In this document: piece after piece, positions 1 through 64,000 of the stretch
How the letters are laid out: the number at the start of each line of letters is the position of its first letter
Numbering within the stretch: the first letter of the stretch is position 1
NCBI RefSeq assembly: GCF_003586305.1
Contig: NZ_QXJI01000001.1
Location: 310,001 to 374,000 of the forward strand
From: Cognatilysobacter tabacisoli
GTDB lineage: Bacteria > Pseudomonadota > Gammaproteobacteria > Xanthomonadales > Xanthomonadaceae
DNA length: 64,000 bases
Direction: 5' to 3'
Position numbers and translations under genes: made by a program
Notes under the pieces: generated by a model
Told to the model about the DNA's origin: nothing
Databases searched by the model: none
The model's input: the letters and a program-made list of their open reading frames with translations, nothing else

Positions 1-705
1 CTTGGCCGATGCGCGCACCGGCGCATCCGGCACGGCGCGCGCGGAGTTCGTGTAGCTCGGCCGCCGCGCCGCGGCCGGCGCGGCGACCGCGTCGGCCGCC
101 GTGCCGGCGAAGGCTTCGGGTTGATCGACGCTGGCGGCGGCGGGCGCGGGCGCGGGCGCGGCCGGCGTGCGCTCGCGTGCCTGCGACTCGGCCCGTTCGG
201 CCGCGGCGCGCTGCTCGGCCGCCCGTGCACCGGCGCGCTGCGACGCGGCGTCCGCCGCCTGCCGTGCCGCGGCGTCGCGGGGGGTCGTGGCGTCCTGCCC
301 TTCGGCCAGCTGCGTTTCGGCGGCGGGCGGCGGCGGCATCACCATCGGGCGCGGCGCGCTGGGCACCGTGTCGAAGACGACGGCCGGGCCGTCCGCCGCG
401 GCGGCCGCCTCGCGTGCCGCGCTGCCGGCGGCGCCGTCGACCGGCGGCCGCAGCTGCCAGACGACGCCGATTGCCAGCGCGAGCGTGGCCGCGGTGCCCA
501 CCGCGGTGACCAGGCTGGCCGGAGTGCCGAGCCAGCCCCGCCACCCGCGCCGCGCCGGCGCGGGGCCGGCCACCGCGCGGTGCGCGGCGGCGAGGATGCG
601 CGCGTCGAGTGCCGGCGACGGGCCGTCGTGCGGGCCGAGCCGCGCGAGGCGGTCGGCCAGCGCGCGCTCGTCGGGCGTCAGCGGGTCGTGGCGGGGCGTG
701 GTCAT
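1..705 (-). CDS. Putative anti-sigma factor, membrane-anchored (C-terminus beyond window)
   Basis: This open frame has no stop before the window edge, so only the first 235 codons are seen. The ATG at 705 overlaps the stop of the upstream ECF sigma gene by 4 nt (ATGA), which implies translational coupling. The N-terminal ~55 residues are cytoplasm-like and charged. One hydrophobic segment follows at about residues 60-78 (LVTAVGTAATLALAIGVVW). The rest is a long Ala/Pro/Gln/Arg-rich region that would be periplasmic. That layout and the coupling are typical of anti-sigma factors. I see no zinc-type HxxxCxxC motif, so the anti-sigma role is inferred from context and topology, not from a recognised domain. 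Confidence 0.6.
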   Translation of the reverse strand, partial: MTTPRHDPLTPDERALADRLARLGPHDGPSPALDARILAAAHRAVAGPAPARRGWRGWLGTPASLVTAVGTAATLALAIGVVWQLRPPVDGAAGSAAREAAAAADGPAVVFDTVPSAPRPMVMPPPPAAETQLAEGQDATTPRDAAARQAADAASQRAGARAAEQRAAAERAESQARERTPAAPAPAPAAASVDQPEAFAGTAADAVAAPAAARRPSYTNSARAVPDAPVRASAK

Positions 706-1256
706 TCGTTCAATCTCGCGCGCAGCTTGTCCATCGCGTACCGCAGCCGCGACTTGACGGTTTCCCGGCCGGCGCCGGTGATGTCGCCGATCTCTTCCAG
801 GCTCAGCTCGTGCTCGAGCCGCAGCTGCAGCACCTCGCGCTGCTCGTCGGGCAGCGATTCCATCGCCAGCTGCAGGCGGCGGCGCTGCTCGAAGTCGGAC
901 AGCTCGCGCTCGGGCGTGGTCGGGTCGGGGACCCGGGCGGCGCGCTCGTCGCCGTCGTCCGGCGCCGGTGGGCGGTGTTTGAGGCCGCGCCAGTGGTCGT
1001 TGAGCCGATTGTGGGCGATCCGGAACAGCCAGGTCCTGAACGCGGCGTCCGGGGTCCAGCCGGCGCGCGCGGCGATCACCCGCTGCCAGACGTCCTGGAA
1101 GAACTCGTCGGCCAGCGCGGGATCGCGCAGCTGTCGCAGCAGGAAGCGATACAACGGACCGCGGTGGCGGGCATAGAGGACCTCGAACGCCGCGACGTCG
1201 CCGCCGGCCCAGGCCAGCATCAGCACGTCGTCGCCGGGGTCGCTGGCCGCATTCAT
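702..1256 (-). CDS. RNA polymerase ECF-type sigma-70 factor
   Basis: The 184-residue product has the two-domain layout of extracytoplasmic-function sigma factors. Region 2 contains FEVLYARHRGPLYRFLLRQL and DEFFQDVWQRVI. An acidic/Pro linker follows, then region 4 with LPDEQREVLQLRLEHELSLE and the recognition helix ETVKSRLRYAMDKLR. An upstream in-frame ATG at 1376 would add 40 low-complexity residues. The ATG at 1256 (MNAASDPGDD) gives the normal family length, so I chose it. The gene is followed, with a 4-nt overlap, by the putative anti-sigma gene. It is transcribed divergently from the GGDEF/EAL gene. The regulon cannot be told from this window. Confidence 0.88.
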   Translation of the reverse strand: MNAASDPGDDVLMLAWAGGDVAAFEVLYARHRGPLYRFLLRQLRDPALADEFFQDVWQRVIAARAGWTPDAAFRTWLFRIAHNRLNDHWRGLKHRPPAPDDGDERAARVPDPTTPERELSDFEQRRRLQLAMESLPDEQREVLQLRLEHELSLEEIGDITGAGRETVKSRLRYAMDKLRARLNE

Positions 1257-1477
1257 CGCGGGCAGGGTACGGGCTGGGGCCTCGCCCGGGAAGCGGCCCG
1301 GCGCGGGGCCGGGCCGCCGCGGCAAGGCCGGCAGCGGCACGGCGGTCGAAACGTCCATGTTCGGATCAACGGGCATGGCGGGCAGACGGGGTTGGCCGCG
1401 TCGCCGGCGGTGCGCGCGTTATCCTCGTGAGTCAGGAATGGCGGCGAACGGGGGCCGCACACCCAATGGAGCAAGCG

Positions 1478-4378
1478 ATGGCCACCAGCGGCGCGGGCGA
1501 TGCCCCGGCCGGACGCGGTTCGTTGGCCGCGGCGCTGCAGGAGGCGCTGCCCAGCGGTTCGCAGGTCGCCGTCCACTGGCAGTGGCCGTCCGGCGAGCTG
1601 GGCGAGTCCCGGTCCGAACACGCGCCGCCGGCCCTGTCCGAGCATGCCCATCGCCTGATGGAGCGGAACGAGCCGGCGCCGACCGGCGCGCCCCGGCGCC
1701 TTCAGCTGTGCTGGAGCGACGACGACGACGGCTCCGCGGTGGCAGTGGTTGCCGACCTGCCCGAGGCGCTGTCGCCGGCGTCGCGCACCGCGTGGAAGGC
1801 GATGGCGCGGCGGCTGGTGTCCGCGCACCTGGTCGCGCTCCGCGCGCAGGCCCGCGCCGAGCTGCTCGAACGTTCGCAGCGCCTGCAGCAGGCGCTGTAC
1901 GAGATCGCCGACCTGGCCGGCTCGGACCTCGAGATGGCCGAGATGCTGCGCCGCATCCACGAGGTGGTCGGCCGGCTGATGTTCGCCGAGAACTTCTACA
2001 TCGTGCTGTACGACGACGTGCGCGATTCGCTGCGGTTCCTGTACTTCGCCGACAGCCAGGACAGCTACGTCGCCGACCCGGACGCGCACATCGCGATCGC
2101 CGACATGCCCAACAGCCTCACGGTCGGCCTGTTGCGCCACGGCGACCCGATGCGCGGCCCGTCGCGGTCGCTGCGCATGCAGCTGGGCATCCGCCGCGAC
2201 GATGCGCACGGCCCCGACAGCGCCGACTGGCTCGGCGTGCCGATGCGGCGCGAGGACCGCGTGTGCGGCGCGATCGTGGTGCAGAGCTACGTGCTGCCGG
2301 GGGTCTACCGCGACGAGGAGCGCGCGCTGCTGGCGTTCGTTGCCCAGCACATCCTGACCGCGCTCGACCGCCACCAGGCGCGCGAGGAGCTCGAGCGGCG
2401 CGTCGAAGAGCGCACCCGCGAGCTGCAGCAGACCAACCGCGAGCTGCAGGCCGAGATCGTCGAGCGCCAGCGCGGCGAGCGCCTGCAGCGCGCGCTGTTC
2501 CGGATCGCCGAGCTGTCGATCAGCGCCGAGTCGCTGGAGCGCTTCTACCAGCAGGTGCACGACGTCGTCGCCGAACTGCTGTACGCGCGCAACTTCTACA
2601 TCGCGCTGCTGTCGGCCGACGCGGCGCACCTGGAGTTCCCGTACTCGATCGACGAGCGCGACGCCGTGCGCGCCACGCGCAAGCTGTCCAAGGGCCTGAC
2701 CGAATACGTGATCGGCAGCGGCCGGCCGCTGCTCGCCGACCGCCCCACGATCGACGCGCTGGCCGAGCAAGGCGTGGCGCGCAGCCGCGGTTCGCTCGCC
2801 CACTGCTGGCTCGGCGTGCCGCTGCTGCGCGGCGACGTGCCGGTCGGCGTCATCGCGGTGCAGAGCTACTCGCCCGCCATCGCCTTTAACGCGCGCGACC
2901 AGGAGCTGCTGACCTTCGTTGCCCACCACATCGGCATCGGCCTGGCGCGCAAGCAGGCGCAGGAGAGCCTGGTCGCCGCCCACGCCGAGCTCGAACAGCG
3001 GGTCGACGCGCGCACCCAGGAGCTGGCCGAGGCCAACGCGCAGCTGCGCGCCCAGATCAACGAGCGCCTGCGCGCCGAGCAGAAGCTGACCCACCAGGCG
3101 CGCCACGACGCGCTGACCGGGCTGCCCAACCGCGAGCAGCTGCTCGAGAGCCTGGCCGCGGCGATCCTCGCCGCGCAGGCCGACCCGGACCGCCAGTTCG
3201 CGGTGCTGTTCCTCGACCTGGACCGCTTCAAGCTGGTCAACGACAGCGCCGGGCACTCGGCCGGCGACGAGCTGCTGGTCGAGGCCGGCCGGCGCATCGT
3301 GTCGGCCGTGCGCAGCCACGACGTGGTCGCGCGGCTCGGCGGCGACGAGTTCGCGATCCTGATCGACGCGATCGATGGCCAGAACGTGGCCGAAGAGGCG
3401 GCGCAGCGGATCATCGAGGTGCTCGGCCAGCCGTGCTGGGTGGCGGGCCGCGAAGTGTTCCCGTCGGCCAGCATCGGCATCGCGCTGTGGCACCCGCGCT
3501 ACCGCAAGGGCGCCGACCTGCTGCGCGACGCCGACGCGGCGATGTACCGGGCCAAGGCCGGCGGCCGCGACCGCTGCGCGGTGTTCGACGAGGCGATGCG
3601 CGAGGAAGCCGTGCGCATCCTCGACCTCGAGGCTGACCTGCGCCGCGCGATCAACAGCGACAGCTTCGTCGCGCACTACCAGCCGATCGTGCGGCTGGCC
3701 GACGGCATGCCGATCGGCCACGAGGCGCTGCTGCGCTGGCGCCACGAGCGCCGCGGGCTGCTGTTGCCGGGCGAGTTCATCGGCCTGGGCGAGGACACCG
3801 GACTGATCGAGGAGGTCGACTGGCTGCTGTACGCGCAGGTCGCGCAGCGGCTGGCCACGGTCGACGACGGCTACATCTCGATCAACGTGTCGCCACGGCA
3901 CTTCCTGATGGCCGATTTCGCCGAGCGGCTGCTGAACCTGCTCGACGCCGCCGGCGCCGACCCGCACCGGCTGCGGATCGAGATCACCGAGGTGGCGCTG
4001 CTCGACGACGCGCCGCGCGCGCTGCGCATCCTGCGCACGCTGCGCAGCCACGGCGTGCTGGCGCAGCTGGACGATTTCGGCACCGGGTTCTCGGCGCTGT
4101 CGTACCTGCACCGCTTCCCGATCGAGTGCCTGAAGATCGACCAGAGCTTCGTCGCCGGCCTGGTCGGCGACACGCGCCCGGAGAGCGTCGCGGTGGTGCG
4201 CGCGATCCAGGCGCTCGCCGGCACGCTGGGCATCTACACGATCGGCGAGGGCGTCGAGAACGAAGCCCAGCGCGCGGTCCTGCGCGAGCTGGGCTGCGAA
4301 CACGGCCAGGGCTATCTGTTCGGCCGCCCGGTCGAGGATCCGTTCGCGCTCGCGCGGCAGGCGGCGCTCATTCGCTGA
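1478..4378 (+). CDS. GAF-GAF-GGDEF-EAL cyclic-di-GMP signalling protein
   Basis: This cytoplasmic 966-residue protein has two GAF-like sensor domains (about residues 130-290 and 345-500), each followed by a coiled coil (RREELERRVEERTREL-type and LEQRVDARTQEL). A GGDEF domain and an EAL domain follow. GGDEF is intact near residue 621, with an RxxD inhibitory site (RSHD) five residues before it. The EAL site is intact near residue 749 (HEALLRW) and is followed by DDFGTGFSALSYL, KIDQSF and GEGVENE. It could therefore both make and degrade c-di-GMP; which activity dominates cannot be read from sequence. A GTG at 1427 and an ATG at 1466 are in frame, but ATG 1478 has GGAG six bases upstream. The 3' end overlaps the convergent vWA gene by 11 bp. 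Confidence 0.9.
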   Translation: MATSGAGDAPAGRGSLAAALQEALPSGSQVAVHWQWPSGELGESRSEHAPPALSEHAHRLMERNEPAPTGAPRRLQLCWSDDDDGSAVAVVADLPEALSPASRTAWKAMARRLVSAHLVALRAQARAELLERSQRLQQALYEIADLAGSDLEMAEMLRRIHEVVGRLMFAENFYIVLYDDVRDSLRFLYFADSQDSYVADPDAHIAIADMPNSLTVGLLRHGDPMRGPSRSLRMQLGIRRDDAHGPDSADWLGVPMRREDRVCGAIVVQSYVLPGVYRDEERALLAFVAQHILTALDRHQAREELERRVEERTRELQQTNRELQAEIVERQRGERLQRALFRIAELSISAESLERFYQQVHDVVAELLYARNFYIALLSADAAHLEFPYSIDERDAVRATRKLSKGLTEYVIGSGRPLLADRPTIDALAEQGVARSRGSLAHCWLGVPLLRGDVPVGVIAVQSYSPAIAFNARDQELLTFVAHHIGIGLARKQAQESLVAAHAELEQRVDARTQELAEANAQLRAQINERLRAEQKLTHQARHDALTGLPNREQLLESLAAAILAAQADPDRQFAVLFLDLDRFKLVNDSAGHSAGDELLVEAGRRIVSAVRSHDVVARLGGDEFAILIDAIDGQNVAEEAAQRIIEVLGQPCWVAGREVFPSASIGIALWHPRYRKGADLLRDADAAMYRAKAGGRDRCAVFDEAMREEAVRILDLEADLRRAINSDSFVAHYQPIVRLADGMPIGHEALLRWRHERRGLLLPGEFIGLGEDTGLIEEVDWLLYAQVAQRLATVDDGYISINVSPRHFLMADFAERLLNLLDAAGADPHRLRIEITEVALLDDAPRALRILRTLRSHGVLAQLDDFGTGFSALSYLHRFPIECLKIDQSFVAGLVGDTRPESVAVVRAIQALAGTLGIYTIGEGVENEAQRAVLRELGCEHGQGYLFGRPVEDPFALARQAALIR

Positions 4379-6152
4379 CAGTCGCGGTGCGTGCGCGGTC
4401 GGCATCGACCAGCGCCCGCGCCTGTTCGACCAGCTGCAGGAACTCCGCCCGCTGGCCCCAGCGGTCGTCGCCGCGGGCGCCGCGCGCCGACGCGGCGATC
4501 TGCGTCCAGCTCCAGCCATCCAGACGCGTGCCGCCGCGCAGCGCATCGGCGTAGCCGGCGACGGCGGCAGCGAAGCGCAGCGCCTCGCTCGGGCGGGCCC
4601 CCAGCGCACCGGCCGCGATCGGCGCTTCGATCAGGCGGCTGCGCGTCTCGCCGGGGCGCTTGTAGCGCAGGCGCAGGTGGGCGAGTTCACCCGCCGATGC
4701 GCTCGGCTTCGTCGTTGCGGCATAGCGCAGCGCCGGCAGGCGCTCCGTCCCCGAGCCGACCGGCGTGATCTCGTACAGCGCGGTCACTTCGTGGCCGGCG
4801 CCGATGTCGCCGGCATCGACGCGGTCGTTGGCGAAGTCCTCGCGCTGCAGCAGGCGGTTCTCGTAGCCGATCAGGCGGTACTCGGCGACGACGGCGGGGT
4901 TGAACTCGACCTGCACCTTCACGTCCTGCGCGATCGTCAGCAAGGTCGAGCCCATCTCCTCGACGAGCACCTTGCGCGCCTCCTGCAGCGTGTCGATGTA
5001 GGCGTGGTTGCCGTCGCCGACGTCGGCCAGCTTCTCGGCAAGCGCGTCGTTGTAGTTGCCGCGCCCGAAGCCGAGCGTGGTCAGCGCGATGCCGGACTTT
5101 CGCTGGTCGGCAACCAGGGTCTCCAGCGCGCCGTCGTCGACCGTGCCGACGTTGAAGTCGCCGTCGGTGGCCAGGATCACCCGGTTGACGCCGCCGGGCA
5201 CGTAGGCCTGCTGCGCCATCGCGTAGGCCAGCCGGATGCCGTCGCCGCCGTTGGTGCTGCCGCCGGCCTGCAGGCGCTCGAGCGCGGCGAGGATCTCGCC
5301 CTGGCGGTCGCCCGGCGTCGGCGGCAGCACCAGCCCGGCGCTGCCGGCGTAGACGACGATCGACACGCGGTCCTGCGGCCGCAGCTGGCGCGCCAGCAGG
5401 CCGAACGCGCGGACCAGCAGCGGCAGCTTGTCCGGCGACTCCATCGAGCCGGACGTGTCGATCAGGAACACCAGATTGGCGGGCGGCAGGGTCGCCTTCG
5501 GCACGTCGTAGCCCTTGATGCCGACCATCAGCAGCTGGCGCTTGGCGTTCCACGGGGCGGCGGCCAGTTCCGTGGTCACCCGGAACGGCACCTCGCGCGA
5601 CGTCGGCGCGGGGTGGCCGTAGTCGAAGTAGTTGATGAATTCCTCCGCGCGCACCGCGTCGGCCGGGGGCCGCTGGCCGTCGGCGAGCAGGCGGCGCACG
5701 TTGCTGTAGCTGCCGGTGTCGACGTCGACCGAGAACGTCGACACCGGCTGTTCGGTCGTGCGCTGTACCGGGTTGTCGGCGCGCTCGGCGTAGCGCTCGG
5801 TGTTGGCCACGGGCGGCGGGCCTGCAAATCCGGCGACCGGCGCGGCCATCCGCATCTGCGGCGGCGGGGGCGGGGACGGCGGCGCCATCACCTGGACGTG
5901 CGCGTCGTTGACTCGCGAGCCGATCACTTCGACGCGGTCGAGCGTGGCGCTCGCCTCGGCGGCGACCACGGCGGCGGCCGCGTGCTGCGCGGTCGCGTCA
6001 TGGGCGCGCCGGGCGTTGGCGTCCGCGGCGGCGGCCGACGCCTTCTGTTCCGGCGAGACGGTGGAGCACGAACTGAGCACGCCTGCCGACAGGGCGACGG
6101 CCGAGAGCAGGGCGAGAGACAGCGCGGAGCGGGTGGGCGTCGGACGGTTCAT
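4368..6152 (-). CDS. YfbK-type von Willebrand factor A lipoprotein
   Basis: The 594-residue product begins with a lipoprotein signal ending in VLSSC, so Cys29 would be lipidated. A Pro-rich linker follows, then a YfbK-like N-terminal region (STFSVDVDTGSYSNVRRLL) and a vWA domain. The metal-ion-dependent adhesion site is complete: DTSGS from Asp232, the Thr in GGSTNGGDG, and the Asp in ATDGDF. The C-terminal part matches the domain that usually closes YfbK proteins. The function of the family is poorly defined; it is a surface or periplasmic protein with a metal-binding adhesion fold. An oddity is DRVEVIGSRV near residue 72, a string resembling the N-terminus of xanthomonad TonB-dependent receptors. 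It lies near an ECF sigma/anti-sigma pair, but a regulatory link is only inferred. Confidence 0.88.
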   Translation of the reverse strand: MNRPTPTRSALSLALLSAVALSAGVLSSCSTVSPEQKASAAAADANARRAHDATAQHAAAAVVAAEASATLDRVEVIGSRVNDAHVQVMAPPSPPPPPQMRMAAPVAGFAGPPPVANTERYAERADNPVQRTTEQPVSTFSVDVDTGSYSNVRRLLADGQRPPADAVRAEEFINYFDYGHPAPTSREVPFRVTTELAAAPWNAKRQLLMVGIKGYDVPKATLPPANLVFLIDTSGSMESPDKLPLLVRAFGLLARQLRPQDRVSIVVYAGSAGLVLPPTPGDRQGEILAALERLQAGGSTNGGDGIRLAYAMAQQAYVPGGVNRVILATDGDFNVGTVDDGALETLVADQRKSGIALTTLGFGRGNYNDALAEKLADVGDGNHAYIDTLQEARKVLVEEMGSTLLTIAQDVKVQVEFNPAVVAEYRLIGYENRLLQREDFANDRVDAGDIGAGHEVTALYEITPVGSGTERLPALRYAATTKPSASAGELAHLRLRYKRPGETRSRLIEAPIAAGALGARPSEALRFAAAVAGYADALRGGTRLDGWSWTQIAASARGARGDDRWGQRAEFLQLVEQARALVDADRARTATVSE

Positions 6153-6233
6153 CGGGTTCCTCCCGGGGTGGTCGTGGCGTTCGAACGCACGACCCCCGCG
6201 GGCGGGGTTAAGCCGATGCCGCCGGACGCGCGA

Positions 6234-7664
6234 TCAGCCGGCGCGCACCACGAGCAGGCGCGGCTCGGTCATGTCCTCGATCGCGCTGCGCACGCCCTCG
6301 CGTCCGAGCCCGGACTGCTTGATGCCGCCGTACGGCATGTTGTCGACGCGGAAGCTCGGCACGTCGCCGACCACGACGCCGCCGACCTCGAGCCGGTCCC
6401 AGGCGCGCATCGCGTGGTCGAGGCGCGCGGTGAACACGCCGGCCTGCAGGCCGAAGTCGCTGTCGTTGACGCGCGCGATCGCCGCGTCGAAGTCCGCCAC
6501 CGGCTCAAGGAGGGCCACGGGGCCGAAGGCCTCCTTGCGGTACAGGTCGGCGTCGCGCGGCACGTTCTCGAGCAGCGCCGCCGGCAGCCGGTTGCCGTCG
6601 CGCGCGCCGCCGGCCAGCCGCTTGGCGCCGGCCTTGCGTGCGTCGTCGATCCAGCGTTCGACGCGCTTGGCGGCGTCCTCGTCGATCATCGGGCCGATGA
6701 AGGTCCGCTCGTCGCGCGGGTCGCCCATCCGCAGCCGGCCGACCGCGGCCTTGAGCTTGCGCCGCAGCTTCTCGTACACGGCCTCGTGCGCGACGATCCG
6801 CTGCACGCTGATGCAGCTCTGCCCGCTCTGGTAGTACGCGCCGAACACCAGCCGCTCGACCACGTGGTCGAGCGAGGCGCCCGGATCGGCGTCGACGATG
6901 CACGCCGCGTTGCCGCCGAGTTCCAGCGTGACCTTCTTGCGTCCGGCCCGCGCCTTGAGGTCCCAGCCGACCAGCCCGCCGGTGAAGCTCAGCAGCGCGA
7001 TGCGCTCGTCCTCGACCAGCGCATTGGCGTCCTCGTTGCTGCACGGGAACACCGAGAACGCGCCCTTCGGCAGGTCGGTCTCGGCCAGCACCTCGGCGAT
7101 GATCAGCGCGCCGACCGGCGTCTTGGCCGCGGGCTTCAGCACGAACGGGCAGCCGGCCGCGATCGCCGGCGCGACCTTGTGCGCGACGAGGTTCAGCGGG
7201 AAGTTGAACGGGGTGATGAAGGCGCACGCGCCGATCGGCACGCGCTTGACCATGCCGCGGTAGCCGCGGGTGCGCTCGGACACCTGCAGTTCAATCAGCT
7301 CGCCGTCGATGCGGGTGGCCTCGCCGGCCGCGATGCGGAACGTGTCGATCAGGCGGGTGACTTCGCCGCGCGCGTCCTTGATCGGCTTTCCGGCCTCGAT
7401 GCACAGGGCCAGCGCGAGCTCCTCGAAGCGCTCGGAGAACCGGCGCACGCAGTGCTCGAGCACGTCGCGGCGCGCGTCCGGTGGAAACGCCGCCATCGGC
7501 CCGCGCGCCTTGTGCGCGGCGACGATCGCCTTGCGCACCGTCGCCGCGTCGGCCATCGCGACGCGCGTCGCGCGCTTGCCGCTGTACTTGTCGAGCACGT
7601 CGAGGTCGGCGTTGGCCGCCACCGGCTGGTTCGCGAGGTAGTACGGGTAGCGCTTGGCGAGCAT
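6234..7664 (-). CDS. NAD(P)-dependent aldehyde dehydrogenase
   Basis: The 476-residue protein has a full aldehyde dehydrogenase fold. It contains the cofactor-domain motif FNFPLNLVAHKVAPA, the general-base glutamate in LELGGN, the catalytic cysteine in SGQSCISVQR, and the late motif NDSDFGLQAGVF. The end PYGGIKQSGLGREGVR is typical of the superfamily. The substrate cannot be assigned; the sequence resembles broad-range aldehyde dehydrogenases more than betaine-aldehyde or succinate-semialdehyde types. The start (MLAKRYPYYL) gives normal length, and the open frame upstream is low-complexity antisense of xseA. It lies downstream of xseA in the same direction with a 122-bp gap, so co-transcription is possible but not required. 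Confidence 0.9.
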   Translation of the reverse strand: MLAKRYPYYLANQPVAANADLDVLDKYSGKRATRVAMADAATVRKAIVAAHKARGPMAAFPPDARRDVLEHCVRRFSERFEELALALCIEAGKPIKDARGEVTRLIDTFRIAAGEATRIDGELIELQVSERTRGYRGMVKRVPIGACAFITPFNFPLNLVAHKVAPAIAAGCPFVLKPAAKTPVGALIIAEVLAETDLPKGAFSVFPCSNEDANALVEDERIALLSFTGGLVGWDLKARAGRKKVTLELGGNAACIVDADPGASLDHVVERLVFGAYYQSGQSCISVQRIVAHEAVYEKLRRKLKAAVGRLRMGDPRDERTFIGPMIDEDAAKRVERWIDDARKAGAKRLAGGARDGNRLPAALLENVPRDADLYRKEAFGPVALLEPVADFDAAIARVNDSDFGLQAGVFTARLDHAMRAWDRLEVGGVVVGDVPSFRVDNMPYGGIKQSGLGREGVRSAIEDMTEPRLLVVRAG

Positions 7665-7786
7665 GGGTCGCTCCGGGCGGGGACGCGGCGCCAGCGTAGC
7701 GACTGGCGCGTAAACATGCGGTGCGGCTCGAGCGGGTGCGCTGTGACGCGTCGCCGCGCGGTGGGGCAATGAACGCGGGCTTGCGC

Positions 7787-9142
7787 TCAGTCGGCGGAAC
7801 GTTCGCCGCGCGCCAGCACCTGCACCGCGAGCGTGCCGTCGGCCAGCCGCGCATCGAGGCGGTCGCCCGGCGCGGCGTCGAGCACGCTTCGCACGACGCG
7901 TCCGTCGTCCCGCAGCACGATCGCGTAGCCGCGCGCGACCGTGGCCAGCGGACTCACCGCCTCCAGCGAGCGCGCCAGTCCGCGCAGGTGCATCGCGTCG
8001 CGCGACAGCCGCCGCGCCATCGCCGACTGCGGCCGCGACGCGAGCGCGGCTAGCCGCTCGCGCAGCCGCTGCAGCCGGCGCTGCGGGTGCGCGGCGCGCA
8101 GCACCGCGTCGCTGTGGCGCAGGCGCGCGCGTTCGCGGTCGAGGCGGCGCTGCCACGCTGCGGCGAGCCGTCGCAGCGCCTCGGTCTGGCGCCGGCGCAG
8201 CAGTTCGAGCCGCGCCGCCGGGCGCAGCGCGTTCAGGCGCAGCGCGGCGCGGTCGGCGCGCTGCATCGCCGCGCGAAGCTGGTGCTGCTGCAGCGACGCA
8301 AGCCGCGCGTCGAGTGCGCGCAGCCGCCGGGCGAGGTCGTCGGCGTTCGGCACGAGCAACTCGGCGGCGACCGACGGCGTCGGCGCGCGCAGGTCGGCGG
8401 CGAACTCGACCAGGCTGAAGTCGGTCTCGTGGCCGATCGCCGCGACCACTGGCACCGCGCACTCGGCCACCGCGCGGGTCAGGCGCTCGTCGTTGAACGC
8501 CCACAGGTCCTCGAGCGAGCCGCCGCCGCGGGTCAGCAGCAGCACATCAAATCGACCGGACGCGGCCGCGCGCTGCAGCATCGCGAGGATCTGCGCCGGC
8601 GCGGCCTCGCCCTGCACCGGCACCGGCAGCACCTCGACCTCGACCAGCGGGAAGCGCCGCGCAAGCACGCTCAGGACGTCGCGCACCGCCGCGCCGCTGG
8701 GCGAGGTGATCACGCCGATACGGGCCGGGAACGCGGGCAGGGGACGCTTGCGCGACGGATCGAACAGGCCCTCGGCCTCGAGCCGCGCGCGCAGCTCGTC
8801 GTACGCGCGCCGCAGCGCGCCTTCGCCGGCCTCCTCCATGTGATCCAGCACCAGCTGGTAGTCGCCGCGCGCCTCGTACAGCGTCAGCCGGCCGCGCGCG
8901 AGCACGCGCACGCCCTCGCGCGGCTGGAACTTCAGCCAGCCGCTCTTGGGCTTGAACATCGCGCAGCGCACCTGCGCGCGCGCGTCCTTCAGGGTGAAGT
9001 ACAGGTGGCCCGACGACGGGCGCGACACGTTGCCCAGCTCGCCCTCGACCCAGATCAGCGGAAAGCTGCCCTCCAGCAGGTCGCGCGCCAGCGCGTTCAG
9101 CTGGCTGGGGGTGAGCACGTCGCGGGCGTCGTCGCGGGTCAT
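7787..9142 (-). CDS. xseA: Exodeoxyribonuclease VII large subunit
   Basis: The 451-residue protein matches XseA, which with XseB forms exonuclease VII, a single-strand DNA exonuclease acting in both directions in DNA repair. The N-terminal OB-fold ([20 protein letters not shown]) is followed by the catalytic core ([49 protein letters not shown]). A long Arg/Gln/Leu-rich coiled coil follows, then the C-terminal RGYAIVL motif. The ATG at 9142 ([10 protein letters not shown]) gives the usual length; an ATG at 9196 would add 18 untypical residues. No xseB is seen here. It is divergent from ispG across a 74-bp gap. Confidence 0.95.
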
Positions 9143-9204
9143 CGCAGGGCAGGCGGGACGGCCGGCCACGGTACCGCAGGGCCGGCCGGCGGTCACGCCG
9201 ACGC

Positions 9205-9210
9205 TACAAT
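9205..9210 (+). promoter_or_regulatory. Candidate -10 box of ispG (TACAAT)
   Basis: TACAAT lies only six bases before the ispG ATG. The start point expected about 7 nt downstream would coincide with the start codon, giving a leaderless or nearly leaderless mRNA. No good -35 box is seen 17 bp upstream, and there is no Shine-Dalgarno sequence between the box and the ATG. Confidence 0.45.
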
Positions 9211-9216
9211 GCGCGC

Positions 9217-10488
9217 ATGGATTCCGCCGCCCTCAAGCCCTGCGCACACCCTGCATTCGGCCCGCTGCCGCGCCGCCTGACCCGCTCCGTCGCGATCGGC
9301 GGCGTGCAGGTCGGTGGCGGCGCGCCGGTGGTCGTGCAGTCGATGACCAACACCGACACCGCCGACGTCAACTCCACGACGAAGCAGGTCGCCGAGCTGT
9401 GGCGCGCCGGCTCGGAGATGGTGCGGGTCACCGTCAACACCGTCGAGGCGGCCGCCGCGGTGCCGCGCATCGTCGACAAGCTGGCGATGATGGGCGTCGA
9501 GGTGCCGATCATCGGCGACTTCCACTACAACGGGCACCAGCTGCTGGCTGCCGAGCCGGCCTGCGCCGAGGCGCTGGCCAAATACCGGATCAACCCCGGC
9601 AACGTCGGCTTCGGCAAGAAGAAGGACACCCAGTTCGCCACGCTGATCGAGTTCGCGATCCGCTACGGCAAGCCGGTGCGCATCGGCGCGAACTGGGGCT
9701 CGCTCGACCAGGCGCTCGCGACCCGCCTGATGGACGAGAACCACCTGCTGCCGCAGCCGAAGGAAGCGGCCGAGGTGCTGCGCGAGGCGCTGATCCGCTC
9801 GGCGCTCGATTCGGCCGAACGCGCCGTGGAGCTGGGCCTGCCGGCAGATCGCATCGTGCTCAGCGCCAAGGTCAGTGGCGTGCAGGAGCTGATCGCCGTC
9901 TACCGCGAACTGGCCCGCCGCGGCGACTACGCGCTGCACCTGGGCCTGACCGAAGCCGGCATCGGCAGCAAGGGCATCGTCGCCTCGAGCGCGGCGCTGG
10001 CGGTGCTGCTGCAGGAAGGCATCGGCGACACGATCCGCATCTCGCTGACGCCCGAGCCCGGCCAGGCGCGCAGCAACGAGGTCGTGGTCGCGCAGGAGCT
10101 GCTGCAGACGATGGGGCTGCGGGCGTTCACCCCGATGGTGACCGCGTGCCCGGGCTGCGGCCGCACCACCAGCACGTTCTTCCAGGAGCTCGCGCAGCGC
10201 GTGCAGGAGCACGTGCGCGCGAAGATGCCGGAGTGGAAGGTGACCCATCCGGGCGCGGAGAACCTGACCCTCGCGGTGATGGGCTGCGTGGTCAACGGCC
10301 CGGGCGAATCGCGCCACGCCAACATCGGCATCTCGCTGCCCGGCACCGGCGAAGCGCCGTCCGCCCCGGTGTTCGAGGATGGCGAGAAGACGGTCACCCT
10401 GCGCGGCGACAACATCGCAGGCGACTTCATCGGGCTGATCGACGCGTACGTGGCGCGTCGCTACGGCGGGCATGCATCCGCCGGCTGA
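9217..10488 (+). CDS. ispG: 4-hydroxy-3-methylbut-2-en-1-yl diphosphate synthase (flavodoxin)
   Basis: IspG (GcpE) carries out the penultimate step of the non-mevalonate isoprenoid pathway, reductively opening methylerythritol cyclodiphosphate on a 4Fe-4S cluster. The 423-residue protein begins with the family pattern [20 protein letters not shown] and contains [11 protein letters not shown]. The cluster-binding region has CPGCGR and [10 protein letters not shown]. The length fits proteobacterial IspG with the insertion around [11 protein letters not shown]. The ATG follows a TACAAT box by six bases, so translation may be leaderless. Its last 17 bp overlap the start of the PAP2 phosphatase gene, which suggests an operon. 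Confidence 0.97.
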
Positions 10489-11179
10489 TCCCGGCGCCGC
10501 GCTGGCCGACGTGGCCCGCGACGTCGTCGACGTGCTGCGCCGTCGCGCGTGGCGGCTGGCGCTGGTGTTCGCGTGCATCGTCGCGCCGCTGTGGATGTTT
10601 GGCGAACTGGCCGACGAGGTCCGCGACCAGGACATGATCCCGTTCGACCAGCCGCTGCTGCGGCTGGCGCAGGCCATGGCGCGCGACGGCTTCGACCATG
10701 CCTTCCTGTGGCTGTCGAAGCTGGGCTACCTGTATTTCGTCGTCCCGTTCGACGTGGTCCTGGTCGTGGTGCTCGCCCTGGTGCGACGCCACCGCGAGTC
10801 GGCGTTCGCCGGCATCGCGCTGGCCGGCTCGGCGCTGTTGAACCTCGGCGCCAAGCAGTCGTTCGCCCGCGCGCGGCCGACGCTGTGGGAGTCGATCGCG
10901 CCCGAAGCGACGTACAGCTTTCCCAGCGGCCACGCGATGGGGTCGATGACGCTGGCCTGCGTCGTCATCGCGCTGACGTGGCAGACGCGCTGGCGCTGGC
11001 CGGTCGCGGTGCTGTCGGGGCTGTTCGTCGTCGGCGTGGGCCTGTCGCGCATCTACCTCGGCGTGCACTACCCGTCGGACATCCTCGCCGGCTGGGCCGC
11101 GGCCAGCGCGTGGGTGATGGCGGTCTACCTGCTGGCCTTCCGCGGCGAACTGCGGCCGTGGCACCCGCGCCAGCGCTGA
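10472..11179 (+). CDS. PAP2-family membrane phosphatase
   Basis: The 235-residue integral membrane protein has about five to six hydrophobic segments and the three motifs of the type 2 phosphatidic acid phosphatase family: [13 protein letters not shown] and [12 protein letters not shown]. The two histidines and the final Asp form the catalytic site. Likely substrates are lipid phosphates such as undecaprenyl diphosphate or phosphatidylglycerophosphate. The link to ispG (17-bp overlap, same strand) would fit a polyprenyl diphosphate substrate, but that is inference. The start ATG lies inside the end of ispG. Confidence 0.88.
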
Positions 11180-11182
11180 GCG

Positions 11183-11671
11183 TCAGTCGGCGATCGCGTC
11201 GACCGGCCCCTCGAACGCGATGAACAGCGTGCACGGGCCGGTCGACTCGCACGTGGCCTCGTGGCTGCGGCCGGCCGGGCCGTAGGCGTAGCCGCCGGGC
11301 TCCAGCGTCGCCGCGGGTTGCCCCCGGTACTGGACGCGCAGCCGGCCCTCCACCAGCACCATCCGCTCGGCCGAGGTGTGCCGGTGCGACGGGATGACCG
11401 CGCCGCCGGGCACCTGGAAGAACACGTCGGCGTTCGGCTGGGCGGGGTCGCCGTGCAGCACCGCGATGCGGCAGCCCGCGGGCAGGAAGGCCGGGCACGG
11501 CCCCCACTGCAACCCGGCGGCATCGGCGCGGATGGCCAGCGCGGGGGCGGCCCGCGCGGCCTCGGCGGCCGTCGGCGTCGACGGCGGCGGGACCGGGGGC
11601 TCGGCCGATGCGGCGTGGACCCAGGCGAGCAGGGCGCCGGCGACGGCGAGGCAGGGCAGCGGCATGTTCAT
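11183..11671 (-). CDS. Secreted cupin-domain protein
   Basis: The 162-residue product starts with MNMPLP and a signal peptide with a likely cleavage after AASA. A linker of about 30 residues (PPVPPPSTPTAAEAARAA) follows, then one cupin domain. The metal-site residues typical of small cupins are present: the HxH pair in PSHRHTSAERMVLVEGRL, the Glu a few residues later, and His in GRSHEATCES. The function is unknown; such periplasmic cupins are variously annotated as anti-oxidant or regulatory domains. An in-frame ATG at 11704 would put extra residues before the signal peptide, so I used 11671. It converges on the PAP2 gene with only 3 bp between them. Confidence 0.75.
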   Translation of the reverse strand: MNMPLPCLAVAGALLAWVHAASAEPPVPPPSTPTAAEAARAAPALAIRADAAGLQWGPCPAFLPAGCRIAVLHGDPAQPNADVFFQVPGGAVIPSHRHTSAERMVLVEGRLRVQYRGQPAATLEPGGYAYGPAGRSHEATCESTGPCTLFIAFEGPVDAIAD

Positions 11672-11796
11672 GTCGACCTCGGACGGCGGGCTCGTCCAAG
11701 TCAACGCAACCGCGGCACAAAGGCGGCCCCTGCGATCCGCCCGGCTCCGTCATCGCACGCCGGCGGCGATGCCGGTCGCAGCGCCACCGCGCGGCC

Positions 11797-12708
11797 TCAC
11801 TCGCCGGGCTTGGCACCCGCGCTCGGCGCGGCGGTGCCTGCCCGGCGCGACAGCACCGCCTCGCGGTGCGCGATGTAGGCGTTCGAGGCGAGGATGATCG
11901 CGGCGCCGACCCAGGTCCACGCGTCGACGGCCTCGTCGAACAGCAGCCAGCCGGCGGCGGCGACCAACGGCAGCTGCATGAAGCTGATCGGCGTCAGCGC
12001 CGAGACCTCGCCGAGCTTCAGCGCGTGCGTCCACAGCACCTGGCCGCCGGTGCCGAACAGGCCGGCGGCGATCACCCACAGCCACGCGATCCCGACCGGC
12101 CACTCCCACACGAACAGCGCCGGCAGCAGCGACATCGGCACCCAGAACAGGTACGTGTAGAGGACGATCGTGTTGGCCGCGTCGACGCGCGACAGCTGCT
12201 TGATCTGGATCGCGACGATGCCGCTGAGCACCGCGGCCAGCAGCGCGATCAGGGTGCCGGTCGAGAAGTCGGCCGAGCCCGGCCGCACGATCACCAGCAC
12301 GCCGAGGAAGCCGAGCGCGACCGCCGCCCAGCGCCGCGCGCGCACATGCTCGTGCAGGAACACCGCCGCGGCGATCGTCACGAACACCGGCGTCGAGTAC
12401 GACAGCGAGATCGCCTGCGCCAGCGGAAGGTGGCCGATCGCCCAGAACCCGGCGAGCATCGAGCCGATCCCGATCGCGCAGCGGACGAAGTACTTCGGCA
12501 GCTGCGTGGTGCGCAGCGCGGCGCGCCCGGTGCCGATCAGCAGCGGCAGCACCGCGAGCAGCCCGAAGAAGTTGCGGAAGAACGCGATCTCGAACGTGTG
12601 CAGCGACGCCGACGCCAGCCGGATCGCGATCGCCATGACGCCGAACGACAGCGTGCTGGCGAACATGAAGCCCGCCGCGCGCAGCGGGTGCCCCGGCGCG
12701 GCCGTCAC
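11797..12708 (-). CDS. EamA/DMT-superfamily transporter
   Basis: The 303-residue membrane protein has ten predicted helices arranged as two EamA repeats, as in drug/metabolite transporters (RhaT/YdcZ class). The first repeat includes FEIAFFRNFFGLLAVLPL and AQAISLSYSTPVFVTIAAA. The second includes SALTPISFMQLPLVAAAGW. The transported compound is unknown. I chose the GTG at 12708 because it overlaps the murB stop as GTGA; an internal ATG at 12666 is an alternative. It is the third gene of the coupled unit pyrD-murB-eamA. Confidence 0.87.
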   Translation of the reverse strand: MTAAPGHPLRAAGFMFASTLSFGVMAIAIRLASASLHTFEIAFFRNFFGLLAVLPLLIGTGRAALRTTQLPKYFVRCAIGIGSMLAGFWAIGHLPLAQAISLSYSTPVFVTIAAAVFLHEHVRARRWAAVALGFLGVLVIVRPGSADFSTGTLIALLAAVLSGIVAIQIKQLSRVDAANTIVLYTYLFWVPMSLLPALFVWEWPVGIAWLWVIAAGLFGTGGQVLWTHALKLGEVSALTPISFMQLPLVAAAGWLLFDEAVDAWTWVGAAIILASNAYIAHREAVLSRRAGTAAPSAGAKPGE

Positions 12709-13745
12709 CACTGCGCGCCGATCACGCGCGGTTCCGGTTCGATCGCCACGCCGAAGCGGGCGTGCACCGAGTCGGCGATGCGGCGGGCGAGGTCGAGCAG
12801 CTGCGCGCCGGTGGCGCGGCCGTGGTTGACCAGCACCAGCGCGTGCGACGCAGCCACGCCGACGTCGCCGTCGCGATGGCCCTTCCAGCCGCAGGCGTCG
12901 ATCATCCACGCCGCCGACAGCTTGCGCCGGCCGGCCGCGCCCGCGCGGAACACCGGCAGCGCCGGGTGCGCGGCGAGCAACGCATCGGCCTGCGCGGCCG
13001 GCACGATCGGGTTCTTGAAGAAGCTGCCGGCGTTGCCGAGCACCGCCGGGTCGGGCAGCTTGCGGCGGCGGATCGCGATCACCGCGTCGGCGACGTCGCG
13101 CGCATCGGGCGTCGCAACGCCGCGCGCGGCGAGCTCGTCGCCGAGCCCGGCGTAGTCGAGCCGCAGCGCCGGCGTGCGCGACAGCGCGAACTCGACCGCG
13201 GTGACCAGGTAGCGGTCGGCGTCGTGCTTGAACACGCTGTCCCGGTACCCGAAGCGGCAGGCGTCGCGACCGAGCCGGTGCACCTGGCCGGTAGACGGTT
13301 CGAACACCTCGACCGCGTGGATCGTCTCGCCGACCTCGACGCCGTACGCGCCGATGTTCTGGATCGGCGCGGCGCCGGTGGTGCCGGGGATCAGCGCGAG
13401 GTTCTCGAGCCCGCACAGGCCGCGGTCGAGCGTCCACAGCACCAGCCGGTGCCACTCGACGCCCGCGTCGGCGCGGACGATCGCGCGGTCGCCGTCGTCG
13501 TCGATGACCGCGATGCGGTCGCCGGTCAGCGCCAGCACCGGGCCGTCGGGATCGCCGGCGAACAGCAGGTTGCTGCCGCCGCCGAGCACCAGCGCGATGC
13601 CCAGGCGCAGCGGCGGCGCGGACAGCGCCTCCGGCAGCCGGGCGGCGTCGGCGACCTCGACCAGCCACGGCGCGCGGGCGTCGACGCCGAAGGTGTTGCG
13701 GGTGCGCAGCGGCGCGTCGCGGGTGACGCGGACGGCCTCGCTCAT
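12705..13745 (-). CDS. murB: UDP-N-acetylenolpyruvoylglucosamine reductase
   Basis: MurB reduces UDP-GlcNAc-enolpyruvate to UDP-MurNAc with NADPH and FAD in peptidoglycan precursor synthesis. The 346-residue protein opens with [15 protein letters not shown] and has the FAD-binding patterns [11 protein letters not shown] and [26 protein letters not shown] contains the catalytic-region Tyr/Arg, [12 protein letters not shown] contains the proton-donor Ser, and the C-terminus includes [12 protein letters not shown]. These fit the Escherichia-type (type I) enzyme. The ATG overlaps the pyrD stop by 4 nt, and the stop overlaps the transporter start by 4 nt. Confidence 0.96.
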
Positions 13746-14800
13746 GCCGGCGTCGCGCGGCGCAGGCTGGCGGACGACTCGCGCCGCCGGCGGATCGCCT
13801 CGACGCACTCGTGCACGAGGCCGGGGCCGCGGTAGATCAGGCCGGTGTAGCACTGCACCAGCGTCGCGCCGGCGGCCATCTTCGCCACCGCGTCGGCGCC
13901 GGACAGGATGCCGCCGACGCCGACCAGCGGAATCGCCTCGGGCAGCCGCGTGCGCATGCGCCGCAGCACCGCGGTCGACGGCGCCATCAGCGGCGCGCCG
14001 GACAGCCCGCCGGTCTCGTTCGCGTGCGGCGCGCCTTCGACGTCGGGACGGCCGACCGTGGTGTTGGTCGCGATCACGCCGTCGACCTCGAGGTCGGCCA
14101 GCACGCGGCCGGCGGCCTCGATGTCGTCCTCGCTGAGGTCCGGGGCGATCTTGACCAGCATCGGCACGCGCCTGCCGTGCTTGGCGCCCAGGCGCTCCTG
14201 CTCCTCGCGCAGCGTGCCGATCAGCCGGCGCAGCTGCTGCTCCTCCTGCAGTTCGCGCAGGCCGGCGGTGTTCGGCGAGGAGATGTTGATCGTCACGTAG
14301 TCCGCCAGCGGATAGACCCGCGACAGGCAGTACATGTAGTCGCCCTCGGCGGCGTCGTTCGGCGTGTCCTTGTTCTTGCCGATGTTGATGCCGAGCAGGC
14401 CGCCCTTGCGCTGTGCCTTCTCGACGTTGCGCACCAGCGCGTCGACGCCGGCGTTGTTGAAACCGAGCCGGTTGATCACCGCGCGGTGCTCGGGCAGCCG
14501 GAACATCCGCGGCTTCGGGTTGCCCTCCTGCGCGCGCGGGGTGACCGTGCCGACCTCGACGAAGCCGAAGCCGAACGAGAACAGCGCGTCGATGTGCGCG
14601 CCGTTCTTGTCGAGACCGGCCGCCAGGCCGACCGGGTTCGGAAAGGTCAGGCCGAACGCCCGGGTCGGCAGCGGCGCCGGGCGGCGCGCGAGCAGCGGGT
14701 TCAGCCCGGTGCGGTACGCGGCCTCGAGCGCGCGCAGTCCGACGTCGTGCGCCTGCTCGGCGTCGAGGTGGAACAGGAACGGTCGGGCCAGGCCATACAT
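13742..14800 (-). CDS. pyrD: Dihydroorotate dehydrogenase (quinone), class 2
   Basis: The 352-residue protein is a membrane-associated class 2 PyrD, which oxidises dihydroorotate to orotate with FMN and ubiquinone in pyrimidine synthesis. The N-terminal helix typical of this class is present ([20 protein letters not shown]). Core motifs are [33 protein letters not shown], the catalytic-Ser region [18 protein letters not shown], and [19 protein letters not shown] with [11 protein letters not shown]. It heads a coupled group with murB and an EamA transporter. Confidence 0.96.
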
Positions 14801-14881
14801 GTCGGGGCAAGTGCTCGCGTTCGGAACGGGCGGGTGCGGCAGGATCGCCGCCCCGGGGAGCGGGGCGGCGATGGCGCTACG

Positions 14882-16414
14882 TTACAGGTCGAACTTGATG
14901 CCCTGCGCCAGCGGCAGCGCGTCGGAGTAGTTGATCGTGTTGGTCTGGCGGCGCATGTACGCCCGCCACGCGTCGGAGCCCGACTCGCGGCCGCCACCGG
15001 TTTCCTTCTCGCCGCCGAACGCGCCGCCGATCTCCGCACCCGAGGTGCCGATGTTGACGTTGGCGATGCCGCAGTCCGAGCCCCAGGCCGACAGGAACTG
15101 CTCGGCGGCCTTCAGGTTGGTGGTGAAGATCGACGACGACAGACCCTGCGGCACGGCGTTCTGCAGCTCGATGGCCTCGTCGAGGGTCTGGTACTTCATC
15201 ACGTACAGGATCGGCGCGAAGGTCTCGTGCTGGACGATCTCGGCATCGTTGGTCAGGCCGGTGACGATGGTCGGCAGCACGAAATTGCCCTTGCCCTCGA
15301 TCGCCGCGCCGCCGGTTTCGACGGTGCCACCGGCGGCCTTGGCCTTTTCGACCGCGTCGAGGTACGCGTCGACGCCGTCGCGGCTGTTGAGCGGGCCCAT
15401 CAGCATGGTCGGGTCGGTCGGGTCGCCGATCTTCTTCTCGACCTGCTTGTACGCGGTGACGAGCTTGGCCAGCACGTCGTCGTAGATCGACTCGTGCACG
15501 AACAGCCGGCGCGTGGTCGTGCAGCGCTGGCCGGCGGTGCCGACCGCGCCGAACACGATCGCCGGGATCGCCAGCTTCAGGTCCGCCGACGGGTCGACGA
15601 TGATCGCGTTGTTGCCGCCGAGTTCGAGCAGCGAGCGGCCCATGCGGCGCGCGACGCGCTCGCCGACGATGCGGCCGACCTTGGTCGAACCGGTGAAGCT
15701 GACCAGGCCGATGCGCTTGTCGTCGACGAAGGCCGAAGCCAGCTCGGTGCCGGCATCGTTGAACAGGAAGAAGATGTCCGGGAAGCCGGCCTTGGCCAGC
15801 GCCTCGTTGCAGATCTTCATCGACGCGATCGCCGACAGCGGGGTCTTCGGCGACGGCTTCCAGATGGTGATGTCGCCGCAGATCGCCGCGATGAACGAGT
15901 TCCACGCCCACACCGCGACCGGGAAGTTGAACGCCGAGATCACGCCGACCAGGCCGATCGGGTGCCACTGCTCGTACATGCGGTGGCCGGGACGCTCGGA
16001 GTGCATCGTCAGGCCGTACAGCTGGCGCGACAGGCCGACGGCGAACTCGCCGATGTCGATCATCTCCTGCACTTCGCCGTCGCCTTCCGGCTTGGACTTG
16101 CCCATCTCCAGCGCGACCAGCGACCCCAGCGCATCCTTGTGGGTGCGCAGCGCGTCGGCGCACAGGCGGATCGCCTCGCCGCGGCGCGGCGCCGGGGTCG
16201 TGCGCCAGACCTTGAAGGCGGCCTGCGCGCGCTCGACGATCGTGTCGTAGTCCGCCTGCGACGACGCCTGCACGCGACCGAGCACCTCGCCGGTGGTCGG
16301 GTTGACCGGTTCGATGACGCCGGCATCGCGGGTCGTCGACCACTGGCCGCCGCCGAGGTAGGTGCCGGATTCGCTGGCGCCGAGGCCGAGCGCGGTCAGG
16401 ACGGGATGGGTCAT
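14882..16414 (-). CDS. amaB: Aldehyde dehydrogenase, ALDH7/AmaB (aminoadipate-semialdehyde) type
   Basis: This 510-residue protein belongs to the ALDH7 (antiquitin-like) group, whose bacterial members oxidise piperideine-6-carboxylate (2-aminoadipate semialdehyde) in lysine catabolism. Seen in the sequence are [29 protein letters not shown] with the general base, [16 protein letters not shown] with the catalytic Cys, and the late motif [20 protein letters not shown]. The last is characteristic of this subgroup. The start [10 protein letters not shown] at 16414 has GGAG about ten bases upstream on its strand; an upstream in-frame ATG at 16498 is unlikely. No other lysine-catabolic gene is next to it, so the substrate is inferred from family only. 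Confidence 0.85.
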
Positions 16415-16508
16415 GGGGTGGAGCTCCTGCAGGACGGGGACGGCGCGCCGGGGCAGGCGGGCCTTCGCTGGGGTGGCTGCGGCGGGCGTCATGCCCACGC
16501 GCGGTGGA

Positions 16509-16585
16509 TGGCGGCCCCGACACGATTCGAACGTGCGACCTGTCCCTTAGGAGGGGACCGCTCTATCCAGCTGAGCTACGGGGCC
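16509..16585 (-). tRNA. tRNA-Arg (anticodon CCU)
   Basis: The reverse strand folds as a standard cloverleaf. The acceptor stem GGCCCCG pairs with CGGGGCC, the D-arm is GCTC..GAGC, and the anticodon arm GTCCC/GGGAC carries loop CTCCTAA. The T-arm loop is TTCGAAT. The anticodon CCU reads AGG. The 3' CCA is encoded (16511 down to 16509). Confidence 0.96.
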
Positions 16586-16595
16586 TGAATGCGGA

Positions 16596-16601
16596 ATTAT
16601 C
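16596..16601 (-). promoter_or_regulatory. Candidate -10 box of tRNA-Arg (GATAAT)
   Basis: On the reverse strand, TGCGATAAT forms an extended -10 ending 11 bp before the mature tRNA 5' end. A weak -35 (TTGGCC) lies about 19 bp further upstream. Confidence 0.4.
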
Positions 16602-16751
16602 GCAGGGAACCCTCGGGCGAGGCCAACGCGGCGCGCGTCTGCGGGCGCCGAGAACGGGCACGCGCGCGCAGCGGCGACGGCGGTCGCGACCGCACGCCTC
16701 GGCAGGGCTGGCGCGCGGCGGCGGGCCCCGATAAACTCACCCGCGTTTCGT

Positions 16752-16827
<76 letters not shown>

Positions 16828-16837
16828 CGAACACCAG

Positions 16838-16868
16838 AACGGCGCCCTCGGGCGCCGTTCTCTTTTGG
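16838..16868 (+). terminator. Intrinsic terminator of tRNA-Ala (first of three)
   Basis: A perfect 9-bp stem with a CTCG tetraloop is followed by CTCTTTT. It begins 11 bp after the encoded CCA. Two near-identical terminators follow in tandem. Confidence 0.8.
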
Positions 16869-16975
16869 AGCGCTGGCGCCCTCGGGCGCCGTTGTCTTTT
16901 GGGATCGCTGGCGCCCTCGGGCGCCGTTCTTTTTTTGGATCGGTGGAGCCGGTGGGCGCCGTCGCGTCTTCTGGG
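16838..16975 (+). repeat. Four tandem ~35-bp terminator-hairpin units after tRNA-Ala
   Basis: The hairpin GGCGCC-CTCG-GGCGCC occurs at 16841, 16875 and 16910, each time followed by GTT and a T-rich tract. A fourth, decayed copy (GGAGCC-GGTG-GGCGCC) is at 16945. The period is 34-35 bp. The first copy has a perfect 9-bp stem (AACGGCGCC/GGCGCCGTT). The units look like duplications of one intrinsic terminator. The rest of the 290-bp gap up to rnd holds only a small GACCGC-TTCG-GCGGTC hairpin (about 17057-17072). Confidence 0.85.
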
Positions 16976-17116
16976 TCGCGGGCACGGGGGGCACGCGGCT
17001 CTCACCCGTCCAGATAGTGCGCATCGGCGCGTCAGCGCTCGGGGCGCGGGCATTGCGACCGCTTCGGCGGTCCGCTTTGCCGCAGCGTCGTGGAAAGCCT
17101 GCCGTGCCCGATCGGG

Positions 17117-18202
17117 TCAGCCCGCCGGCTTCAGCAGCGGGCCGAGCACGGGCTCGAGCACCCGCCGGCGCCACCCTTCGAGCGCGTCCGGCCAGCCCTC
17201 GCGGTCGAGCATCGCTTCCAGCCAGCGCCGCGACGCCAGCACGCCGTCGGGCAGGCCGAGCTCGCCGCTGCGCTGCGCGACGGCGTCCTGCAGGGCGCGC
17301 AGGCGCTGCTTGTCGCGGGTCTCGGCCACGCCGGCATCGGGCAGTTCGGCCTCGTCGGGAAGCGGTGTGGTCAGCGCCCGCCAGATCGTGTCGACCAGCT
17401 TGCGCGGGCCCTTCGGGTGCGCGTCGACCTTGCGCTGCAGGGCGTCGCGGTCGGTCGGCGGCGTGCGTGCCAGCGCGACGGCCAGTTCGTTGTCGAGGAT
17501 CCACGTGCGCGGGCGGTCGCTGTCGCGCGCGTAGGCGTCGCGCCAGCGCAGCAGGCGCACGAGGCGGACCTGCGAGTCGTGGTCGAGGAATTGCGCCGTG
17601 CGCAGCGACAGGTGCGGCCAGCGCTCGGGCGCCTCGTCGGCGGCGTTGGCGAGGGTGCGCGCGGCGTCCTCGGCCAGCCACGCGCGGCGTTCGAGTTCGC
17701 CCAGCCGCGCGTCGAGCGCGTCGTGCATCGCGAACAGGTGGCGCACGTCGTCGGCGGCGTACTCCAGCTGCGCCGGCGACAGCGGGCGTCGCATCCAGTC
17801 CGAACGGGTCTCGCCCTTGGCCAGCTGCACGCCGGTGAGCTGTTCGACCAGCTTCTGGTAGCCGAGCCCTCCGCCGATGCCTGCCATCGCCGCCGCCAGC
17901 TGGGTGTCGAACAGCGGCGCCGGCAGCACGCCGCAGGCGCGCTTGAACGTGACCAGGTCCTCGCTGGGGCTGTGCATCACCTTGAGGATGCGTTCGTCGG
18001 CCAGGATCGGCGCGAGCGCCTCGCACATGCCCGGCACGAGCGGGTCGACGAGCAGGATCGCGTCGCCGACCGCGATCTGCACCAGCGCCAGCTGCGGCCA
18101 GTACGTGCGCTCGCGGATGAACTCGGTGTCCAGGCCGATGCGGGCCGGCGCGGTGGCGAAATGCGCCTGCAGCGCGGCGGGGTCGGCGATCCAGATGGGC
18201 AT
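17117..18202 (-). CDS. rnd: Ribonuclease D
   Basis: RNase D is a 3'-5' exoribonuclease of the DEDD family that helps to mature tRNA and other stable RNAs. The 361-residue protein shows LDTEF (ExoI), HSPSEDLVTF (ExoII) and YAADDVRHLFAM (ExoIII), followed by an HRDC-type helical region (LQDAVAQRSGELGLPDGVLASRR). The length is close to that of E. coli Rnd. The start MPIWIADPAALQ at 18202 is fixed by family alignment. It is divergent from the SUMF1-domain lipoprotein gene and lies beside two tRNA genes, which suits its role but may be chance. Confidence 0.94.
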   Translation of the reverse strand: MPIWIADPAALQAHFATAPARIGLDTEFIRERTYWPQLALVQIAVGDAILLVDPLVPGMCEALAPILADERILKVMHSPSEDLVTFKRACGVLPAPLFDTQLAAAMAGIGGGLGYQKLVEQLTGVQLAKGETRSDWMRRPLSPAQLEYAADDVRHLFAMHDALDARLGELERRAWLAEDAARTLANAADEAPERWPHLSLRTAQFLDHDSQVRLVRLLRWRDAYARDSDRPRTWILDNELAVALARTPPTDRDALQRKVDAHPKGPRKLVDTIWRALTTPLPDEAELPDAGVAETRDKQRLRALQDAVAQRSGELGLPDGVLASRRWLEAMLDREGWPDALEGWRRRVLEPVLGPLLKPAG

Positions 18203-18302
18203 GGGAGCGAAGGCGGGGCGGGCGGGCACGGTTGCCGCGGCGGGCGACAATAGCCTACTTTCGGCGGGCCCGGCGCCCGGCGCCGGCCCCCTTGGAGGAC
18301 GA

Positions 18303-20144
18303 TTGCGCGCGAAGCTGTGTTCGGCGATAGCGCTGCTGGCCCTCGCCGCGGCCTGCGCCCGCCAACCCCCGCACGACCCTGCCTCGCCCGGCGAGGCGCG
18401 CGCCCGCGCGCCCGTCGTGACCGTGTCGGCCGACCAGGCCGTCTCGCCGGTGGCGCCATGGCGTGCGCCGGCGATCGAGGTGACGCCCGAATCGGCCGCG
18501 GCCCTGCGCCGCCAGGCCGACGAGGCGCTGCAGGAAGGGCGGCTGTTCGGCAGCGACGCCGACGCGATCCCGCTGTACCTGGCGCTGGCGCGGCAGTCGC
18601 CCGACGACCCCTCGCTCCAGGCCGCGCTGGCCCGCGCGCGCGCGGCGCTGATCGAGCAGGGCGACGCGGCGATCGCCGGCATCGACGACGATCCGCTGCA
18701 GCTGCGCCGCGCCCATGAGGCGGCCGCCGTCGCGCGCGTGCTCGCGCCGTCCGATCGCGACGTGCAGGCGTACCTCGACCGCGTCGACCGGGCCGACGAG
18801 GCGCAGGCCGCCAACCGGATGGGCGAGCGCGAACTCAATGCGGGCCGCATCGATCCGGGTTCGGCAAACGGTGCGATCGCGTGGTTCGGCAAGGCGCTGG
18901 CGCTGCGTCCGGACGACGCCCGGGCGCTGCAGGGCCTGGCGGCGGTCGAAAGCGCGCTGATCCGCCGCGCCGAGCTGGCCGCCGAGCAGGGCGACTACGC
19001 GCAGGCCGAGCGGCGGCTTGCGCAGGCGGCGACCGTGCGACCCGGCACGACCGCGGTCGAGGATGCGCGCGGGCGGATCGCGCTGCAGCGCGCGCTGCGG
19101 ATCAACGCGCTGCGCGATGCCGGCCTGGCTGCGCTGGCCGACCCCGACGACGGCATCGATCGGGCCCGTGCCCAGCTGGCGGCCATGCTGCGCATCGCGA
19201 AGGCCGGCGATCCCGCGGCGGTGGACCTGCGCGAGCGCATCGAACTGGCGACCCATTACGGGCTGTTCCGGCCGGGCCAGGTGTTCACCGACGGCCTCGG
19301 CGCCGGCGCGCGCGGGCCGGTGCTCGTGGTGATTCCGCATGGCGCGTTCCGGATGGGCGCGGCCGACGGCGAGGCCGACGCAACCGACGCCGAGCGGCCG
19401 GCGCGCAACATCCGCTTCGACCGCGGCCTGGCGATGTCGCGCACCGAAGTCACCGTCGCCGAGTTCGCGCGCTTCGTCGCCGCGACCGGCTACCGCACGC
19501 GCGCCGAGCGGCGCGGGTATTCGATCGCGTACGACGAGCGCAGCGGCAACCTGACCCGCCGCAGCGGCGTCGACTGGCGCAGCGACTACGCCGGCAACCG
19601 CGCGGCCGACGACCAGCCGGTGATCCACGTCAGCGCCAAGGACGCGTTCGCCTACGCGGACTGGCTGTCCGAACGCTCGCGCCAGACCTACCGACTGCCG
19701 AGCGAGGCCGAGTTCGAGTACGCCCTGCGCGCCGGCAAGGCCGGCCGCTACCCGTGGGGCGACGGCGCGCCGCCGGCGCGGGCCGGCAACGTCACCGGCG
19801 GTGCCGACGCGTCGCCGAGCGGGCGCCGCTGGACCAACGCGTTCGCCGGTTACGCCGACGGCGCGTGGGGCCCCGTCCCCGTGGGCCGCTACGCGCCGAA
19901 TGCATTCGGCCTTCACGACCTCGCCGGCAATGTCAGCGAATGGGTCGCGGACTGCTGGCACGACACCTACCGCCGCGCGCCGCGCGACGGCGAGGCGTGG
20001 GTCAATCCGGGCTGCCGTTCGCGCGTCGTGCGCGGGGGCTCCTGGGCCAGTTCGCCGGCGCAGACGCGTTCGGCCTGGCGGATCGCCAGCGACGCGGACA
20101 CCACCAACGCTCGCGTCGGCTTCCGGGTCGTGCGCGAGCTCTGA
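18303..20144 (+). CDS. Lipoprotein with TPR-like region and SUMF1 (formylglycine-generating-enzyme-like) domain
   Basis: The start is probably TTG at 18303, because GGAGG lies five bases upstream and the reading gives a lipoprotein signal (MRAKLCSAIALLALAAAC). Cys19 would be lipidated. Residues about 60-320 are Ala/Arg/Leu-rich helical repeats resembling TPRs. From about residue 338 the SUMF1/FGE-sulfatase fold is clear: VIPHGAFRMGAADGE, MSRTEVTVAEFARFVA, YRLPSEAEFEYALRAG, NAFGLHDLAGNVSEWVADCW, VVRGGSWASS and ARVGFRVV. Most bacterial proteins of this type are not true formylglycine enzymes; they act as binding or signalling domains. The product has 613 residues. The next gene, an M48 peptidase, follows after 37 bp and is probably in the same operon. 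Confidence 0.85.
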   Translation: MRAKLCSAIALLALAAACARQPPHDPASPGEARARAPVVTVSADQAVSPVAPWRAPAIEVTPESAAALRRQADEALQEGRLFGSDADAIPLYLALARQSPDDPSLQAALARARAALIEQGDAAIAGIDDDPLQLRRAHEAAAVARVLAPSDRDVQAYLDRVDRADEAQAANRMGERELNAGRIDPGSANGAIAWFGKALALRPDDARALQGLAAVESALIRRAELAAEQGDYAQAERRLAQAATVRPGTTAVEDARGRIALQRALRINALRDAGLAALADPDDGIDRARAQLAAMLRIAKAGDPAAVDLRERIELATHYGLFRPGQVFTDGLGAGARGPVLVVIPHGAFRMGAADGEADATDAERPARNIRFDRGLAMSRTEVTVAEFARFVAATGYRTRAERRGYSIAYDERSGNLTRRSGVDWRSDYAGNRAADDQPVIHVSAKDAFAYADWLSERSRQTYRLPSEAEFEYALRAGKAGRYPWGDGAPPARAGNVTGGADASPSGRRWTNAFAGYADGAWGPVPVGRYAPNAFGLHDLAGNVSEWVADCWHDTYRRAPRDGEAWVNPGCRSRVVRGGSWASSPAQTRSAWRIASDADTTNARVGFRVVREL

Positions 20145-20181
20145 CGAACGGCGCGATGCGCCCGAGGGGAGACGCACCGTC

Positions 20182-21114
20182 ATGAGGATCGATCCGATGT
20201 CGGCACAGGGCCAGGGCGCACCGCGCCGGCGAATGGGATTCGGCGGGCTGCGGCTGCTCGTGCTGGTGGGCTTCGCGATCTACGCCGCGATTACCTGGTT
20301 CGGCAGCGCCAAGGTCGACCCCTACACCGGCGAGAAGGCGCGCTACGGCGCAACGCCGGAGGAGGAGGCGCAGCTCGGCGCGCAGGCCTACCAGCAGGTG
20401 CAGGGCGACGCCGCCGCGCAGGGCGCGCTGCTGTCCCCGGACGCGCCGGAGAGCAAGCAGATCCGCGAGATCGCTTCGCGCCTGGTGCAGAAGGTTCAGC
20501 CGGTCGCCGCCGACCTGGCCGCGGCGAACCAGCAGCAGGCACCGGTCGACTTCCAGCACTTCAACTGGGACGTCAGCGTCATCGATTCGCAGGAGGCCAA
20601 CGCGTTCTGCCTGCCGGGCGGAAAGATGGCGGTCTACACCGGCCTGTTCCCGGTCGCGCAGAACTCCGACGCGATGGCGGTGGTGATGGGCCACGAGATT
20701 GCCCACGCGCTGCTGCGCCACGGTTCGCAGCGCATCGCCCAGCAGAAGCTGGTGCAGGTCGGCCAGATGGCGGCCGGCGTCGCGCTCGGCGGCATGGACC
20801 CGCAGCAGCAGCAGGCGATGATGGCCGCGCTCGGCGCCGGCGCGCAGTACGGGTTCATCCTGCCGTACGGCCGCAGCCACGAAACCCAAGCCGACGAAGT
20901 GGGGCTGATGCTGGCCGCCGCGGCGTGCTTCAATCCGCGCGAGGCGATCCCGCTGTGGGAGCGCATGTCCGAACTCGGCGGCGGCGCGCGCCCGCCGGAG
21001 TTCGCGTCCACCCACCCGGACCCTGCCAACCGCATCCAGACGCTGCAGTCGCTGATGCCGCAGGCCGAGGCGTTCTACGCCAAGTACTGCGCGGGCCAGC
21101 CGCCGCTGCGCTGA
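20182..21114 (+). CDS. M48-family zinc metalloprotease, membrane-anchored
   Basis: The 310-residue protein has one N-terminal transmembrane segment (LRLLVLVGFAIYAAITWF) and an M48 peptidase domain of the YggG/LoiP-Oma1 group. The zinc site is HEIAH in VVMGHEIAHALLRHGSQR, with the third ligand Glu in SHETQADEVGL. Upstream lies the usual substrate-side pattern ANAFCLPGGKMAVYTGL. It probably degrades damaged envelope proteins. GGGGAGA precedes ATG 20182 by about ten bases; ATG 20197 is a possible internal start. It follows the SUMF1-domain lipoprotein by 37 bp. Confidence 0.9.
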   Translation: MRIDPMSAQGQGAPRRRMGFGGLRLLVLVGFAIYAAITWFGSAKVDPYTGEKARYGATPEEEAQLGAQAYQQVQGDAAAQGALLSPDAPESKQIREIASRLVQKVQPVAADLAAANQQQAPVDFQHFNWDVSVIDSQEANAFCLPGGKMAVYTGLFPVAQNSDAMAVVMGHEIAHALLRHGSQRIAQQKLVQVGQMAAGVALGGMDPQQQQAMMAALGAGAQYGFILPYGRSHETQADEVGLMLAAAACFNPREAIPLWERMSELGGGARPPEFASTHPDPANRIQTLQSLMPQAEAFYAKYCAGQPPLR

Positions 21115-21135
21115 TGCGCGGCGGCGTCGCGCCGC

Positions 21136-21876
21136 TCAGAAGCTCATGAACAGACCGCCGTTGACCGGCAGGTTGACGCCGGTCAGGTAGTCCGACGCAT
21201 CGGCCGTGAGGAACGCGACCGCGCGCGCGATGTCGTCCGGCTGGCCCATGCGCCCGGTCGGGATGCCGGCGACGATCTGCTCGCGCACGTCCTCGCGGAT
21301 CGCACGCGTCATCTCGGTGTCGATGTAGCCCGGCGAGATGCTGTTGACGGTCACGCCCTTGCGCGCGACCTCGCGCGCCAGCGACATCGTGAAGCCGTGC
21401 ATTCCGGCCTTCGCGGCGGCGTAGTTGGTCTGCCCGAACTGGCCGGTCTGGCCGTTGATCGAGCTGATGTTGACGATACGCCCGTGGCCGCGCGCGGCCA
21501 TGCCGTCGACCACGTGCCGGCACAGGTTGAACACGCCGTCGAGGTTGACGCTGAGCACGTCGTCCCAGGCGCGCTTGTCCATCTTGACCAGCCGCGCGTC
21601 GCGCGTGATGCCCGCGGCGTTGACGAGGATGTCGATGCCGCCGTGCTCCGCCTCCAGCCGGGCAACCAGCGCGCCGCAGGCGTCGAAATCGGTGACGTCG
21701 AGCGGCGCAAACGACACGTCCAGCCCGTCGAGCGCGGCGTGGAACCCGGCGACGCGCTCGTCGCGTCCGCCGAGGTCGACGGCGATGACGCGATGGCCGG
21801 CATGGGCGAGGGCGCGGCAGATCGCCGTGCCGAGCCCGCCGATGCCGCCGCTGACGAGGGCGATGCGCTGGGTCAT
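21136..21876 (-). CDS. Short-chain dehydrogenase, acetoacetyl-CoA-reductase-like
   Basis: The 246-residue protein is a classical SDR with the nucleotide-binding motif SGGIGGLG and NAAG. Its catalytic Ser-Tyr-Lys lie in ISSINGQTGQFGQTNYAAAK. The signature around the active site (GQTGQFGQTNYAAAKAGMHG) and the 246-residue length match PhaB-type acetoacetyl-CoA reductases, which supply 3-hydroxybutyryl-CoA for polyhydroxyalkanoate. It is a diverged paralogue of the gene two positions upstream. Both flank phaR on the same strand. It could also act on another 3-oxoacyl substrate. Confidence 0.82.
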   Translation of the reverse strand: MTQRIALVSGGIGGLGTAICRALAHAGHRVIAVDLGGRDERVAGFHAALDGLDVSFAPLDVTDFDACGALVARLEAEHGGIDILVNAAGITRDARLVKMDKRAWDDVLSVNLDGVFNLCRHVVDGMAARGHGRIVNISSINGQTGQFGQTNYAAAKAGMHGFTMSLAREVARKGVTVNSISPGYIDTEMTRAIREDVREQIVAGIPTGRMGQPDDIARAVAFLTADASDYLTGVNLPVNGGLFMSF

Positions 21877-21962
21877 GGTCGAAGGTCCTGCGGAGGGTCC
21901 GCGCACGCCGACCCGCGGCCGTGCGCCGCGCGGGGTGCGGAAGAGGGCGGGAGCGGCGGAGG

Positions 21963-22466
21963 TCAGCGCCCGCGCTTGGTGTCGGGCTTGCTGTCCGGCT
22001 TGGGACGCGCCGTCGTCGGCGTCTGGCCGACGCTGCCGGCGAGGTTGTTCTGGAAGTCCTTCCACATCGCCAGGTTGCGCTCGGTGAGCTGGTTCATCAT
22101 CGTCCAGGGCGTCTGGCCGATCAGTCCGCCCATCTGGTTGCGGAACTGCGCCTGCTGCTCGAGGAAGATCTGCATCGAGCGCTCGAGGTAGTTGCCCATG
22201 AAGCCCTGCAGCGAGTCGCCGTAGAACCGGATGATCTGGCTCAGCAGCTGCGTCGACAGCACCGGCTCGCCGTCCTGTTCGTGCTCGGCGATGATCTGCA
22301 GCAGCACCTGACGGGTCAGGTCGTCGCCCGAGCGCGCGTCGCGCACTTCGAACTCCTCGCCGTCGACGATCAGCTGGCGCACGTCCTCGATCGTGATGTA
22401 GCTCGAGATCTCGGTGTCGTACAGACGGCGGTTCGGGTACTTCTTGATGACGCGCATCGAGGGCAT
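21963..22466 (-). CDS. phaR: Polyhydroxyalkanoate synthesis repressor PhaR
   Basis: The 167-residue protein matches PhaR, a DNA- and PHA-binding repressor that controls phasin and PHA genes. The N-terminal DNA-binding/PHB-accumulation domain contains IKKYPNRRLYDTEISSYITI and EEFEVRDARSGDDLTRQVLL. A second domain contains LLSQIIRFYGDSLQGFMGNY. The tail is Lys/Pro/Arg-rich. Start codons at 22466 and 22457 are both possible. It sits between two acetoacetyl-CoA-reductase-like genes. Confidence 0.93.
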   Translation of the reverse strand: MPSMRVIKKYPNRRLYDTEISSYITIEDVRQLIVDGEEFEVRDARSGDDLTRQVLLQIIAEHEQDGEPVLSTQLLSQIIRFYGDSLQGFMGNYLERSMQIFLEQQAQFRNQMGGLIGQTPWTMMNQLTERNLAMWKDFQNNLAGSVGQTPTTARPKPDSKPDTKRGR

Positions 22467-22606
22467 CGAGCTGGCGCTCTAAATCGTGGTGCCCCGCAGC
22501 ATGGCGCAGGCCGGGAAGGCATGCAACTTGCGTCTAAAGGCGCCACCGCACGCCACGGCGGGCCGCCGGGACCCGACCGAGGGGCCGGCCCCGGGGTCGC
22601 CCGCAT

Positions 22607-23347
22607 TCACCAACCCATGTACTGGCCGCCGTTGGCCGACAGGTTGGCGCCGGTGATCCACGCGGCCTCGTCGGGGATGAAGAACGACACCGCGTAGGCG
22701 ATTTCCTCGGGCGTGCCGAGCCGGCCGGTCGGGATCTGCGCGACGATCTTGTTGCGCACCTCCTCGGGCACGGCCATGACCATGTCGGTGCCGATGTACC
22801 CGGGCGAGACGGTGTTCACCGTGATCCCGAAGCGCGCGTTCTCCTGCGCCAGCGAAATCGTGAAGCCGTGCATGCCGGCCTTGGCCGCGGCGTAGTTCGC
22901 CTGGCCGTACTGGCCCTTCTGCCCGTTGATCGAGCTGATCTGGATGATCCGCCCCCACTTGCGCTCGCGCATGCCCTCGATCACCGGGCGCGTGACGTTG
23001 TAGCAGGAGCCCAGATTGGTCGCGATGACGTCGTTCCACTGGGTCGGCGTCATCTTGTGGAAAGTGGTGTCGCGGGTGATGCCGGCGTTGTTGACCAGGA
23101 TATCGATCGGCCCGAGCTGGCGCTCGAGGTCGCGCACCATCGACTCGGCACTCTCGGCCGAAGACACGTCGCCGTGCGCCAGGGCGACGTCGACCCCCGC
23201 CGCCTTCATCGCCGTCTGCCACGCGCGCGCCTTGCCCTCGTCGCGGTAGTTGGTCGCGACCTTGTGGCCCATGCTGGCCAGCTTGAGCAGGATCGAGCTG
23301 CCGATGCCGCCGGTTCCTCCGGTGACGAGTGCGACGCGAGCTTGCAT
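22607..23347 (-). CDS. phaB: Acetoacetyl-CoA reductase
   Basis: The 246-residue SDR protein has TGGTGGIG, NNAG and the catalytic block ISSINGQKGQYGQANYAAAK. It also has the PhaB-typical ending (ITGANLSANGGQYMGW). It reduces acetoacetyl-CoA to (R)-3-hydroxybutyryl-CoA with NADPH for PHA synthesis. AAGGAGA lies nine bases before the ATG. A TAGAAT -10-like box lies at 23382-23387 on the same strand. It heads the set phaB-phaR-SDR; no PHA synthase or thiolase gene is in the window. Confidence 0.92.
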   Translation of the reverse strand: MQARVALVTGGTGGIGSSILLKLASMGHKVATNYRDEGKARAWQTAMKAAGVDVALAHGDVSSAESAESMVRDLERQLGPIDILVNNAGITRDTTFHKMTPTQWNDVIATNLGSCYNVTRPVIEGMRERKWGRIIQISSINGQKGQYGQANYAAAKAGMHGFTISLAQENARFGITVNTVSPGYIGTDMVMAVPEEVRNKIVAQIPTGRLGTPEEIAYAVSFFIPDEAAWITGANLSANGGQYMGW

Positions 23348-23384
23348 GCAGGATTCTCCTTGCCGCGGGGTGCGGCCGTTGATT

Positions 23385-24299
23385 CTAGGGACGATTGGCG
23401 TCGCCACCGTTGTGCGCTGCCGCGATGGAAGGGAAACGCGACGCGGGGATGCGTTCGGCCTCGAACGCGCGCCGCGCCGCAGCGAGGGCGCCGGCGGCAT
23501 CGGTCGCGTCGTCGAGTGCGCCGTCGCGCTGGCCCAGCGCGCGCCACGCGGCCCGCAGCGCCGGCAGCGGGCGTGCCGGATCGAGCGGGTGCGACGCGTC
23601 GGACTTCGACAGCTTGCGGCCGCCGGCGTCGAGCAGCAGCGGCAGGTGCGCGTGCCGCGGCGTCGGCACCCCGAGCGCGCGCTGCAGCAGGATCTGCCGC
23701 GGTGTCGAGTCGAGCAGGTCGGCCCCCCGCACGACGTCCGTCACGCCCTGTTCGGCGTCGTCGACCACGACCGCCAGCTGGTAGGCCCAGTAGCCGTCCG
23801 CGCGCCGCAGCACGAAGTCGCCGGCGTCTCGCGCGACGTCCTGCCGCTGCGGGCCGCACACGAGGTCGTCGAACGCGACGACGCTGCCGTCGGGCACGCG
23901 CAGGCGCACGGAGGGGTCGGCGCGGCGCGCGCGCGCCACGCAGCGGCGGTGGACGCCGCCGCTCGCGGCCAGGTCGCTGCGGCTGCAGTGGCACGCGAAC
24001 GCGGCGCCGCTCAGCAGCAGCCGGTCGAGCGCGGCGCGGTACAGGGCGTCGCGGTCGCTCTGCCGCACGACCGGGCCGTCCGGCACCAGGCCGAACGCGG
24101 CCAGTGCGGCCAGCTGGCGCCCGGCCGCCCCGGGAACTTCGCGCGGCCGGTCGAGGTCTTCGATCCGGACCCACCACTCCCCGCCGGCGTGTCGGGCCAT
24201 CAGCCAGCTGCCCAAGGCGGCGAGCAGCGATCCGGCATGCAGGTCGCCGGTCGGCGACGGGGCGAAGCGGCCCCGGTACGGCGCGGCGGCGGGCGTCAT
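23385..24299 (-). CDS. gluQ: Glutamyl-Q tRNA(Asp) synthetase
   Basis: GluQ is a truncated glutamyl-tRNA synthetase that attaches glutamate to the queuosine base of tRNA-Asp. The 304-residue protein has only the catalytic domain and lacks an anticodon-binding domain. The adenylate-forming motifs are [15 protein letters not shown] and KLSKS. A Cys cluster for zinc is seen (CHCSRSD and a later Cys in VHRRC). The start [12 protein letters not shown] at 24299 agrees with the family. It is divergent from htpX. Confidence 0.93.
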
Positions 24300-24398
24300 G
24301 CGGAAAGGCGCACGGGTGGGGAGAGGTTCACTTGAATTCCGCGCGAGGCTGCCACACTTTCGTGTCATCCGCGCACGGTGCGCGGGCAGGAAATCCAC

Positions 24399-25307
24399 AT
24401 GTTCAAACGCATCGCACTTTTCCTGGCCACCAACCTCGCGGTGCTGGCCCTGTTGAGCATCGTCATGGCGGTGCTGCAGAACGTCTTCGGCATCACGCTG
24501 GGCAACAACGGCCAGCTGCTGGTGTTCGCCACGGTGTTCGGTTTCGGCGGCTCGCTGATCTCGCTGCTGATCTCCAAGTGGATGGCCAAGCGCACGACCG
24601 GTGCGCACGTCATCGACCAGCCGCGCAACGAGTCGGAGCAGTGGCTGGTCGCCACGGTGCGCCGCCAGGCCGAAGCCGCCGGCATCAAGATGCCGGAGGT
24701 GGCCATCTACGACGCGCCGGAGATCAACGCCTTCGCGACCGGTCCGAGCCGCAACAACTCGCTGGTCGCGGTGTCGACCGGCCTGCTGCGGGCGATGAAC
24801 CGCGACGAGGCCGAGGCCGTTCTGGCCCACGAGGTCAGCCACGTCGCCAACGGCGACATGGTCACGATGGCGCTGATCCAGGGCGTGCTGAACACGTTCG
24901 TGATCGTGCTCGCCCGCGTCGTCGGCCGGGTCGTCGACGGCTACCTCAACGGCAACCGCGACGGCGCGCCGGGCTTCGGCTACTACGTGATCGTGTTCGT
25001 GCTGGACATGGTGTTCGGTCTGTTCGCGAGCATGATCGCGATGTGGTTCTCGCGGTACCGCGAGTTCCGAGCCGACGCCGGCGGCGCCCGCCTGGCCGGT
25101 CGCGACAAGATGGTCGCTGCGCTCGAGCGGCTGTCCCAGACGTACGGCGAGAGCACGCTGCCGAAGCAGGTCGCCGCGTTCGGCATCAGCGGTGGCGTCG
25201 GGCACGGCCTGAAGAAGCTGCTGATGAGCCACCCGCCGCTCGCCGAGCGCATCCAGGCGCTGCGCAACGCGCCGGTGGAGGCCGTCCGCGGTCGCGTGGT
25301 CACCTGA
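24399..25307 (+). CDS. htpX: Membrane-bound zinc protease HtpX
   Basis: HtpX is an inner-membrane M48 protease that degrades misfolded membrane proteins with FtsH. The 302-residue protein begins with two transmembrane helices. The zinc motif HEVSH lies in [20 protein letters not shown], two more hydrophobic segments follow, and [12 protein letters not shown] supplies the third ligand region. AGGA precedes ATG 24399 by seven bases. A strong terminator follows directly. Confidence 0.96.
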
Positions 25308-25331
25308 TCGCGTCGGCGCTGTTCCACAGCG

Positions 25332-25364
25332 AAAGGCCCGCCGGAAGGCGGGCCTTTCTTTTTG
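25332..25364 (+). terminator. Intrinsic terminator after htpX
   Basis: A perfect 11-bp stem AAAGGCCCGCC/GGCGGGCCTTT with loop GGAA is followed by CTTTTT. It lies 24 bp after the htpX stop. Read from the other strand it has a short A/T end and may also serve the convergent fimX gene. Confidence 0.92.
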
Positions 25365-25452
25365 CGGCGTGCGGTGGGGCCGTGTCGGTGGGCAGGACGT
25401 CGGAGCGGTTTCCCGCCGGTCGCGCCGCCGTGCCGGCGCCGAGGCCGCGCGC

Positions 25453-27531
25453 CTAGAACTCGTAGTCCATGTCCGCGCTGGCCGGCGCCAGGAAGTGACC
25501 TTGCGCGTAGTCGATGCCGGCGCTGAACAGGATCGTCATGCTGGCGGCGTCCTGGACGAACTCGGCGATCGTCTGCTTGCCGAGCTCCCGCGCCTTGGCG
25601 GCGATTTCGCGAACCCGCGCCTGGTGCTCGGCGCTGGTCGGCAGGTCCTGCATGTAGCCGCGGTCGATCTTCAGGTACTGGGCGTCGAAGTGGGTCAGCA
25701 GCTGGAACGAGTTCAGGCCGGCGCCGAACTGCTCCAGCCCGATCCGCACGCCCGACTTCGCCACCGCCGCCTGGAACGCCTGCGCCGCGCGCAGGTGGGT
25801 GAACACCTTGGATTCGGGCAGCTCCAGCACCAGCAGGCTGCCGTCGGCGCCGGTGCGCGCGACCTGCTCCTGGATGTGCTGGGCGAGGGTGTCGTCCTGC
25901 AGCGACATCTGGGTGATCTTGACCAGCAGCGTCGTGCGTGTGCCGGCGCGCTGGCGGTCCGCGATGACCTGCAGCGCCCGACCGACGACCCAGCGGTCGA
26001 TTTCCCACATCAGGCCGTGTTCCTCGGCGATCTGCAGGAACGTCAGCGGCTGCACCAGCTCGCCCGGGTCGCCCTGCATGCGCAGGAACGCCTCGTACAT
26101 CTCGCCCGGTTCGCCGTGCAGGTTGACCAGCGGCTGGAAGTGCATCAGGAAGCGGTCGGTGTCGAGCGCCTCGCGGATGCGCGCCACCCAGGCCGCGATG
26201 CGCTCCTGCTCGACGCGGTCGACCGCGCCGGGGTCGAACAGCTCGATCCGGTTGCCGCCGACGCCGATCGTCGACAGCACGCACTGGTTCGCGCGGCCGA
26301 GGATCGCGGAAATGCTGGCGATCTTCTCGCCGACTTGCACGCCGCCAACGCTGACGGTGGCGTTGAGCGAGCGTTCGCCCAGCTCGAGCACGTCGCCGGC
26401 GAACGCCGCGCGGATCTGCTCGGCCAGCGCGATGCTGTGCGCGTGGTCGCTGTTGCGGCTGAGCACCGCGAACTGGTGCTCGCCGAAGCGGGCGAGGACG
26501 TCGTCGCTGCCGACCGACGACTGCAGGCGCTTGGCCACCGCCGCGATCAGCTCGTCGGCGGCGTCCAGGCCGATGTCCTGCATCAGCTGCGCGTAGTGGT
26601 CGGGCTCGATCAACAGCAGCGCGTGCGGCGTGGCGTTCTGCGCCGTGTCGGCGACCGCCGCCTCGAGCGCGCGCAGGAAGGTCGCGCGATTCAGCAGGCC
26701 GGTGACCTGGTCGCGCTGGCGCAGCTCTTCGACCTCCCGCGCCAGCGCCGGGTCGGCGTCCTGCTTGCGCAGGATCAGCTGCAGGCAGGTCTCGCCCTCG
26801 TACGACGCCGGGGTGAACTCCATCACCGCGGGGAACTGGCTGCCGTCGAGCGCGCGCGCCTGGGTCTCGTAGCGCGGCGGGGCGGTTTCGCCCTTCGACA
26901 GCTGCTTGAGCAGGGTCTTGAACGCGGCCACCTGGGCCGGCGCGACCAGGTCCAGCAGCGACATGCCCTCGATGTCCTCGAACGAGTCGAACCCGAACAT
27001 CTCCAGGTACGCCGCGTTGGCGCGGATGTGCATGCCCTCGTGGATGTACGCGATCGGGTCGCGCGAGGAGTCAATCAGGGCGTCGCAGCGGCGCTCGGTC
27101 TCGCGCACCTGGCCCTTGAGGCGGCGCAGCGCGCGCCGCGATTCGAGGTCCGACCACTCCGCCCGGACCACCGCCTGCACGTGCTCGACGCGGTCGCGCA
27201 GCACCACGGCCCGGGCGCCGACCTGCGCGACCTCGAGCAGCTTGGCCGCGTCGATCGTCTCGTGGACCACCAGCACCGGCAGGTCCTTGCCGCTGGCGTC
27301 GACCACGGCCATCACGCGGTCGAGCGGCACCGAGCGGGCGCCGTGGGCGGCCAGGACGAGTTCGAAGGTCTGCTGCTGGACGAGTTCGGCCAGCTCGTCT
27401 TCCTTTTCCGGACGCGAGGGGCGCACCGCGATGCCGCTGTTGCGCAGGCCGCTGACGATGGCTTCCGCCGCCTCGACACTGTCGTCGACGACCAGCAGGC
27501 GCAGCACCATGTCTTTGCCGAATTGCATCAA
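25453..27531 (-). CDS. fimX: FimX-like degenerate REC-PAS-GGDEF-EAL protein
   Basis: The 692-residue protein has the domain order and size of FimX, the c-di-GMP receptor that controls type IV pilus assembly with PilZ and PilB. Residues about 9-125 form a receiver-like domain (VVDDS kept, but the phosphorylation Asp is not evident). Residues 145-260 are a PAS domain. The GGDEF site is replaced by GEHQF (350-354) and EAL by EAF (480-482). NxS/P is replaced by KITQ, and DDFGTG by LEQFGAG. The protein should bind but neither make nor cleave c-di-GMP. FimX identity is inferred from this architecture and the pattern of losses. It follows epmB after 61 bp on the same strand. Confidence 0.85.
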
Positions 27532-27592
27532 GCCACCTCCCGTGGGCGTCGTTTATGACATGAACGGCGCGCGGCCGTCCACGCCGCGCCGC

Positions 27593-28609
27593 TCACAACG
27601 GACGCTTGCCGCTGTCGCCGGCGACTTCGCGCACCAGCCTCGGCACGAGGTATCCCGACAGCCGCGCCGCCAGCGCGGCGTGAAGCGCGCGTGCCCGGTC
27701 GTCGGGCACCTCGAAGTGCGCCGCGCCGTGGACGCGGTCCAGCTGGTGCAGGTAGTAGGGCAGCACGCCGGCGCGGTGGCCGCGCTCGGACAGCTCGGCC
27801 AGCGCGTCCACTGAATCGTTCACGCCGCGCAGCAGCACGGCCTGGTTGAGCAGCATCGCGCCGGCGTCGCGCAGCCGGCGCAGCGCGGCGTCGACGTTCG
27901 CGTCGAACTCGCGCGCGTGGTTGGCGTGCAGCACCACCGTCACCGGCCACGGCAGCCGGCCCAGCCACGACAGCAACTCGTCGTCGACCCGCTCGGGCAG
28001 CACCACGGGCAGGCGGGTATGGATGCGCACGCGCCTGAGGTGCGCGACGTCCGCCAGCGCGTCGGTCAGTTCGGCGAGCTTCGGCGTCGACAGCGACCAC
28101 GGGTCGCCTCCGGACAGGATCACCTCGTCGATCGACGCGTCCCCGCGGATCGCCTCGATCGCCTCGCGCCAGCCCGCGGCCGCGGCCGTCTCCTCGGCAT
28201 ACGGAAAGTGCCGGCGGAAGCAGTAGCGGCAGTGGATCGCGCAGCTGCCGGTGGTGACCAGCAGCGCGCGGCCGCGGTACTTGCGGATCACGCCGTGGCC
28301 GGCCTTGGCCGCCGCGTCGCCGACCGCGTCGAGGCTGAAGCCCGGCACGGGGCGCATCTCGTCGTCGAGCGGCAGCACCTGGCGCAGCAGCGGGTCGGCC
28401 GCGTCGCCATGGCGCATGCGCGCGACGAAGCCGCGCGGCACGCGCAGCGGGAACTGCGCGGCGGCGGCGGCGGAGAGCGCCGGCACGCGGCCGTCGAGGC
28501 CGAGCAGCGACAGCAGCTCGCGCGGGTCGCGGACGGCGTCGCGCCACAGCGCCTGCCAGCGAGGCGGGGCGGGGGCGGGCTGCAGGGGCAGGGGGGCAGC
28601 GGGTATCAT
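27593..28609 (-). CDS. epmB: EF-P beta-lysylation protein EpmB (lysine 2,3-aminomutase family)
   Basis: EpmB is a radical-SAM, PLP-dependent aminomutase that makes (R)-beta-lysine for attachment to elongation factor P. The 338-residue protein has the cluster motif [15 protein letters not shown], then [12 protein letters not shown] and [13 protein letters not shown]. Late in the chain lies [19 protein letters not shown], which contains family PLP-site residues. The start [10 protein letters not shown] at 28609 gives the family length. It is divergent from efp across 121 bp, a common arrangement that supports the assignment. Confidence 0.94.
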
Positions 28610-28662
28610 GGCGGACCGGTTTTCCTTGCGTGCGGGCCCGCGGCCCGTCGCAACAGCCCGAC

Positions 28663-28668
28663 ATTCTA
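28663..28668 (-). promoter_or_regulatory. Candidate -10 box of epmB (TAGAAT)
   Basis: On the reverse strand GGCTAGAATGTC provides a TAGAAT hexamer 54 bp before the epmB ATG. No convincing -35 is seen. The same hexamer precedes cysS and phaB in this window. Confidence 0.4.
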
Positions 28669-28730
28669 GCCTTCGCCGCCCTCGCGGCGGCCCGGCGCCA
28701 CACCCAACACTTTCCGCAGGAGCTCCACCC

Positions 28731-29297
28731 ATGGCCAGCCTGGGCATGAACGACGTCAAGACCGGACAGAAGATCCTGGTCAACAACGACCCGTGCATCA
28801 TCACCGAGACCGAGTACGTCAAGCCGGGCAAGGGCCAGGCCTTCACCCGCATCAAGTACCGCAGCATCAAGTCCGGCCGCGTGGTCGAAATGACTATGAA
28901 GGCCACCGACAGCGTCGAACAGGCCGACGTGGTCGACACCGACATGCAGTATCTCTACTCCGATGGCGAGTACTGGCACTTCATGCAGCAGGAGACGTTC
29001 GAGCAGGTCCAGGCCGACAAGGCCGGCATGGCCGGCGCCGAGAAGTGGCTCAAGGGCGAGGAGGCCTGCGTGGTCACGCTGTGGAATGGCACCCCGATCG
29101 CGGTGACGCCGCCGAACTTCGTCGAGCTGAAGATCGTCGAGACCGATCCGGGCGTCCGCGGCGACACCTCGGGCGGCGGCGGCAAGCCGGCCACGCTGGA
29201 GACCGGCGCGGTCGTGCGCGTGCCGCTGTTCGTGGCGCAGGACGAGATGATCAAGGTCGACACCCGCTCGGGCGAGTACGTCAGCCGCGTCAAGTAA
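28731..29297 (+). CDS. efp: Translation elongation factor P
   Basis: EF-P relieves ribosome stalling at polyproline stretches. The 188-residue protein has the three beta-barrel domains of the family. The loop PGKGQAF holds the lysine (corresponding to E. coli Lys34) that EpmA/EpmB modify. Later family blocks are [19 protein letters not shown] and the C-terminal [27 protein letters not shown] precedes the ATG by about nine bases. epmB is divergent; epmA and epmC are not in the window. A GGCGGGC-CCGC-GCCCGCC hairpin without a T tract follows the stop. Confidence 0.97.
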
Positions 29298-29450
29298 GCG
29301 CGGCGAGGCGGGCCCGCGCCCGCCGCACCCGCCGGCGGTGGCGGCGCTCGCCGGTTGCCGAACGGCGGCCGGGCACGCGGCATGCGCCCGCCCGCACACC
29401 CGGCGCCGCGCATGGGGCGCGCGCCGACAGGCCAGAACGAAGGACACCGC

Positions 29451-30794
29451 ATGACCCACGACACCGCGCGCCAGCCCTGCGACCTGCTGATCGAGGCCGG
29501 CTGGGTGGTGCCGGTGGAGCCGCATGCAGTGGTCCTCGAGGACCATGCGGTCGTGGTCACCGGCGGAGCGATCGTCGCGGTGCTGCCGACCGACGAGGCC
29601 CGGCTCCGCTACGCGCCGACCGAGACCGTCGCCCGCCCGGGCCACGCGCTGATCCCCGGCCTGGTCAACGCGCACGTGCACAACCCGATGACCCTGCTGC
29701 GCGGGGTCGCCGACGACCTGCCGCTGATGCAGTGGCTGCAGGGCCACATCTGGCCGATCGAGGCCGAGGTGATCGGGCCGGAGTTCGTCGCCGACGGCAT
29801 CGCCCTGGCCATTGCCGAGATGCTGCGCGGCGGCACCACCTGCTGCAACGAGAACTACTTCTTCCCCGACGTGCAGGCCGCGGTCTACAAGCGCCACGGC
29901 TTCCGCGCGCGGGTCGGCCTGCCGGTGATCGACTTCCCGACGGCGTGGGCGAAGTCGTCGGACGAGTACTTCGACCGGGCCGGCGAGGTCCACGACCAGT
30001 GGCGCGGCGACCCGCTGGTGGCGATGGCCTTCGCCCCGCACGCCCCGTACACCGTGTCCGACGCGAACTTCGAGCGCATCCGCATGCTCGCCGACCAGCT
30101 CGACGTGCCGGTGCACTGCCACATCCACGAGACCGCGCACGAAGTGGCCGAGTCGCAGCAGCTGCACGGCCAGCGGCCGCTGGCCCGGCTCGACCGACTC
30201 GGCCTCGTCAACGACCGCCTGATCGCCGTGCACATGACCCAGCTGACCGACGCCGAGATCGAGCTGTGCGCCCAGCGCGGGGTCAGCGTGGCCCACTGCG
30301 CCGAATCCAACCTCAAGCTCGCCTCAGGCTTCTGCCCGGTCGGCAAGCTGGTGAAGGCCGGCGTGAACCTGGCGATCGGCACCGACGGCTGCGCCAGCAA
30401 CAACGACCTCGACATGGTCGGCGAGATGCGTACGGCCGCGCTGCTGGCCAAGGCCGTCGCCGAGGACGCGTCGGCGCTCGACGCGGCCACCGCGCTGCGC
30501 GCGGCGACGCTCGGCGGGGCCAAGGCGCTGGGATTCGAGGCGCAGGCCGGCTCGATCGAGGCCGGCAAGCAGGCCGACCTGGCGTGCATCGACCTCACGG
30601 CGCTCGAGACCCAGCCGCTGCACCACGTGCTGTCGCAGCTGGTCTACGCGGCCGGCCGGCACCAGGTCAGCGACGTGTGGATCGCCGGCCAGCCCAAGCT
30701 GCGCGAGCGCGCGCTGGTCGACATCGACACGGCGGCGCTGGTCGCCAACGCCGAACAGTGGCGCCGCCGCATCGCCGCGATCCGCGTCTCGTAA
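29451..30794 (+). CDS. mtaD: 5-methylthioadenosine/S-adenosylhomocysteine deaminase
   Basis: The 447-residue amidohydrolase matches the TRZ/ATZ-MtaD family, which deaminates methylthioadenosine and S-adenosylhomocysteine. The metal ligands are visible: HVHNP (the two N-terminal His), HIHETAHE, the histidine before MTQLTD, and Asp in GTDGCASNNDLDM. A substrate-side pattern FAPHAPYTVSD is also present. AAGGA lies seven bases before ATG 29451. It is followed by ubiG after only 21 bp. SAH is the product of UbiG, so a link through methylation by-products is plausible but inferred. Confidence 0.87.
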   Translation: MTHDTARQPCDLLIEAGWVVPVEPHAVVLEDHAVVVTGGAIVAVLPTDEARLRYAPTETVARPGHALIPGLVNAHVHNPMTLLRGVADDLPLMQWLQGHIWPIEAEVIGPEFVADGIALAIAEMLRGGTTCCNENYFFPDVQAAVYKRHGFRARVGLPVIDFPTAWAKSSDEYFDRAGEVHDQWRGDPLVAMAFAPHAPYTVSDANFERIRMLADQLDVPVHCHIHETAHEVAESQQLHGQRPLARLDRLGLVNDRLIAVHMTQLTDAEIELCAQRGVSVAHCAESNLKLASGFCPVGKLVKAGVNLAIGTDGCASNNDLDMVGEMRTAALLAKAVAEDASALDAATALRAATLGGAKALGFEAQAGSIEAGKQADLACIDLTALETQPLHHVLSQLVYAAGRHQVSDVWIAGQPKLRERALVDIDTAALVANAEQWRRRIAAIRVS

Positions 30795-30815
30795 GCGAAC
30801 CCGACAGGCCCCCCG

Positions 30816-31541
30816 ATGACCGGACCGAACGACCAGAATTTCAGCCAGGCCGAACTCGACAAGTTCGGTGCGCTCGCCAACCGCTGGTGGGACCCGGAAG
30901 GCCCGCAGAAGCCGCTGCACGCGCTGAACCCGGCGCGGCTGGGCTATGTCGCCGAGCGCGTGGCGCTGCGCGGCGCGCGCGTGCTCGACGTCGGCTGCGG
31001 TGCCGGCCTGCTCAGCGAGGCGCTGGCCAGCGCCGGTGCGGACGTGACCGCGCTCGACCTGGCGCCGGAGCTGATCAAGGTGGCCAAGCTGCATCGGCTC
31101 GAAACCGGCGTGCAGGTCGAGTACCGCGAGCAGTCGGTCGAGTCGCTGGCCGAGCAGGCGCCGGCGAGCTTCGACGCGATCACCTGCATGGAAATGCTCG
31201 AGCACGTGCCGGACCCGGGCTCGATCATCCGCGCGTGCGCCACGCTGCTGAAGCCCGGTGGGCGGCTGTTCCTGTCCACGCTCAACCGCACCCCGGCGGC
31301 GTTCGCGCTGGCCGTGGTCGGCGCGGAGTACGTCGCGCGCCTGCTGCCGAAGGGCACCCACCAGTACCGGGACTTCATCAAGCCGTCGGAGCTCGCCGCG
31401 TGGCTGCGCGCCGCCGGTCTCCAGCTCGAGGACGTGAGCGGGCTGATGTACGAGCCGTGGCGCAACGCCGCGCGCGTGATCGCGCGCACCGACGTCAACT
31501 ACCTGGCCTGCGCGCGCAAGCCGGAGGCGTCGGGCGAATGA
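30816..31541 (+). CDS. ubiG: Ubiquinone biosynthesis O-methyltransferase
   Basis: UbiG carries out both O-methylations of ubiquinone synthesis using S-adenosylmethionine. The 241-residue protein has the family N-terminus ([20 protein letters not shown]), the SAM motif [26 protein letters not shown], and the C-terminal hydrophobic segment [32 protein letters not shown] is also typical. Its stop overlaps the gph start by 4 nt. Confidence 0.96.
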
Positions 31542-32221
31542 GCGGGATCGCGTCGTCGTTCCCGAAGGGCGTGCTGTTCGACCTCGACGGCACGCTGCTC
31601 GACAGCGCGCCGGACTTCGTCGCCACCGTCAACGTGATGCGCGCCGACCGGGGTCGCGGGCCGATCGCGCTGGACGCGCTGCGACCGCACGTGTCGAAGG
31701 GCGCGCGCGCGATGACCGCGGCCGCGTTCGCCGATGTCGATCCGGCCGAGCGCGACGGCTGGATCCCGGAGTTCCTCGAGGTGTATCGCCGCGAACTCGG
31801 TCGCCACGGCGGGCTGTTCGACGGAGTCGCGACGATGCTCGAGCGGCTGGAGGCCGCCGGCACGCCGTGGGGCATCGTCACCAACAAGCCCGAGGGGCTA
31901 GCCGCGGCGCTGATGCCGCTGCTGGGGTGGGAGCAGCGCTGCGCGGTGCTGATCGGCGGCGACACGCTGCCGGTGCGCAAGCCCCACCCGCTGCCGCTGA
32001 CGGTCGCGGCCGAGCGCCTCGGCGTCGCGGCCGCCGACTGCGTTTACGTCGGCGACGACGAACGCGACATCGAGGCGGCGCGCGCCGCCGGCATGGCGTC
32101 GATCGTCGCGCTGTGGGGCTACCGGCTGCCCGACGACGCGCCGGAGGCCTGGGGTGGCGACGTCCTCGTCGAGCACCCGGACCACCTGCACGCCGCCGAC
32201 GCGTGGCCGTCGCGCCCGTGA
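31538..32221 (+). CDS. gph: Phosphoglycolate phosphatase (HAD family)
   Basis: The 227-residue HAD hydrolase has DLDGTLLDS with the nucleophile Asp, WGIVTNKP (motif II Thr), the Lys in VRKPHPLPL, and [13 protein letters not shown]. It probably removes the phosphate from 2-phosphoglycolate, formed when 3'-phosphoglycolate DNA ends are repaired. ubiG-gph pairs are common in gammaproteobacteria. A MupP-like N-acetylmuramate-6-phosphate phosphatase role is a known alternative for genes in this position. It overlaps its neighbours on both sides by 4 nt (ATGA and GTGA). Confidence 0.88.
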
Positions 32222-32940
32222 CCGACGCCCCGCCGCGGTCCGACGACCCGGTCGATGCGTTCATCGACAAGTGGCGCGCGCGCTGGCCGGAGTGGCAGAT
32301 CGCCGAGGTGTTCGTGCCGGCCGGGCAGCGACTGCCGGCGCTGGCGTGGGGCAGCCTGCAGCAGGAGCTGCTCGACGCCGCCTGGGGCGGCAGCGACCCG
32401 CGCCCCGGCGACGCCAAGCTCGCGTGGTGGCAGGAAGAGTTGAACGGCTGGGCCGGCGGCGCGCGTCGCCACCCGCTCGGCGCGGTGCTGCAGCGATCGG
32501 CGGCGCCGTGGCGCGACCTCTCGGCGGCGCTGCCGTCGTTGCGCGCCGCACGCGAGCGTCCGGTCGATGCCGACGAGGCCGCGGGCTCGCTGCGGCCGGT
32601 GGCGCTCGCGATGGTTCGGATCGACGCGGCGCTGTTCGCCGGCACCGCCGTCGATCCGTCGGCGATCGATCTGGCGCTTCGGCAGCTGCAGCACCACCGG
32701 GTGCTCGTCGACGCGCCCACCGCGGTCCCGCTGTCGGTGCTCGCCGCCGTGGGTGAAGCGGGCGGGGCGGCCGAGTGGTCGGCGCGACTGCTGGCCGATT
32801 GGCCGGTCGCGCCGGCGGCGGCCGTGCCGCGGCGGGTGCACGCGGCGATCGTGCGCGCCCGGCTGCAGCGCGGCGCGGCCGCTCGGCCGCTGCCGGCCTG
32901 GGCGGCGCTGTGGTCCGCGTGGCGCGTGGCCCGCAACTGA
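32218..32940 (+). CDS. Squalene/phytoene-synthase-like protein, probably non-enzymatic
   Basis: The 240-residue protein resembles the trans-isoprenyl-diphosphate synthase (head-to-head) fold. The clearest match is DAKLAWWQEELNGW followed by RRHPLGAVL, a pattern found in squalene/phytoene synthases and in NDUFAF6-like proteins. The first Asp-rich DxxxD motif needed for catalysis is not seen and the chain is short, so it may be a non-catalytic relative. The GTG at 32218 overlaps the gph stop (GTGA), which decides the start; a GTG at 32203 is in frame. The function is unknown. Confidence 0.65.
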   Translation: MTDAPPRSDDPVDAFIDKWRARWPEWQIAEVFVPAGQRLPALAWGSLQQELLDAAWGGSDPRPGDAKLAWWQEELNGWAGGARRHPLGAVLQRSAAPWRDLSAALPSLRAARERPVDADEAAGSLRPVALAMVRIDAALFAGTAVDPSAIDLALRQLQHHRVLVDAPTAVPLSVLAAVGEAGGAAEWSARLLADWPVAPAAAVPRRVHAAIVRARLQRGAAARPLPAWAALWSAWRVARN

Positions 32941-33028
32941 CCGTTGCAGGGCCCGGGCCGGCCGGCGCGGGCCCGGCCGCTAGAATGGCGGCGTTGCGAA
33001 ATCCCCCGCTGCCCCCATCCAGGCCGAC

Positions 33029-33958
33029 GTGACCCCGATCTCTCCCGTTCCGCGCCGCCTTCCCGACGTCGCCCATGACGCGCCGGCGGCCGCGCGTCCG
33101 CTCGACTGGGTCGGCATGTCCAACATCGCGCTGCCGGTCCGGGTGGCCACGGCCGGCGGCGACCCCATCCAGGTGGCTGCGTCGGTCGACGTCGCGGTCG
33201 ACCTGCGCGACGCGGCCGCGCGCGGCATTCACATGTCGCGCCTGTACCTGCAGCTGCAGCACGCGTTCGCCAGCGAGGCGGTGACGCCCGCCGGGCTGCG
33301 CCGCGTGCTGCAGAACCTGGTCGACACGCAGGCCGGGCTGTCGTCGAGCGCGCGGCTGGTGCTGCGCTACGAGCAGCTTCTGCTGCGCAACGCGCTGGCC
33401 AGCGACAACGCCGGCTGGAAACGCTACCCGGTCGAGATCGACGCGAGCCTCGTCGACGGCCACCTGCATCTCGCACTGCGCTTCAGCGTCGAGTACTCCA
33501 GCACGTGCCCGGCCTCGGCCGCGCTGTCGCGCCAGCTCAACGCCGACCGTTTCGCCCAGGACTTCGCCGACGCCCGCCCGCTCGCCGCGGCGGTGCACGA
33601 CTGGCTGTCGTCCGAGCGTGGACTGGCGGCGACCCCGCATGCGCAGCGCAGCCGCGCCGACGTGCGCGTGGAATTGAGGCCGGCGTTCGACGAACTGCCG
33701 CTGGTCGCGCTCATCGACGCGCTGGAAGACGCGCTGGCGACGCCGGTCCAGACCGCGGTCAAGCGCGAGGACGAGCAGGCCTTCGCCCAGCTCAATGCGG
33801 CGAACCTGATGTTCTGCGAGGACGCCGCGCGCCGCGTCGCCGCGGCGCTGTCCCGCGACGCCCGCGTGGCGCGCTTCGAGGCGACGGTTGCCCACTTCGA
33901 AAGCCTGCACGCGCATGACGCCGTCGCGACGGTGCGGGGCGAGGGCGCTCCGGTCTAG
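33029..33958 (+). CDS. folE2: GTP cyclohydrolase FolE2 (type IB)
   Basis: The 309-residue protein has the FolE2 signature PLDWVGMSNIALPV near the N-terminus. Later blocks include FSVEYSSTCPASAALSRQL with the active-site Cys, and HAQRSRADVRVEL. FolE2 makes dihydroneopterin triphosphate for folate and can work without zinc, so it is often induced by zinc shortage. The GTG at 33029 is needed to include the conserved N-terminus; the first in-frame ATG is too far inside. No Zur-like palindrome is evident just upstream. Confidence 0.93.
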   Translation: MTPISPVPRRLPDVAHDAPAAARPLDWVGMSNIALPVRVATAGGDPIQVAASVDVAVDLRDAAARGIHMSRLYLQLQHAFASEAVTPAGLRRVLQNLVDTQAGLSSSARLVLRYEQLLLRNALASDNAGWKRYPVEIDASLVDGHLHLALRFSVEYSSTCPASAALSRQLNADRFAQDFADARPLAAAVHDWLSSERGLAATPHAQRSRADVRVELRPAFDELPLVALIDALEDALATPVQTAVKREDEQAFAQLNAANLMFCEDAARRVAAALSRDARVARFEATVAHFESLHAHDAVATVRGEGAPV

Positions 33959-33999
33959 CTGGCCCATCGGCCTGCGGCGACGGTCGGCCCCCCGCGGTC

Positions 34000-34026
34000 T
34001 TGACGGCCGTCACATTCGGCTATGCT
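34000..34026 (+). promoter_or_regulatory. Candidate promoter of the 7TM diguanylate cyclase gene
   Basis: TTGACG (34000-34005) and TATGCT (34021-34026) are separated by 15 bp, slightly short for sigma-70. They lie 30 bp upstream of the start codon. Confidence 0.4.
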
Positions 34027-34055
34027 CGCCCGGACACGGTGTCGGAACGGGCGGA

Positions 34056-35744
34056 ATGGGGAAGCCCCTGCGTCGAGGATGGCTCGTGCTGGCCGCATGG
34101 CTGGCACTGACGGGCGTGGCTGCGGCGCAGTCGCCGTTGGCCCTCGCCCGCCTGTCCGGCGACCCGCCGCCGGGGCAGGTGGTCAGCGGAGCCCTCGATG
34201 AGCAGTTCGAACGCGTCGAAGGCCCAGCGGTGCTGGAACCGGCCGAGCCCGGGCCGCACTGGTGGCGCCTCACCGCGACCCGCGACGTGGCGCCGAACGG
34301 CGCGCCGCAGCTGGTGATCGCCAATCCGCATCTGAATCGCCTCGAGGTGTGGCGGCCAGGCCAGGGCACGCCGGACCAGCGCGCCACGGTCGGCCGGCAC
34401 GCGGATCCCAGCTTCTCCGCGCGTGCGCTGGTGGTCGCGCTGCCCGACGGGTTGTGGGCCGGGCAGCACGTCTACCTGAGGATGCAGGTGCGCACGCCGG
34501 CGGCGATGCCGGTCACCGTCGAGCCGCTGGCGCAGGTCCACCGCAGCGACCTGGTCCACGTCGCGTGGCGCACGGCTGTGCTCGTGACGATGCTGGTGCT
34601 GGCCGTGCTCGCGCTGGGCTTCTGGCTCGGCGGCGGCGAGCGCGGGTTCGCGTACCTGATGGTGTCGCTGCTCGCGCACGTGGGATTCCTCGTCGCCGAC
34701 GGCGGCGAGATCCGGCTGCTGCCGTGGCTGGCCAACCTGCTCGGCCAGGACCTGCGCGCCGGACGCCTGTTCGGCGCGATCGGGGCGATCGCCGGGATCG
34801 GCTTCCTCAACTTCTACCTCGATCTGTCGGCGCGCCAGCCGCGGGTCATGCGGATCCTCAAGGCCTGCAGCGTGACGATGGGGCTGGTGCTCGTCGCGAC
34901 CTTCTTCACGATGGCGCCGGCGGTTGCGGTCGGTGCCAACGTGGTGGTGCTCGTCGTCGCCGCCGCCATGCTGTGGGCCACGATCACCGCCGCACGCCGG
35001 CGCGAGCGCGCCGCGCTGTTCCTGGCCGTGTCGTGGACGCCGCTGCTGGCGGTGCTCGCCGTGCGCATCGGCGGCCTGCTCGGCGCCTGGCCGGTGCCGG
35101 CGTGGATGGCCTACGCCTTCCCCGCCAGCTTCGCGCTGGCCGGGCTGGTGCTGACGATCGGCTTCGCCGACAAGATGCAGCAGCTGCGCCGCGACCGCGA
35201 CCGCGCCAGCCAGCTGGCGTCGTTCGACGGGCTTACCGGCGCTGCCTCGCGCCAGATGATAGAGGAGCAGCTGCTTGCCGCCGTGGCCGCGGCCCACCGC
35301 CAGGGCCAGCCGCTGTCGGTGGTGTTCTTCGACATCGACCACTTCAAGCGTATCAACGACGAGCACGGCCACCTCGTCGGCGACCACTGCCTGCGAGTGA
35401 TCGCCCTGCGCACGCGCAACCGGCTGCGCACCTACGACCGGCTCGGCCGCTACGGTGGCGACGAGATGCTGGTGATCCTGCCGGACACGCGGCTGGGCGA
35501 GGCCTTCGGCGTGGCCGAAAACCTTCGCGCGGCGGTCAACTGCCGTCCGCTGTCGATCAACGGCGCCCGCATCCACGCCAGCCTCAGCCTCGGCGTGGCC
35601 GAGTTGGCCGCCGGCGAATCCGCCCACGACCTGCTTCAACGCGCCGACGCCGCGCTGTATGCAAGCAAGGCGCAGGGGCGCGACCGGGTCAGCGCGGACG
35701 CCACCGTCGCGCCCGAGCCCGCGGCCAGCGCCGAAGTGGCCTGA
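34056..35744 (+). CDS. Membrane diguanylate cyclase, 7TMR-DISM type (GGDEM)
   Basis: The 562-residue protein has a signal peptide (cleavage near VAAAQS) and a periplasmic DISMED2-like sensor of about 150 residues. Seven transmembrane helices (about residues 165-375) and a cytoplasmic GGDEF domain follow. The active site reads GGDEM (467-471), an unusual last residue. VFFDIDHFKRINDEHGHLVG and ADAALYASKAQGRD are normal, so activity is likely but should be checked. There is no RxxD inhibitory site at the usual place (RTYDRLGRYGGDE has RTYD one position out of register). The ATG at 34056 is preceded by a weak purine run. Confidence 0.86.
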   Translation: MGKPLRRGWLVLAAWLALTGVAAAQSPLALARLSGDPPPGQVVSGALDEQFERVEGPAVLEPAEPGPHWWRLTATRDVAPNGAPQLVIANPHLNRLEVWRPGQGTPDQRATVGRHADPSFSARALVVALPDGLWAGQHVYLRMQVRTPAAMPVTVEPLAQVHRSDLVHVAWRTAVLVTMLVLAVLALGFWLGGGERGFAYLMVSLLAHVGFLVADGGEIRLLPWLANLLGQDLRAGRLFGAIGAIAGIGFLNFYLDLSARQPRVMRILKACSVTMGLVLVATFFTMAPAVAVGANVVVLVVAAAMLWATITAARRRERAALFLAVSWTPLLAVLAVRIGGLLGAWPVPAWMAYAFPASFALAGLVLTIGFADKMQQLRRDRDRASQLASFDGLTGAASRQMIEEQLLAAVAAAHRQGQPLSVVFFDIDHFKRINDEHGHLVGDHCLRVIALRTRNRLRTYDRLGRYGGDEMLVILPDTRLGEAFGVAENLRAAVNCRPLSINGARIHASLSLGVAELAAGESAHDLLQRADAALYASKAQGRDRVSADATVAPEPAASAEVA

Positions 35745-35792
35745 TCGGTCGGCGAGCGCGCGGGCCGGACGTAGCAGGCGCGCGAGCGGGGG

Positions 35793-36283
35793 CCTCCAGA
35801 CGCGCGGTGGATGCCAACGCGCCGCCGCGCGCGACGCTGGGGTGCAACGGCGCCTTGGAAGAGAGGGCTATGGTTTCCGCTCGAGCACCAGCAGCGGATC
35901 GATGCGGACGTCGAACCGCGCCAGGTGCCACCAGACGCGCGGCCGGTTCCAACGCGCCGCCGCGCGCGACGCTAGGGTGCAACGGCGCCTCGAAGCGACC
36001 GCTAAGGTTTCCGTTCGAGCACCAGCAGCTGGTCGATGCGGACGTCGAACCGCGCCAGGTGCCTCCAGACGCGCGGCGGGTTCCAACGCGCCGCCGCGCG
36101 CGACGCCGGGGTGCAGCGGCGCCTCGAAAGAGACGGCTATGGTTTCCGCTCGAGCACCAGCAGCGGGTCGATGCGGACGTCGAACCGCGCAAGGTGCCAC
36201 CAGACGCGCGGCCGGGTCCAACGCGCCGCCGCGCGCGACGCTGGGGTGCAACGGCGGTGCGGGAAAGAGCGCTACGCCTCGAA
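35793..36283 (+). repeat. Tandem ~135-bp repeat carrying copies of the M23 gene 3' end
   Basis: This stretch between two convergent genes holds about 3.5 direct repeats. The block TCGAGCACCAGCAGC is at 35881, 36015 and 36150 (spacing 134 and 135 bp). A fourth, real occurrence is at 36307, inside the last codons of the M23 peptidase gene. The companion block CAGACGCGCGG is near 35797, 35932, 36067 and 36201. Read on the minus strand, each unit encodes the peptidase's C-terminus (FDVRIDPLLVLER) followed by a stop. The last interval is longer (157 bp) because of extra sequence around 36256-36280. There is no gene of its own here; open frames across it are artefacts of the repeat. Confidence 0.9.
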
Positions 36284-36293
36284 AGCGACGGAA

Positions 36294-37175
36294 CTACGGC
36301 GTCCGCTCGAGGACCAGCAGCGGGTCGATGCGGACGTCGAACCAGTTCATCCCCCAATGCAGGTGCGGCCCGGTCGCCCGCCCGGTGGCGCCGACCGCGC
36401 CGATCACCTGGCCCTGCTCGACGCGATCGCCGACCGCGACGTCTAGCCGCGACAGGTGCAGGAAGTTCGAGCTGACGCCGTGGCCGTGGTCGAGCAGCAC
36501 GGTGCCGCCGGTCAGGTACAGGTCGGGCGCAGCGAACGTGACCGCGCCCGCGGCGGGCGCGCGCACCGGCGTGCCGCCGGGCGCGGCGATGTCCATGCCC
36601 GAGTGGGCCGCCCCGGGCTCGCCGTTGTAGACGCGCTGGTTGCCGAAGCGTCCGCTGACGCGGCCCTCCACGGGCCACGCGAACGGCTGGGCGAAATCGG
36701 TGCGGGCGTCGTCGCGCTCGCGCGCCGCCGTCACCAGCGCCTGCTCGCGGCGGATGCGCTCGGCGATCGCCGGCGGTGGCTTGACCGTCGCCGGCGGCAC
36801 GCCGCGCACCTGTTCGACCGGCCAGTCGCGCGGCGTTACGGCGATGCCGTGCCGCTGGGTCGCGCCGTCGGGCAGCCGCACATCGACCTGGAGCGGCCCG
36901 CGCTCGTCGCGACCGACACCGAATACCGCCGTCCCATAGCCGGTGACGCGCAGCGCCCGTTGTCCGACGCTCACCGTGCTGCCCGGCGGCACCTTGCCGA
37001 CCACCAGCGCGCCCTGCGGCACAGACGTTGGAAAGACAACGCGGCTGTCGACGGCGGCCGGCGCGCCGGCTGCCGCGGCGTCGGGCGCGGCCGGCGTCGC
37101 ACCGAGCGGCCGCACCGCCTGGCCCGCGCACGCCGCCAGCAGCAGCGCCGCGCCCAGTGCCGCCAGCGGCCTCAT
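36294..37175 (-). CDS. M23-family (LytM) peptidase lipoprotein
   Basis: The 293-residue protein has a lipoprotein signal ending LLLAAC. An N-terminal beta-rich region with a bacterial-type cap (PQGALVVGKVPPGSTVSVG) follows, then an M23 domain. The zinc ligands of the family appear in HSGMDIAAPGGTPVRAP (H and D), and in HLSRLDV and GPHLHWGMNWF (HxH). It probably cleaves or remodels peptidoglycan. The ATG overlaps the pyrC stop by 4 nt. Its final codons are the source of the tandem repeat lying directly downstream. Confidence 0.9.
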   Translation of the reverse strand: MRPLAALGAALLLAACAGQAVRPLGATPAAPDAAAAGAPAAVDSRVVFPTSVPQGALVVGKVPPGSTVSVGQRALRVTGYGTAVFGVGRDERGPLQVDVRLPDGATQRHGIAVTPRDWPVEQVRGVPPATVKPPPAIAERIRREQALVTAARERDDARTDFAQPFAWPVEGRVSGRFGNQRVYNGEPGAAHSGMDIAAPGGTPVRAPAAGAVTFAAPDLYLTGGTVLLDHGHGVSSNFLHLSRLDVAVGDRVEQGQVIGAVGATGRATGPHLHWGMNWFDVRIDPLLVLERTP

Positions 37176-38530
37176 CGATCGAAGGCCAGCCGCTGCCCGT
37201 TCGGCGTGCCGACCAGCTGGCTCCCGTCCCAGGCCAGCGCGCCATTGACCCACACCGCGCCGATGCGCGCGTGGAACGTCATGCCCTCGAAGGGCGACCA
37301 GCCGCACTTCGACAGCACGTCCTCGCGCCGCACGGTGGTCGGCGTGTCGTCGACCAGCACCAGGTCGGCGGCATGGCCTTCGCGCAGGAACCCGCGGCCG
37401 GCGACGTCGAACAGCTGCGCCGGCGCATGCGCGAACTTCTGCACCACCTGCGCGGTGGTGAGCTTGCCCTCGTGGACCAGCTCCAGCGACGCCAGCAGCG
37501 CGTATTGCACCAGCGGCAGTCCGCTCGGCGCGCCGGTGTACGGCCGACCCTTTTCCTCGAGCGTGTGCGGCGCGTGGTCGGTGGCAAGCACATCGATCAC
37601 GTCGTCGGCCAGGGCGGCGACCAGCGCTTCGCGGTCGCCCGCGTCCTTGATCGCCGGGTTGCACTTGATCAGGTGGCCCAGGCGCGCGTAGTCGGCCCGG
37701 TCGAAGCGCAGGAAGTGCACGCAGGTCTCGGCGGTGATGCGCTTGCGCGAGCCGTCGGCGCGCACCAGCGGGCCGGGCTCGAACAGCGCGAGCTCGTCTG
37801 CGGTGCTGATGTGCAGCACGTGCAGGCGGGTGCCGTGCTGGCGCGCCAGCCCGATCGCCAGCCGGGTCGACTTGATGCAGGCCTCGCGCGAGCGGATGTC
37901 CGGGTGGCACTCGGCCGGGATGTCGTCGCCGTAGCGGGCCTTGTAGTCGGCCAGCAGCGCGTCGATCGTCGGCGTGTCCTCGCAGTGGGTGATGATCGGC
38001 GTCGGCGCGTCGCGGAAGATCGCGTCGAGCGTGTCCGGGTTGTCGACCAGCATGTTGCCGGTCGACGCGCCCATGAAGACCTTCAGGCCCGGCGTCGCCC
38101 GCGGGTCGATCGCGCGGATCGCCTCGAGGTTGTCGTTGCTGGCGCCCATGTAGAAGCCGTAGTTGCCCCACGCGCGGCCGGCCGCGCGGCGGTACTTGTC
38201 CTCCAGCGCGGCGGCGTCGAGGGTCGGCGGGTTGGTGTTGGGCATGTCCATGAAGCTGGTCAGCCCGCCGGCGACGGCCGCGGCCGACTCGGTCGCGATG
38301 TCGGCCTTGTACTCCATGCCCGGCTCGCGGAAGTGCACCTGGTCGTCGATCATGCCGGGCAGCAGGCGCCGGCCCGCCGCGTCGACGACGGTCTCGCCGG
38401 CGCGCGCCGACAGGCCGCTGCCGATCTCGACGATCAGGCCGTCGGCGATGCGCAGGTCGCCGTCGAATTCGCGCCCCTCGTTGACGAGGCGGGCGTTGAC
38501 GATCAGCGTCGGAGGCGGGGTCGTGGTCAT
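37172..38530 (-). CDS. pyrC: Dihydroorotase
   Basis: The 452-residue amidohydrolase is a long-form dihydroorotase, catalysing ring closure of carbamoyl-aspartate in pyrimidine synthesis. The metal motif is [23 protein letters not shown] probably holds the bridging (carboxylated) Lys region. HCEDTPT and HVLHIST supply further His ligands, and [15 protein letters not shown] holds the catalytic Asp. It is coupled by 4-nt overlaps to yidD upstream and the M23 gene downstream. pyrD is about 23 kb away in the window. Confidence 0.92.
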
Positions 38531-38763
38531 CGGGCGGTTCCGTTCGGGGGATCGGGCACGGGATCGTGCCCGCCGGGGTGGAGAGGATGGCAGCGGGCGA
38601 TGCGGCGCAGTGCGAGCCAGCCGCCGCGCAGCGCGCCGAAGCGGGCGATCGCCTGCATCGCGTATTCGGAACAGGTCGGGTGGAACCGGCAGCGCGGGCC
38701 GAGCAGGGGGCTGATCCAGCGCTTGTAGAGGCGGAGCGCGGCGATGAGCAGTCGGTCGATCAC
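38527..38763 (-). CDS. yidD: Membrane protein insertion efficiency factor YidD
   Basis: The 78-residue protein matches YidD, with [40 protein letters not shown] and [17 protein letters not shown]. YidD is a small membrane-associated protein that aids YidC-dependent insertion. The GTG at 38763 is the only plausible start. In many bacteria yidD sits between rnpA and yidC; here it is coupled to pyrC by ATGA overlap. Confidence 0.93.
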
Positions 38764-38950
38764 GGTACCTTCATGTGCGCGCAGCACCCTGTGCACCGGG
38801 ACGCGTTGTGGATGCCGACCGGTGCCGTGATTCGGACGCCGGGGCGTCGCTCCAAGGTGGCCGCGACACGCCGTTCGGACTCGCAAGTGCTTGATTCCGG
38901 GACGCGATGTGGCTGCTGCGAAGGCCTTGCGGGGCTTCGTCGTGGTGCGG

Positions 38951-38979
38951 TTGCCGCAGGTGTCGGCGCAGGGTATAAC
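38951..38979 (+). promoter_or_regulatory. Promoter of the dksA-like gene
   Basis: TTGCCG (38951-38956) and TATAAC (38974-38979) are spaced by 17 bp. Transcription would start about 18-40 nt before the start codon. The rest of the 240-bp gap back to yidD shows nothing else convincing. Confidence 0.6.
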
Positions 38980-39003
38980 AGCGCGCTTTCCCGTCACAAG
39001 GGA

Positions 39004-40074
39004 ATGAAAAAGGACAAGCCGCTCGTGGCAGTGAAGAAACCCGCGAAGAAGGTCGCCAAGGCGGCCAAGAAAGCCGCCAAGCCTGCTGCAAAGAAGGCTG
39101 TCGCGAAGAAGCCCGTGGCCAAGAAGGCTGCGGTGAAGAAGCCGGCGGCCAAGCCGGCGCCGAAGAAGTCGACGGCGAAGCCGACACCTGCGAAGAAGGC
39201 CCCGGCAAAGAAGGCCGCCGTCGCGAAGAAGCCCGTTGCAAAGAAGCCGGCCCCGACCAAGGCCGCCGCCAAGAAGGTCGTCGCCAAGAAGGTCGTCGCC
39301 AAGAAGCCTGCGCCGAAGCCGGCGCCGGCGAAGAAGCCCGTCGTCGCCAAGGCGCCGGCCGTGCCGGCGAAGAAGCCTGCGGCGGCTCCGGCGGCCAAGC
39401 CCGCGCCCGCCCCGGCGCCGGCCAAGCCGAGCATCGCCAAGAAGCCCGCTCCGCGCCCGGCGACCAAGACCGCACCGGTCGCACCGCAGACTCCCCCATC
39501 CGCTGCGCGCCCCGGCGCCGCACCCCCTGCCGCCAAGCCGGCGACGCCGACCGCACCTCGCCCGACCGGCAAGGTCGCGGTGGCCGTCGCAGCCAAGCCG
39601 CAGGCCCCCGCGCCGAAAGGCAAGGTGAAAGTCGTGCCGTACAAGACCGAAGCGGGCTCCGGCCGCCCGATCGTGCCCCAGGGTTACCGTCCGTCGCCGG
39701 AAGAGGAGTACATGAGCCCGCTGCAGCTCGAGTACTTCCGGCAGCGCCTGCTGAGCTGGCGCGCCGACCTGGTCGAAGAGTCGAAGCAGACCATCGAGAA
39801 CCTCAAGGACGAAGTGCGCGACGTCGGCGACGAGGCCGAGCGCGCGACCCGCGAGACCGAGAACTCGCTCGAGCTGCGCACCCGCGACCGCTACCGCAAG
39901 CTGATCAGCAAGATCGACAGCACGCTGAAGCGCGTGGACTCGGGCGATTACGGGTACTGCGTCGATACCGGCGAGGAGATCGGGCTGGAACGCCTGGAGG
40001 CGCGCCTGACCGCCGAGCGCACGATCGATGCGCAGGAGCGCTGGGAGCACCTGCAGAAGCAGATGGGCGACTAG
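39004..40074 (+). CDS. dksA: DksA-family RNA polymerase-binding protein with long histone-H1-like N-terminal tail
   Basis: DksA proteins bind the secondary channel of RNA polymerase and, with ppGpp, tune rRNA and amino-acid promoters. Residues about 230-356 are the DksA domain: a coiled coil with the tip motif DVGDEA (Asp273, Asp276, Ala278) and a C-terminal helix. Residues 1-215 are a Lys/Ala/Pro tail of KKPAAKK-type repeats, like histone H1. The four-Cys zinc finger is lost: the ligand positions read Cys319, Thr322, Thr340, Ala343. ATG 39004 has its purine run directly adjacent; GTG 39025 (MAVKKPAKK) has AAAAAGGA ten bases upstream and may be the true start. Confidence 0.9.
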
Positions 40075-40096
40075 CCCGCCGCCGAAGCAGAGCCAA

Positions 40097-40130
40097 CGAA
40101 AAGCCCCGCATGCGCGGGGCTTTTCGCTTT
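40097..40130 (+). terminator. Intrinsic terminator after dksA
   Basis: A 13-bp perfect stem CGAAAAGCCCCGC/GCGGGGCTTTTCG with loop ATGC is followed by CTTT. It is symmetric and can also end transcripts of the convergent MFS gene. Confidence 0.9.
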
Positions 40131-40292
40131 CAGGCCGACCGTCGGCGGCGCGGTGCCAGTGCAGCCGACGGATCGTCGTCGGGCGCCATCGGCCTGGAAG
40201 GCGGTGTGGGGGCGCTGGGCGGTTGCGCCGGCGTGCCACCCCCGCAGTCTGCCATGCGGCCAAGCGCGAGCGCGTTCGTGCGATGCCTCGGG

Positions 40293-41552
40293 TCAGTGCA
40301 GGTCGGCGAGATCGAGCCGTCTGAGCTTCGGAGCAAGCTTGGCCGTCGCAGCGACCACGCCAAGGGTCATGCAGCCGCCGAACACCACCGACGGCACCAG
40401 CCCCATCAGCCGCGCCGCGACGCCGGACTCGAACGCGCCGAGTTCGTTCGACGAGCCGATGAAGATCCCATTGATCGACGACACGCGGCCGCGCAGGTGG
40501 TCGGGCGTGGCCAGCTGCAGGATCGTCGAGCGCAGCACCACCGACACGCCGTCGCACATGCCCGACAGCATCAGCATCGCCGCCGACAGCCAGAACGAGC
40601 GCGACAGCGCGAAGCCGATGATGCACAGCCCGAACCCGGCCACGGCCAGCAGCAGGATCCGCCCGGCGTGCTTCTGCAGCGGCCGTCGCGCCAGCCACAG
40701 GCCCACGAGGACCGCGCCGGCCGCCGGCGCCGCGCGCAGCACGCCGAGCGCCTCCGGGCCGTAGTGCAGGACCTCGGCGATGAAGGCCGGCAGCAGGGCG
40801 ACCGCGCCGCCAAACAGCACCGAGAACATGTCCAGCGCCTGCGCGCCGAGCACGATCTGGTGGTTGAACACGAAGCGCAGCCCCTCACCGATGCTCTTGA
40901 ACACCGGTGCGCGTTCGGGCGGCGGAGGCGGCTCGGTGACGCGAAGGCTCACCACGGCGATCGCGGCCGCCAGCGCGAAACCGGCAGCCACCAGGTAGGC
41001 CATGGTCTTGCCGCCGAACGCGATCAGCAGGCCGCCCATCGCCGGGCCGATGACGAGGCCGGCCTGCATGACGACGCTGCCCACGCCAGCGCCGCGGGCG
41101 AACTGCTCGCGCTGCAGCACGCGCGCGAACAGCGCGTTGTAGACCGGGCCGAGGAACGCGCGCACGACGCCGTTGAGGGCGATCGCGACGTACAGCATCC
41201 CGGTCTTCCAGCCGCCGATCGCCGCGGGCACCACCCCGGCGGCGATGCCGGCCAGCAGCAGCGTCGACAGCAGCAGCCCGAGGCACGCGAACATGCCGAG
41301 CTTGCGTCGCCGCAGGTGGTCGACGGCGTACCCGGCGAACAGCGCGAAGCAGAAGTACGGGATGACCTCGGCCAGGCCGATCAGGCCCAGCGCCAGCGCG
41401 TCGCGGGTCAGCTCGTAGACGTGCCAGCCGACCGTCACCGCGACGATCTGGTACGACAGCATCGCCAGCAGCCGGTAGCCGAGCAGGCCGGTGAAGCCGC
41501 GGTTCCGCAGCAGCGCCGCGACGCCGGGGGCGGCGGGCGCCGGGATGCTCAC
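40293..41552 (-). CDS. Major facilitator superfamily exporter
   Basis: The 419-residue protein has about twelve transmembrane helices. It resembles the EntS/MFS-3 exporter group: [20 protein letters not shown], then [24 protein letters not shown], the loop 2-3 motif. The second half includes [31 protein letters not shown], typical of that group. The substrate is unknown. The GTG start overlaps the sufE stop as GTGA and gives normal length. Confidence 0.87.
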
Positions 41553-41989
41553 GGCGCGAGCGCGCGCGCCCGGTCGCGGATGAAGCCCAGCAGCGCGGTC
41601 AGGCCGTTGGAGCGGGTCGGGGACAGGTGCTTGGCCAGGCCGATGTCGGCGATGTAGTCGGCCTCGGTGCTGGCGATTTCGGCGGCGCTGCGGCCGGAAT
41701 AGACGCGCAGCGCGAGGTAGATCAGGCCCGAGACGATCGCCGAGTCGCTGATGGCATGGAAGTCGAGGCGATCGGCATCGCCGTCGGCGACGATCCACAC
41801 CATCGACTGGCAGCCGTGCAGGCGGTTGGCCTCGGTCTTCCACTCCTCGGGGAAGGCGGGCAGCTTGCGGCCGAGGTCGATCAGGTACTGGTAGCGCTCG
41901 GCCCAGTCGCTGAAGAACGCGAATTCCTCGCGGATCGCGGACTGTGCGTCGGCGATGGTCGGTTCGAGCGGGAAGAGGGGGGCGGTCAC
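41549..41989 (-). CDS. sufE: Cysteine desulfuration protein SufE
   Basis: SufE accepts sulfur from SufS for iron-sulfur cluster assembly. The 146-residue protein shows WAERYQYLIDLGRKLPAFPE and RLHGCQSMVWI with the acceptor Cys. FHAISDSAIVSGLIYLALRVYSG and LSPTRSNG follow. GTG 41989 (MTAPLFPLEP) fits the family length. GTG 42019, overlapping the cysS stop, would add ten residues. It lies between cysS and an MFS gene, away from any suf operon in this window. Confidence 0.93.
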   Translation of the reverse strand: MTAPLFPLEPTIADAQSAIREEFAFFSDWAERYQYLIDLGRKLPAFPEEWKTEANRLHGCQSMVWIVADGDADRLDFHAISDSAIVSGLIYLALRVYSGRSAAEIASTEADYIADIGLAKHLSPTRSNGLTALLGFIRDRARALAP

Positions 41990-42011
41990 GTCGTTCGATT
42001 CGTCGATGGGG

Positions 42012-43391
42012 TCAGGCACGGCGCCAGCGCACGCCCTGCGCGGTGTCCTCGAGCAGCACGCCTTCGCCGGCCAGCTCGTCGCGGATCGCGTCGGCGCGGG
42101 CGAAGTCGCGCGACTGCTTCGCCGCATTGCGCTCGTCGACCAGCGCCTGGATGCGCGCGTCGTCGCCGTCGCCACTGCCGCGGGCGAACCACGCCGCCGG
42201 GTCCTGCTGCAGCAGCCCGAGCGCGAAGCCGGCGCCGAGCAGCTCGCCGCGCAGCCGGGTGCGCTCTTCGGCGGTTCCGGCCTTGCGCGCCTCCCCGGCG
42301 ATGCGCGACAGCTCGGCCAGCGCCTGCGGGGTGTTGAGGTCGTCGTCGAGCGCGGCTTCGATGCTGGCCGGGATCGTCGGCTCGCCGTCGCCGTCGCCGT
42401 CGACGGCGCCAAGGTCGCGCAGCGTGCCGTACAGCCGGTCGAGCGTGCGCACGCTCTGCTCGATCAGCGCGTCGGACCAGTCCAGCGGCTGGCGGTAGTG
42501 GGCCGACAGCAGCGCGTAGCGCAGCGCTTCGGCCGGGTGGACCTGCAGCAGGTCGTGGACCTTCTCGATGTTGCCCAGCGACTTGGACATCTTCGCGCCG
42601 GAGAAGGTCAGCATGCCGTTGTGCAGCCAGAACCGCGCAAACGGCGCGCCGCCGTGCGCGCACTCGCTCTGTGCGATCTCGTTCTCGTGGTGCGGGAACT
42701 GCAGGTCGACGCCGCCGGCATGGATGTCGATGGTCTCGCCCAGGTGCGCGGCGGCCATCGCCGAGCACTCGATGTGCCAGCCCGGCCGGCCGCGGCCCCA
42801 CGGCGAGTCCCAGCCGGGCAGGTCGTCGGTCGACGGCTTCCACAGCACGAAGTCGCCGGGGTCGCGCTTGTACGGTGCGACTTCGACCCGGGCTCCGGCG
42901 AGCATCTCGTCGGCGTCGCGGCGCGAGAGCTTGCCGTAACCGCCGAAGCTGGCGACCGAGAACAGCACGTGGCCGTCGGCGGCGTAGGCGTGGCCCGACG
43001 CGATCAGCCGTTCGATCATCGCGACGATGTGCGGAATGTGGCCGGTCGCTTCCGGCTCGATGTCCGGCGGCTTGACCCCGAGCGCGCCCATGTCCTCGCG
43101 GTAGATCGCGGCGAAGCGGTCGGTGATCGTGGAGATCGGCACGCCCTGTTCGCGCGCGGCCGCATTGATCTTGTCGTCGACGTCGGTGATGTTGCGCGCG
43201 TAGTCGAGCCGGCCGAAGCGGCGCCGCAGCAGGTCGGCGAGCACGCCGAACACGACCGGGCCCCGGGCGTTGCCGATGTGGGCGTAGTTGTAGACGGTCG
43301 GCCCGCACACGTACATCGTGGTGCGGCCGGGGTCTTGCGGCGCGAACGGCTCGGCCCGTCGCGTCAGGCTGTTGTAGAGGTGCAGGGCCAT
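42012..43391 (-). CDS. cysS: Cysteinyl-tRNA synthetase
   Basis: The 459-residue class I synthetase has the zinc/HIGH region [33 protein letters not shown] and the zinc His in [12 protein letters not shown]. The KMSKS loop is [11 protein letters not shown]. The C-terminal DALR-like domain is present. A TAGAAT -10 lies 26-31 bp upstream. sufE follows with 22 bp between the cysS stop and its start. Confidence 0.97.
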
Positions 43392-43416
43392 GGGGGAGGT
43401 CGCGTGGAGTCCGGTC

Positions 43417-43422
43417 ATTCTA
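43417..43422 (-). promoter_or_regulatory. Candidate -10 box of cysS (TAGAAT)
   Basis: On the reverse strand CGCTAGAATGACC lies 26 bp before the cysS ATG. The -35 region is G+C-rich and not recognisable. Confidence 0.45.
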
Positions 43423-43459
43423 GCGGTCGGGGCCGACGCGGCGCGGGTCGCGCGCCGGC

Positions 43460-43465
43460 TATAAC
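43460..43465 (+). promoter_or_regulatory. Candidate -10 box (TATAAC) for the secreted protein gene
   Basis: GGCTATAACAGG lies 43 bp before the ATG at 43509, on the plus strand, divergent from the cysS box. Confidence 0.4.
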
Positions 43466-43508
43466 AGGGGTTCAGGCCTCGGCGCCGCCCGCCACTTACA
43501 CTTACGCC

Positions 43509-43997
43509 ATGCGTTCCTTCCTGCGCGCGGCTGCCCGCGCCCTCCCGACCCGGCGTGTGCCCGCCCTGATCGCCGTGCTGGCGCTGTCGGCCCCCGCCGC
43601 GTGGGCGCAGAACACGGTCATCCAGCAGGAGAACGTCCGCTACGACTACGCGCAGGTGCTGCGGGTGACCCCGGTCTACCAGACCCTGCGGGCGACGCGG
43701 CTCGAGCAGCAGTGCGAAAGCACGACGACGACTGCGCCGGCGAAGGACTCGCGCCTGTCGCGCGTGGTCGGGGCGGTGAAGGGGGCGCTGGGGCGTGACG
43801 ACGAGGCGCCGCCTGCCGCCACGGTGGATTGCCGGCCGGTGCAGGTCGAGCGGGAGTTCCGCCGCCCGATCGCCTACGACGTCGACTACGTGTACCGCGG
43901 CGCCAAGTTCCGTTCGCGCCTGCCGGACGACCCCGGCAACCGCCTGCGCATCCGCATCGCGGTGTCGCCGGTCGTGGCCGATCCGCGCTCGCGCTGA
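43509..43997 (+). CDS. Secreted hypothetical protein
   Basis: The 162-residue product has an N-terminal signal peptide with likely cleavage after AWA. The mature part has a pattern seen in outer-membrane glycine-zipper or UmoD-like proteins: an early [15 protein letters not shown] and a late [21 protein letters not shown]. Two Cys residues (in EQQCES and VDCRPV) could form a disulfide. No glycine zipper is present. I do not recognise a named family. It is preceded by a TATAAC box and followed by the arginine-operon leader region. Confidence 0.75.
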
Positions 43998-44084
43998 GCC
44001 CGCCGGCCTTGCACCGTCGCCCCCTGCGTGCGAGCATGCGCGCCTCCATGAACGCCCGTCACGCCGACGCCGATATCCTGACCT

Positions 44085-44220
44085 CCGCCTACATGGCGGC
44101 GGGCATGACCTCGCGCGCGCGCCGACCGTACCCCCGACAACTGGCTGGGTAGGCGGCACCACCGCCGTTCGTGCGCTGTAACGACACACGAAAAGCCCAG
44201 CCTCCGCGCTGGGCTTTTGC
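44085..44220 (+). promoter_or_regulatory. Candidate transcription attenuator of the arginine operon
   Basis: Three mutually exclusive pairings can be read. Segment 1 CCGCCTAC (44085-44092) is a perfect complement of GTAGGCGG (44149-44156). GGCTGGG (44143-44149) pairs with CCCAGCC (44196-44202) as an antiterminator. AAAAGCCCAGC (44191-44201) pairs with GCTGGGCTTTT (44208-44218) as terminator. The short frame between segments 1 and 2 has four Arg codons, two of them CGA. Its last codons and stop lie inside segment 2. Ribosome stalling at Arg codons would free segment 2 for the antiterminator; completing the peptide would cover it and allow termination. This is the layout of his/trp-type leaders. 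Regulation by arginine is inferred. Confidence 0.6.
44105..44152 (+). CDS. Putative arginine leader peptide
   Basis: The 15-codon frame reads [15 protein letters not shown]. It contains Arg at codons 4, 6, 7 and 11 (CGC, CGC, CGA, CGA). The stop lies 38 bp before the terminator stem and 101 bp before argF'. In-frame ATGs at 44093, 44048 and 44036 are alternatives giving up to 38 codons. None has a strong Shine-Dalgarno sequence; GGCGGCGGG precedes 44105. Arg-rich short frames arise by chance in such G+C-rich DNA, so the peptide itself rests on its position within the attenuator. Confidence 0.45.
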
Positions 44221-44223
44221 GTT
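44191..44223 (+). terminator. Intrinsic terminator upstream of argF'
   Basis: An 11-bp stem AAAAGCCCAGC/GCTGGGCTTTT with a six-base loop (CTCCGC) is followed by GCGTTT. It lies about 31 bp before the argF' start and 194 bp after the preceding gene. It may simply end that gene, but its 5' arm is also complementary to the leader-peptide end. Confidence 0.8.
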
Positions 44224-44253
44224 TCCGGGCCCGGCAGTTCCCCTCCCCGAGCC

Positions 44254-45288
44254 ATGGACACCGCGATGCAGCCCTCCGCCCCCCGGCACTTCCTCAACAC
44301 CCAGGACTGGTCGCGCGCCGACCTCGACGCCCTGCTGAGCCAAGCGGCCGAGTTCAAGCGCAGCAAGCTTGGCGACCAGCTCAAGGGCAAGTCGATTGCG
44401 CTGGTGTTCTTCAACCCGTCGATGCGCACCCGCACCAGCTTCGAGCTCGGCGCGTTCCAGCTCGGCGGCCACGCCGTGGTGTTGCAGCCGGGCAAGGACG
44501 CGTGGCCGATCGAGTTCAACCTCGGCACGGTCATGGACGGCGACACCGAGGAGCACATCGCCGAGGTCGCGCGCGTGCTCGGCCGCTACGTCGACCTGAT
44601 CGGCGTGCGCGCGTTCCCGAAGTTCGTCGACTGGGCGACCGACCGCGAGGACATCGTGCTGAAGTCGTTCGCCAAGTACTCGCCGGTGCCGGTGATCAAC
44701 ATGGAGACGATCACCCACCCGTGCCAGGAGCTGGCGCATGCGCTCGCGCTGCAGGAGCACTTCGGCACCTCCGACCTGCGCGGCAAGAAGTACGTGCTGA
44801 CCTGGACCTACCACCCGAAGCCGTTGAACACCGCCGTCGCCAACTCGGCGCTGACGATCGCCACGCGGCTGGGCATGGACGTGACCCTGCTGTGCCCGAC
44901 GCCGGAATACGTGCTCGACCAGCGCTACATGGACTGGGCCGCGCAGAACGTCGACGAGGCCGGCGGCTCGCTGCGCGTCAGCCACGACATCGCCAGCGCC
45001 TACGCCGGCGCCGACGTGGTCTACGCCAAGAGCTGGGGCGCGCTGCCGTACTTCGGCAACTGGGGCCCGGAAAAGCCCATCCGCGACCAGTACCAGCACT
45101 TCATCGTCGACGAGGCCAAGATGGCCCTGACCAACAACGGCGTGTTCAGCCACTGCCTGCCGCTGCGCCGCAACGTCAAGGCCACCGACGCGGTGATGGA
45201 CTCGCCGCAGTGCATCGCGATCGACGAGGCCGAGAACCGCCTGCACGTGCAGAAGGCGATCATGGCCACGCTGGTCGGGCGCGCCTGA
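44254..45288 (+). CDS. argF': N-acetylornithine carbamoyltransferase
   Basis: The 344-residue protein matches the xanthomonad acetylornithine transcarbamylase, which carbamoylates N-acetylornithine to N-acetylcitrulline. The carbamoyl-phosphate loop is [30 protein letters not shown] includes the Trp and Glu characteristic of this enzyme rather than ornithine transcarbamylase. [13 protein letters not shown] and [20 protein letters not shown] complete the site; the latter Lys is the one reported as carboxylated in the Xanthomonas enzyme. ATG 44266 is an alternative start. It heads the arg-pro operon, 49 bp before argG. Confidence 0.96.
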
Positions 45289-45337
45289 CGCACGCGGTTA
45301 CCTCCCCCTTTCGAATCGATCCTGGACTGCCCCCACC

Positions 45338-46549
45338 ATGAGTAAAGACATCGTCCTCGCCTTCTCCGGCGGACTCGACACCAGCTTCTGCGTTCCGTAC
45401 CTGCAGGAGCGCGGCTGGAACGTGCACACCGTGTTCGCCGACACCGGTGGCGTCGATGCCGACGAGCGCGCCTTCATCGAGGGCCGAGCGGCCGAGCTCG
45501 GCGTCAGTTCGCACGTCACCGTCGATGGCGGCCCGGCGATCTGGGACGGCTTCGTCAAGCCGTTCGTCTGGGCCGGCGAGGGCTACCAGGGCCAGTACCC
45601 GCTGCTGGTGTCGGACCGCTACCTGATCGTCGACGCGGCACTGCAGCGCTGCAACGCGCTCGGCACCAAGGCGATCGCGCACGGCTGCACCGGCATGGGC
45701 AACGACCAGGTGCGCTTCGACCTCGCGGTCAAGGCGCTGGGCGATTACGAGATCGTGGCGCCGATCCGCGAGATCCAGAAGGAGCACACCGCGGTGCGCG
45801 CCTACGAGCAGAAGTACCTCGAGGACCGCGGCTTCGGCGTGCGCGCCAAGCAGCAGGCGTACACGATCAACGAGAACCTGCTCGGACTGACGATGTCGGG
45901 CGGCGAGATCGACCGCTGGCAGGCGCCGGGCGAAGGCGCGGTGGGCTGGTGCAAGCCGCGGGCCGAGTGGCCGGCGCAGCCGCTGCGCGTGCGCATTTCG
46001 TTCAAGCACGGCGAGGCGGTCGCGCTCGACGGCCAGCCGATGGCGGGGCACGAGATGCTGGCCCGGCTCAACGGCCTGTTCGCGCAGTACGGCGTCGGCC
46101 GCGGGCTGTACACCGGCGACACGACGATCGGGCTGAAGGGCCGCATCATCTTCGAGGCGCCGGGCCTGACCGCGCTGCTCGCCGCGCACCGCGCGCTCGA
46201 GGAGACCGTGCTGAGCAAGCAGCAGAACCGCTTCAAGCCCGAGGTCGCGCGCAAGTGGGTGGAGATGGTCTACGAGGGCTTCTTCCACGACCCGCTGAAG
46301 ACCGACCTCGAGGCCTTCCTCGCTTCGAGCCAGGCGACCGTCAACGGCGACGTCGTGCTCGAGACGCACGGAGGCACGGTCACCGCCGTGGCGATCGAGT
46401 CGCCGCACATCCTCAACGCCAAGGGCGCGACGTACGCGCAGGCGGCGGACTGGGGCGTGGCCGAGGCCGAGGGCTTCATCAAGCTGTTCGGCATGAGCAG
46501 CACGCTGTGGGCGGAAGTGAACCGCAGCGGCGAGGGCGGGAAGGCCTGA
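45338..46549 (+). CDS. argG: Argininosuccinate synthase
   Basis: ArgG joins citrulline and aspartate with ATP. The 403-residue protein has the PP-loop [15 protein letters not shown]. It also has [15 protein letters not shown], the citrulline/ATP-binding [17 protein letters not shown], and a C-terminal oligomerisation region. One base separates its stop from the argE GTG. Confidence 0.97.
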
Positions 46550-46550
46550 C

Positions 46551-47639
46551 GTGCTGCCGACCGTCCTCCAGCACCTCGACGCGCTGGTGTCGTTCGACAC
46601 CCGCAACCCGCCGCGCCTGATCGGCACCGGAGGGATGTTCGACTACCTGCGCGCGCAGCTCCCGGGCTTCCGCGTCACCGTCACCGACCACGGCGAGGGC
46701 GCGGTGTCGATGCTGGCCGTGCGCGGCCGGCCGACGCGCGTGTTCAACGTGCACATGGACACGGTGCCGTCGTCGCCGGCGTGGAGCGCCGACCCGCACG
46801 TGCTGCGCGTCACCGGCGGCCGCGCGATCGGGCTGGGCGCCTGCGACATCAAGGGCGCCGCGGCCGGGCTGCTGGCCGCCGCGGCCGTCACCGACGGCGA
46901 CGCCGCGTTCCTGTTCTCGACCGACGAGGAGGCCAACGACGCGCGCTGCATCGCGGCGTTCCTCGGCAGCGACCACGGCTTTGCCGAGGCGGTCGTCGCC
47001 GAACCGACGCAGTGCGAGGCGGTGCTCGCGCACCGCGGCATCAGCTCGGTGCTGATGAAGTTCCGCGGCGCCGCCGGGCATGCGTCCGGCGCCAACGCGA
47101 TGCACGCCAGCGCACTGCACCAGGCGATGCGCTGGGGCAACCGTGCGCTCGACTTCGTGGAATCCGAGGCGCACCAGCGCTTCGGCGGCCTGACCGGACT
47201 GCGCTTCAACATCGGCCGGGTCGAGGGCGGGATCAAGGCGAACATGATCGCGCCGAGTGCGGAGGTGCGCTTCGGCTTCCGCCCGCTGCCGTCGATGTCG
47301 ATCGACGGCCTGCACGAACGCTTCGGCACGCTGGTCGAGCCCGGCGCGGTCGAACGCTACGAGGAGACCTTCCGCGGGCCGTCGCTGCCGGCCGGCGACG
47401 TCGCCGCGGCCGAACAGCGCCGGCTCGAGGCGCGCGACCTTGCCGACGCGCTCGAGCTGCCGATCGGCAACGCGGTCGACTTCTGGACCGAGGCCTCGCT
47501 GTTTTCGGCCGCGGGCATGACGGCGATCGTCTACGGCCCGGGCGACATCACCCAAGCGCACACCGCCGACGAGTGGGTCGCGCTCGACCAGCTCGACCGC
47601 TACGCCGGATCCATTGCCCGGATCCTCGGCCAACGATGA
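46551..47639 (+). CDS. argE: Acetylornithine/N-acetylcitrulline deacetylase (M20 family)
   Basis: The 362-residue M20 metallo-deacetylase follows N-acetylornithine carbamoyltransferase, so its substrate here is probably N-acetylcitrulline, giving citrulline. Metal-site motifs are [37 protein letters not shown] with the general base, [15 protein letters not shown], and [13 protein letters not shown] near the end. The start is GTG at 46551. The stop overlaps the argB start by 4 nt. Confidence 0.94.
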
Positions 47640-48982
47640 ACACCATGACCAACGTCCACGACATCCAGACCCGCCAGACCATCGTCCGACTGCTGTCGAG
47701 CATGGCCAGCGCGAAGGAGATCAGCCAGTACCTCAAGCGCTTCTCGCAGCTCGACGCCGCGCGCTTCGCCGTGGTCAAGGTCGGCGGCGCGGTGCTGCGC
47801 GACGACCTCGACGCGCTGACCTCGTCGCTGTCGTTCCTGCAGGACGTCGGCCTGACGCCGATCGTCATCCACGGCGCCGGTCCGCAGCTGGACGAGGCGC
47901 TCTCGGCCGCCGGCATCGAGAAGCACACCGTCGACGGCCTGCGCGTGACCTCGCCGGAGGCGCTGGCGATCGTGCGCCGCGTGTTCCAGGCGCAGAACCT
48001 CAAGCTGGTCGAGGCGCTGCAGGCCGCCGACGCGCGCGCGACGTCGATCGTCTCGGGCGTGTTCGAGGCCGAGTACCTCGACCGCGACACCTACGGGCTG
48101 GTCGGCGAGGTCAAGGGCGTGCACCTGGCACCGATCGAGGCCGCGCTGCACGCCGGGTCGATTCCGGTGATCGCCAGCCTTGGCGAAACCCCCGGCGGCC
48201 AGATCCTCAACGTCAACGCCGACTTTGCGGCGAACGAGCTGGTGCAGGTGCTGCAGCCGTACAAGATCGTGTTCCTGACCGGCACCGGCGGCCTGCTCGA
48301 TGCCGAGGGCCGGCTGATCGACTCGATCAACCTGTCGACCGAGTACGAGCACCTGATCGCGCAGCCGTGGATCAACGGGGGCATGCGCGTGAAGATCGAG
48401 CAGATCAAGGACCTGCTCGACACCCTGCCGCTGACGTCGTCGGTGTCGATCACCCGCCCGGCGGAGCTGGCCAAGGAGCTGTTCACGCACAAGGGTTCGG
48501 GCACGCTGGTGCGCCGCGGCGAGCGCGTGCTGCAGGCCGCGACGTGGTCCGAGCTCGACCTGCCGCGGCTGAAGGAGCTGATCGAGTCCGCGTTCGGGCG
48601 CACGCTGCTGCCGGACTACTTCGAGCGCACCGCGCTGAAGCGGGCGTACGTGAGCGAGAACTACCGCGCCGCGGTGATCCTGACCGACGAACAGGCCGAT
48701 GGAAGCGGGGGCTACACCTACCTCGACAAGTTCGCCGTGCTCGACGAAGCGCAGGGCGAGGGCCTCGGGCGCGCGGTCTGGCAGGTGATGCGCGAGCAGA
48801 ACCCGCGGCTGTTCTGGCGCTCGCGCCACGGCAACCCGGTCAACCCGTTCTACTACGCCGAGTCCGACGGCTGCCTCAAGCTCGAGCACTGGAAGGTGTT
48901 CTGGTTCGGGCTGGCGTCGTTCGACGAGATCCGCGACTGCGTCGAGTTGGCGCGGCGCCGCCCGCCAACGCTGGAAGGCTGA
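47636..48982 (+). CDS. argB: Bifunctional N-acetylglutamate kinase / N-acetyltransferase
   Basis: The 448-residue protein joins an acetylglutamate kinase domain (about residues 40-290; [56 protein letters not shown]) to a C-terminal GNAT domain of the DUF619/NAT class. That domain covers about 295-448 and includes [37 protein letters not shown] and WKVFWFGL. Fusions of this type in Xanthomonas, Xylella and Maricaulis are known to carry out the first two steps of arginine synthesis, acetylation and phosphorylation of glutamate. No separate argA or argJ is in the window. Confidence 0.95.
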
Positions 48983-49014
48983 CCCGTCATGCCCATCCGC
49001 ACCGGAGCAAACGC

Positions 49015-49959
49015 ATGAGCATCTCGATCGGCCTGGTCGGCGCGCGCGGCTACGTGGGCACCGAACTGATCCGCCTGCTCGATGCGCACCCGCGTTTCGA
49101 ACTGGCGTTCGTGTCGTCGCGCGAGCGCGAGGGCCAGCGCGTCGCCGACCACGAACCGGCCTACCGCGGCGATCTGTCGTACGTCGCCTACGGGCCGGAG
49201 CAGGCGGCCGGGCAGGGCGTCGACGCGCTGGTGCTGGCGCTGCCGAACGGCAAGGCGGCCCCGTTCGTCGCGGCGATCGACGCCGCCGCGCCCCGCACCC
49301 TGCTGCTCGACCTGTCAGCCGATTACCGCTTCGACGACGGCTGGTACTACGGGCTGCCGGAACTGTCGCGCGCGCGCTACGACGGCCAGCGGCGGATCAG
49401 CAATCCCGGCTGCTATGCGACCGCGATGCAGCTGGCGATCGCGCCGATGTGCGACGCCCTGGACGGTCCAGTGCAGTGCTTCGGCGTCTCGGGCTATTCC
49501 GGCGCCGGCACCACGCCGTCGGACAAGAACGACCTCGCCAAGCTGCGCGACAACCTGATGCCGTACGCGCTGACCGGCCACGTGCACGAACGCGAGGTCA
49601 CCCGCCAGCTCGACCACCCGGTCGAGTTCATGCCGCACGTGGCGCCGCACTTCCGCGGCCTGACGATCACCGCGAACCTGCACCTGACGCGCGCGTTCGA
49701 GCGCGCCGAGGCGGTCGCGCGCTACCGCAGCATCTATGCCGGCGAGCCGCTGGTGCGGGTCGGCGACGAGGCGCCGTGGGTCAGCGCGATCGCCGGCGCG
49801 CACCACGTTGACCTCGGCGGCTTCGCCGTGGCCGACGACGGGCGCCGTCTGGTGGTCGTCGCGACCGAGGACAACCTGCTGAAGGGCGCGGCGACCCAGG
49901 CGCTGCAGAACCTCAACCTCGCATTCGGCTTCGACGAGATGACGGGTATTCCACGCTAG
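49015..49959 (+). CDS. argC: N-acetyl-gamma-glutamyl-phosphate reductase
   Basis: The 314-residue dehydrogenase reduces acetylglutamyl phosphate to the semialdehyde. It has an N-terminal NADP fold ([18 protein letters not shown]), the catalytic Cys in [17 protein letters not shown], and [30 protein letters not shown] contains the catalytic His region. GGAG lies seven bases before ATG 49015. argH follows after 165 bp. Confidence 0.96.
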
Positions 49960-50090
49960 GGCGGGCCGCGAACCGCCACGGCGGGGCACGCGACGGCGGT
50001 GCAGTTGTCCGGTGCAAGCGCCGTCGGAGCAGTACCCGCCGTACGGGTCGCCCCGGAAGCGCGCATGGTTTCAACGGTTTGGATTGAACC

Positions 50091-50108
50091 CGCGGGCATC
50101 GGCCCGCG
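50091..50108 (+). promoter_or_regulatory. Hairpin next to the argH ribosome-binding site
   Basis: CGCGGGC-ATCG-GCCCGCG forms a perfect 7-bp G+C stem. It ends two bases before GAAGGA, the argH Shine-Dalgarno. It has no T tract. It sits in the only long gap (165 bp) of the arg-pro operon. It may be an mRNA-processing or stability element. Confidence 0.4.
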
Positions 50109-50124
50109 ACGAAGGATGAAGACG

Positions 50125-51414
50125 ATGTCCGATCTGCTCTGGCAAAAATCCGGCGTCAAGGTGGACGCGCGCATCCAGCAGTTCCTCGCCGGCGAGGATG
50201 TGGTGCTCGACCGCGAGTTCTTCCTGTTCGACATCGACGCCAGCCGCGCGCATGCGCAGGGGCTGCAGCGGATCGGCATCCTGTCGGCCGACGAGCTGGC
50301 GTCGCTGGAGCGCGAACTCGCCGCGCTGGCGGACGACTTCCGCAGCGGGGCGTTCGTGCTCGACGATCGCTTCGAGGACGGGCACTCGGCGATCGAGGCG
50401 CGGCTGACCGAGCGGGTCGGCGACGCCGGCCGCAAGATCCACACCGGGCGCAGCCGCAACGACCAGGTGCTCGTCGCCACGCGCCTGTGGCTGAAGGACC
50501 GGCTCGCGCGCGTCGCCGCGCTGTGCCGCGAGAGCGCGCAGGTCGCGCTGGCCCGCGCCGGGGCCGAGGCGGCGCTGCCGCTGCCCGGCTACACCCACCT
50601 GCAGCGTGCGGTCGTGTCGTCGGCCGGCATGTGGTGGGCGGCGTGGGCCGAAGGCTTCATCGACGACGCGGTGCGCGCCGGCGACACGCTCGCCTGGGTC
50701 GACGCCAACCCGCTCGGCAGCGCCGCCGGCTACGGCGTCAACCTGCCGCTGGACCGCGACCACACCACCGCGGCGCTGGGCTTCGGCCGGCTGCAGGTGT
50801 CCGCCGCGTACGCGCAACTGTCGCGCGGCAAGTTCGAAATGGCGGCGATCGAGGCGCTTTCGTCGGCGCTGCTCGATCTGCGCCGGCTGGCGTGGGACCT
50901 GAGCCTGTTCACCAGCGCGGAGTTCGGCTTCGTCGCGCTGCCGGCCGAGTACACGACCGGCAGCTCGATCATGCCGAACAAGCGCAACCCGGACGTAATC
51001 GAGCTGATGCGCGCCAGCTACTCGGCCGCTGCGGCCGCGCGCACCGAGGTCGAGCAGCTGCTGTCGCTGCCGTCGGGCTATCACCGGGACCTGCAGTTCT
51101 CCAAGGGCGCGATCTTCCACGCATTCGGCCGCGGGCTGGCTGCGCTCGAGCTGCTGCCGGACCTGCTGCGCAACCTCGAGTGGAGGCCCGACGCGATGCG
51201 CGCGGCGCTCGAGCCGTCGATGTACGCCACGGACCTGGCGATCGACCTCGCGCGCGAGGGGCTGCCGTTCCGCGAGGCCTACCGCCAGGCCGCCGATCCG
51301 GCGCGCTGGGCGCAGGTCGATCCCGAGGCCAGCCTCGCTGCGCGCGTGTCGCCCGGCGCAGCCGCCGAGCTGCGGCTCGACGCGCTGCAGCGACGGCTGC
51401 AGGCGCTGGGCTGA
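50125..51414 (+). CDS. argH: Argininosuccinate lyase
   Basis: ArgH releases arginine and fumarate from argininosuccinate. The 429-residue protein has the early [48 protein letters not shown] and the superfamily signature [19 protein letters not shown] stands eight bases before ATG 50125. ATG 50116 lies too close to it. The final stop overlaps the proB ATG by one base (TGATG). Confidence 0.97.
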
Positions 51415-52564
51415 TGGCCGCGCCTGCCGACTTCGCGGCGCAGCCGCTGCCCCCGTGGCGGCGCGCGGTGCTGAAGGTCGGCAGCAGCCTGCTGGCGCAG
51501 CCCGGCGGCGGCCTCGACGACGCCCACGCGCGCGCGCTGGCGGCGTTCATCCAAGCCGCGCGCGCGAGCGGGCGCGAGGTCGTACTCGTGTCGTCCGGCG
51601 CGGTGGCCGCGGGGCGCGGGCGGGTCGGCGACGGCGGCGAGGGACTGGTCCTGCGGCAGGCGCTCGCGGCGCTCGGCCAGGCCGCGCTGATCGGTTTCTG
51701 GCAGGGGCTCACCGACGCGCCGGTCGCGCAGGTGCTGCTGTCGCACGACGACCTGCGCAACCGCCGCCGCTACCTCAATGCGCGCGCCAGCCTGCGCGAG
51801 CTGCTGCGGCTCGGCGCGTTGCCGGTGGTCAACGAGAACGACACGGTCGCCGTCGACGAACTCAAGCTCGGCGACAACGACAACCTCGCCGCCGCGGTCG
51901 CGTCGCTGGTCGATGCCGACCTGCTGCTGATCGCCACCGACATCGGCGGCCTGTACAGCGCGAATCCGGCCAGCGATCCGACCGCCGTCGCGATCACGCG
52001 CGTCGAGCAGGTCACCCCGGCACTGCTGCAGTCCGCCGGCGGCGCCGCCGGCTCGCTCGGCACCGGCGGCATGCGCACCAAGCTCGAGGCGGGCGCGAAG
52101 GCCGCCGCCGCCGGCATCGGCACGGCGCTTTTCTGCGGACGCGATGCCGACGTCGTGGCGGCGCTGGGCGAGGGCCGGCTGGTCGGCACGCTGGTCGCGC
52201 CGCTCGGCAGCCGGCTGCGGGCGCGGCAGCAGTGGCTGCGGCATGCGCCGGCGTCGGGCGTGCTCGAGATGGACGCCGGCGCGGCGTCGGCGCTGGGCGC
52301 GCGCGGCGCGTCGCTGCTGCCCGGCGGCATTTCCGCGGTGCGCGGCGATTTCCTCCGCGGCGACGTCGTCGACCTGGTGGCCGGCGACGCGCTGCTCGGC
52401 CGTGGCCTGGTCCAGTACAGCGCGCACGAGGTCCGGCGCATCGCCGGCCGCCACAGCCGCGAAATCGAGTCGCTGCTCGGGTTCCGCTATGGCGAAGCGG
52501 TGGTCCACCGCGACGACCTGGTGCTGCTCGACGCGGTGTCCGCACACGCTGCGGGCGCGGCGCC

Positions 52565-52568
<4 letters not shown>
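51414..52568 (+). CDS. proB: Glutamate 5-kinase
   Basis: ProB phosphorylates glutamate in proline synthesis. The 384-residue protein has the kinase domain ([60 protein letters not shown]) and a C-terminal PUA domain from about residue 285. Feedback control by proline is usual for the family. It is coupled to argH (1-nt overlap) and proA (4 nt). Confidence 0.96.
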
Positions 52569-53857
<1,289 letters not shown>

Positions 53858-53894
53858 GCGCGGCACCGGCGCGGGCACGCTCCGAAAACGAAAA

Positions 53895-53920
53895 AAGCCG
53901 GCGCGAGGCCGGCTTCTTCG
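53895..53920 (+). terminator. Terminator between proA and tRNA-Pro
   Basis: An 8-bp stem AAGCCGGC/GCCGGCTT with loop GCGAG is preceded by AAAA and followed by CTTCTT. Because the upstream flank is A-rich it can also stop the tRNA-Pro transcript coming from the other side. Confidence 0.82.
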
Positions 53921-53929
53921 TCGATCTGT

Positions 53930-54006
53930 TGGTCGGGGAGACAGGATTTGAACCTGCGACTTCTACGTCCCGAACGTAGCGCTCTACCAGGCTGAGCTAC
54001 ACCCCG
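53930..54006 (-). tRNA. tRNA-Pro (anticodon CGG)
   Basis: The cloverleaf on the reverse strand has acceptor CGGGGTG/CTCCCCG with a single T-T mismatch. The D-arm is GCTC AGCCTGGTA GAGC, and the anticodon arm CTACG/CGTAG has loop TTCGGGA. The T-arm loop is TTCAAAT. The anticodon CGG reads CCG. CCA is encoded. Confidence 0.95.
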
Positions 54007-54151
54007 ACTGCGAGCCGCGAATTCTAGCGGCCCGGCCCCGGTCGAGGCAAGGGGTTCGGCCCGCCGACCGCAGCGCTGGCCCGGGCGGACGGTGGCGGTC
54101 CGTTAAACTGTGCGCATCGCGCCACGGCGCCGACCGCACCGGAGTCCCACC

Positions 54152-55543
54152 TTGATCAAGCCGCGAACCCCGCCCGGGGTCATGGAGCTGCTGCCTCCTG
54201 ACCAGATCGCGTTCCAGCGCATGCTGGACACGATCCGCCGCAACTTCGAGCGGTTCGGCTTCCTGCCGGTGGAAACCCCGGTCATGGAGCTGTCCGAGGT
54301 GCTGCTGACGAAGTCGGGCGGAGAAACCGAGCGGCAGGTGTACTTCGTGCAGTCGACCGGCGCGCTGGCCAAGACTGCCGACGGCGCGGGCGAGGGCGTG
54401 CCGGAGCTGGCGCTGCGCTTCGACCTGACCGTGCCGCTGGCCCGCTACGTGGCCGAGCACGAGCACGAGCTCGCGTTCCCGTTCCGCCGCTACCAGATGC
54501 AGCGCGTCTACCGCGGCGAGCGCGCCCAGCGCGGGCGCTTCCGCGAGTTCTACCAGTGCGACATCGACGTGATCGGCAAGGATGCGTTGAGCGTCCGCCA
54601 CGATGCCGAACTGCCGGCGGTCATCTACGCGGTGTTCTCCGAGCTGGCGATCGGCGCGTTCACCATCCAGCTCAACAACCGCAAGCTCATGCGTGGGTTC
54701 TTCGAAGCGCAGGGCGTCGCCGACGGCGAGTTGCAGGCGCTGGTGCTGCGCGAGGTCGACAAGCTCGACAAGCGCGGCGAGGACTACGTCCGCGAGACGC
54801 TGGCGGGCCAAGGTTTCGGCCTGCCCGCCGATGCCATCGGCCGCATCCTCGATTTCGTCAAGGTGCGTTCGACCTCGCACGGCGACGCGCTGGCGCGGCT
54901 GGCCGCGCTCGGCGACGGCAACGAAGCGCTGCGCCAAGGCGTGGCCGAGCTGCGCGAGGTGCTGGAGCTCGTGCGCGCGATGGGCGTGCCGGAAACGCAC
55001 TACGCGCTGAACTTCTCGATCGCGCGCGGGCTCGACTACTACACCGGCACCGTCTACGAGACCACGCTCAACGACTACCCGCAGATCGGCTCGATCTGCT
55101 CGGGCGGCCGCTACGAGGACCTCGCCGGTCACTACACCAAGTCGAAGCTGCCCGGCGTCGGCATTTCGATCGGGCTGACGCGGCTGTTCTGGCAGCTGCG
55201 CGAGGCCGGCATCGTCGACCGCGCCAGCAGCACCGTGCAGGTGCTGGTCACGCAGATGGACGAGGCGCACCTGCCGCACTGCCTCGCGGTGGCCAGCGAG
55301 CTGCGCCACGGCGGCATCAACACCGAAGTCGTGATGGAGCCGTCCAAGCTCGGCAAGCAGTTCAAGTACGCAGACCGCGCCGGCATCCGCTTCGTCGTCG
55401 TGCTGGGCGAGGACGAGATCGGCAAGGGCACGGTGACGGTCAAGGACCTGCGCCGCGAAGACCAGTTCGAGGTCGCCCGCAGCGAGCTGGCGCGCACGCT
55501 GCGCGTCGAGCTGGCACAGGCCGCGGCGCTGGTGTCGGCATGA
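54152..55543 (+). CDS. hisS: Histidyl-tRNA synthetase
   Basis: The 463-residue class II synthetase has [20 protein letters not shown] at the N-terminus. Motif 2 is [28 protein letters not shown]. The histidine-specific block [16 protein letters not shown] and motif 3 [12 protein letters not shown] follow. A C-terminal anticodon-binding domain is present. The start is TTG at 54152, with GGAG seven bases upstream; no ATG gives the conserved N-terminus. A TTAAAC -10-like box is near 54103. The stop overlaps the ammonia-lyase start by 4 nt. Confidence 0.95.
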
Positions 55544-57438
55544 AGCGCGTCCGCCTCGACGGCCGCTCGCTGACCCGCGCGCAGCTGGTCGCCGTCGCCC
55601 ACGGCGCGCAGGTCGAGCTGGCCGAGGACCAGCTGCCCGCGGTCGCGCGCGCGGCCGATTTCCTCGCCGAGCAGGTCCGCCGCGAGGAACCCATCTACGG
55701 CGTGTCGACCGGCTTCGGCAGCAATGCCGACCGCCTGCTCGGCGGCCACCACCTGCGCGACGAGCTGCCCGGCGCGACGCGTTCGGCCGAGGGCCTGCAC
55801 GAGGAGCTGCAGCGCAACCTGATCGTGACCCACGCGGTCTGCGTCGGCGAGCCATTCGCGCCCGAGGTGGTCCGCGCGATGGTGTGCATCCGCATCAACA
55901 CGCTGATGCGCGGCCACTCCGGCATCCGCGTGCAGACGCTGCAGGCGATGGCGGCGATGCTCAACGCCGGGATCGTGCCGCTGGTGCCGCAGCTGGGCTC
56001 GGTCGGCGCGTCGGGCGACCTGGCGCCGCTGTCGCACCTGGCGATCGTGCTGCTCGGCGGTGGCGAAGCGTTCTACCAGGGCGAGCGCGTGGCGGGCGCC
56101 GTGGCGCTGGAGCGTGCGGGCCTGGCGCCGGTGACGCTGTCGTACAAGGAAGGGCTCGCCCTGAACAACGGCACCGCGCAGATGCTGGCCTGCGGCGTGC
56201 TGGCGCTCGCGCGCCTGGAGGAGCTGCTCGACACCGCCGACCTGGCCGCGGCGATGACGATCGACGCGTTTGCCGGCCGGCTCGGCGCGTTCGCGCCCGA
56301 GGTCCATGCGCTGCGCCCGCACCCGGGCCAGGTCGCCGCCGCCGAGCACATCCGCACGCTGCTGGCCGGCTCAACGCTGGCCGACATCCCGTACCACCTG
56401 GTGCCGCGCTTCCGCCCGTGGCTGCCGACCAGCTGGGACACCCACGAGGCGCAGGCGCTGCGCTTCGACATCGGCTGGGACTGGGTGCCGCTGACCCAGC
56501 GCCACGGCCGCGAGAAGTTCTACCAGCGCTTCCGTCCGTTCCGCGGCGGCAAGAAGCACCAGCCGCAGGACAGCTACTCGCTGCGCTGCACGCCGCAGGT
56601 GCACGGTGCGGTGCGCGATGCCGCGGCGCAGGCCGCGCGCGTGCTCGAGGTCGAGCTCAACGCGCTGACCGACAACCCGATCGTGTTCCCGGACGCGCAG
56701 GCCGAGCACGTCGAGCAGCAGGTGATCTCGGCCGGCCACTTCCACGGCATGCCGCTGGCGCTGGCGATGAGCTACGTCAAGGCGGCGATCCCGGTGCTGG
56801 CGAGCATCTCCGAGCGCCGGCTCAACAAGCTGGTCGACCCGGCCACCAGCGACGGCCTGCCGGGCTTCCTGATCGGCAACGAGGACGCGACCGAATCGGG
56901 TCACATGATCGTGCAGTACACCGCCGCGGCGATCGTCAACGACCTCGCCAGCCGTGCGCACCCGGCCTCGGTGTACTCGATCCCGACCAGCGCCAACGCC
57001 GAGGACCACGTGTCGATGGGCGCCAACGAGGCGCGCCACGTGCTGGCGATGGTCGACGACCTCGGCAAGGTGCTCGCGCTCGAGCTGTACACCGCCGCAC
57101 AGGCGCTGGACCTGCGCCGCGACATGATCAACGCCGCGCGCGCGCTGGCCGGGCGTGCCGATGCGGCGGCGCTGGCGACGAAGGTGGCCGGCGGCCCGGC
57201 ACCCGACGCGGCGGACTACCCGGTGTTCCTGGCCGAGGTCGAAGCGCTGCGCGCCGAGCTCGCCGCCGCCGACGCGTTCCGTCCCGGCCACGCGATCGCC
57301 GCGGCGCACGCCGCCATCCGCGCCGAGATCGCGTTCCTGGACCGGGACCGCGCGATGGACGGCGAAGTCGCCACCGCCGTCCGGCTGGTCCGCGACGGCG
57401 TGGTGCTCGCGGCAGCGCGCACGGTCGAGCGGGGCTGA
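55540..57438 (+). CDS. Aromatic amino acid (histidine-type) ammonia-lyase, elongated
   Basis: The protein belongs to the HutH/PAL superfamily, which uses a self-made MIO cofactor to remove ammonia from His, Phe or Tyr. The cofactor triplet Ala-Ser-Gly is at 157-159 in [37 protein letters not shown] and the late [10 protein letters not shown] are also present. The substrate-switch region reads LIVTH, closer to the Ser-His of histidine lyases than to His-Leu of tyrosine lyases. The 632 residues exceed the usual ~510. Part of the excess is a basic/aromatic insertion (about 282-342) before QDSYS. It is coupled to hisS by 4 nt, not to other hut genes, so the physiological substrate is uncertain. 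Confidence 0.85.
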
Positions 57439-57499
57439 GGGTCGCCGGCGGCGCGCGACGCGCCGTCGGCGCGATCGCACCGCAGCGCAGAAACGCGGC

Positions 57500-59326
57500 T
57501 CAGGCTGGCACGGCGCCCGACGTGCGGACGCGGTCGCGTCCGTCGGCCTTGGCGTGGTACAGCGCCTGGTCGGCCTGCTTGAACGCGACGTCGATGCCGT
57601 CCTTGCTGCCCGCGCCGAGCGCGTGCACGCCGATGCTGACCGACATGCTGACAACCTGTTCGCCGCAGTCGCACGGCGCACCGGCCACCGCGGCGCGCAC
57701 CTGTTCGGCGATCTGCGCCGCACGCGCCAGGTCGGCGCCGGGCAGGGCGGCGACGAACTCCTCGCCGCCGAAGCGGGCGAGCAGCGCCTGGTGCGGGCGC
57801 AGCGCCTGGCCGATGGCGTGCGCGGCCGCGCGCAGGCACTCGTCGCCGGCGAGGTGGCCGTAGCGGTCGTTGATCGCCTTGAAGTGGTCCAGGTCGATCA
57901 TCAGCACGGCCAGCGGCCGCCCGGTGTGGCGCGACTGCTCGAGCAGCGGCTCGAACGCCTCGTGGAAGTACTTGCGCGTGTGCAGGCCGGTCAGGCCGTC
58001 GCGCTGGCTGGTCTCGCGCAGCCGCGCGTGCGCATCGCCGAGCTGGGCCAAAGCGGAGCGCAGCTCCGAGGTGCGCTGCTCGACCTTGTGCTCGAGCTGC
58101 AGCTTGGCCTCGCGCACGATCCGCTCGTTCTCGGTGCGCAGCGCGGCGTAGCGGTAGCTCAGCGCGACCGACAGCAGCAGCATCTCGAGCGCCGAGCCCA
58201 TCTGCACGCCGTACTCGGTGACGAAGTTCTTCGGCACCGCGCCGAACGCGACCGCGGTGAACATGCCGGTACCGAGCAGGAACATCGCCCACGCCAGCAG
58301 GAACAGCCGGGCCGGCTTGTAGCCGCGGCGCATCGTCACGACCGCCGCTATGGCGATCCAGGTGATGCTGATGAACACCGCCGCCGCCGCGATCGGGGTC
58401 GACAGCTCGTACGGCAGCCAGATCGACGCGACGCCGAGCAGCACGAAGAACACGATGAAGCCCATGCCGACGCGGTCGCCCAGCGTCCAGCGGGTGCCCA
58501 GGTCGAGGAACACCCGCGCGAACTGCTGCATGCCGACCTGCGCCAGGCAGATCGACAGCGGCACGGACTTGTCGGCCAGCCAGGCCGAGTTGGGCCACAG
58601 GTATTCGAAGCCCAGCCCGTTGAGCGTAAACAGCACCAGCCCGAACGCGGAGATGTGCAGCAGGTACCAGAAGTAGCTGGCGTCGCGCAGGGTCAGCCAC
58701 AGCACCAGGTTGTAGAAGAACAGCGCGATCAGGATCCCGTAGTACAGGCCGATGCCGAACTGCGCGTCGCGCGCGAGCTCGGCGAACGCGCTCGGCGTGT
58801 ACAGCACCAGCGGCACCTGCATCGAGCTCTGGCTCTCGACCCGGACGAACAGGTCGACCGGCGTGTCGTACGGCAGGTCGAGCTGGAAGTTGGGATGGCG
58901 GTAGCGGATGCTGCGCGCGCTGAAGGGCAGGGTGTCGCCGCCGGCCTGGTGGGCGATGCGCCCGTCGCCGTAGCGCACGTAGGTGTCGATCTGGTCGCTG
59001 AGCGCGTACTGCTGCACCAGCAGCCAGCGCGGCTGGTCCGAGGCGCGATTGACCAGCGGGACGTGGAACCAGAACGCGCCGGCCTGGAAGCCGAACGACG
59101 AACTGCCGCCCGGCAGCGGGGCGAACCCGCCCTGCGCGAGGCGCTGGTCGATGTCGACCAGGTCCATCCGGCCGCCGGGGTCGTGCAGGTAGCGCACGTG
59201 CGGCGACAGCGGCACCTGGCTGGCGGCGCGGGTCAGTTCGACCGGCGTCTGCGCGTGCGCGGGCAGGCCGGCCAGCGCCAACGCGCCGCCGAGCACCGTC
59301 GCCCACACCGTCCGCCAGACCCCCAT
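57500..59326 (-). CDS. Membrane diguanylate cyclase, 7TMR-DISM type (GGEEF)
   Basis: The 608-residue protein has a signal peptide (cleavage near AHAQ) and a periplasmic 7TMR-DISMED2 sensor (about 30-185). Seven transmembrane helices, a short coiled coil (EHKVEQRTSELRSALAQLGD) and a GGDEF domain follow. The active site is GGEEF, and MIDLDHFKAINDRYGHLAGDE is intact, so it should make c-di-GMP. No RxxD inhibitory site is present before GGEEF. The start MGVWRTVWATVL at 59326 gives a proper signal peptide. It converges on the ammonia-lyase gene and is divergent from the his operon. Confidence 0.9.
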   Translation of the reverse strand: MGVWRTVWATVLGGALALAGLPAHAQTPVELTRAASQVPLSPHVRYLHDPGGRMDLVDIDQRLAQGGFAPLPGGSSSFGFQAGAFWFHVPLVNRASDQPRWLLVQQYALSDQIDTYVRYGDGRIAHQAGGDTLPFSARSIRYRHPNFQLDLPYDTPVDLFVRVESQSSMQVPLVLYTPSAFAELARDAQFGIGLYYGILIALFFYNLVLWLTLRDASYFWYLLHISAFGLVLFTLNGLGFEYLWPNSAWLADKSVPLSICLAQVGMQQFARVFLDLGTRWTLGDRVGMGFIVFFVLLGVASIWLPYELSTPIAAAAVFISITWIAIAAVVTMRRGYKPARLFLLAWAMFLLGTGMFTAVAFGAVPKNFVTEYGVQMGSALEMLLLSVALSYRYAALRTENERIVREAKLQLEHKVEQRTSELRSALAQLGDAHARLRETSQRDGLTGLHTRKYFHEAFEPLLEQSRHTGRPLAVLMIDLDHFKAINDRYGHLAGDECLRAAAHAIGQALRPHQALLARFGGEEFVAALPGADLARAAQIAEQVRAAVAGAPCDCGEQVVSMSVSIGVHALGAGSKDGIDVAFKQADQALYHAKADGRDRVRTSGAVPA

Positions 59327-59474
59327 CCGCGACTCCCGTCCGCCATTCCCTCGCGGCTCTGCGGACCGAGTGTACTGCACCCGTTCAGCGTCCAATGCCA
59401 CCTGCGTGGACGCCGCGGCTGGCCGCTACGGGCCGCCGCGAGGCGCCTCCCGGCGGGTCGACCCCGCGTGCAGC

Positions 59475-59502
59475 TTGACGGCCGGACGGGTGCATCGTTA
59501 AT
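59475..59502 (+). promoter_or_regulatory. Candidate promoter of yerC-hisGDCB
   Basis: TTGACG (59475-59480) and GTTAAT (59497-59502) are spaced by 16 bp. The -10 region runs into the palindromic operator, so a bound repressor would block initiation. Confidence 0.55.
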
Positions 59503-59523
59503 GTATTAGCGCATTAATACATT
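59500..59523 (+). promoter_or_regulatory. Palindromic operator upstream of yerC-his
   Basis: AATGTATTA (59500-59508) and TAATACATT (59515-59523) are a perfect 9-bp inverted repeat around GCGCAT. This A+T-rich 24-mer stands out in a 70% G+C region and overlaps the -10 box. It lies 54 bp before the TrpR-like gene, its most likely binding protein. Confidence 0.75.
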
Positions 59524-59576
59524 GGTTCGCACTCCGACGCCCCCAGGGCGCCCGGACCTCGCCACGGAATCCAGCC

Positions 59577-59888
59577 ATGAAGCGACGCAGCGCCGACATC
59601 GAGGGGAACGACGACGCCATCGACCGGCTCGCGGCCGCATTCGCCGGGCTGCGCACGGCCGAGCAGGTGCGCGCCTTCCTCGAGGACCTGTGCACGCCCG
59701 CCGAGCTAGAGGCCATGACCGACCGCTGGCGGGTGGTCCCGCTGCTGGCCGAGGGCGTGCCGTACCGCGAAATCCACGACCGCACGCTGGTCAGCGTGAC
59801 CACGATCGGGCGCGTCGCCCGGACCCTCGAGCGCGGCGCCGGCGGCTACGCGGCCGCCCTGCGCAAACGCCCGGCGCGCGCCGGGTGA
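59577..59888 (+). CDS. TrpR/YerC-family regulator, probable histidine-operon repressor
   Basis: The 103-residue protein is a helical TrpR-superfamily member of the YerC/YecD group. It has the helix-turn-helix [32 protein letters not shown] after the conserved [13 protein letters not shown]. It is the first gene of the histidine operon, 55 bp before hisG. A perfect palindrome overlies its promoter. Autoregulated repression of his genes in response to histidine is the natural inference; the ligand is not shown by the sequence. GGAA stands eight bases before the ATG. Confidence 0.87.
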
Positions 59889-59943
59889 TCCCGCGGCCGC
59901 TGGCGACCGTATTCCCACCGATTTCCTTCGAGTAGCCCCCCCG

Positions 59944-60858
59944 ATGAGTCCTGCGCCCCCCGTCGCCTCGCGCGACCGCCTCCGCATCGCGATCCAAAAG
60001 TCCGGCCGGCTGGCCGAACCGGCGCGCGCGCTGCTGGCCTCGTGCGGCCTGAGCTGGCGCGAAAGCCGCGACCGGCTGTTCTGCTACGGCGAAACGCTGC
60101 CGGTCGACCTGCTGCTGGTGCGCGACGACGACATCCCCGGCCTGATCGCCGACGGCGTCTGCGACCTCGGCGTGGTCGGCCGCAACGTGCTGCTCGAGCA
60201 GGACGGCGACCGCCGCGGCGCGGGCAAGCCGGCCGCGTTCCGCGAGCTGCGCGCGCTCGGCTTCGGCGGCTGCCGGCTGATGGTCGCGGTGCCGGACGGC
60301 TGGAGCTGGGACGGCCCGGCGCAGCTGGCCGGCAAGCGCATCGCGACGAGCTACCCGGCGCTCACGGCGCAGTGGCTGGCGCGCAACGGCGTCGACGCCC
60401 AGGTCGTGCTGCTGTCGGGCTCGGTCGAAATCGCACCGAAACTCGGCCAGGCCGACGTCGTCTGCGACCTGGTCTCCAGCGGCGCGACGCTGGCGGCGAA
60501 CCAGCTCAAGCCGGTCGAGACGCTGCTGCAGAGCGAGGCGGTGCTGGCCGGGCCGGTCGGCGAGTTCGACGACGTGCGCGGCGAACTGGCCGACCTGCTG
60601 CTGCGCCGCCTCGACGGCGCGCTGCGGATCAAGCACAGCAAGCTGCTGATGTTCCAGGCCTCGCGCGAGCTGCTGCCGTCGCTGCTGCCGCTGCTGCCCG
60701 ACGCCGAGGCGCCGACGGTGATGCGCATCGACGGCGAAGACGGGCTGGCGCTGCAGGCGCTGTGCCACGGCGCGGTGACGTGGCAGCGACTCGAGGACCT
60801 CAAGCGCGCCGGCGCGCGCGGGCTGATGGTGCTGCCGGTCGAGGGGATGCTGGCATGA
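59944..60858 (+). CDS. hisG: ATP phosphoribosyltransferase (long form)
   Basis: HisG starts histidine synthesis by joining ATP and PRPP. The 304-residue protein is the long, hexameric form with a C-terminal ACT-like domain for histidine feedback. Motifs are [32 protein letters not shown], and the PRPP loop [20 protein letters not shown]. No separate hisZ is needed. The stop overlaps hisD by 4 nt. Confidence 0.96.
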
Positions 60859-62156
60859 AGCGCCTCGACTGGAATGCCCTCGACGCCGACGCGCAGGCCG
60901 CCGCGCTGCGCCGCCCCAGCCAGGTCACCGCCGCCGAGACCAGCGCGGCGGTGTCGCGCCTGATCGAGGCGGTGCGCGCGCGCGGCGACGACGAACTGCG
61001 CGCGCTGACGCAGCGCTTTGACGGGGTTGAACTCGCCGCCCTGCAGGCGTCGGCCGACGAGATCGCCGCCGCCCCGGCGCAGTTGAGCCCGGCGCTGCGC
61101 ATCGCGATCGACGACGCGGCCGCGCGCATCGAAACCTTCCACGCCGCCGGCATGACCCGCGCGTATGCGGTCGACACCGCGCCGGGCGTGCGCTGCGAGC
61201 GGATGCTGCGGCCGATCCCGCGCGTAGGCCTGTACGTGCCGGCCGGTTCCGCGCCGCTGCCGTCGACCGCGCTGATGCTGGGCGTGCCGGCCCGGCTGGC
61301 CGGCTGCCCGGAGGTGGTGCTGTGCACGCCGCCGCGCGCGGACGGCAGCGCCGACCCCGCGGTGCTGTACGCGGCCGCGCGCTGCGGCATCGGCACCGTG
61401 TTCAAGCTCGGCGGCGCGCAGGCGATCGCCGCGATGGCGTTCGGCACGCGCAGCGTGCCCAAGTGCGACAAGCTGTTCGGGCCCGGCAACGGCTACGTCA
61501 CCGAAGCCAAGCGCCAGGTGTCGATGCTCGACGGCGGCGCGGCGATCGACATGCCGGCCGGCCCATCCGAGGTGCTGGTAATCGCCGATGCCGGCGCGAA
61601 CCCGGCCTTCGTCGCCGCCGACCTGCTGTCGCAGGCCGAGCACGGTCCCGATTCGCAGGTGATCCTGCTCAGCGACAGCGACGCGCTGCTCGATGCGGTG
61701 GACGTGGAGCTGCGCACGCAGCTCGACACGCTGTCGCGCGCCGGCGTCGCCACCCGCGCGCTGGACGCGTCGCGAGGCATCCGCGTGGCGTCGATCGGGC
61801 AGGCGCTGGAGGTCAGCAACCGCTACGCGCCCGAGCACCTGATCCTTGCCCTGCGCGACGCGCGCGTGTGGCTGCCGCAGGTCGCCAGCGCCGGGTCGGT
61901 GTTCCTCGGCGACTGGGCGCCCGAGGCGCTCGGCGACTACTGCAGCGGAACCAACCACGTGCTGCCCACCAGCGGGGCGGCGCGCTTCACCGGCGGGGTC
62001 AACGTCGCCAGCTTCCAGGTCGCGATCACGGTGCAGGAGGTGACGCGCGAAGGCGTCGCCGCGATCGGCCCGTGCGCGGTCGAGCTGGCCAACGCCGAGG
62101 GTCTCGACGCGCACCGCCAAGCGGTCGCACTGCGGCTGCAGGCGGTGGCGGCATGA
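60855..62156 (+). CDS. hisD: Histidinol dehydrogenase
   Basis: HisD carries out the last two oxidations to histidine with NAD and zinc. The 433-residue protein shows [34 protein letters not shown], the signature [15 protein letters not shown], and [11 protein letters not shown] with the zinc ligands. [10 protein letters not shown] and [11 protein letters not shown] with the catalytic His follow. It is coupled to hisG and hisC by 4-nt overlaps. Confidence 0.97.
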
Positions 62157-63250
62157 GCGCGCCGGTGGCCGGGGTGATCGACCTCGTTCGCGAGGACCTC
62201 CGCGCGTTCGGCGGGTACCGTTCGGCACGCAGCGAGCGTGTCGACGGGCAGGTGTGGCTCAACGCGAACGAATCGCCGTGGGCGAATCCAGCCGACGCCG
62301 ACGCCACGGCGCGGCGCTATCCGGACCCGCAGCCGGCCGACCTGCGCGCGGCGCTGGCCGCCCTTTACGGCTGCCGGCCCGAGCAGCTGCTGGCCGGGCG
62401 CGGCAGTGACGAGGGCATCGACCTGCTCGTGCGCGCGCTGTGCACGCCGGGGCAGGGCGCCATCGTCGTCACCACGCCGACCTTCGGCATGTACGCGGTG
62501 GTCGCGCGGGTGCAGGCCGCGCGGGTCGTGGACGTGCCGCTCGACGACGGCGCCGACGGATTCACCTGCGACTTCGATGCGGTCGCCGAGGCGGCCGAAC
62601 GGGCCCAGGCGCGGCTGGTGTTCCTGTGCTCGCCGGGCAATCCGTCGGGGACCGCGCTGCCGCTGCCGCGCATCGCCGCGCTGGCGCGGCGGTTGGCCGG
62701 ACGGGCCGTGGTCGTCGTCGACGAAGCCTACGGCGAGTACGCGAGCGGACCGTCCGCGGTCACCCTGCTCGATGCGCACGACAACATCGCCGTCCTGCGC
62801 ACGCTGTCGAAGGCGCACGCGCTGGCCGCGGCGCGCGTCGGCGCGGTGATCGCGCACGCCGAGCTGATCGCCGTGCTGCAGCGCTGCCAGGCGCCGTACC
62901 CGCTGCCGCAGCCGTGCGTGGCGCTGGCCATGCAGGCGCTGTCGCCGCCGTCGCTGGCGACCACGCGCGAGCGCATCGTCACCACGATCATGGAGCGCGA
63001 CGCGCTGCGCGTCGCGCTGTCGGCGACGCCCGGCGTGCGCCGCGCGTACCCGTCGCAGGCCAACTTCGTCCTGGCCCGATTCGACGACGCGCAGGCGGCG
63101 TGGGACGCGCTGCTTGCGTCCGGCGTGGTGATCCGCGACTTCCGCGCGACGCCGCGTCTCGGCGACGCGTTGCGGATCACCATTGGCACGCCCGAGCAGA
63201 ACGCGCTCGTGCTCGAGACCCTGCGCGGCGTGCGCGAGGCCGCCGCATGA
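62153..63250 (+). CDS. hisC: Histidinol-phosphate aminotransferase
   Basis: The 365-residue PLP enzyme has [12 protein letters not shown] near the N-terminus, [28 protein letters not shown], and [11 protein letters not shown]. The PLP lysine is in [14 protein letters not shown]. It transaminates imidazole-acetol phosphate. It overlaps hisD and hisB by 4 nt each. Confidence 0.96.
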
Positions 63251-64000
63251 ATGCCCTGACGTCCACCGCGCTGCGGCCGATCCTGTTCGTCGACCGAGAC
63301 GGCACCCTGATCGAGGAGCCGACCGACTTCCAGATCGATGCCTTCGAAAAGCTGCGCTTCGTGCGCGGCGTGATCCCGGCGATGCTGAAGCTGCGCGACG
63401 CCGGCTACGAGTTCGTCATGGTGACCAACCAGGACGGGCTGGGTACCGCGTCGTACCCGCAGGCGAGCTTCGACGGCCCGCACGCGCTGATGATGCAGGT
63501 GTTCGAGAGCCAGGGCATCGTGTTCCGCGATGTGCTGATCGACACCAGCTTCCCGGCCGACAACGCGCCGACGCGCAAGCCCGGCATCGCGCTCGCGGTG
63601 CCGCTGCTGCAGGACCGCTCGATCGACTGGAAGCGCTCGGCGATGGTCGGCGACCGCGAGACCGACAACGGCTTCGCCCGCAACCTCGGCATCCGCGCCT
63701 TCCAGCTGCGCACCGAGCAGTTCGGCGGCGAGTGGGACTGGGCCGGCATCGCCCACGCGCTGGCCGACGCGCCGCGCACGGCGTCGATCCAGCGCAACAC
63801 GCGCGAGACGCGGATCCGCGTCAGCGTCGACCTCGACCGCGCCGCCGAACCGGCGGTGCAAACCGGGCTGGGCTTCTTCGACCACATGCTCGAGCAGCTC
63901 GGCAAGCACGGCGGCTTCGCGCTGGAGCTGCACTGCGACGGCGACCTGAAGATCGACGAGCACCACACGATCGAGGACTGCGCGCTGGCGCTCGGCCAGG
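63247..64000 (+). CDS. hisB: Bifunctional histidinol-phosphatase / imidazoleglycerol-phosphate dehydratase (3' end beyond window)
   Basis: The first 251 codons are seen. The N-terminal HAD phosphatase has [23 protein letters not shown] and [12 protein letters not shown]. The dehydratase domain starts near residue 178 with [15 protein letters not shown], then [18 protein letters not shown] and the metal motif [14 protein letters not shown]. This fused form is typical of gammaproteobacteria. The frame is open at the window edge. Confidence 0.96.

Follow-up and report, generated by a model that had tools for sequence, protein, structure and literature searches.

A perfect A+T-rich palindrome that precedes the histidine biosynthesis genes in the window (the whole stretch of 64,000 nucleotides of Cognatilysobacter tabacisoli that was analysed) is, judging from sequence and conservation, very probably the operator of HisR, a repressor encoded by the his operon itself, which would use histidine as its co-repressor and control both its own gene and hisGDCB. 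The prediction of such a HisR-operator arrangement in the same bacterial group dates from 2022, and the present genome is one more instance of it, not a new system. In the accessible parts of that work (Ashniev et al. 2022; PMC9413887), the family is named HisR and reported in Xanthomonadales among others, most Proteobacteria have hisR at the head of the his operon and a predicted site immediately upstream of it, and the proteobacterial motif is printed as TGTAnTArnnnnyTnTTACA. The window resembles this regulon in having hisR as first gene, a site upstream of it and a 20-bp palindrome, with no difference in kind from what is described there. As the mechanism had been proposed earlier, the main value of the analysis lies in its confirmation and in a large natural data set on DNA reading by the TrpR-family recognition helix; moreover, with one protein, one site and one operon, the locus offers a clean and simple system in which a histidine repressor from Proteobacteria could first be put to the test. 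The literature searched yielded no data on binding, expression or ligand for any HisR from Proteobacteria; outside of it lies one cited study on Xanthomonas oryzae, where Su et al. (2018), as cited by Ashniev et al., reportedly dealt with a TrpR-like repressor.

The Probable Operator and Its Genomic Setting

The predicted HisR operator, AATGTATTAGCGCATTAATACATT, is a 24-bp element found exactly at positions 59500-59523 (no strand assigned), forming a perfect inverted repeat AATGTATTA-GCGCAT-TAATACATT with a 20-bp core, TGTATTAGCGCATTAATACA, at 59502-59521. It is the sole match in the window even when up to three mismatches are allowed, 0.00 chance matches being expected for a 24-bp palindrome from 100 shuffles, and the local G+C content around it is 0.71-0.75, in line with the original prediction of a perfect A+T-rich palindrome in a G+C-rich region. 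Across the whole genome (3.12 Mb, rated 100% complete), the pattern TGTANTANNNNNNTANTACA was matched exactly once and a single TrpR-family gene is present, as anticipated for a self-contained module; to the extent that sequence can tell, this module is local in this genome and has no wide regulon. The sole further genome match within two mismatches, at C1:676177, was considered as a second regulon site, but such matches are as frequent with a reversed-pattern control and the genes around it are unrelated, so that a wider regulon was rejected.

The gene directly after the palindrome, hisR (59577..59888, plus strand), encodes a yerC-type repressor of the TrpR superfamily with 103 amino acids, identified by profile matches and predicted fold. 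It stands in first place of the his operon, as had been proposed, and is followed on the plus strand by hisG (ATP phosphoribosyltransferase, 59944..60858), hisD (histidinol dehydrogenase, 60855..62156), hisC (histidinol-phosphate aminotransferase, 62153..63250; PF00155, its exact name being given by the operon position) and hisB (HAD phosphatase and imidazoleglycerol-phosphate dehydratase, 63247..64000, truncated by the window end), each of the last three overlapping its predecessor by four bases.

The HisR Protein and Its Relatives

HisR matches the Pfam family PF01371 (Trp_repressor, E 8.7e-24) and reaches the curated cut-off of TIGR02531 (YerC/YecD), with 57.4 bits against 42.2, while the score against the TrpR equivalog model TIGR01321, 26.3 bits, does not reach its cut-off of 67.25. 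AlphaFold gives a confident model (mean pLDDT 88.8), which is closest to the solved YerC-type structures 3FRW, 3KOR and 3G1C (TM ~0.75, rmsd ~1.4, ~84 residues), the next-best match being the TrpR-operator complex 1TRO. The modelled protein would thus possess a TrpR-like fold nearer to the YerC/HisR structures than to TrpR.

Comparing HisR to Escherichia coli TrpR, the fold and the 20-bp operator layout are common to both; however, their identity is only ~22-24% in the structure alignment, HisR stays below the TIGR01321 cut-off, and TrpR controls trp genes. The HisR proteins of Firmicutes (Bacillus subtilis YerC and Ruminococcus gnavus HisR) belong to the same family, TIGR02531, and the folds 3FRW, 3KOR and 3G1C match, but they differ in their motif, cacTTTAnnnnnnTAAAgtg, in their recognition helix, STATISRVNR, which is unlike that of the window protein, and in their regulons, which take in transporters as well, as far as the available text of PMC9413887 describes them.

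Conservation of the Site with HisR

The palindrome had been expected to persist wherever relatives keep yerC-hisG, and this was found at all three levels compared. HisR is encoded in 53 of the 60 genomes sampled from the family, and in 53/53 the palindrome lies directly 5' of hisR, and hisG follows the latter on the same strand. The alignment of these loci concentrates the information in the 20-bp core, a TAA to its left and a TT to its right, with flanks near background; core positions G2, A7, T14 and A15 are invariant, and positions 4-6 and 16 carry uncompensated differences between the arms in many genomes. Among 80 named loci from Lysobacter, Luteimonas, Xanthomonas, Pseudoxanthomonas and others, 77 sites score 12-14 on a scale of 14; scores do not exceed 10 in far-upstream DNA or 11 in shuffles.

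The order-level set comprises 49 distinct loci, a few of them from the same family, and the site is present at all 47 that are informative, one being weak (L108, with the right half only); the remaining two, L083 and L087, have no site and are uninformative, with only ~70 and ~40 bases upstream before the contig end. At one locus, L110, hisR and hisG appear to be divergent and to flank the HisR site. Few genomes of the class carry HisR (19 of 274, of which 4 are below the cut-off), and ten hisR-hisG loci outside the order have eight clear sites (scores 12-14) and two weaker ones (10-11). The window gene is therefore linked to the his operon in first place and preceded by a 20-bp palindrome that fits the proteobacterial HisR motif and is conserved with the protein. 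The window core agrees with the motif as printed at 13 of 14 defined positions and fully with the symmetric form TGTAnTArnnnnyTAnTACA; because the latter is also the form seen in the 53 loci, the right half of the motif, as it stands in the accessible part of PMC9413887, may contain a slip.

Regarding the 19 genomes of the same order with no HisR match, hisG is present in 15 and missing in 4, and a HisR-type palindrome was found upstream of hisG at none of the 15 loci, where the highest scores lie at 8-12, with no more than 6 of 8 arm pairs, which is chance level for A+T-rich DNA. The HisG proteins of these loci are only 26-30% identical to that of the window and represent a separate hisG lineage; these are not clean losses, and the control is weaker for it. 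Within the family, six of the seven genomes without HisR also have no match to the window hisG, and the seventh has only a fragment at a contig end. Five nearly complete family genomes (G002, G003, G034, G036 and G053) have neither HisR nor a match to the window hisG, and they are probably histidine auxotrophs.

Promoter Anatomy and Proposed Mechanism

The promoter elements described here are consensus matches only. The -35 element, TTGACG (59475..59480, plus strand), is supported by its sequence and by a TTGAC that most family genomes have 26-28 bases 5' of the TGTA in the site, the commonest position being 26 bases, equivalent to a 17-bp spacer, compared to 18 bp in the window. The overlap of the palindrome with the -10 of this promoter, as put forward originally, is upheld, but not the preferred choice of hexamer: GTTAAT (59497-59502, N16) stays possible, whereas the comparison favours TAATGT (59499..59504, plus strand, N18), which lies within the left arm of the operator. 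This putative -10 is supported by the TAA preceding TGT, which is conserved across the 53 aligned family loci. Because TAATGT is favoured in this way, the operator would cover both the -10 element and the start site.

Two promoter arrangements can be distinguished in the family. In class A (31 of 53 genomes, including this window), TTGAC lies 17-19 bp before the TAATGT of the left arm, and 24 of these 31 promoters retain TAATGT or TAACGT. In class B (eight genomes; loci L016, L025, L029, L037, L048, L049, L051 and L052), the TTGAC -35 abuts the operator, which then forms the spacer, and the right arm offers a TACATT -10 at the same spacing; at these loci the hisR leader would be very short or missing. 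The operator itself may thus be core promoter DNA that evolves between two registers, with a left-arm -10 in class A and a right-arm -10 with a short-leader or leaderless hisR mRNA in class B, a reading somewhat more doubtful than probable. The two alternative registers on one operator are a minor added detail; neither promoter registers nor leader lengths, both given here, are described in the accessible portion of PMC9413887.

From the anatomy of site and promoter, we infer repression by steric block with autoregulation; DNA binding, repression and the role of histidine as co-repressor in this organism are likewise deduced. When histidine is plentiful, a histidine-bound HisR dimer would occupy the 20-bp core, covering the -10 element and the start site and blocking RNA polymerase, so that hisR and hisGDCB would fall together in a negative autoregulation. 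Under histidine shortage, HisR would be released and the operon transcribed.

Alternative Explanations

That HisR binds the site but senses a ligand other than histidine, such as tryptophan or a pathway intermediate, is unlikely. A histidine assay exists solely for a Firmicutes HisR, which leaves such a ligand some room; however, the his operon is the only target, the score with the TrpR-specific model is far under its cut-off (26 vs 67 bits), and that assayed protein, from R. gnavus, binds DNA in a histidine-dependent manner and requires L-histidine, according to the available text of PMC9413887. It is very improbable that the palindrome belongs to another regulator and that the adjacent TrpR-like gene is incidental, as the site and HisR co-occur across order and class and are missing together, its 20-bp layout recurs in the operators of the TrpR superfamily and in the published HisR motif, and one site per genome suits a local repressor.

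Enterobacterial his operons use attenuation (described in the accessible part of PMC9413887), thus controlling the same operon by an RNA mechanism, and the RNA fold of the window region contains a 9-bp stem. Nevertheless, this fold is no more stable than shuffles (z 0.07), the Rfam search of the window returned tRNAs only, with no leader or riboswitch, and a leader peptide with His codons and a terminator were not found between the promoter and the first gene at the window locus. The operator ends 55 nt from the start codon in the window and only 7-24 nt from it in most genomes, which leaves no room there for the leader peptide and terminator of an attenuator. An inverted repeat working in RNA as a hairpin of the his leader, be it attenuator or riboswitch, was therefore rejected as scarcely credible, all the more so as the -10 in the left arm would make the transcript begin inside the repeat and the arms differ without compensation at core positions 4-6 and 16 in many genomes.

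Recognition Helix and Neighbouring Genes

Returning to the HisR operator, the recognition helix of the protein, VSVTT[IV]GRVAR, is nearly fixed. The sole HisR with the helix VSTTTITRVAR, at locus L038 (~1440-1475, minus strand), has a perfect but altered palindrome, CGTGTTAATGCGTTAACACG, which hints at a code linking helix and operator. No such code is established by this single case, as class members with the helix VSVTTITRVAR retain sites such as TGTTATAATACGCTAATACA, and a DNA-pattern search for the VSTTTITRVAR helix in 395 family genomes returned only the original at zero mismatches, the rest being noise.

Upstream of the his operon, the window also encodes an aromatic amino acid lyase whose sequence is that of a histidine ammonia-lyase (hutH; ~55501-57438, plus strand; PF00221, 1.3e-167), near which the window search with up to three mismatches found no HisR-type site. 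At a distance of ~2 kb from the operon, it makes genes of histidine breakdown and synthesis near neighbours. Between them, a 7TMR-DISM diguanylate cyclase (GGDEF; 57503-59326, minus strand) is divergent from hisR, its start lying ~150 bases from the hisR -35.
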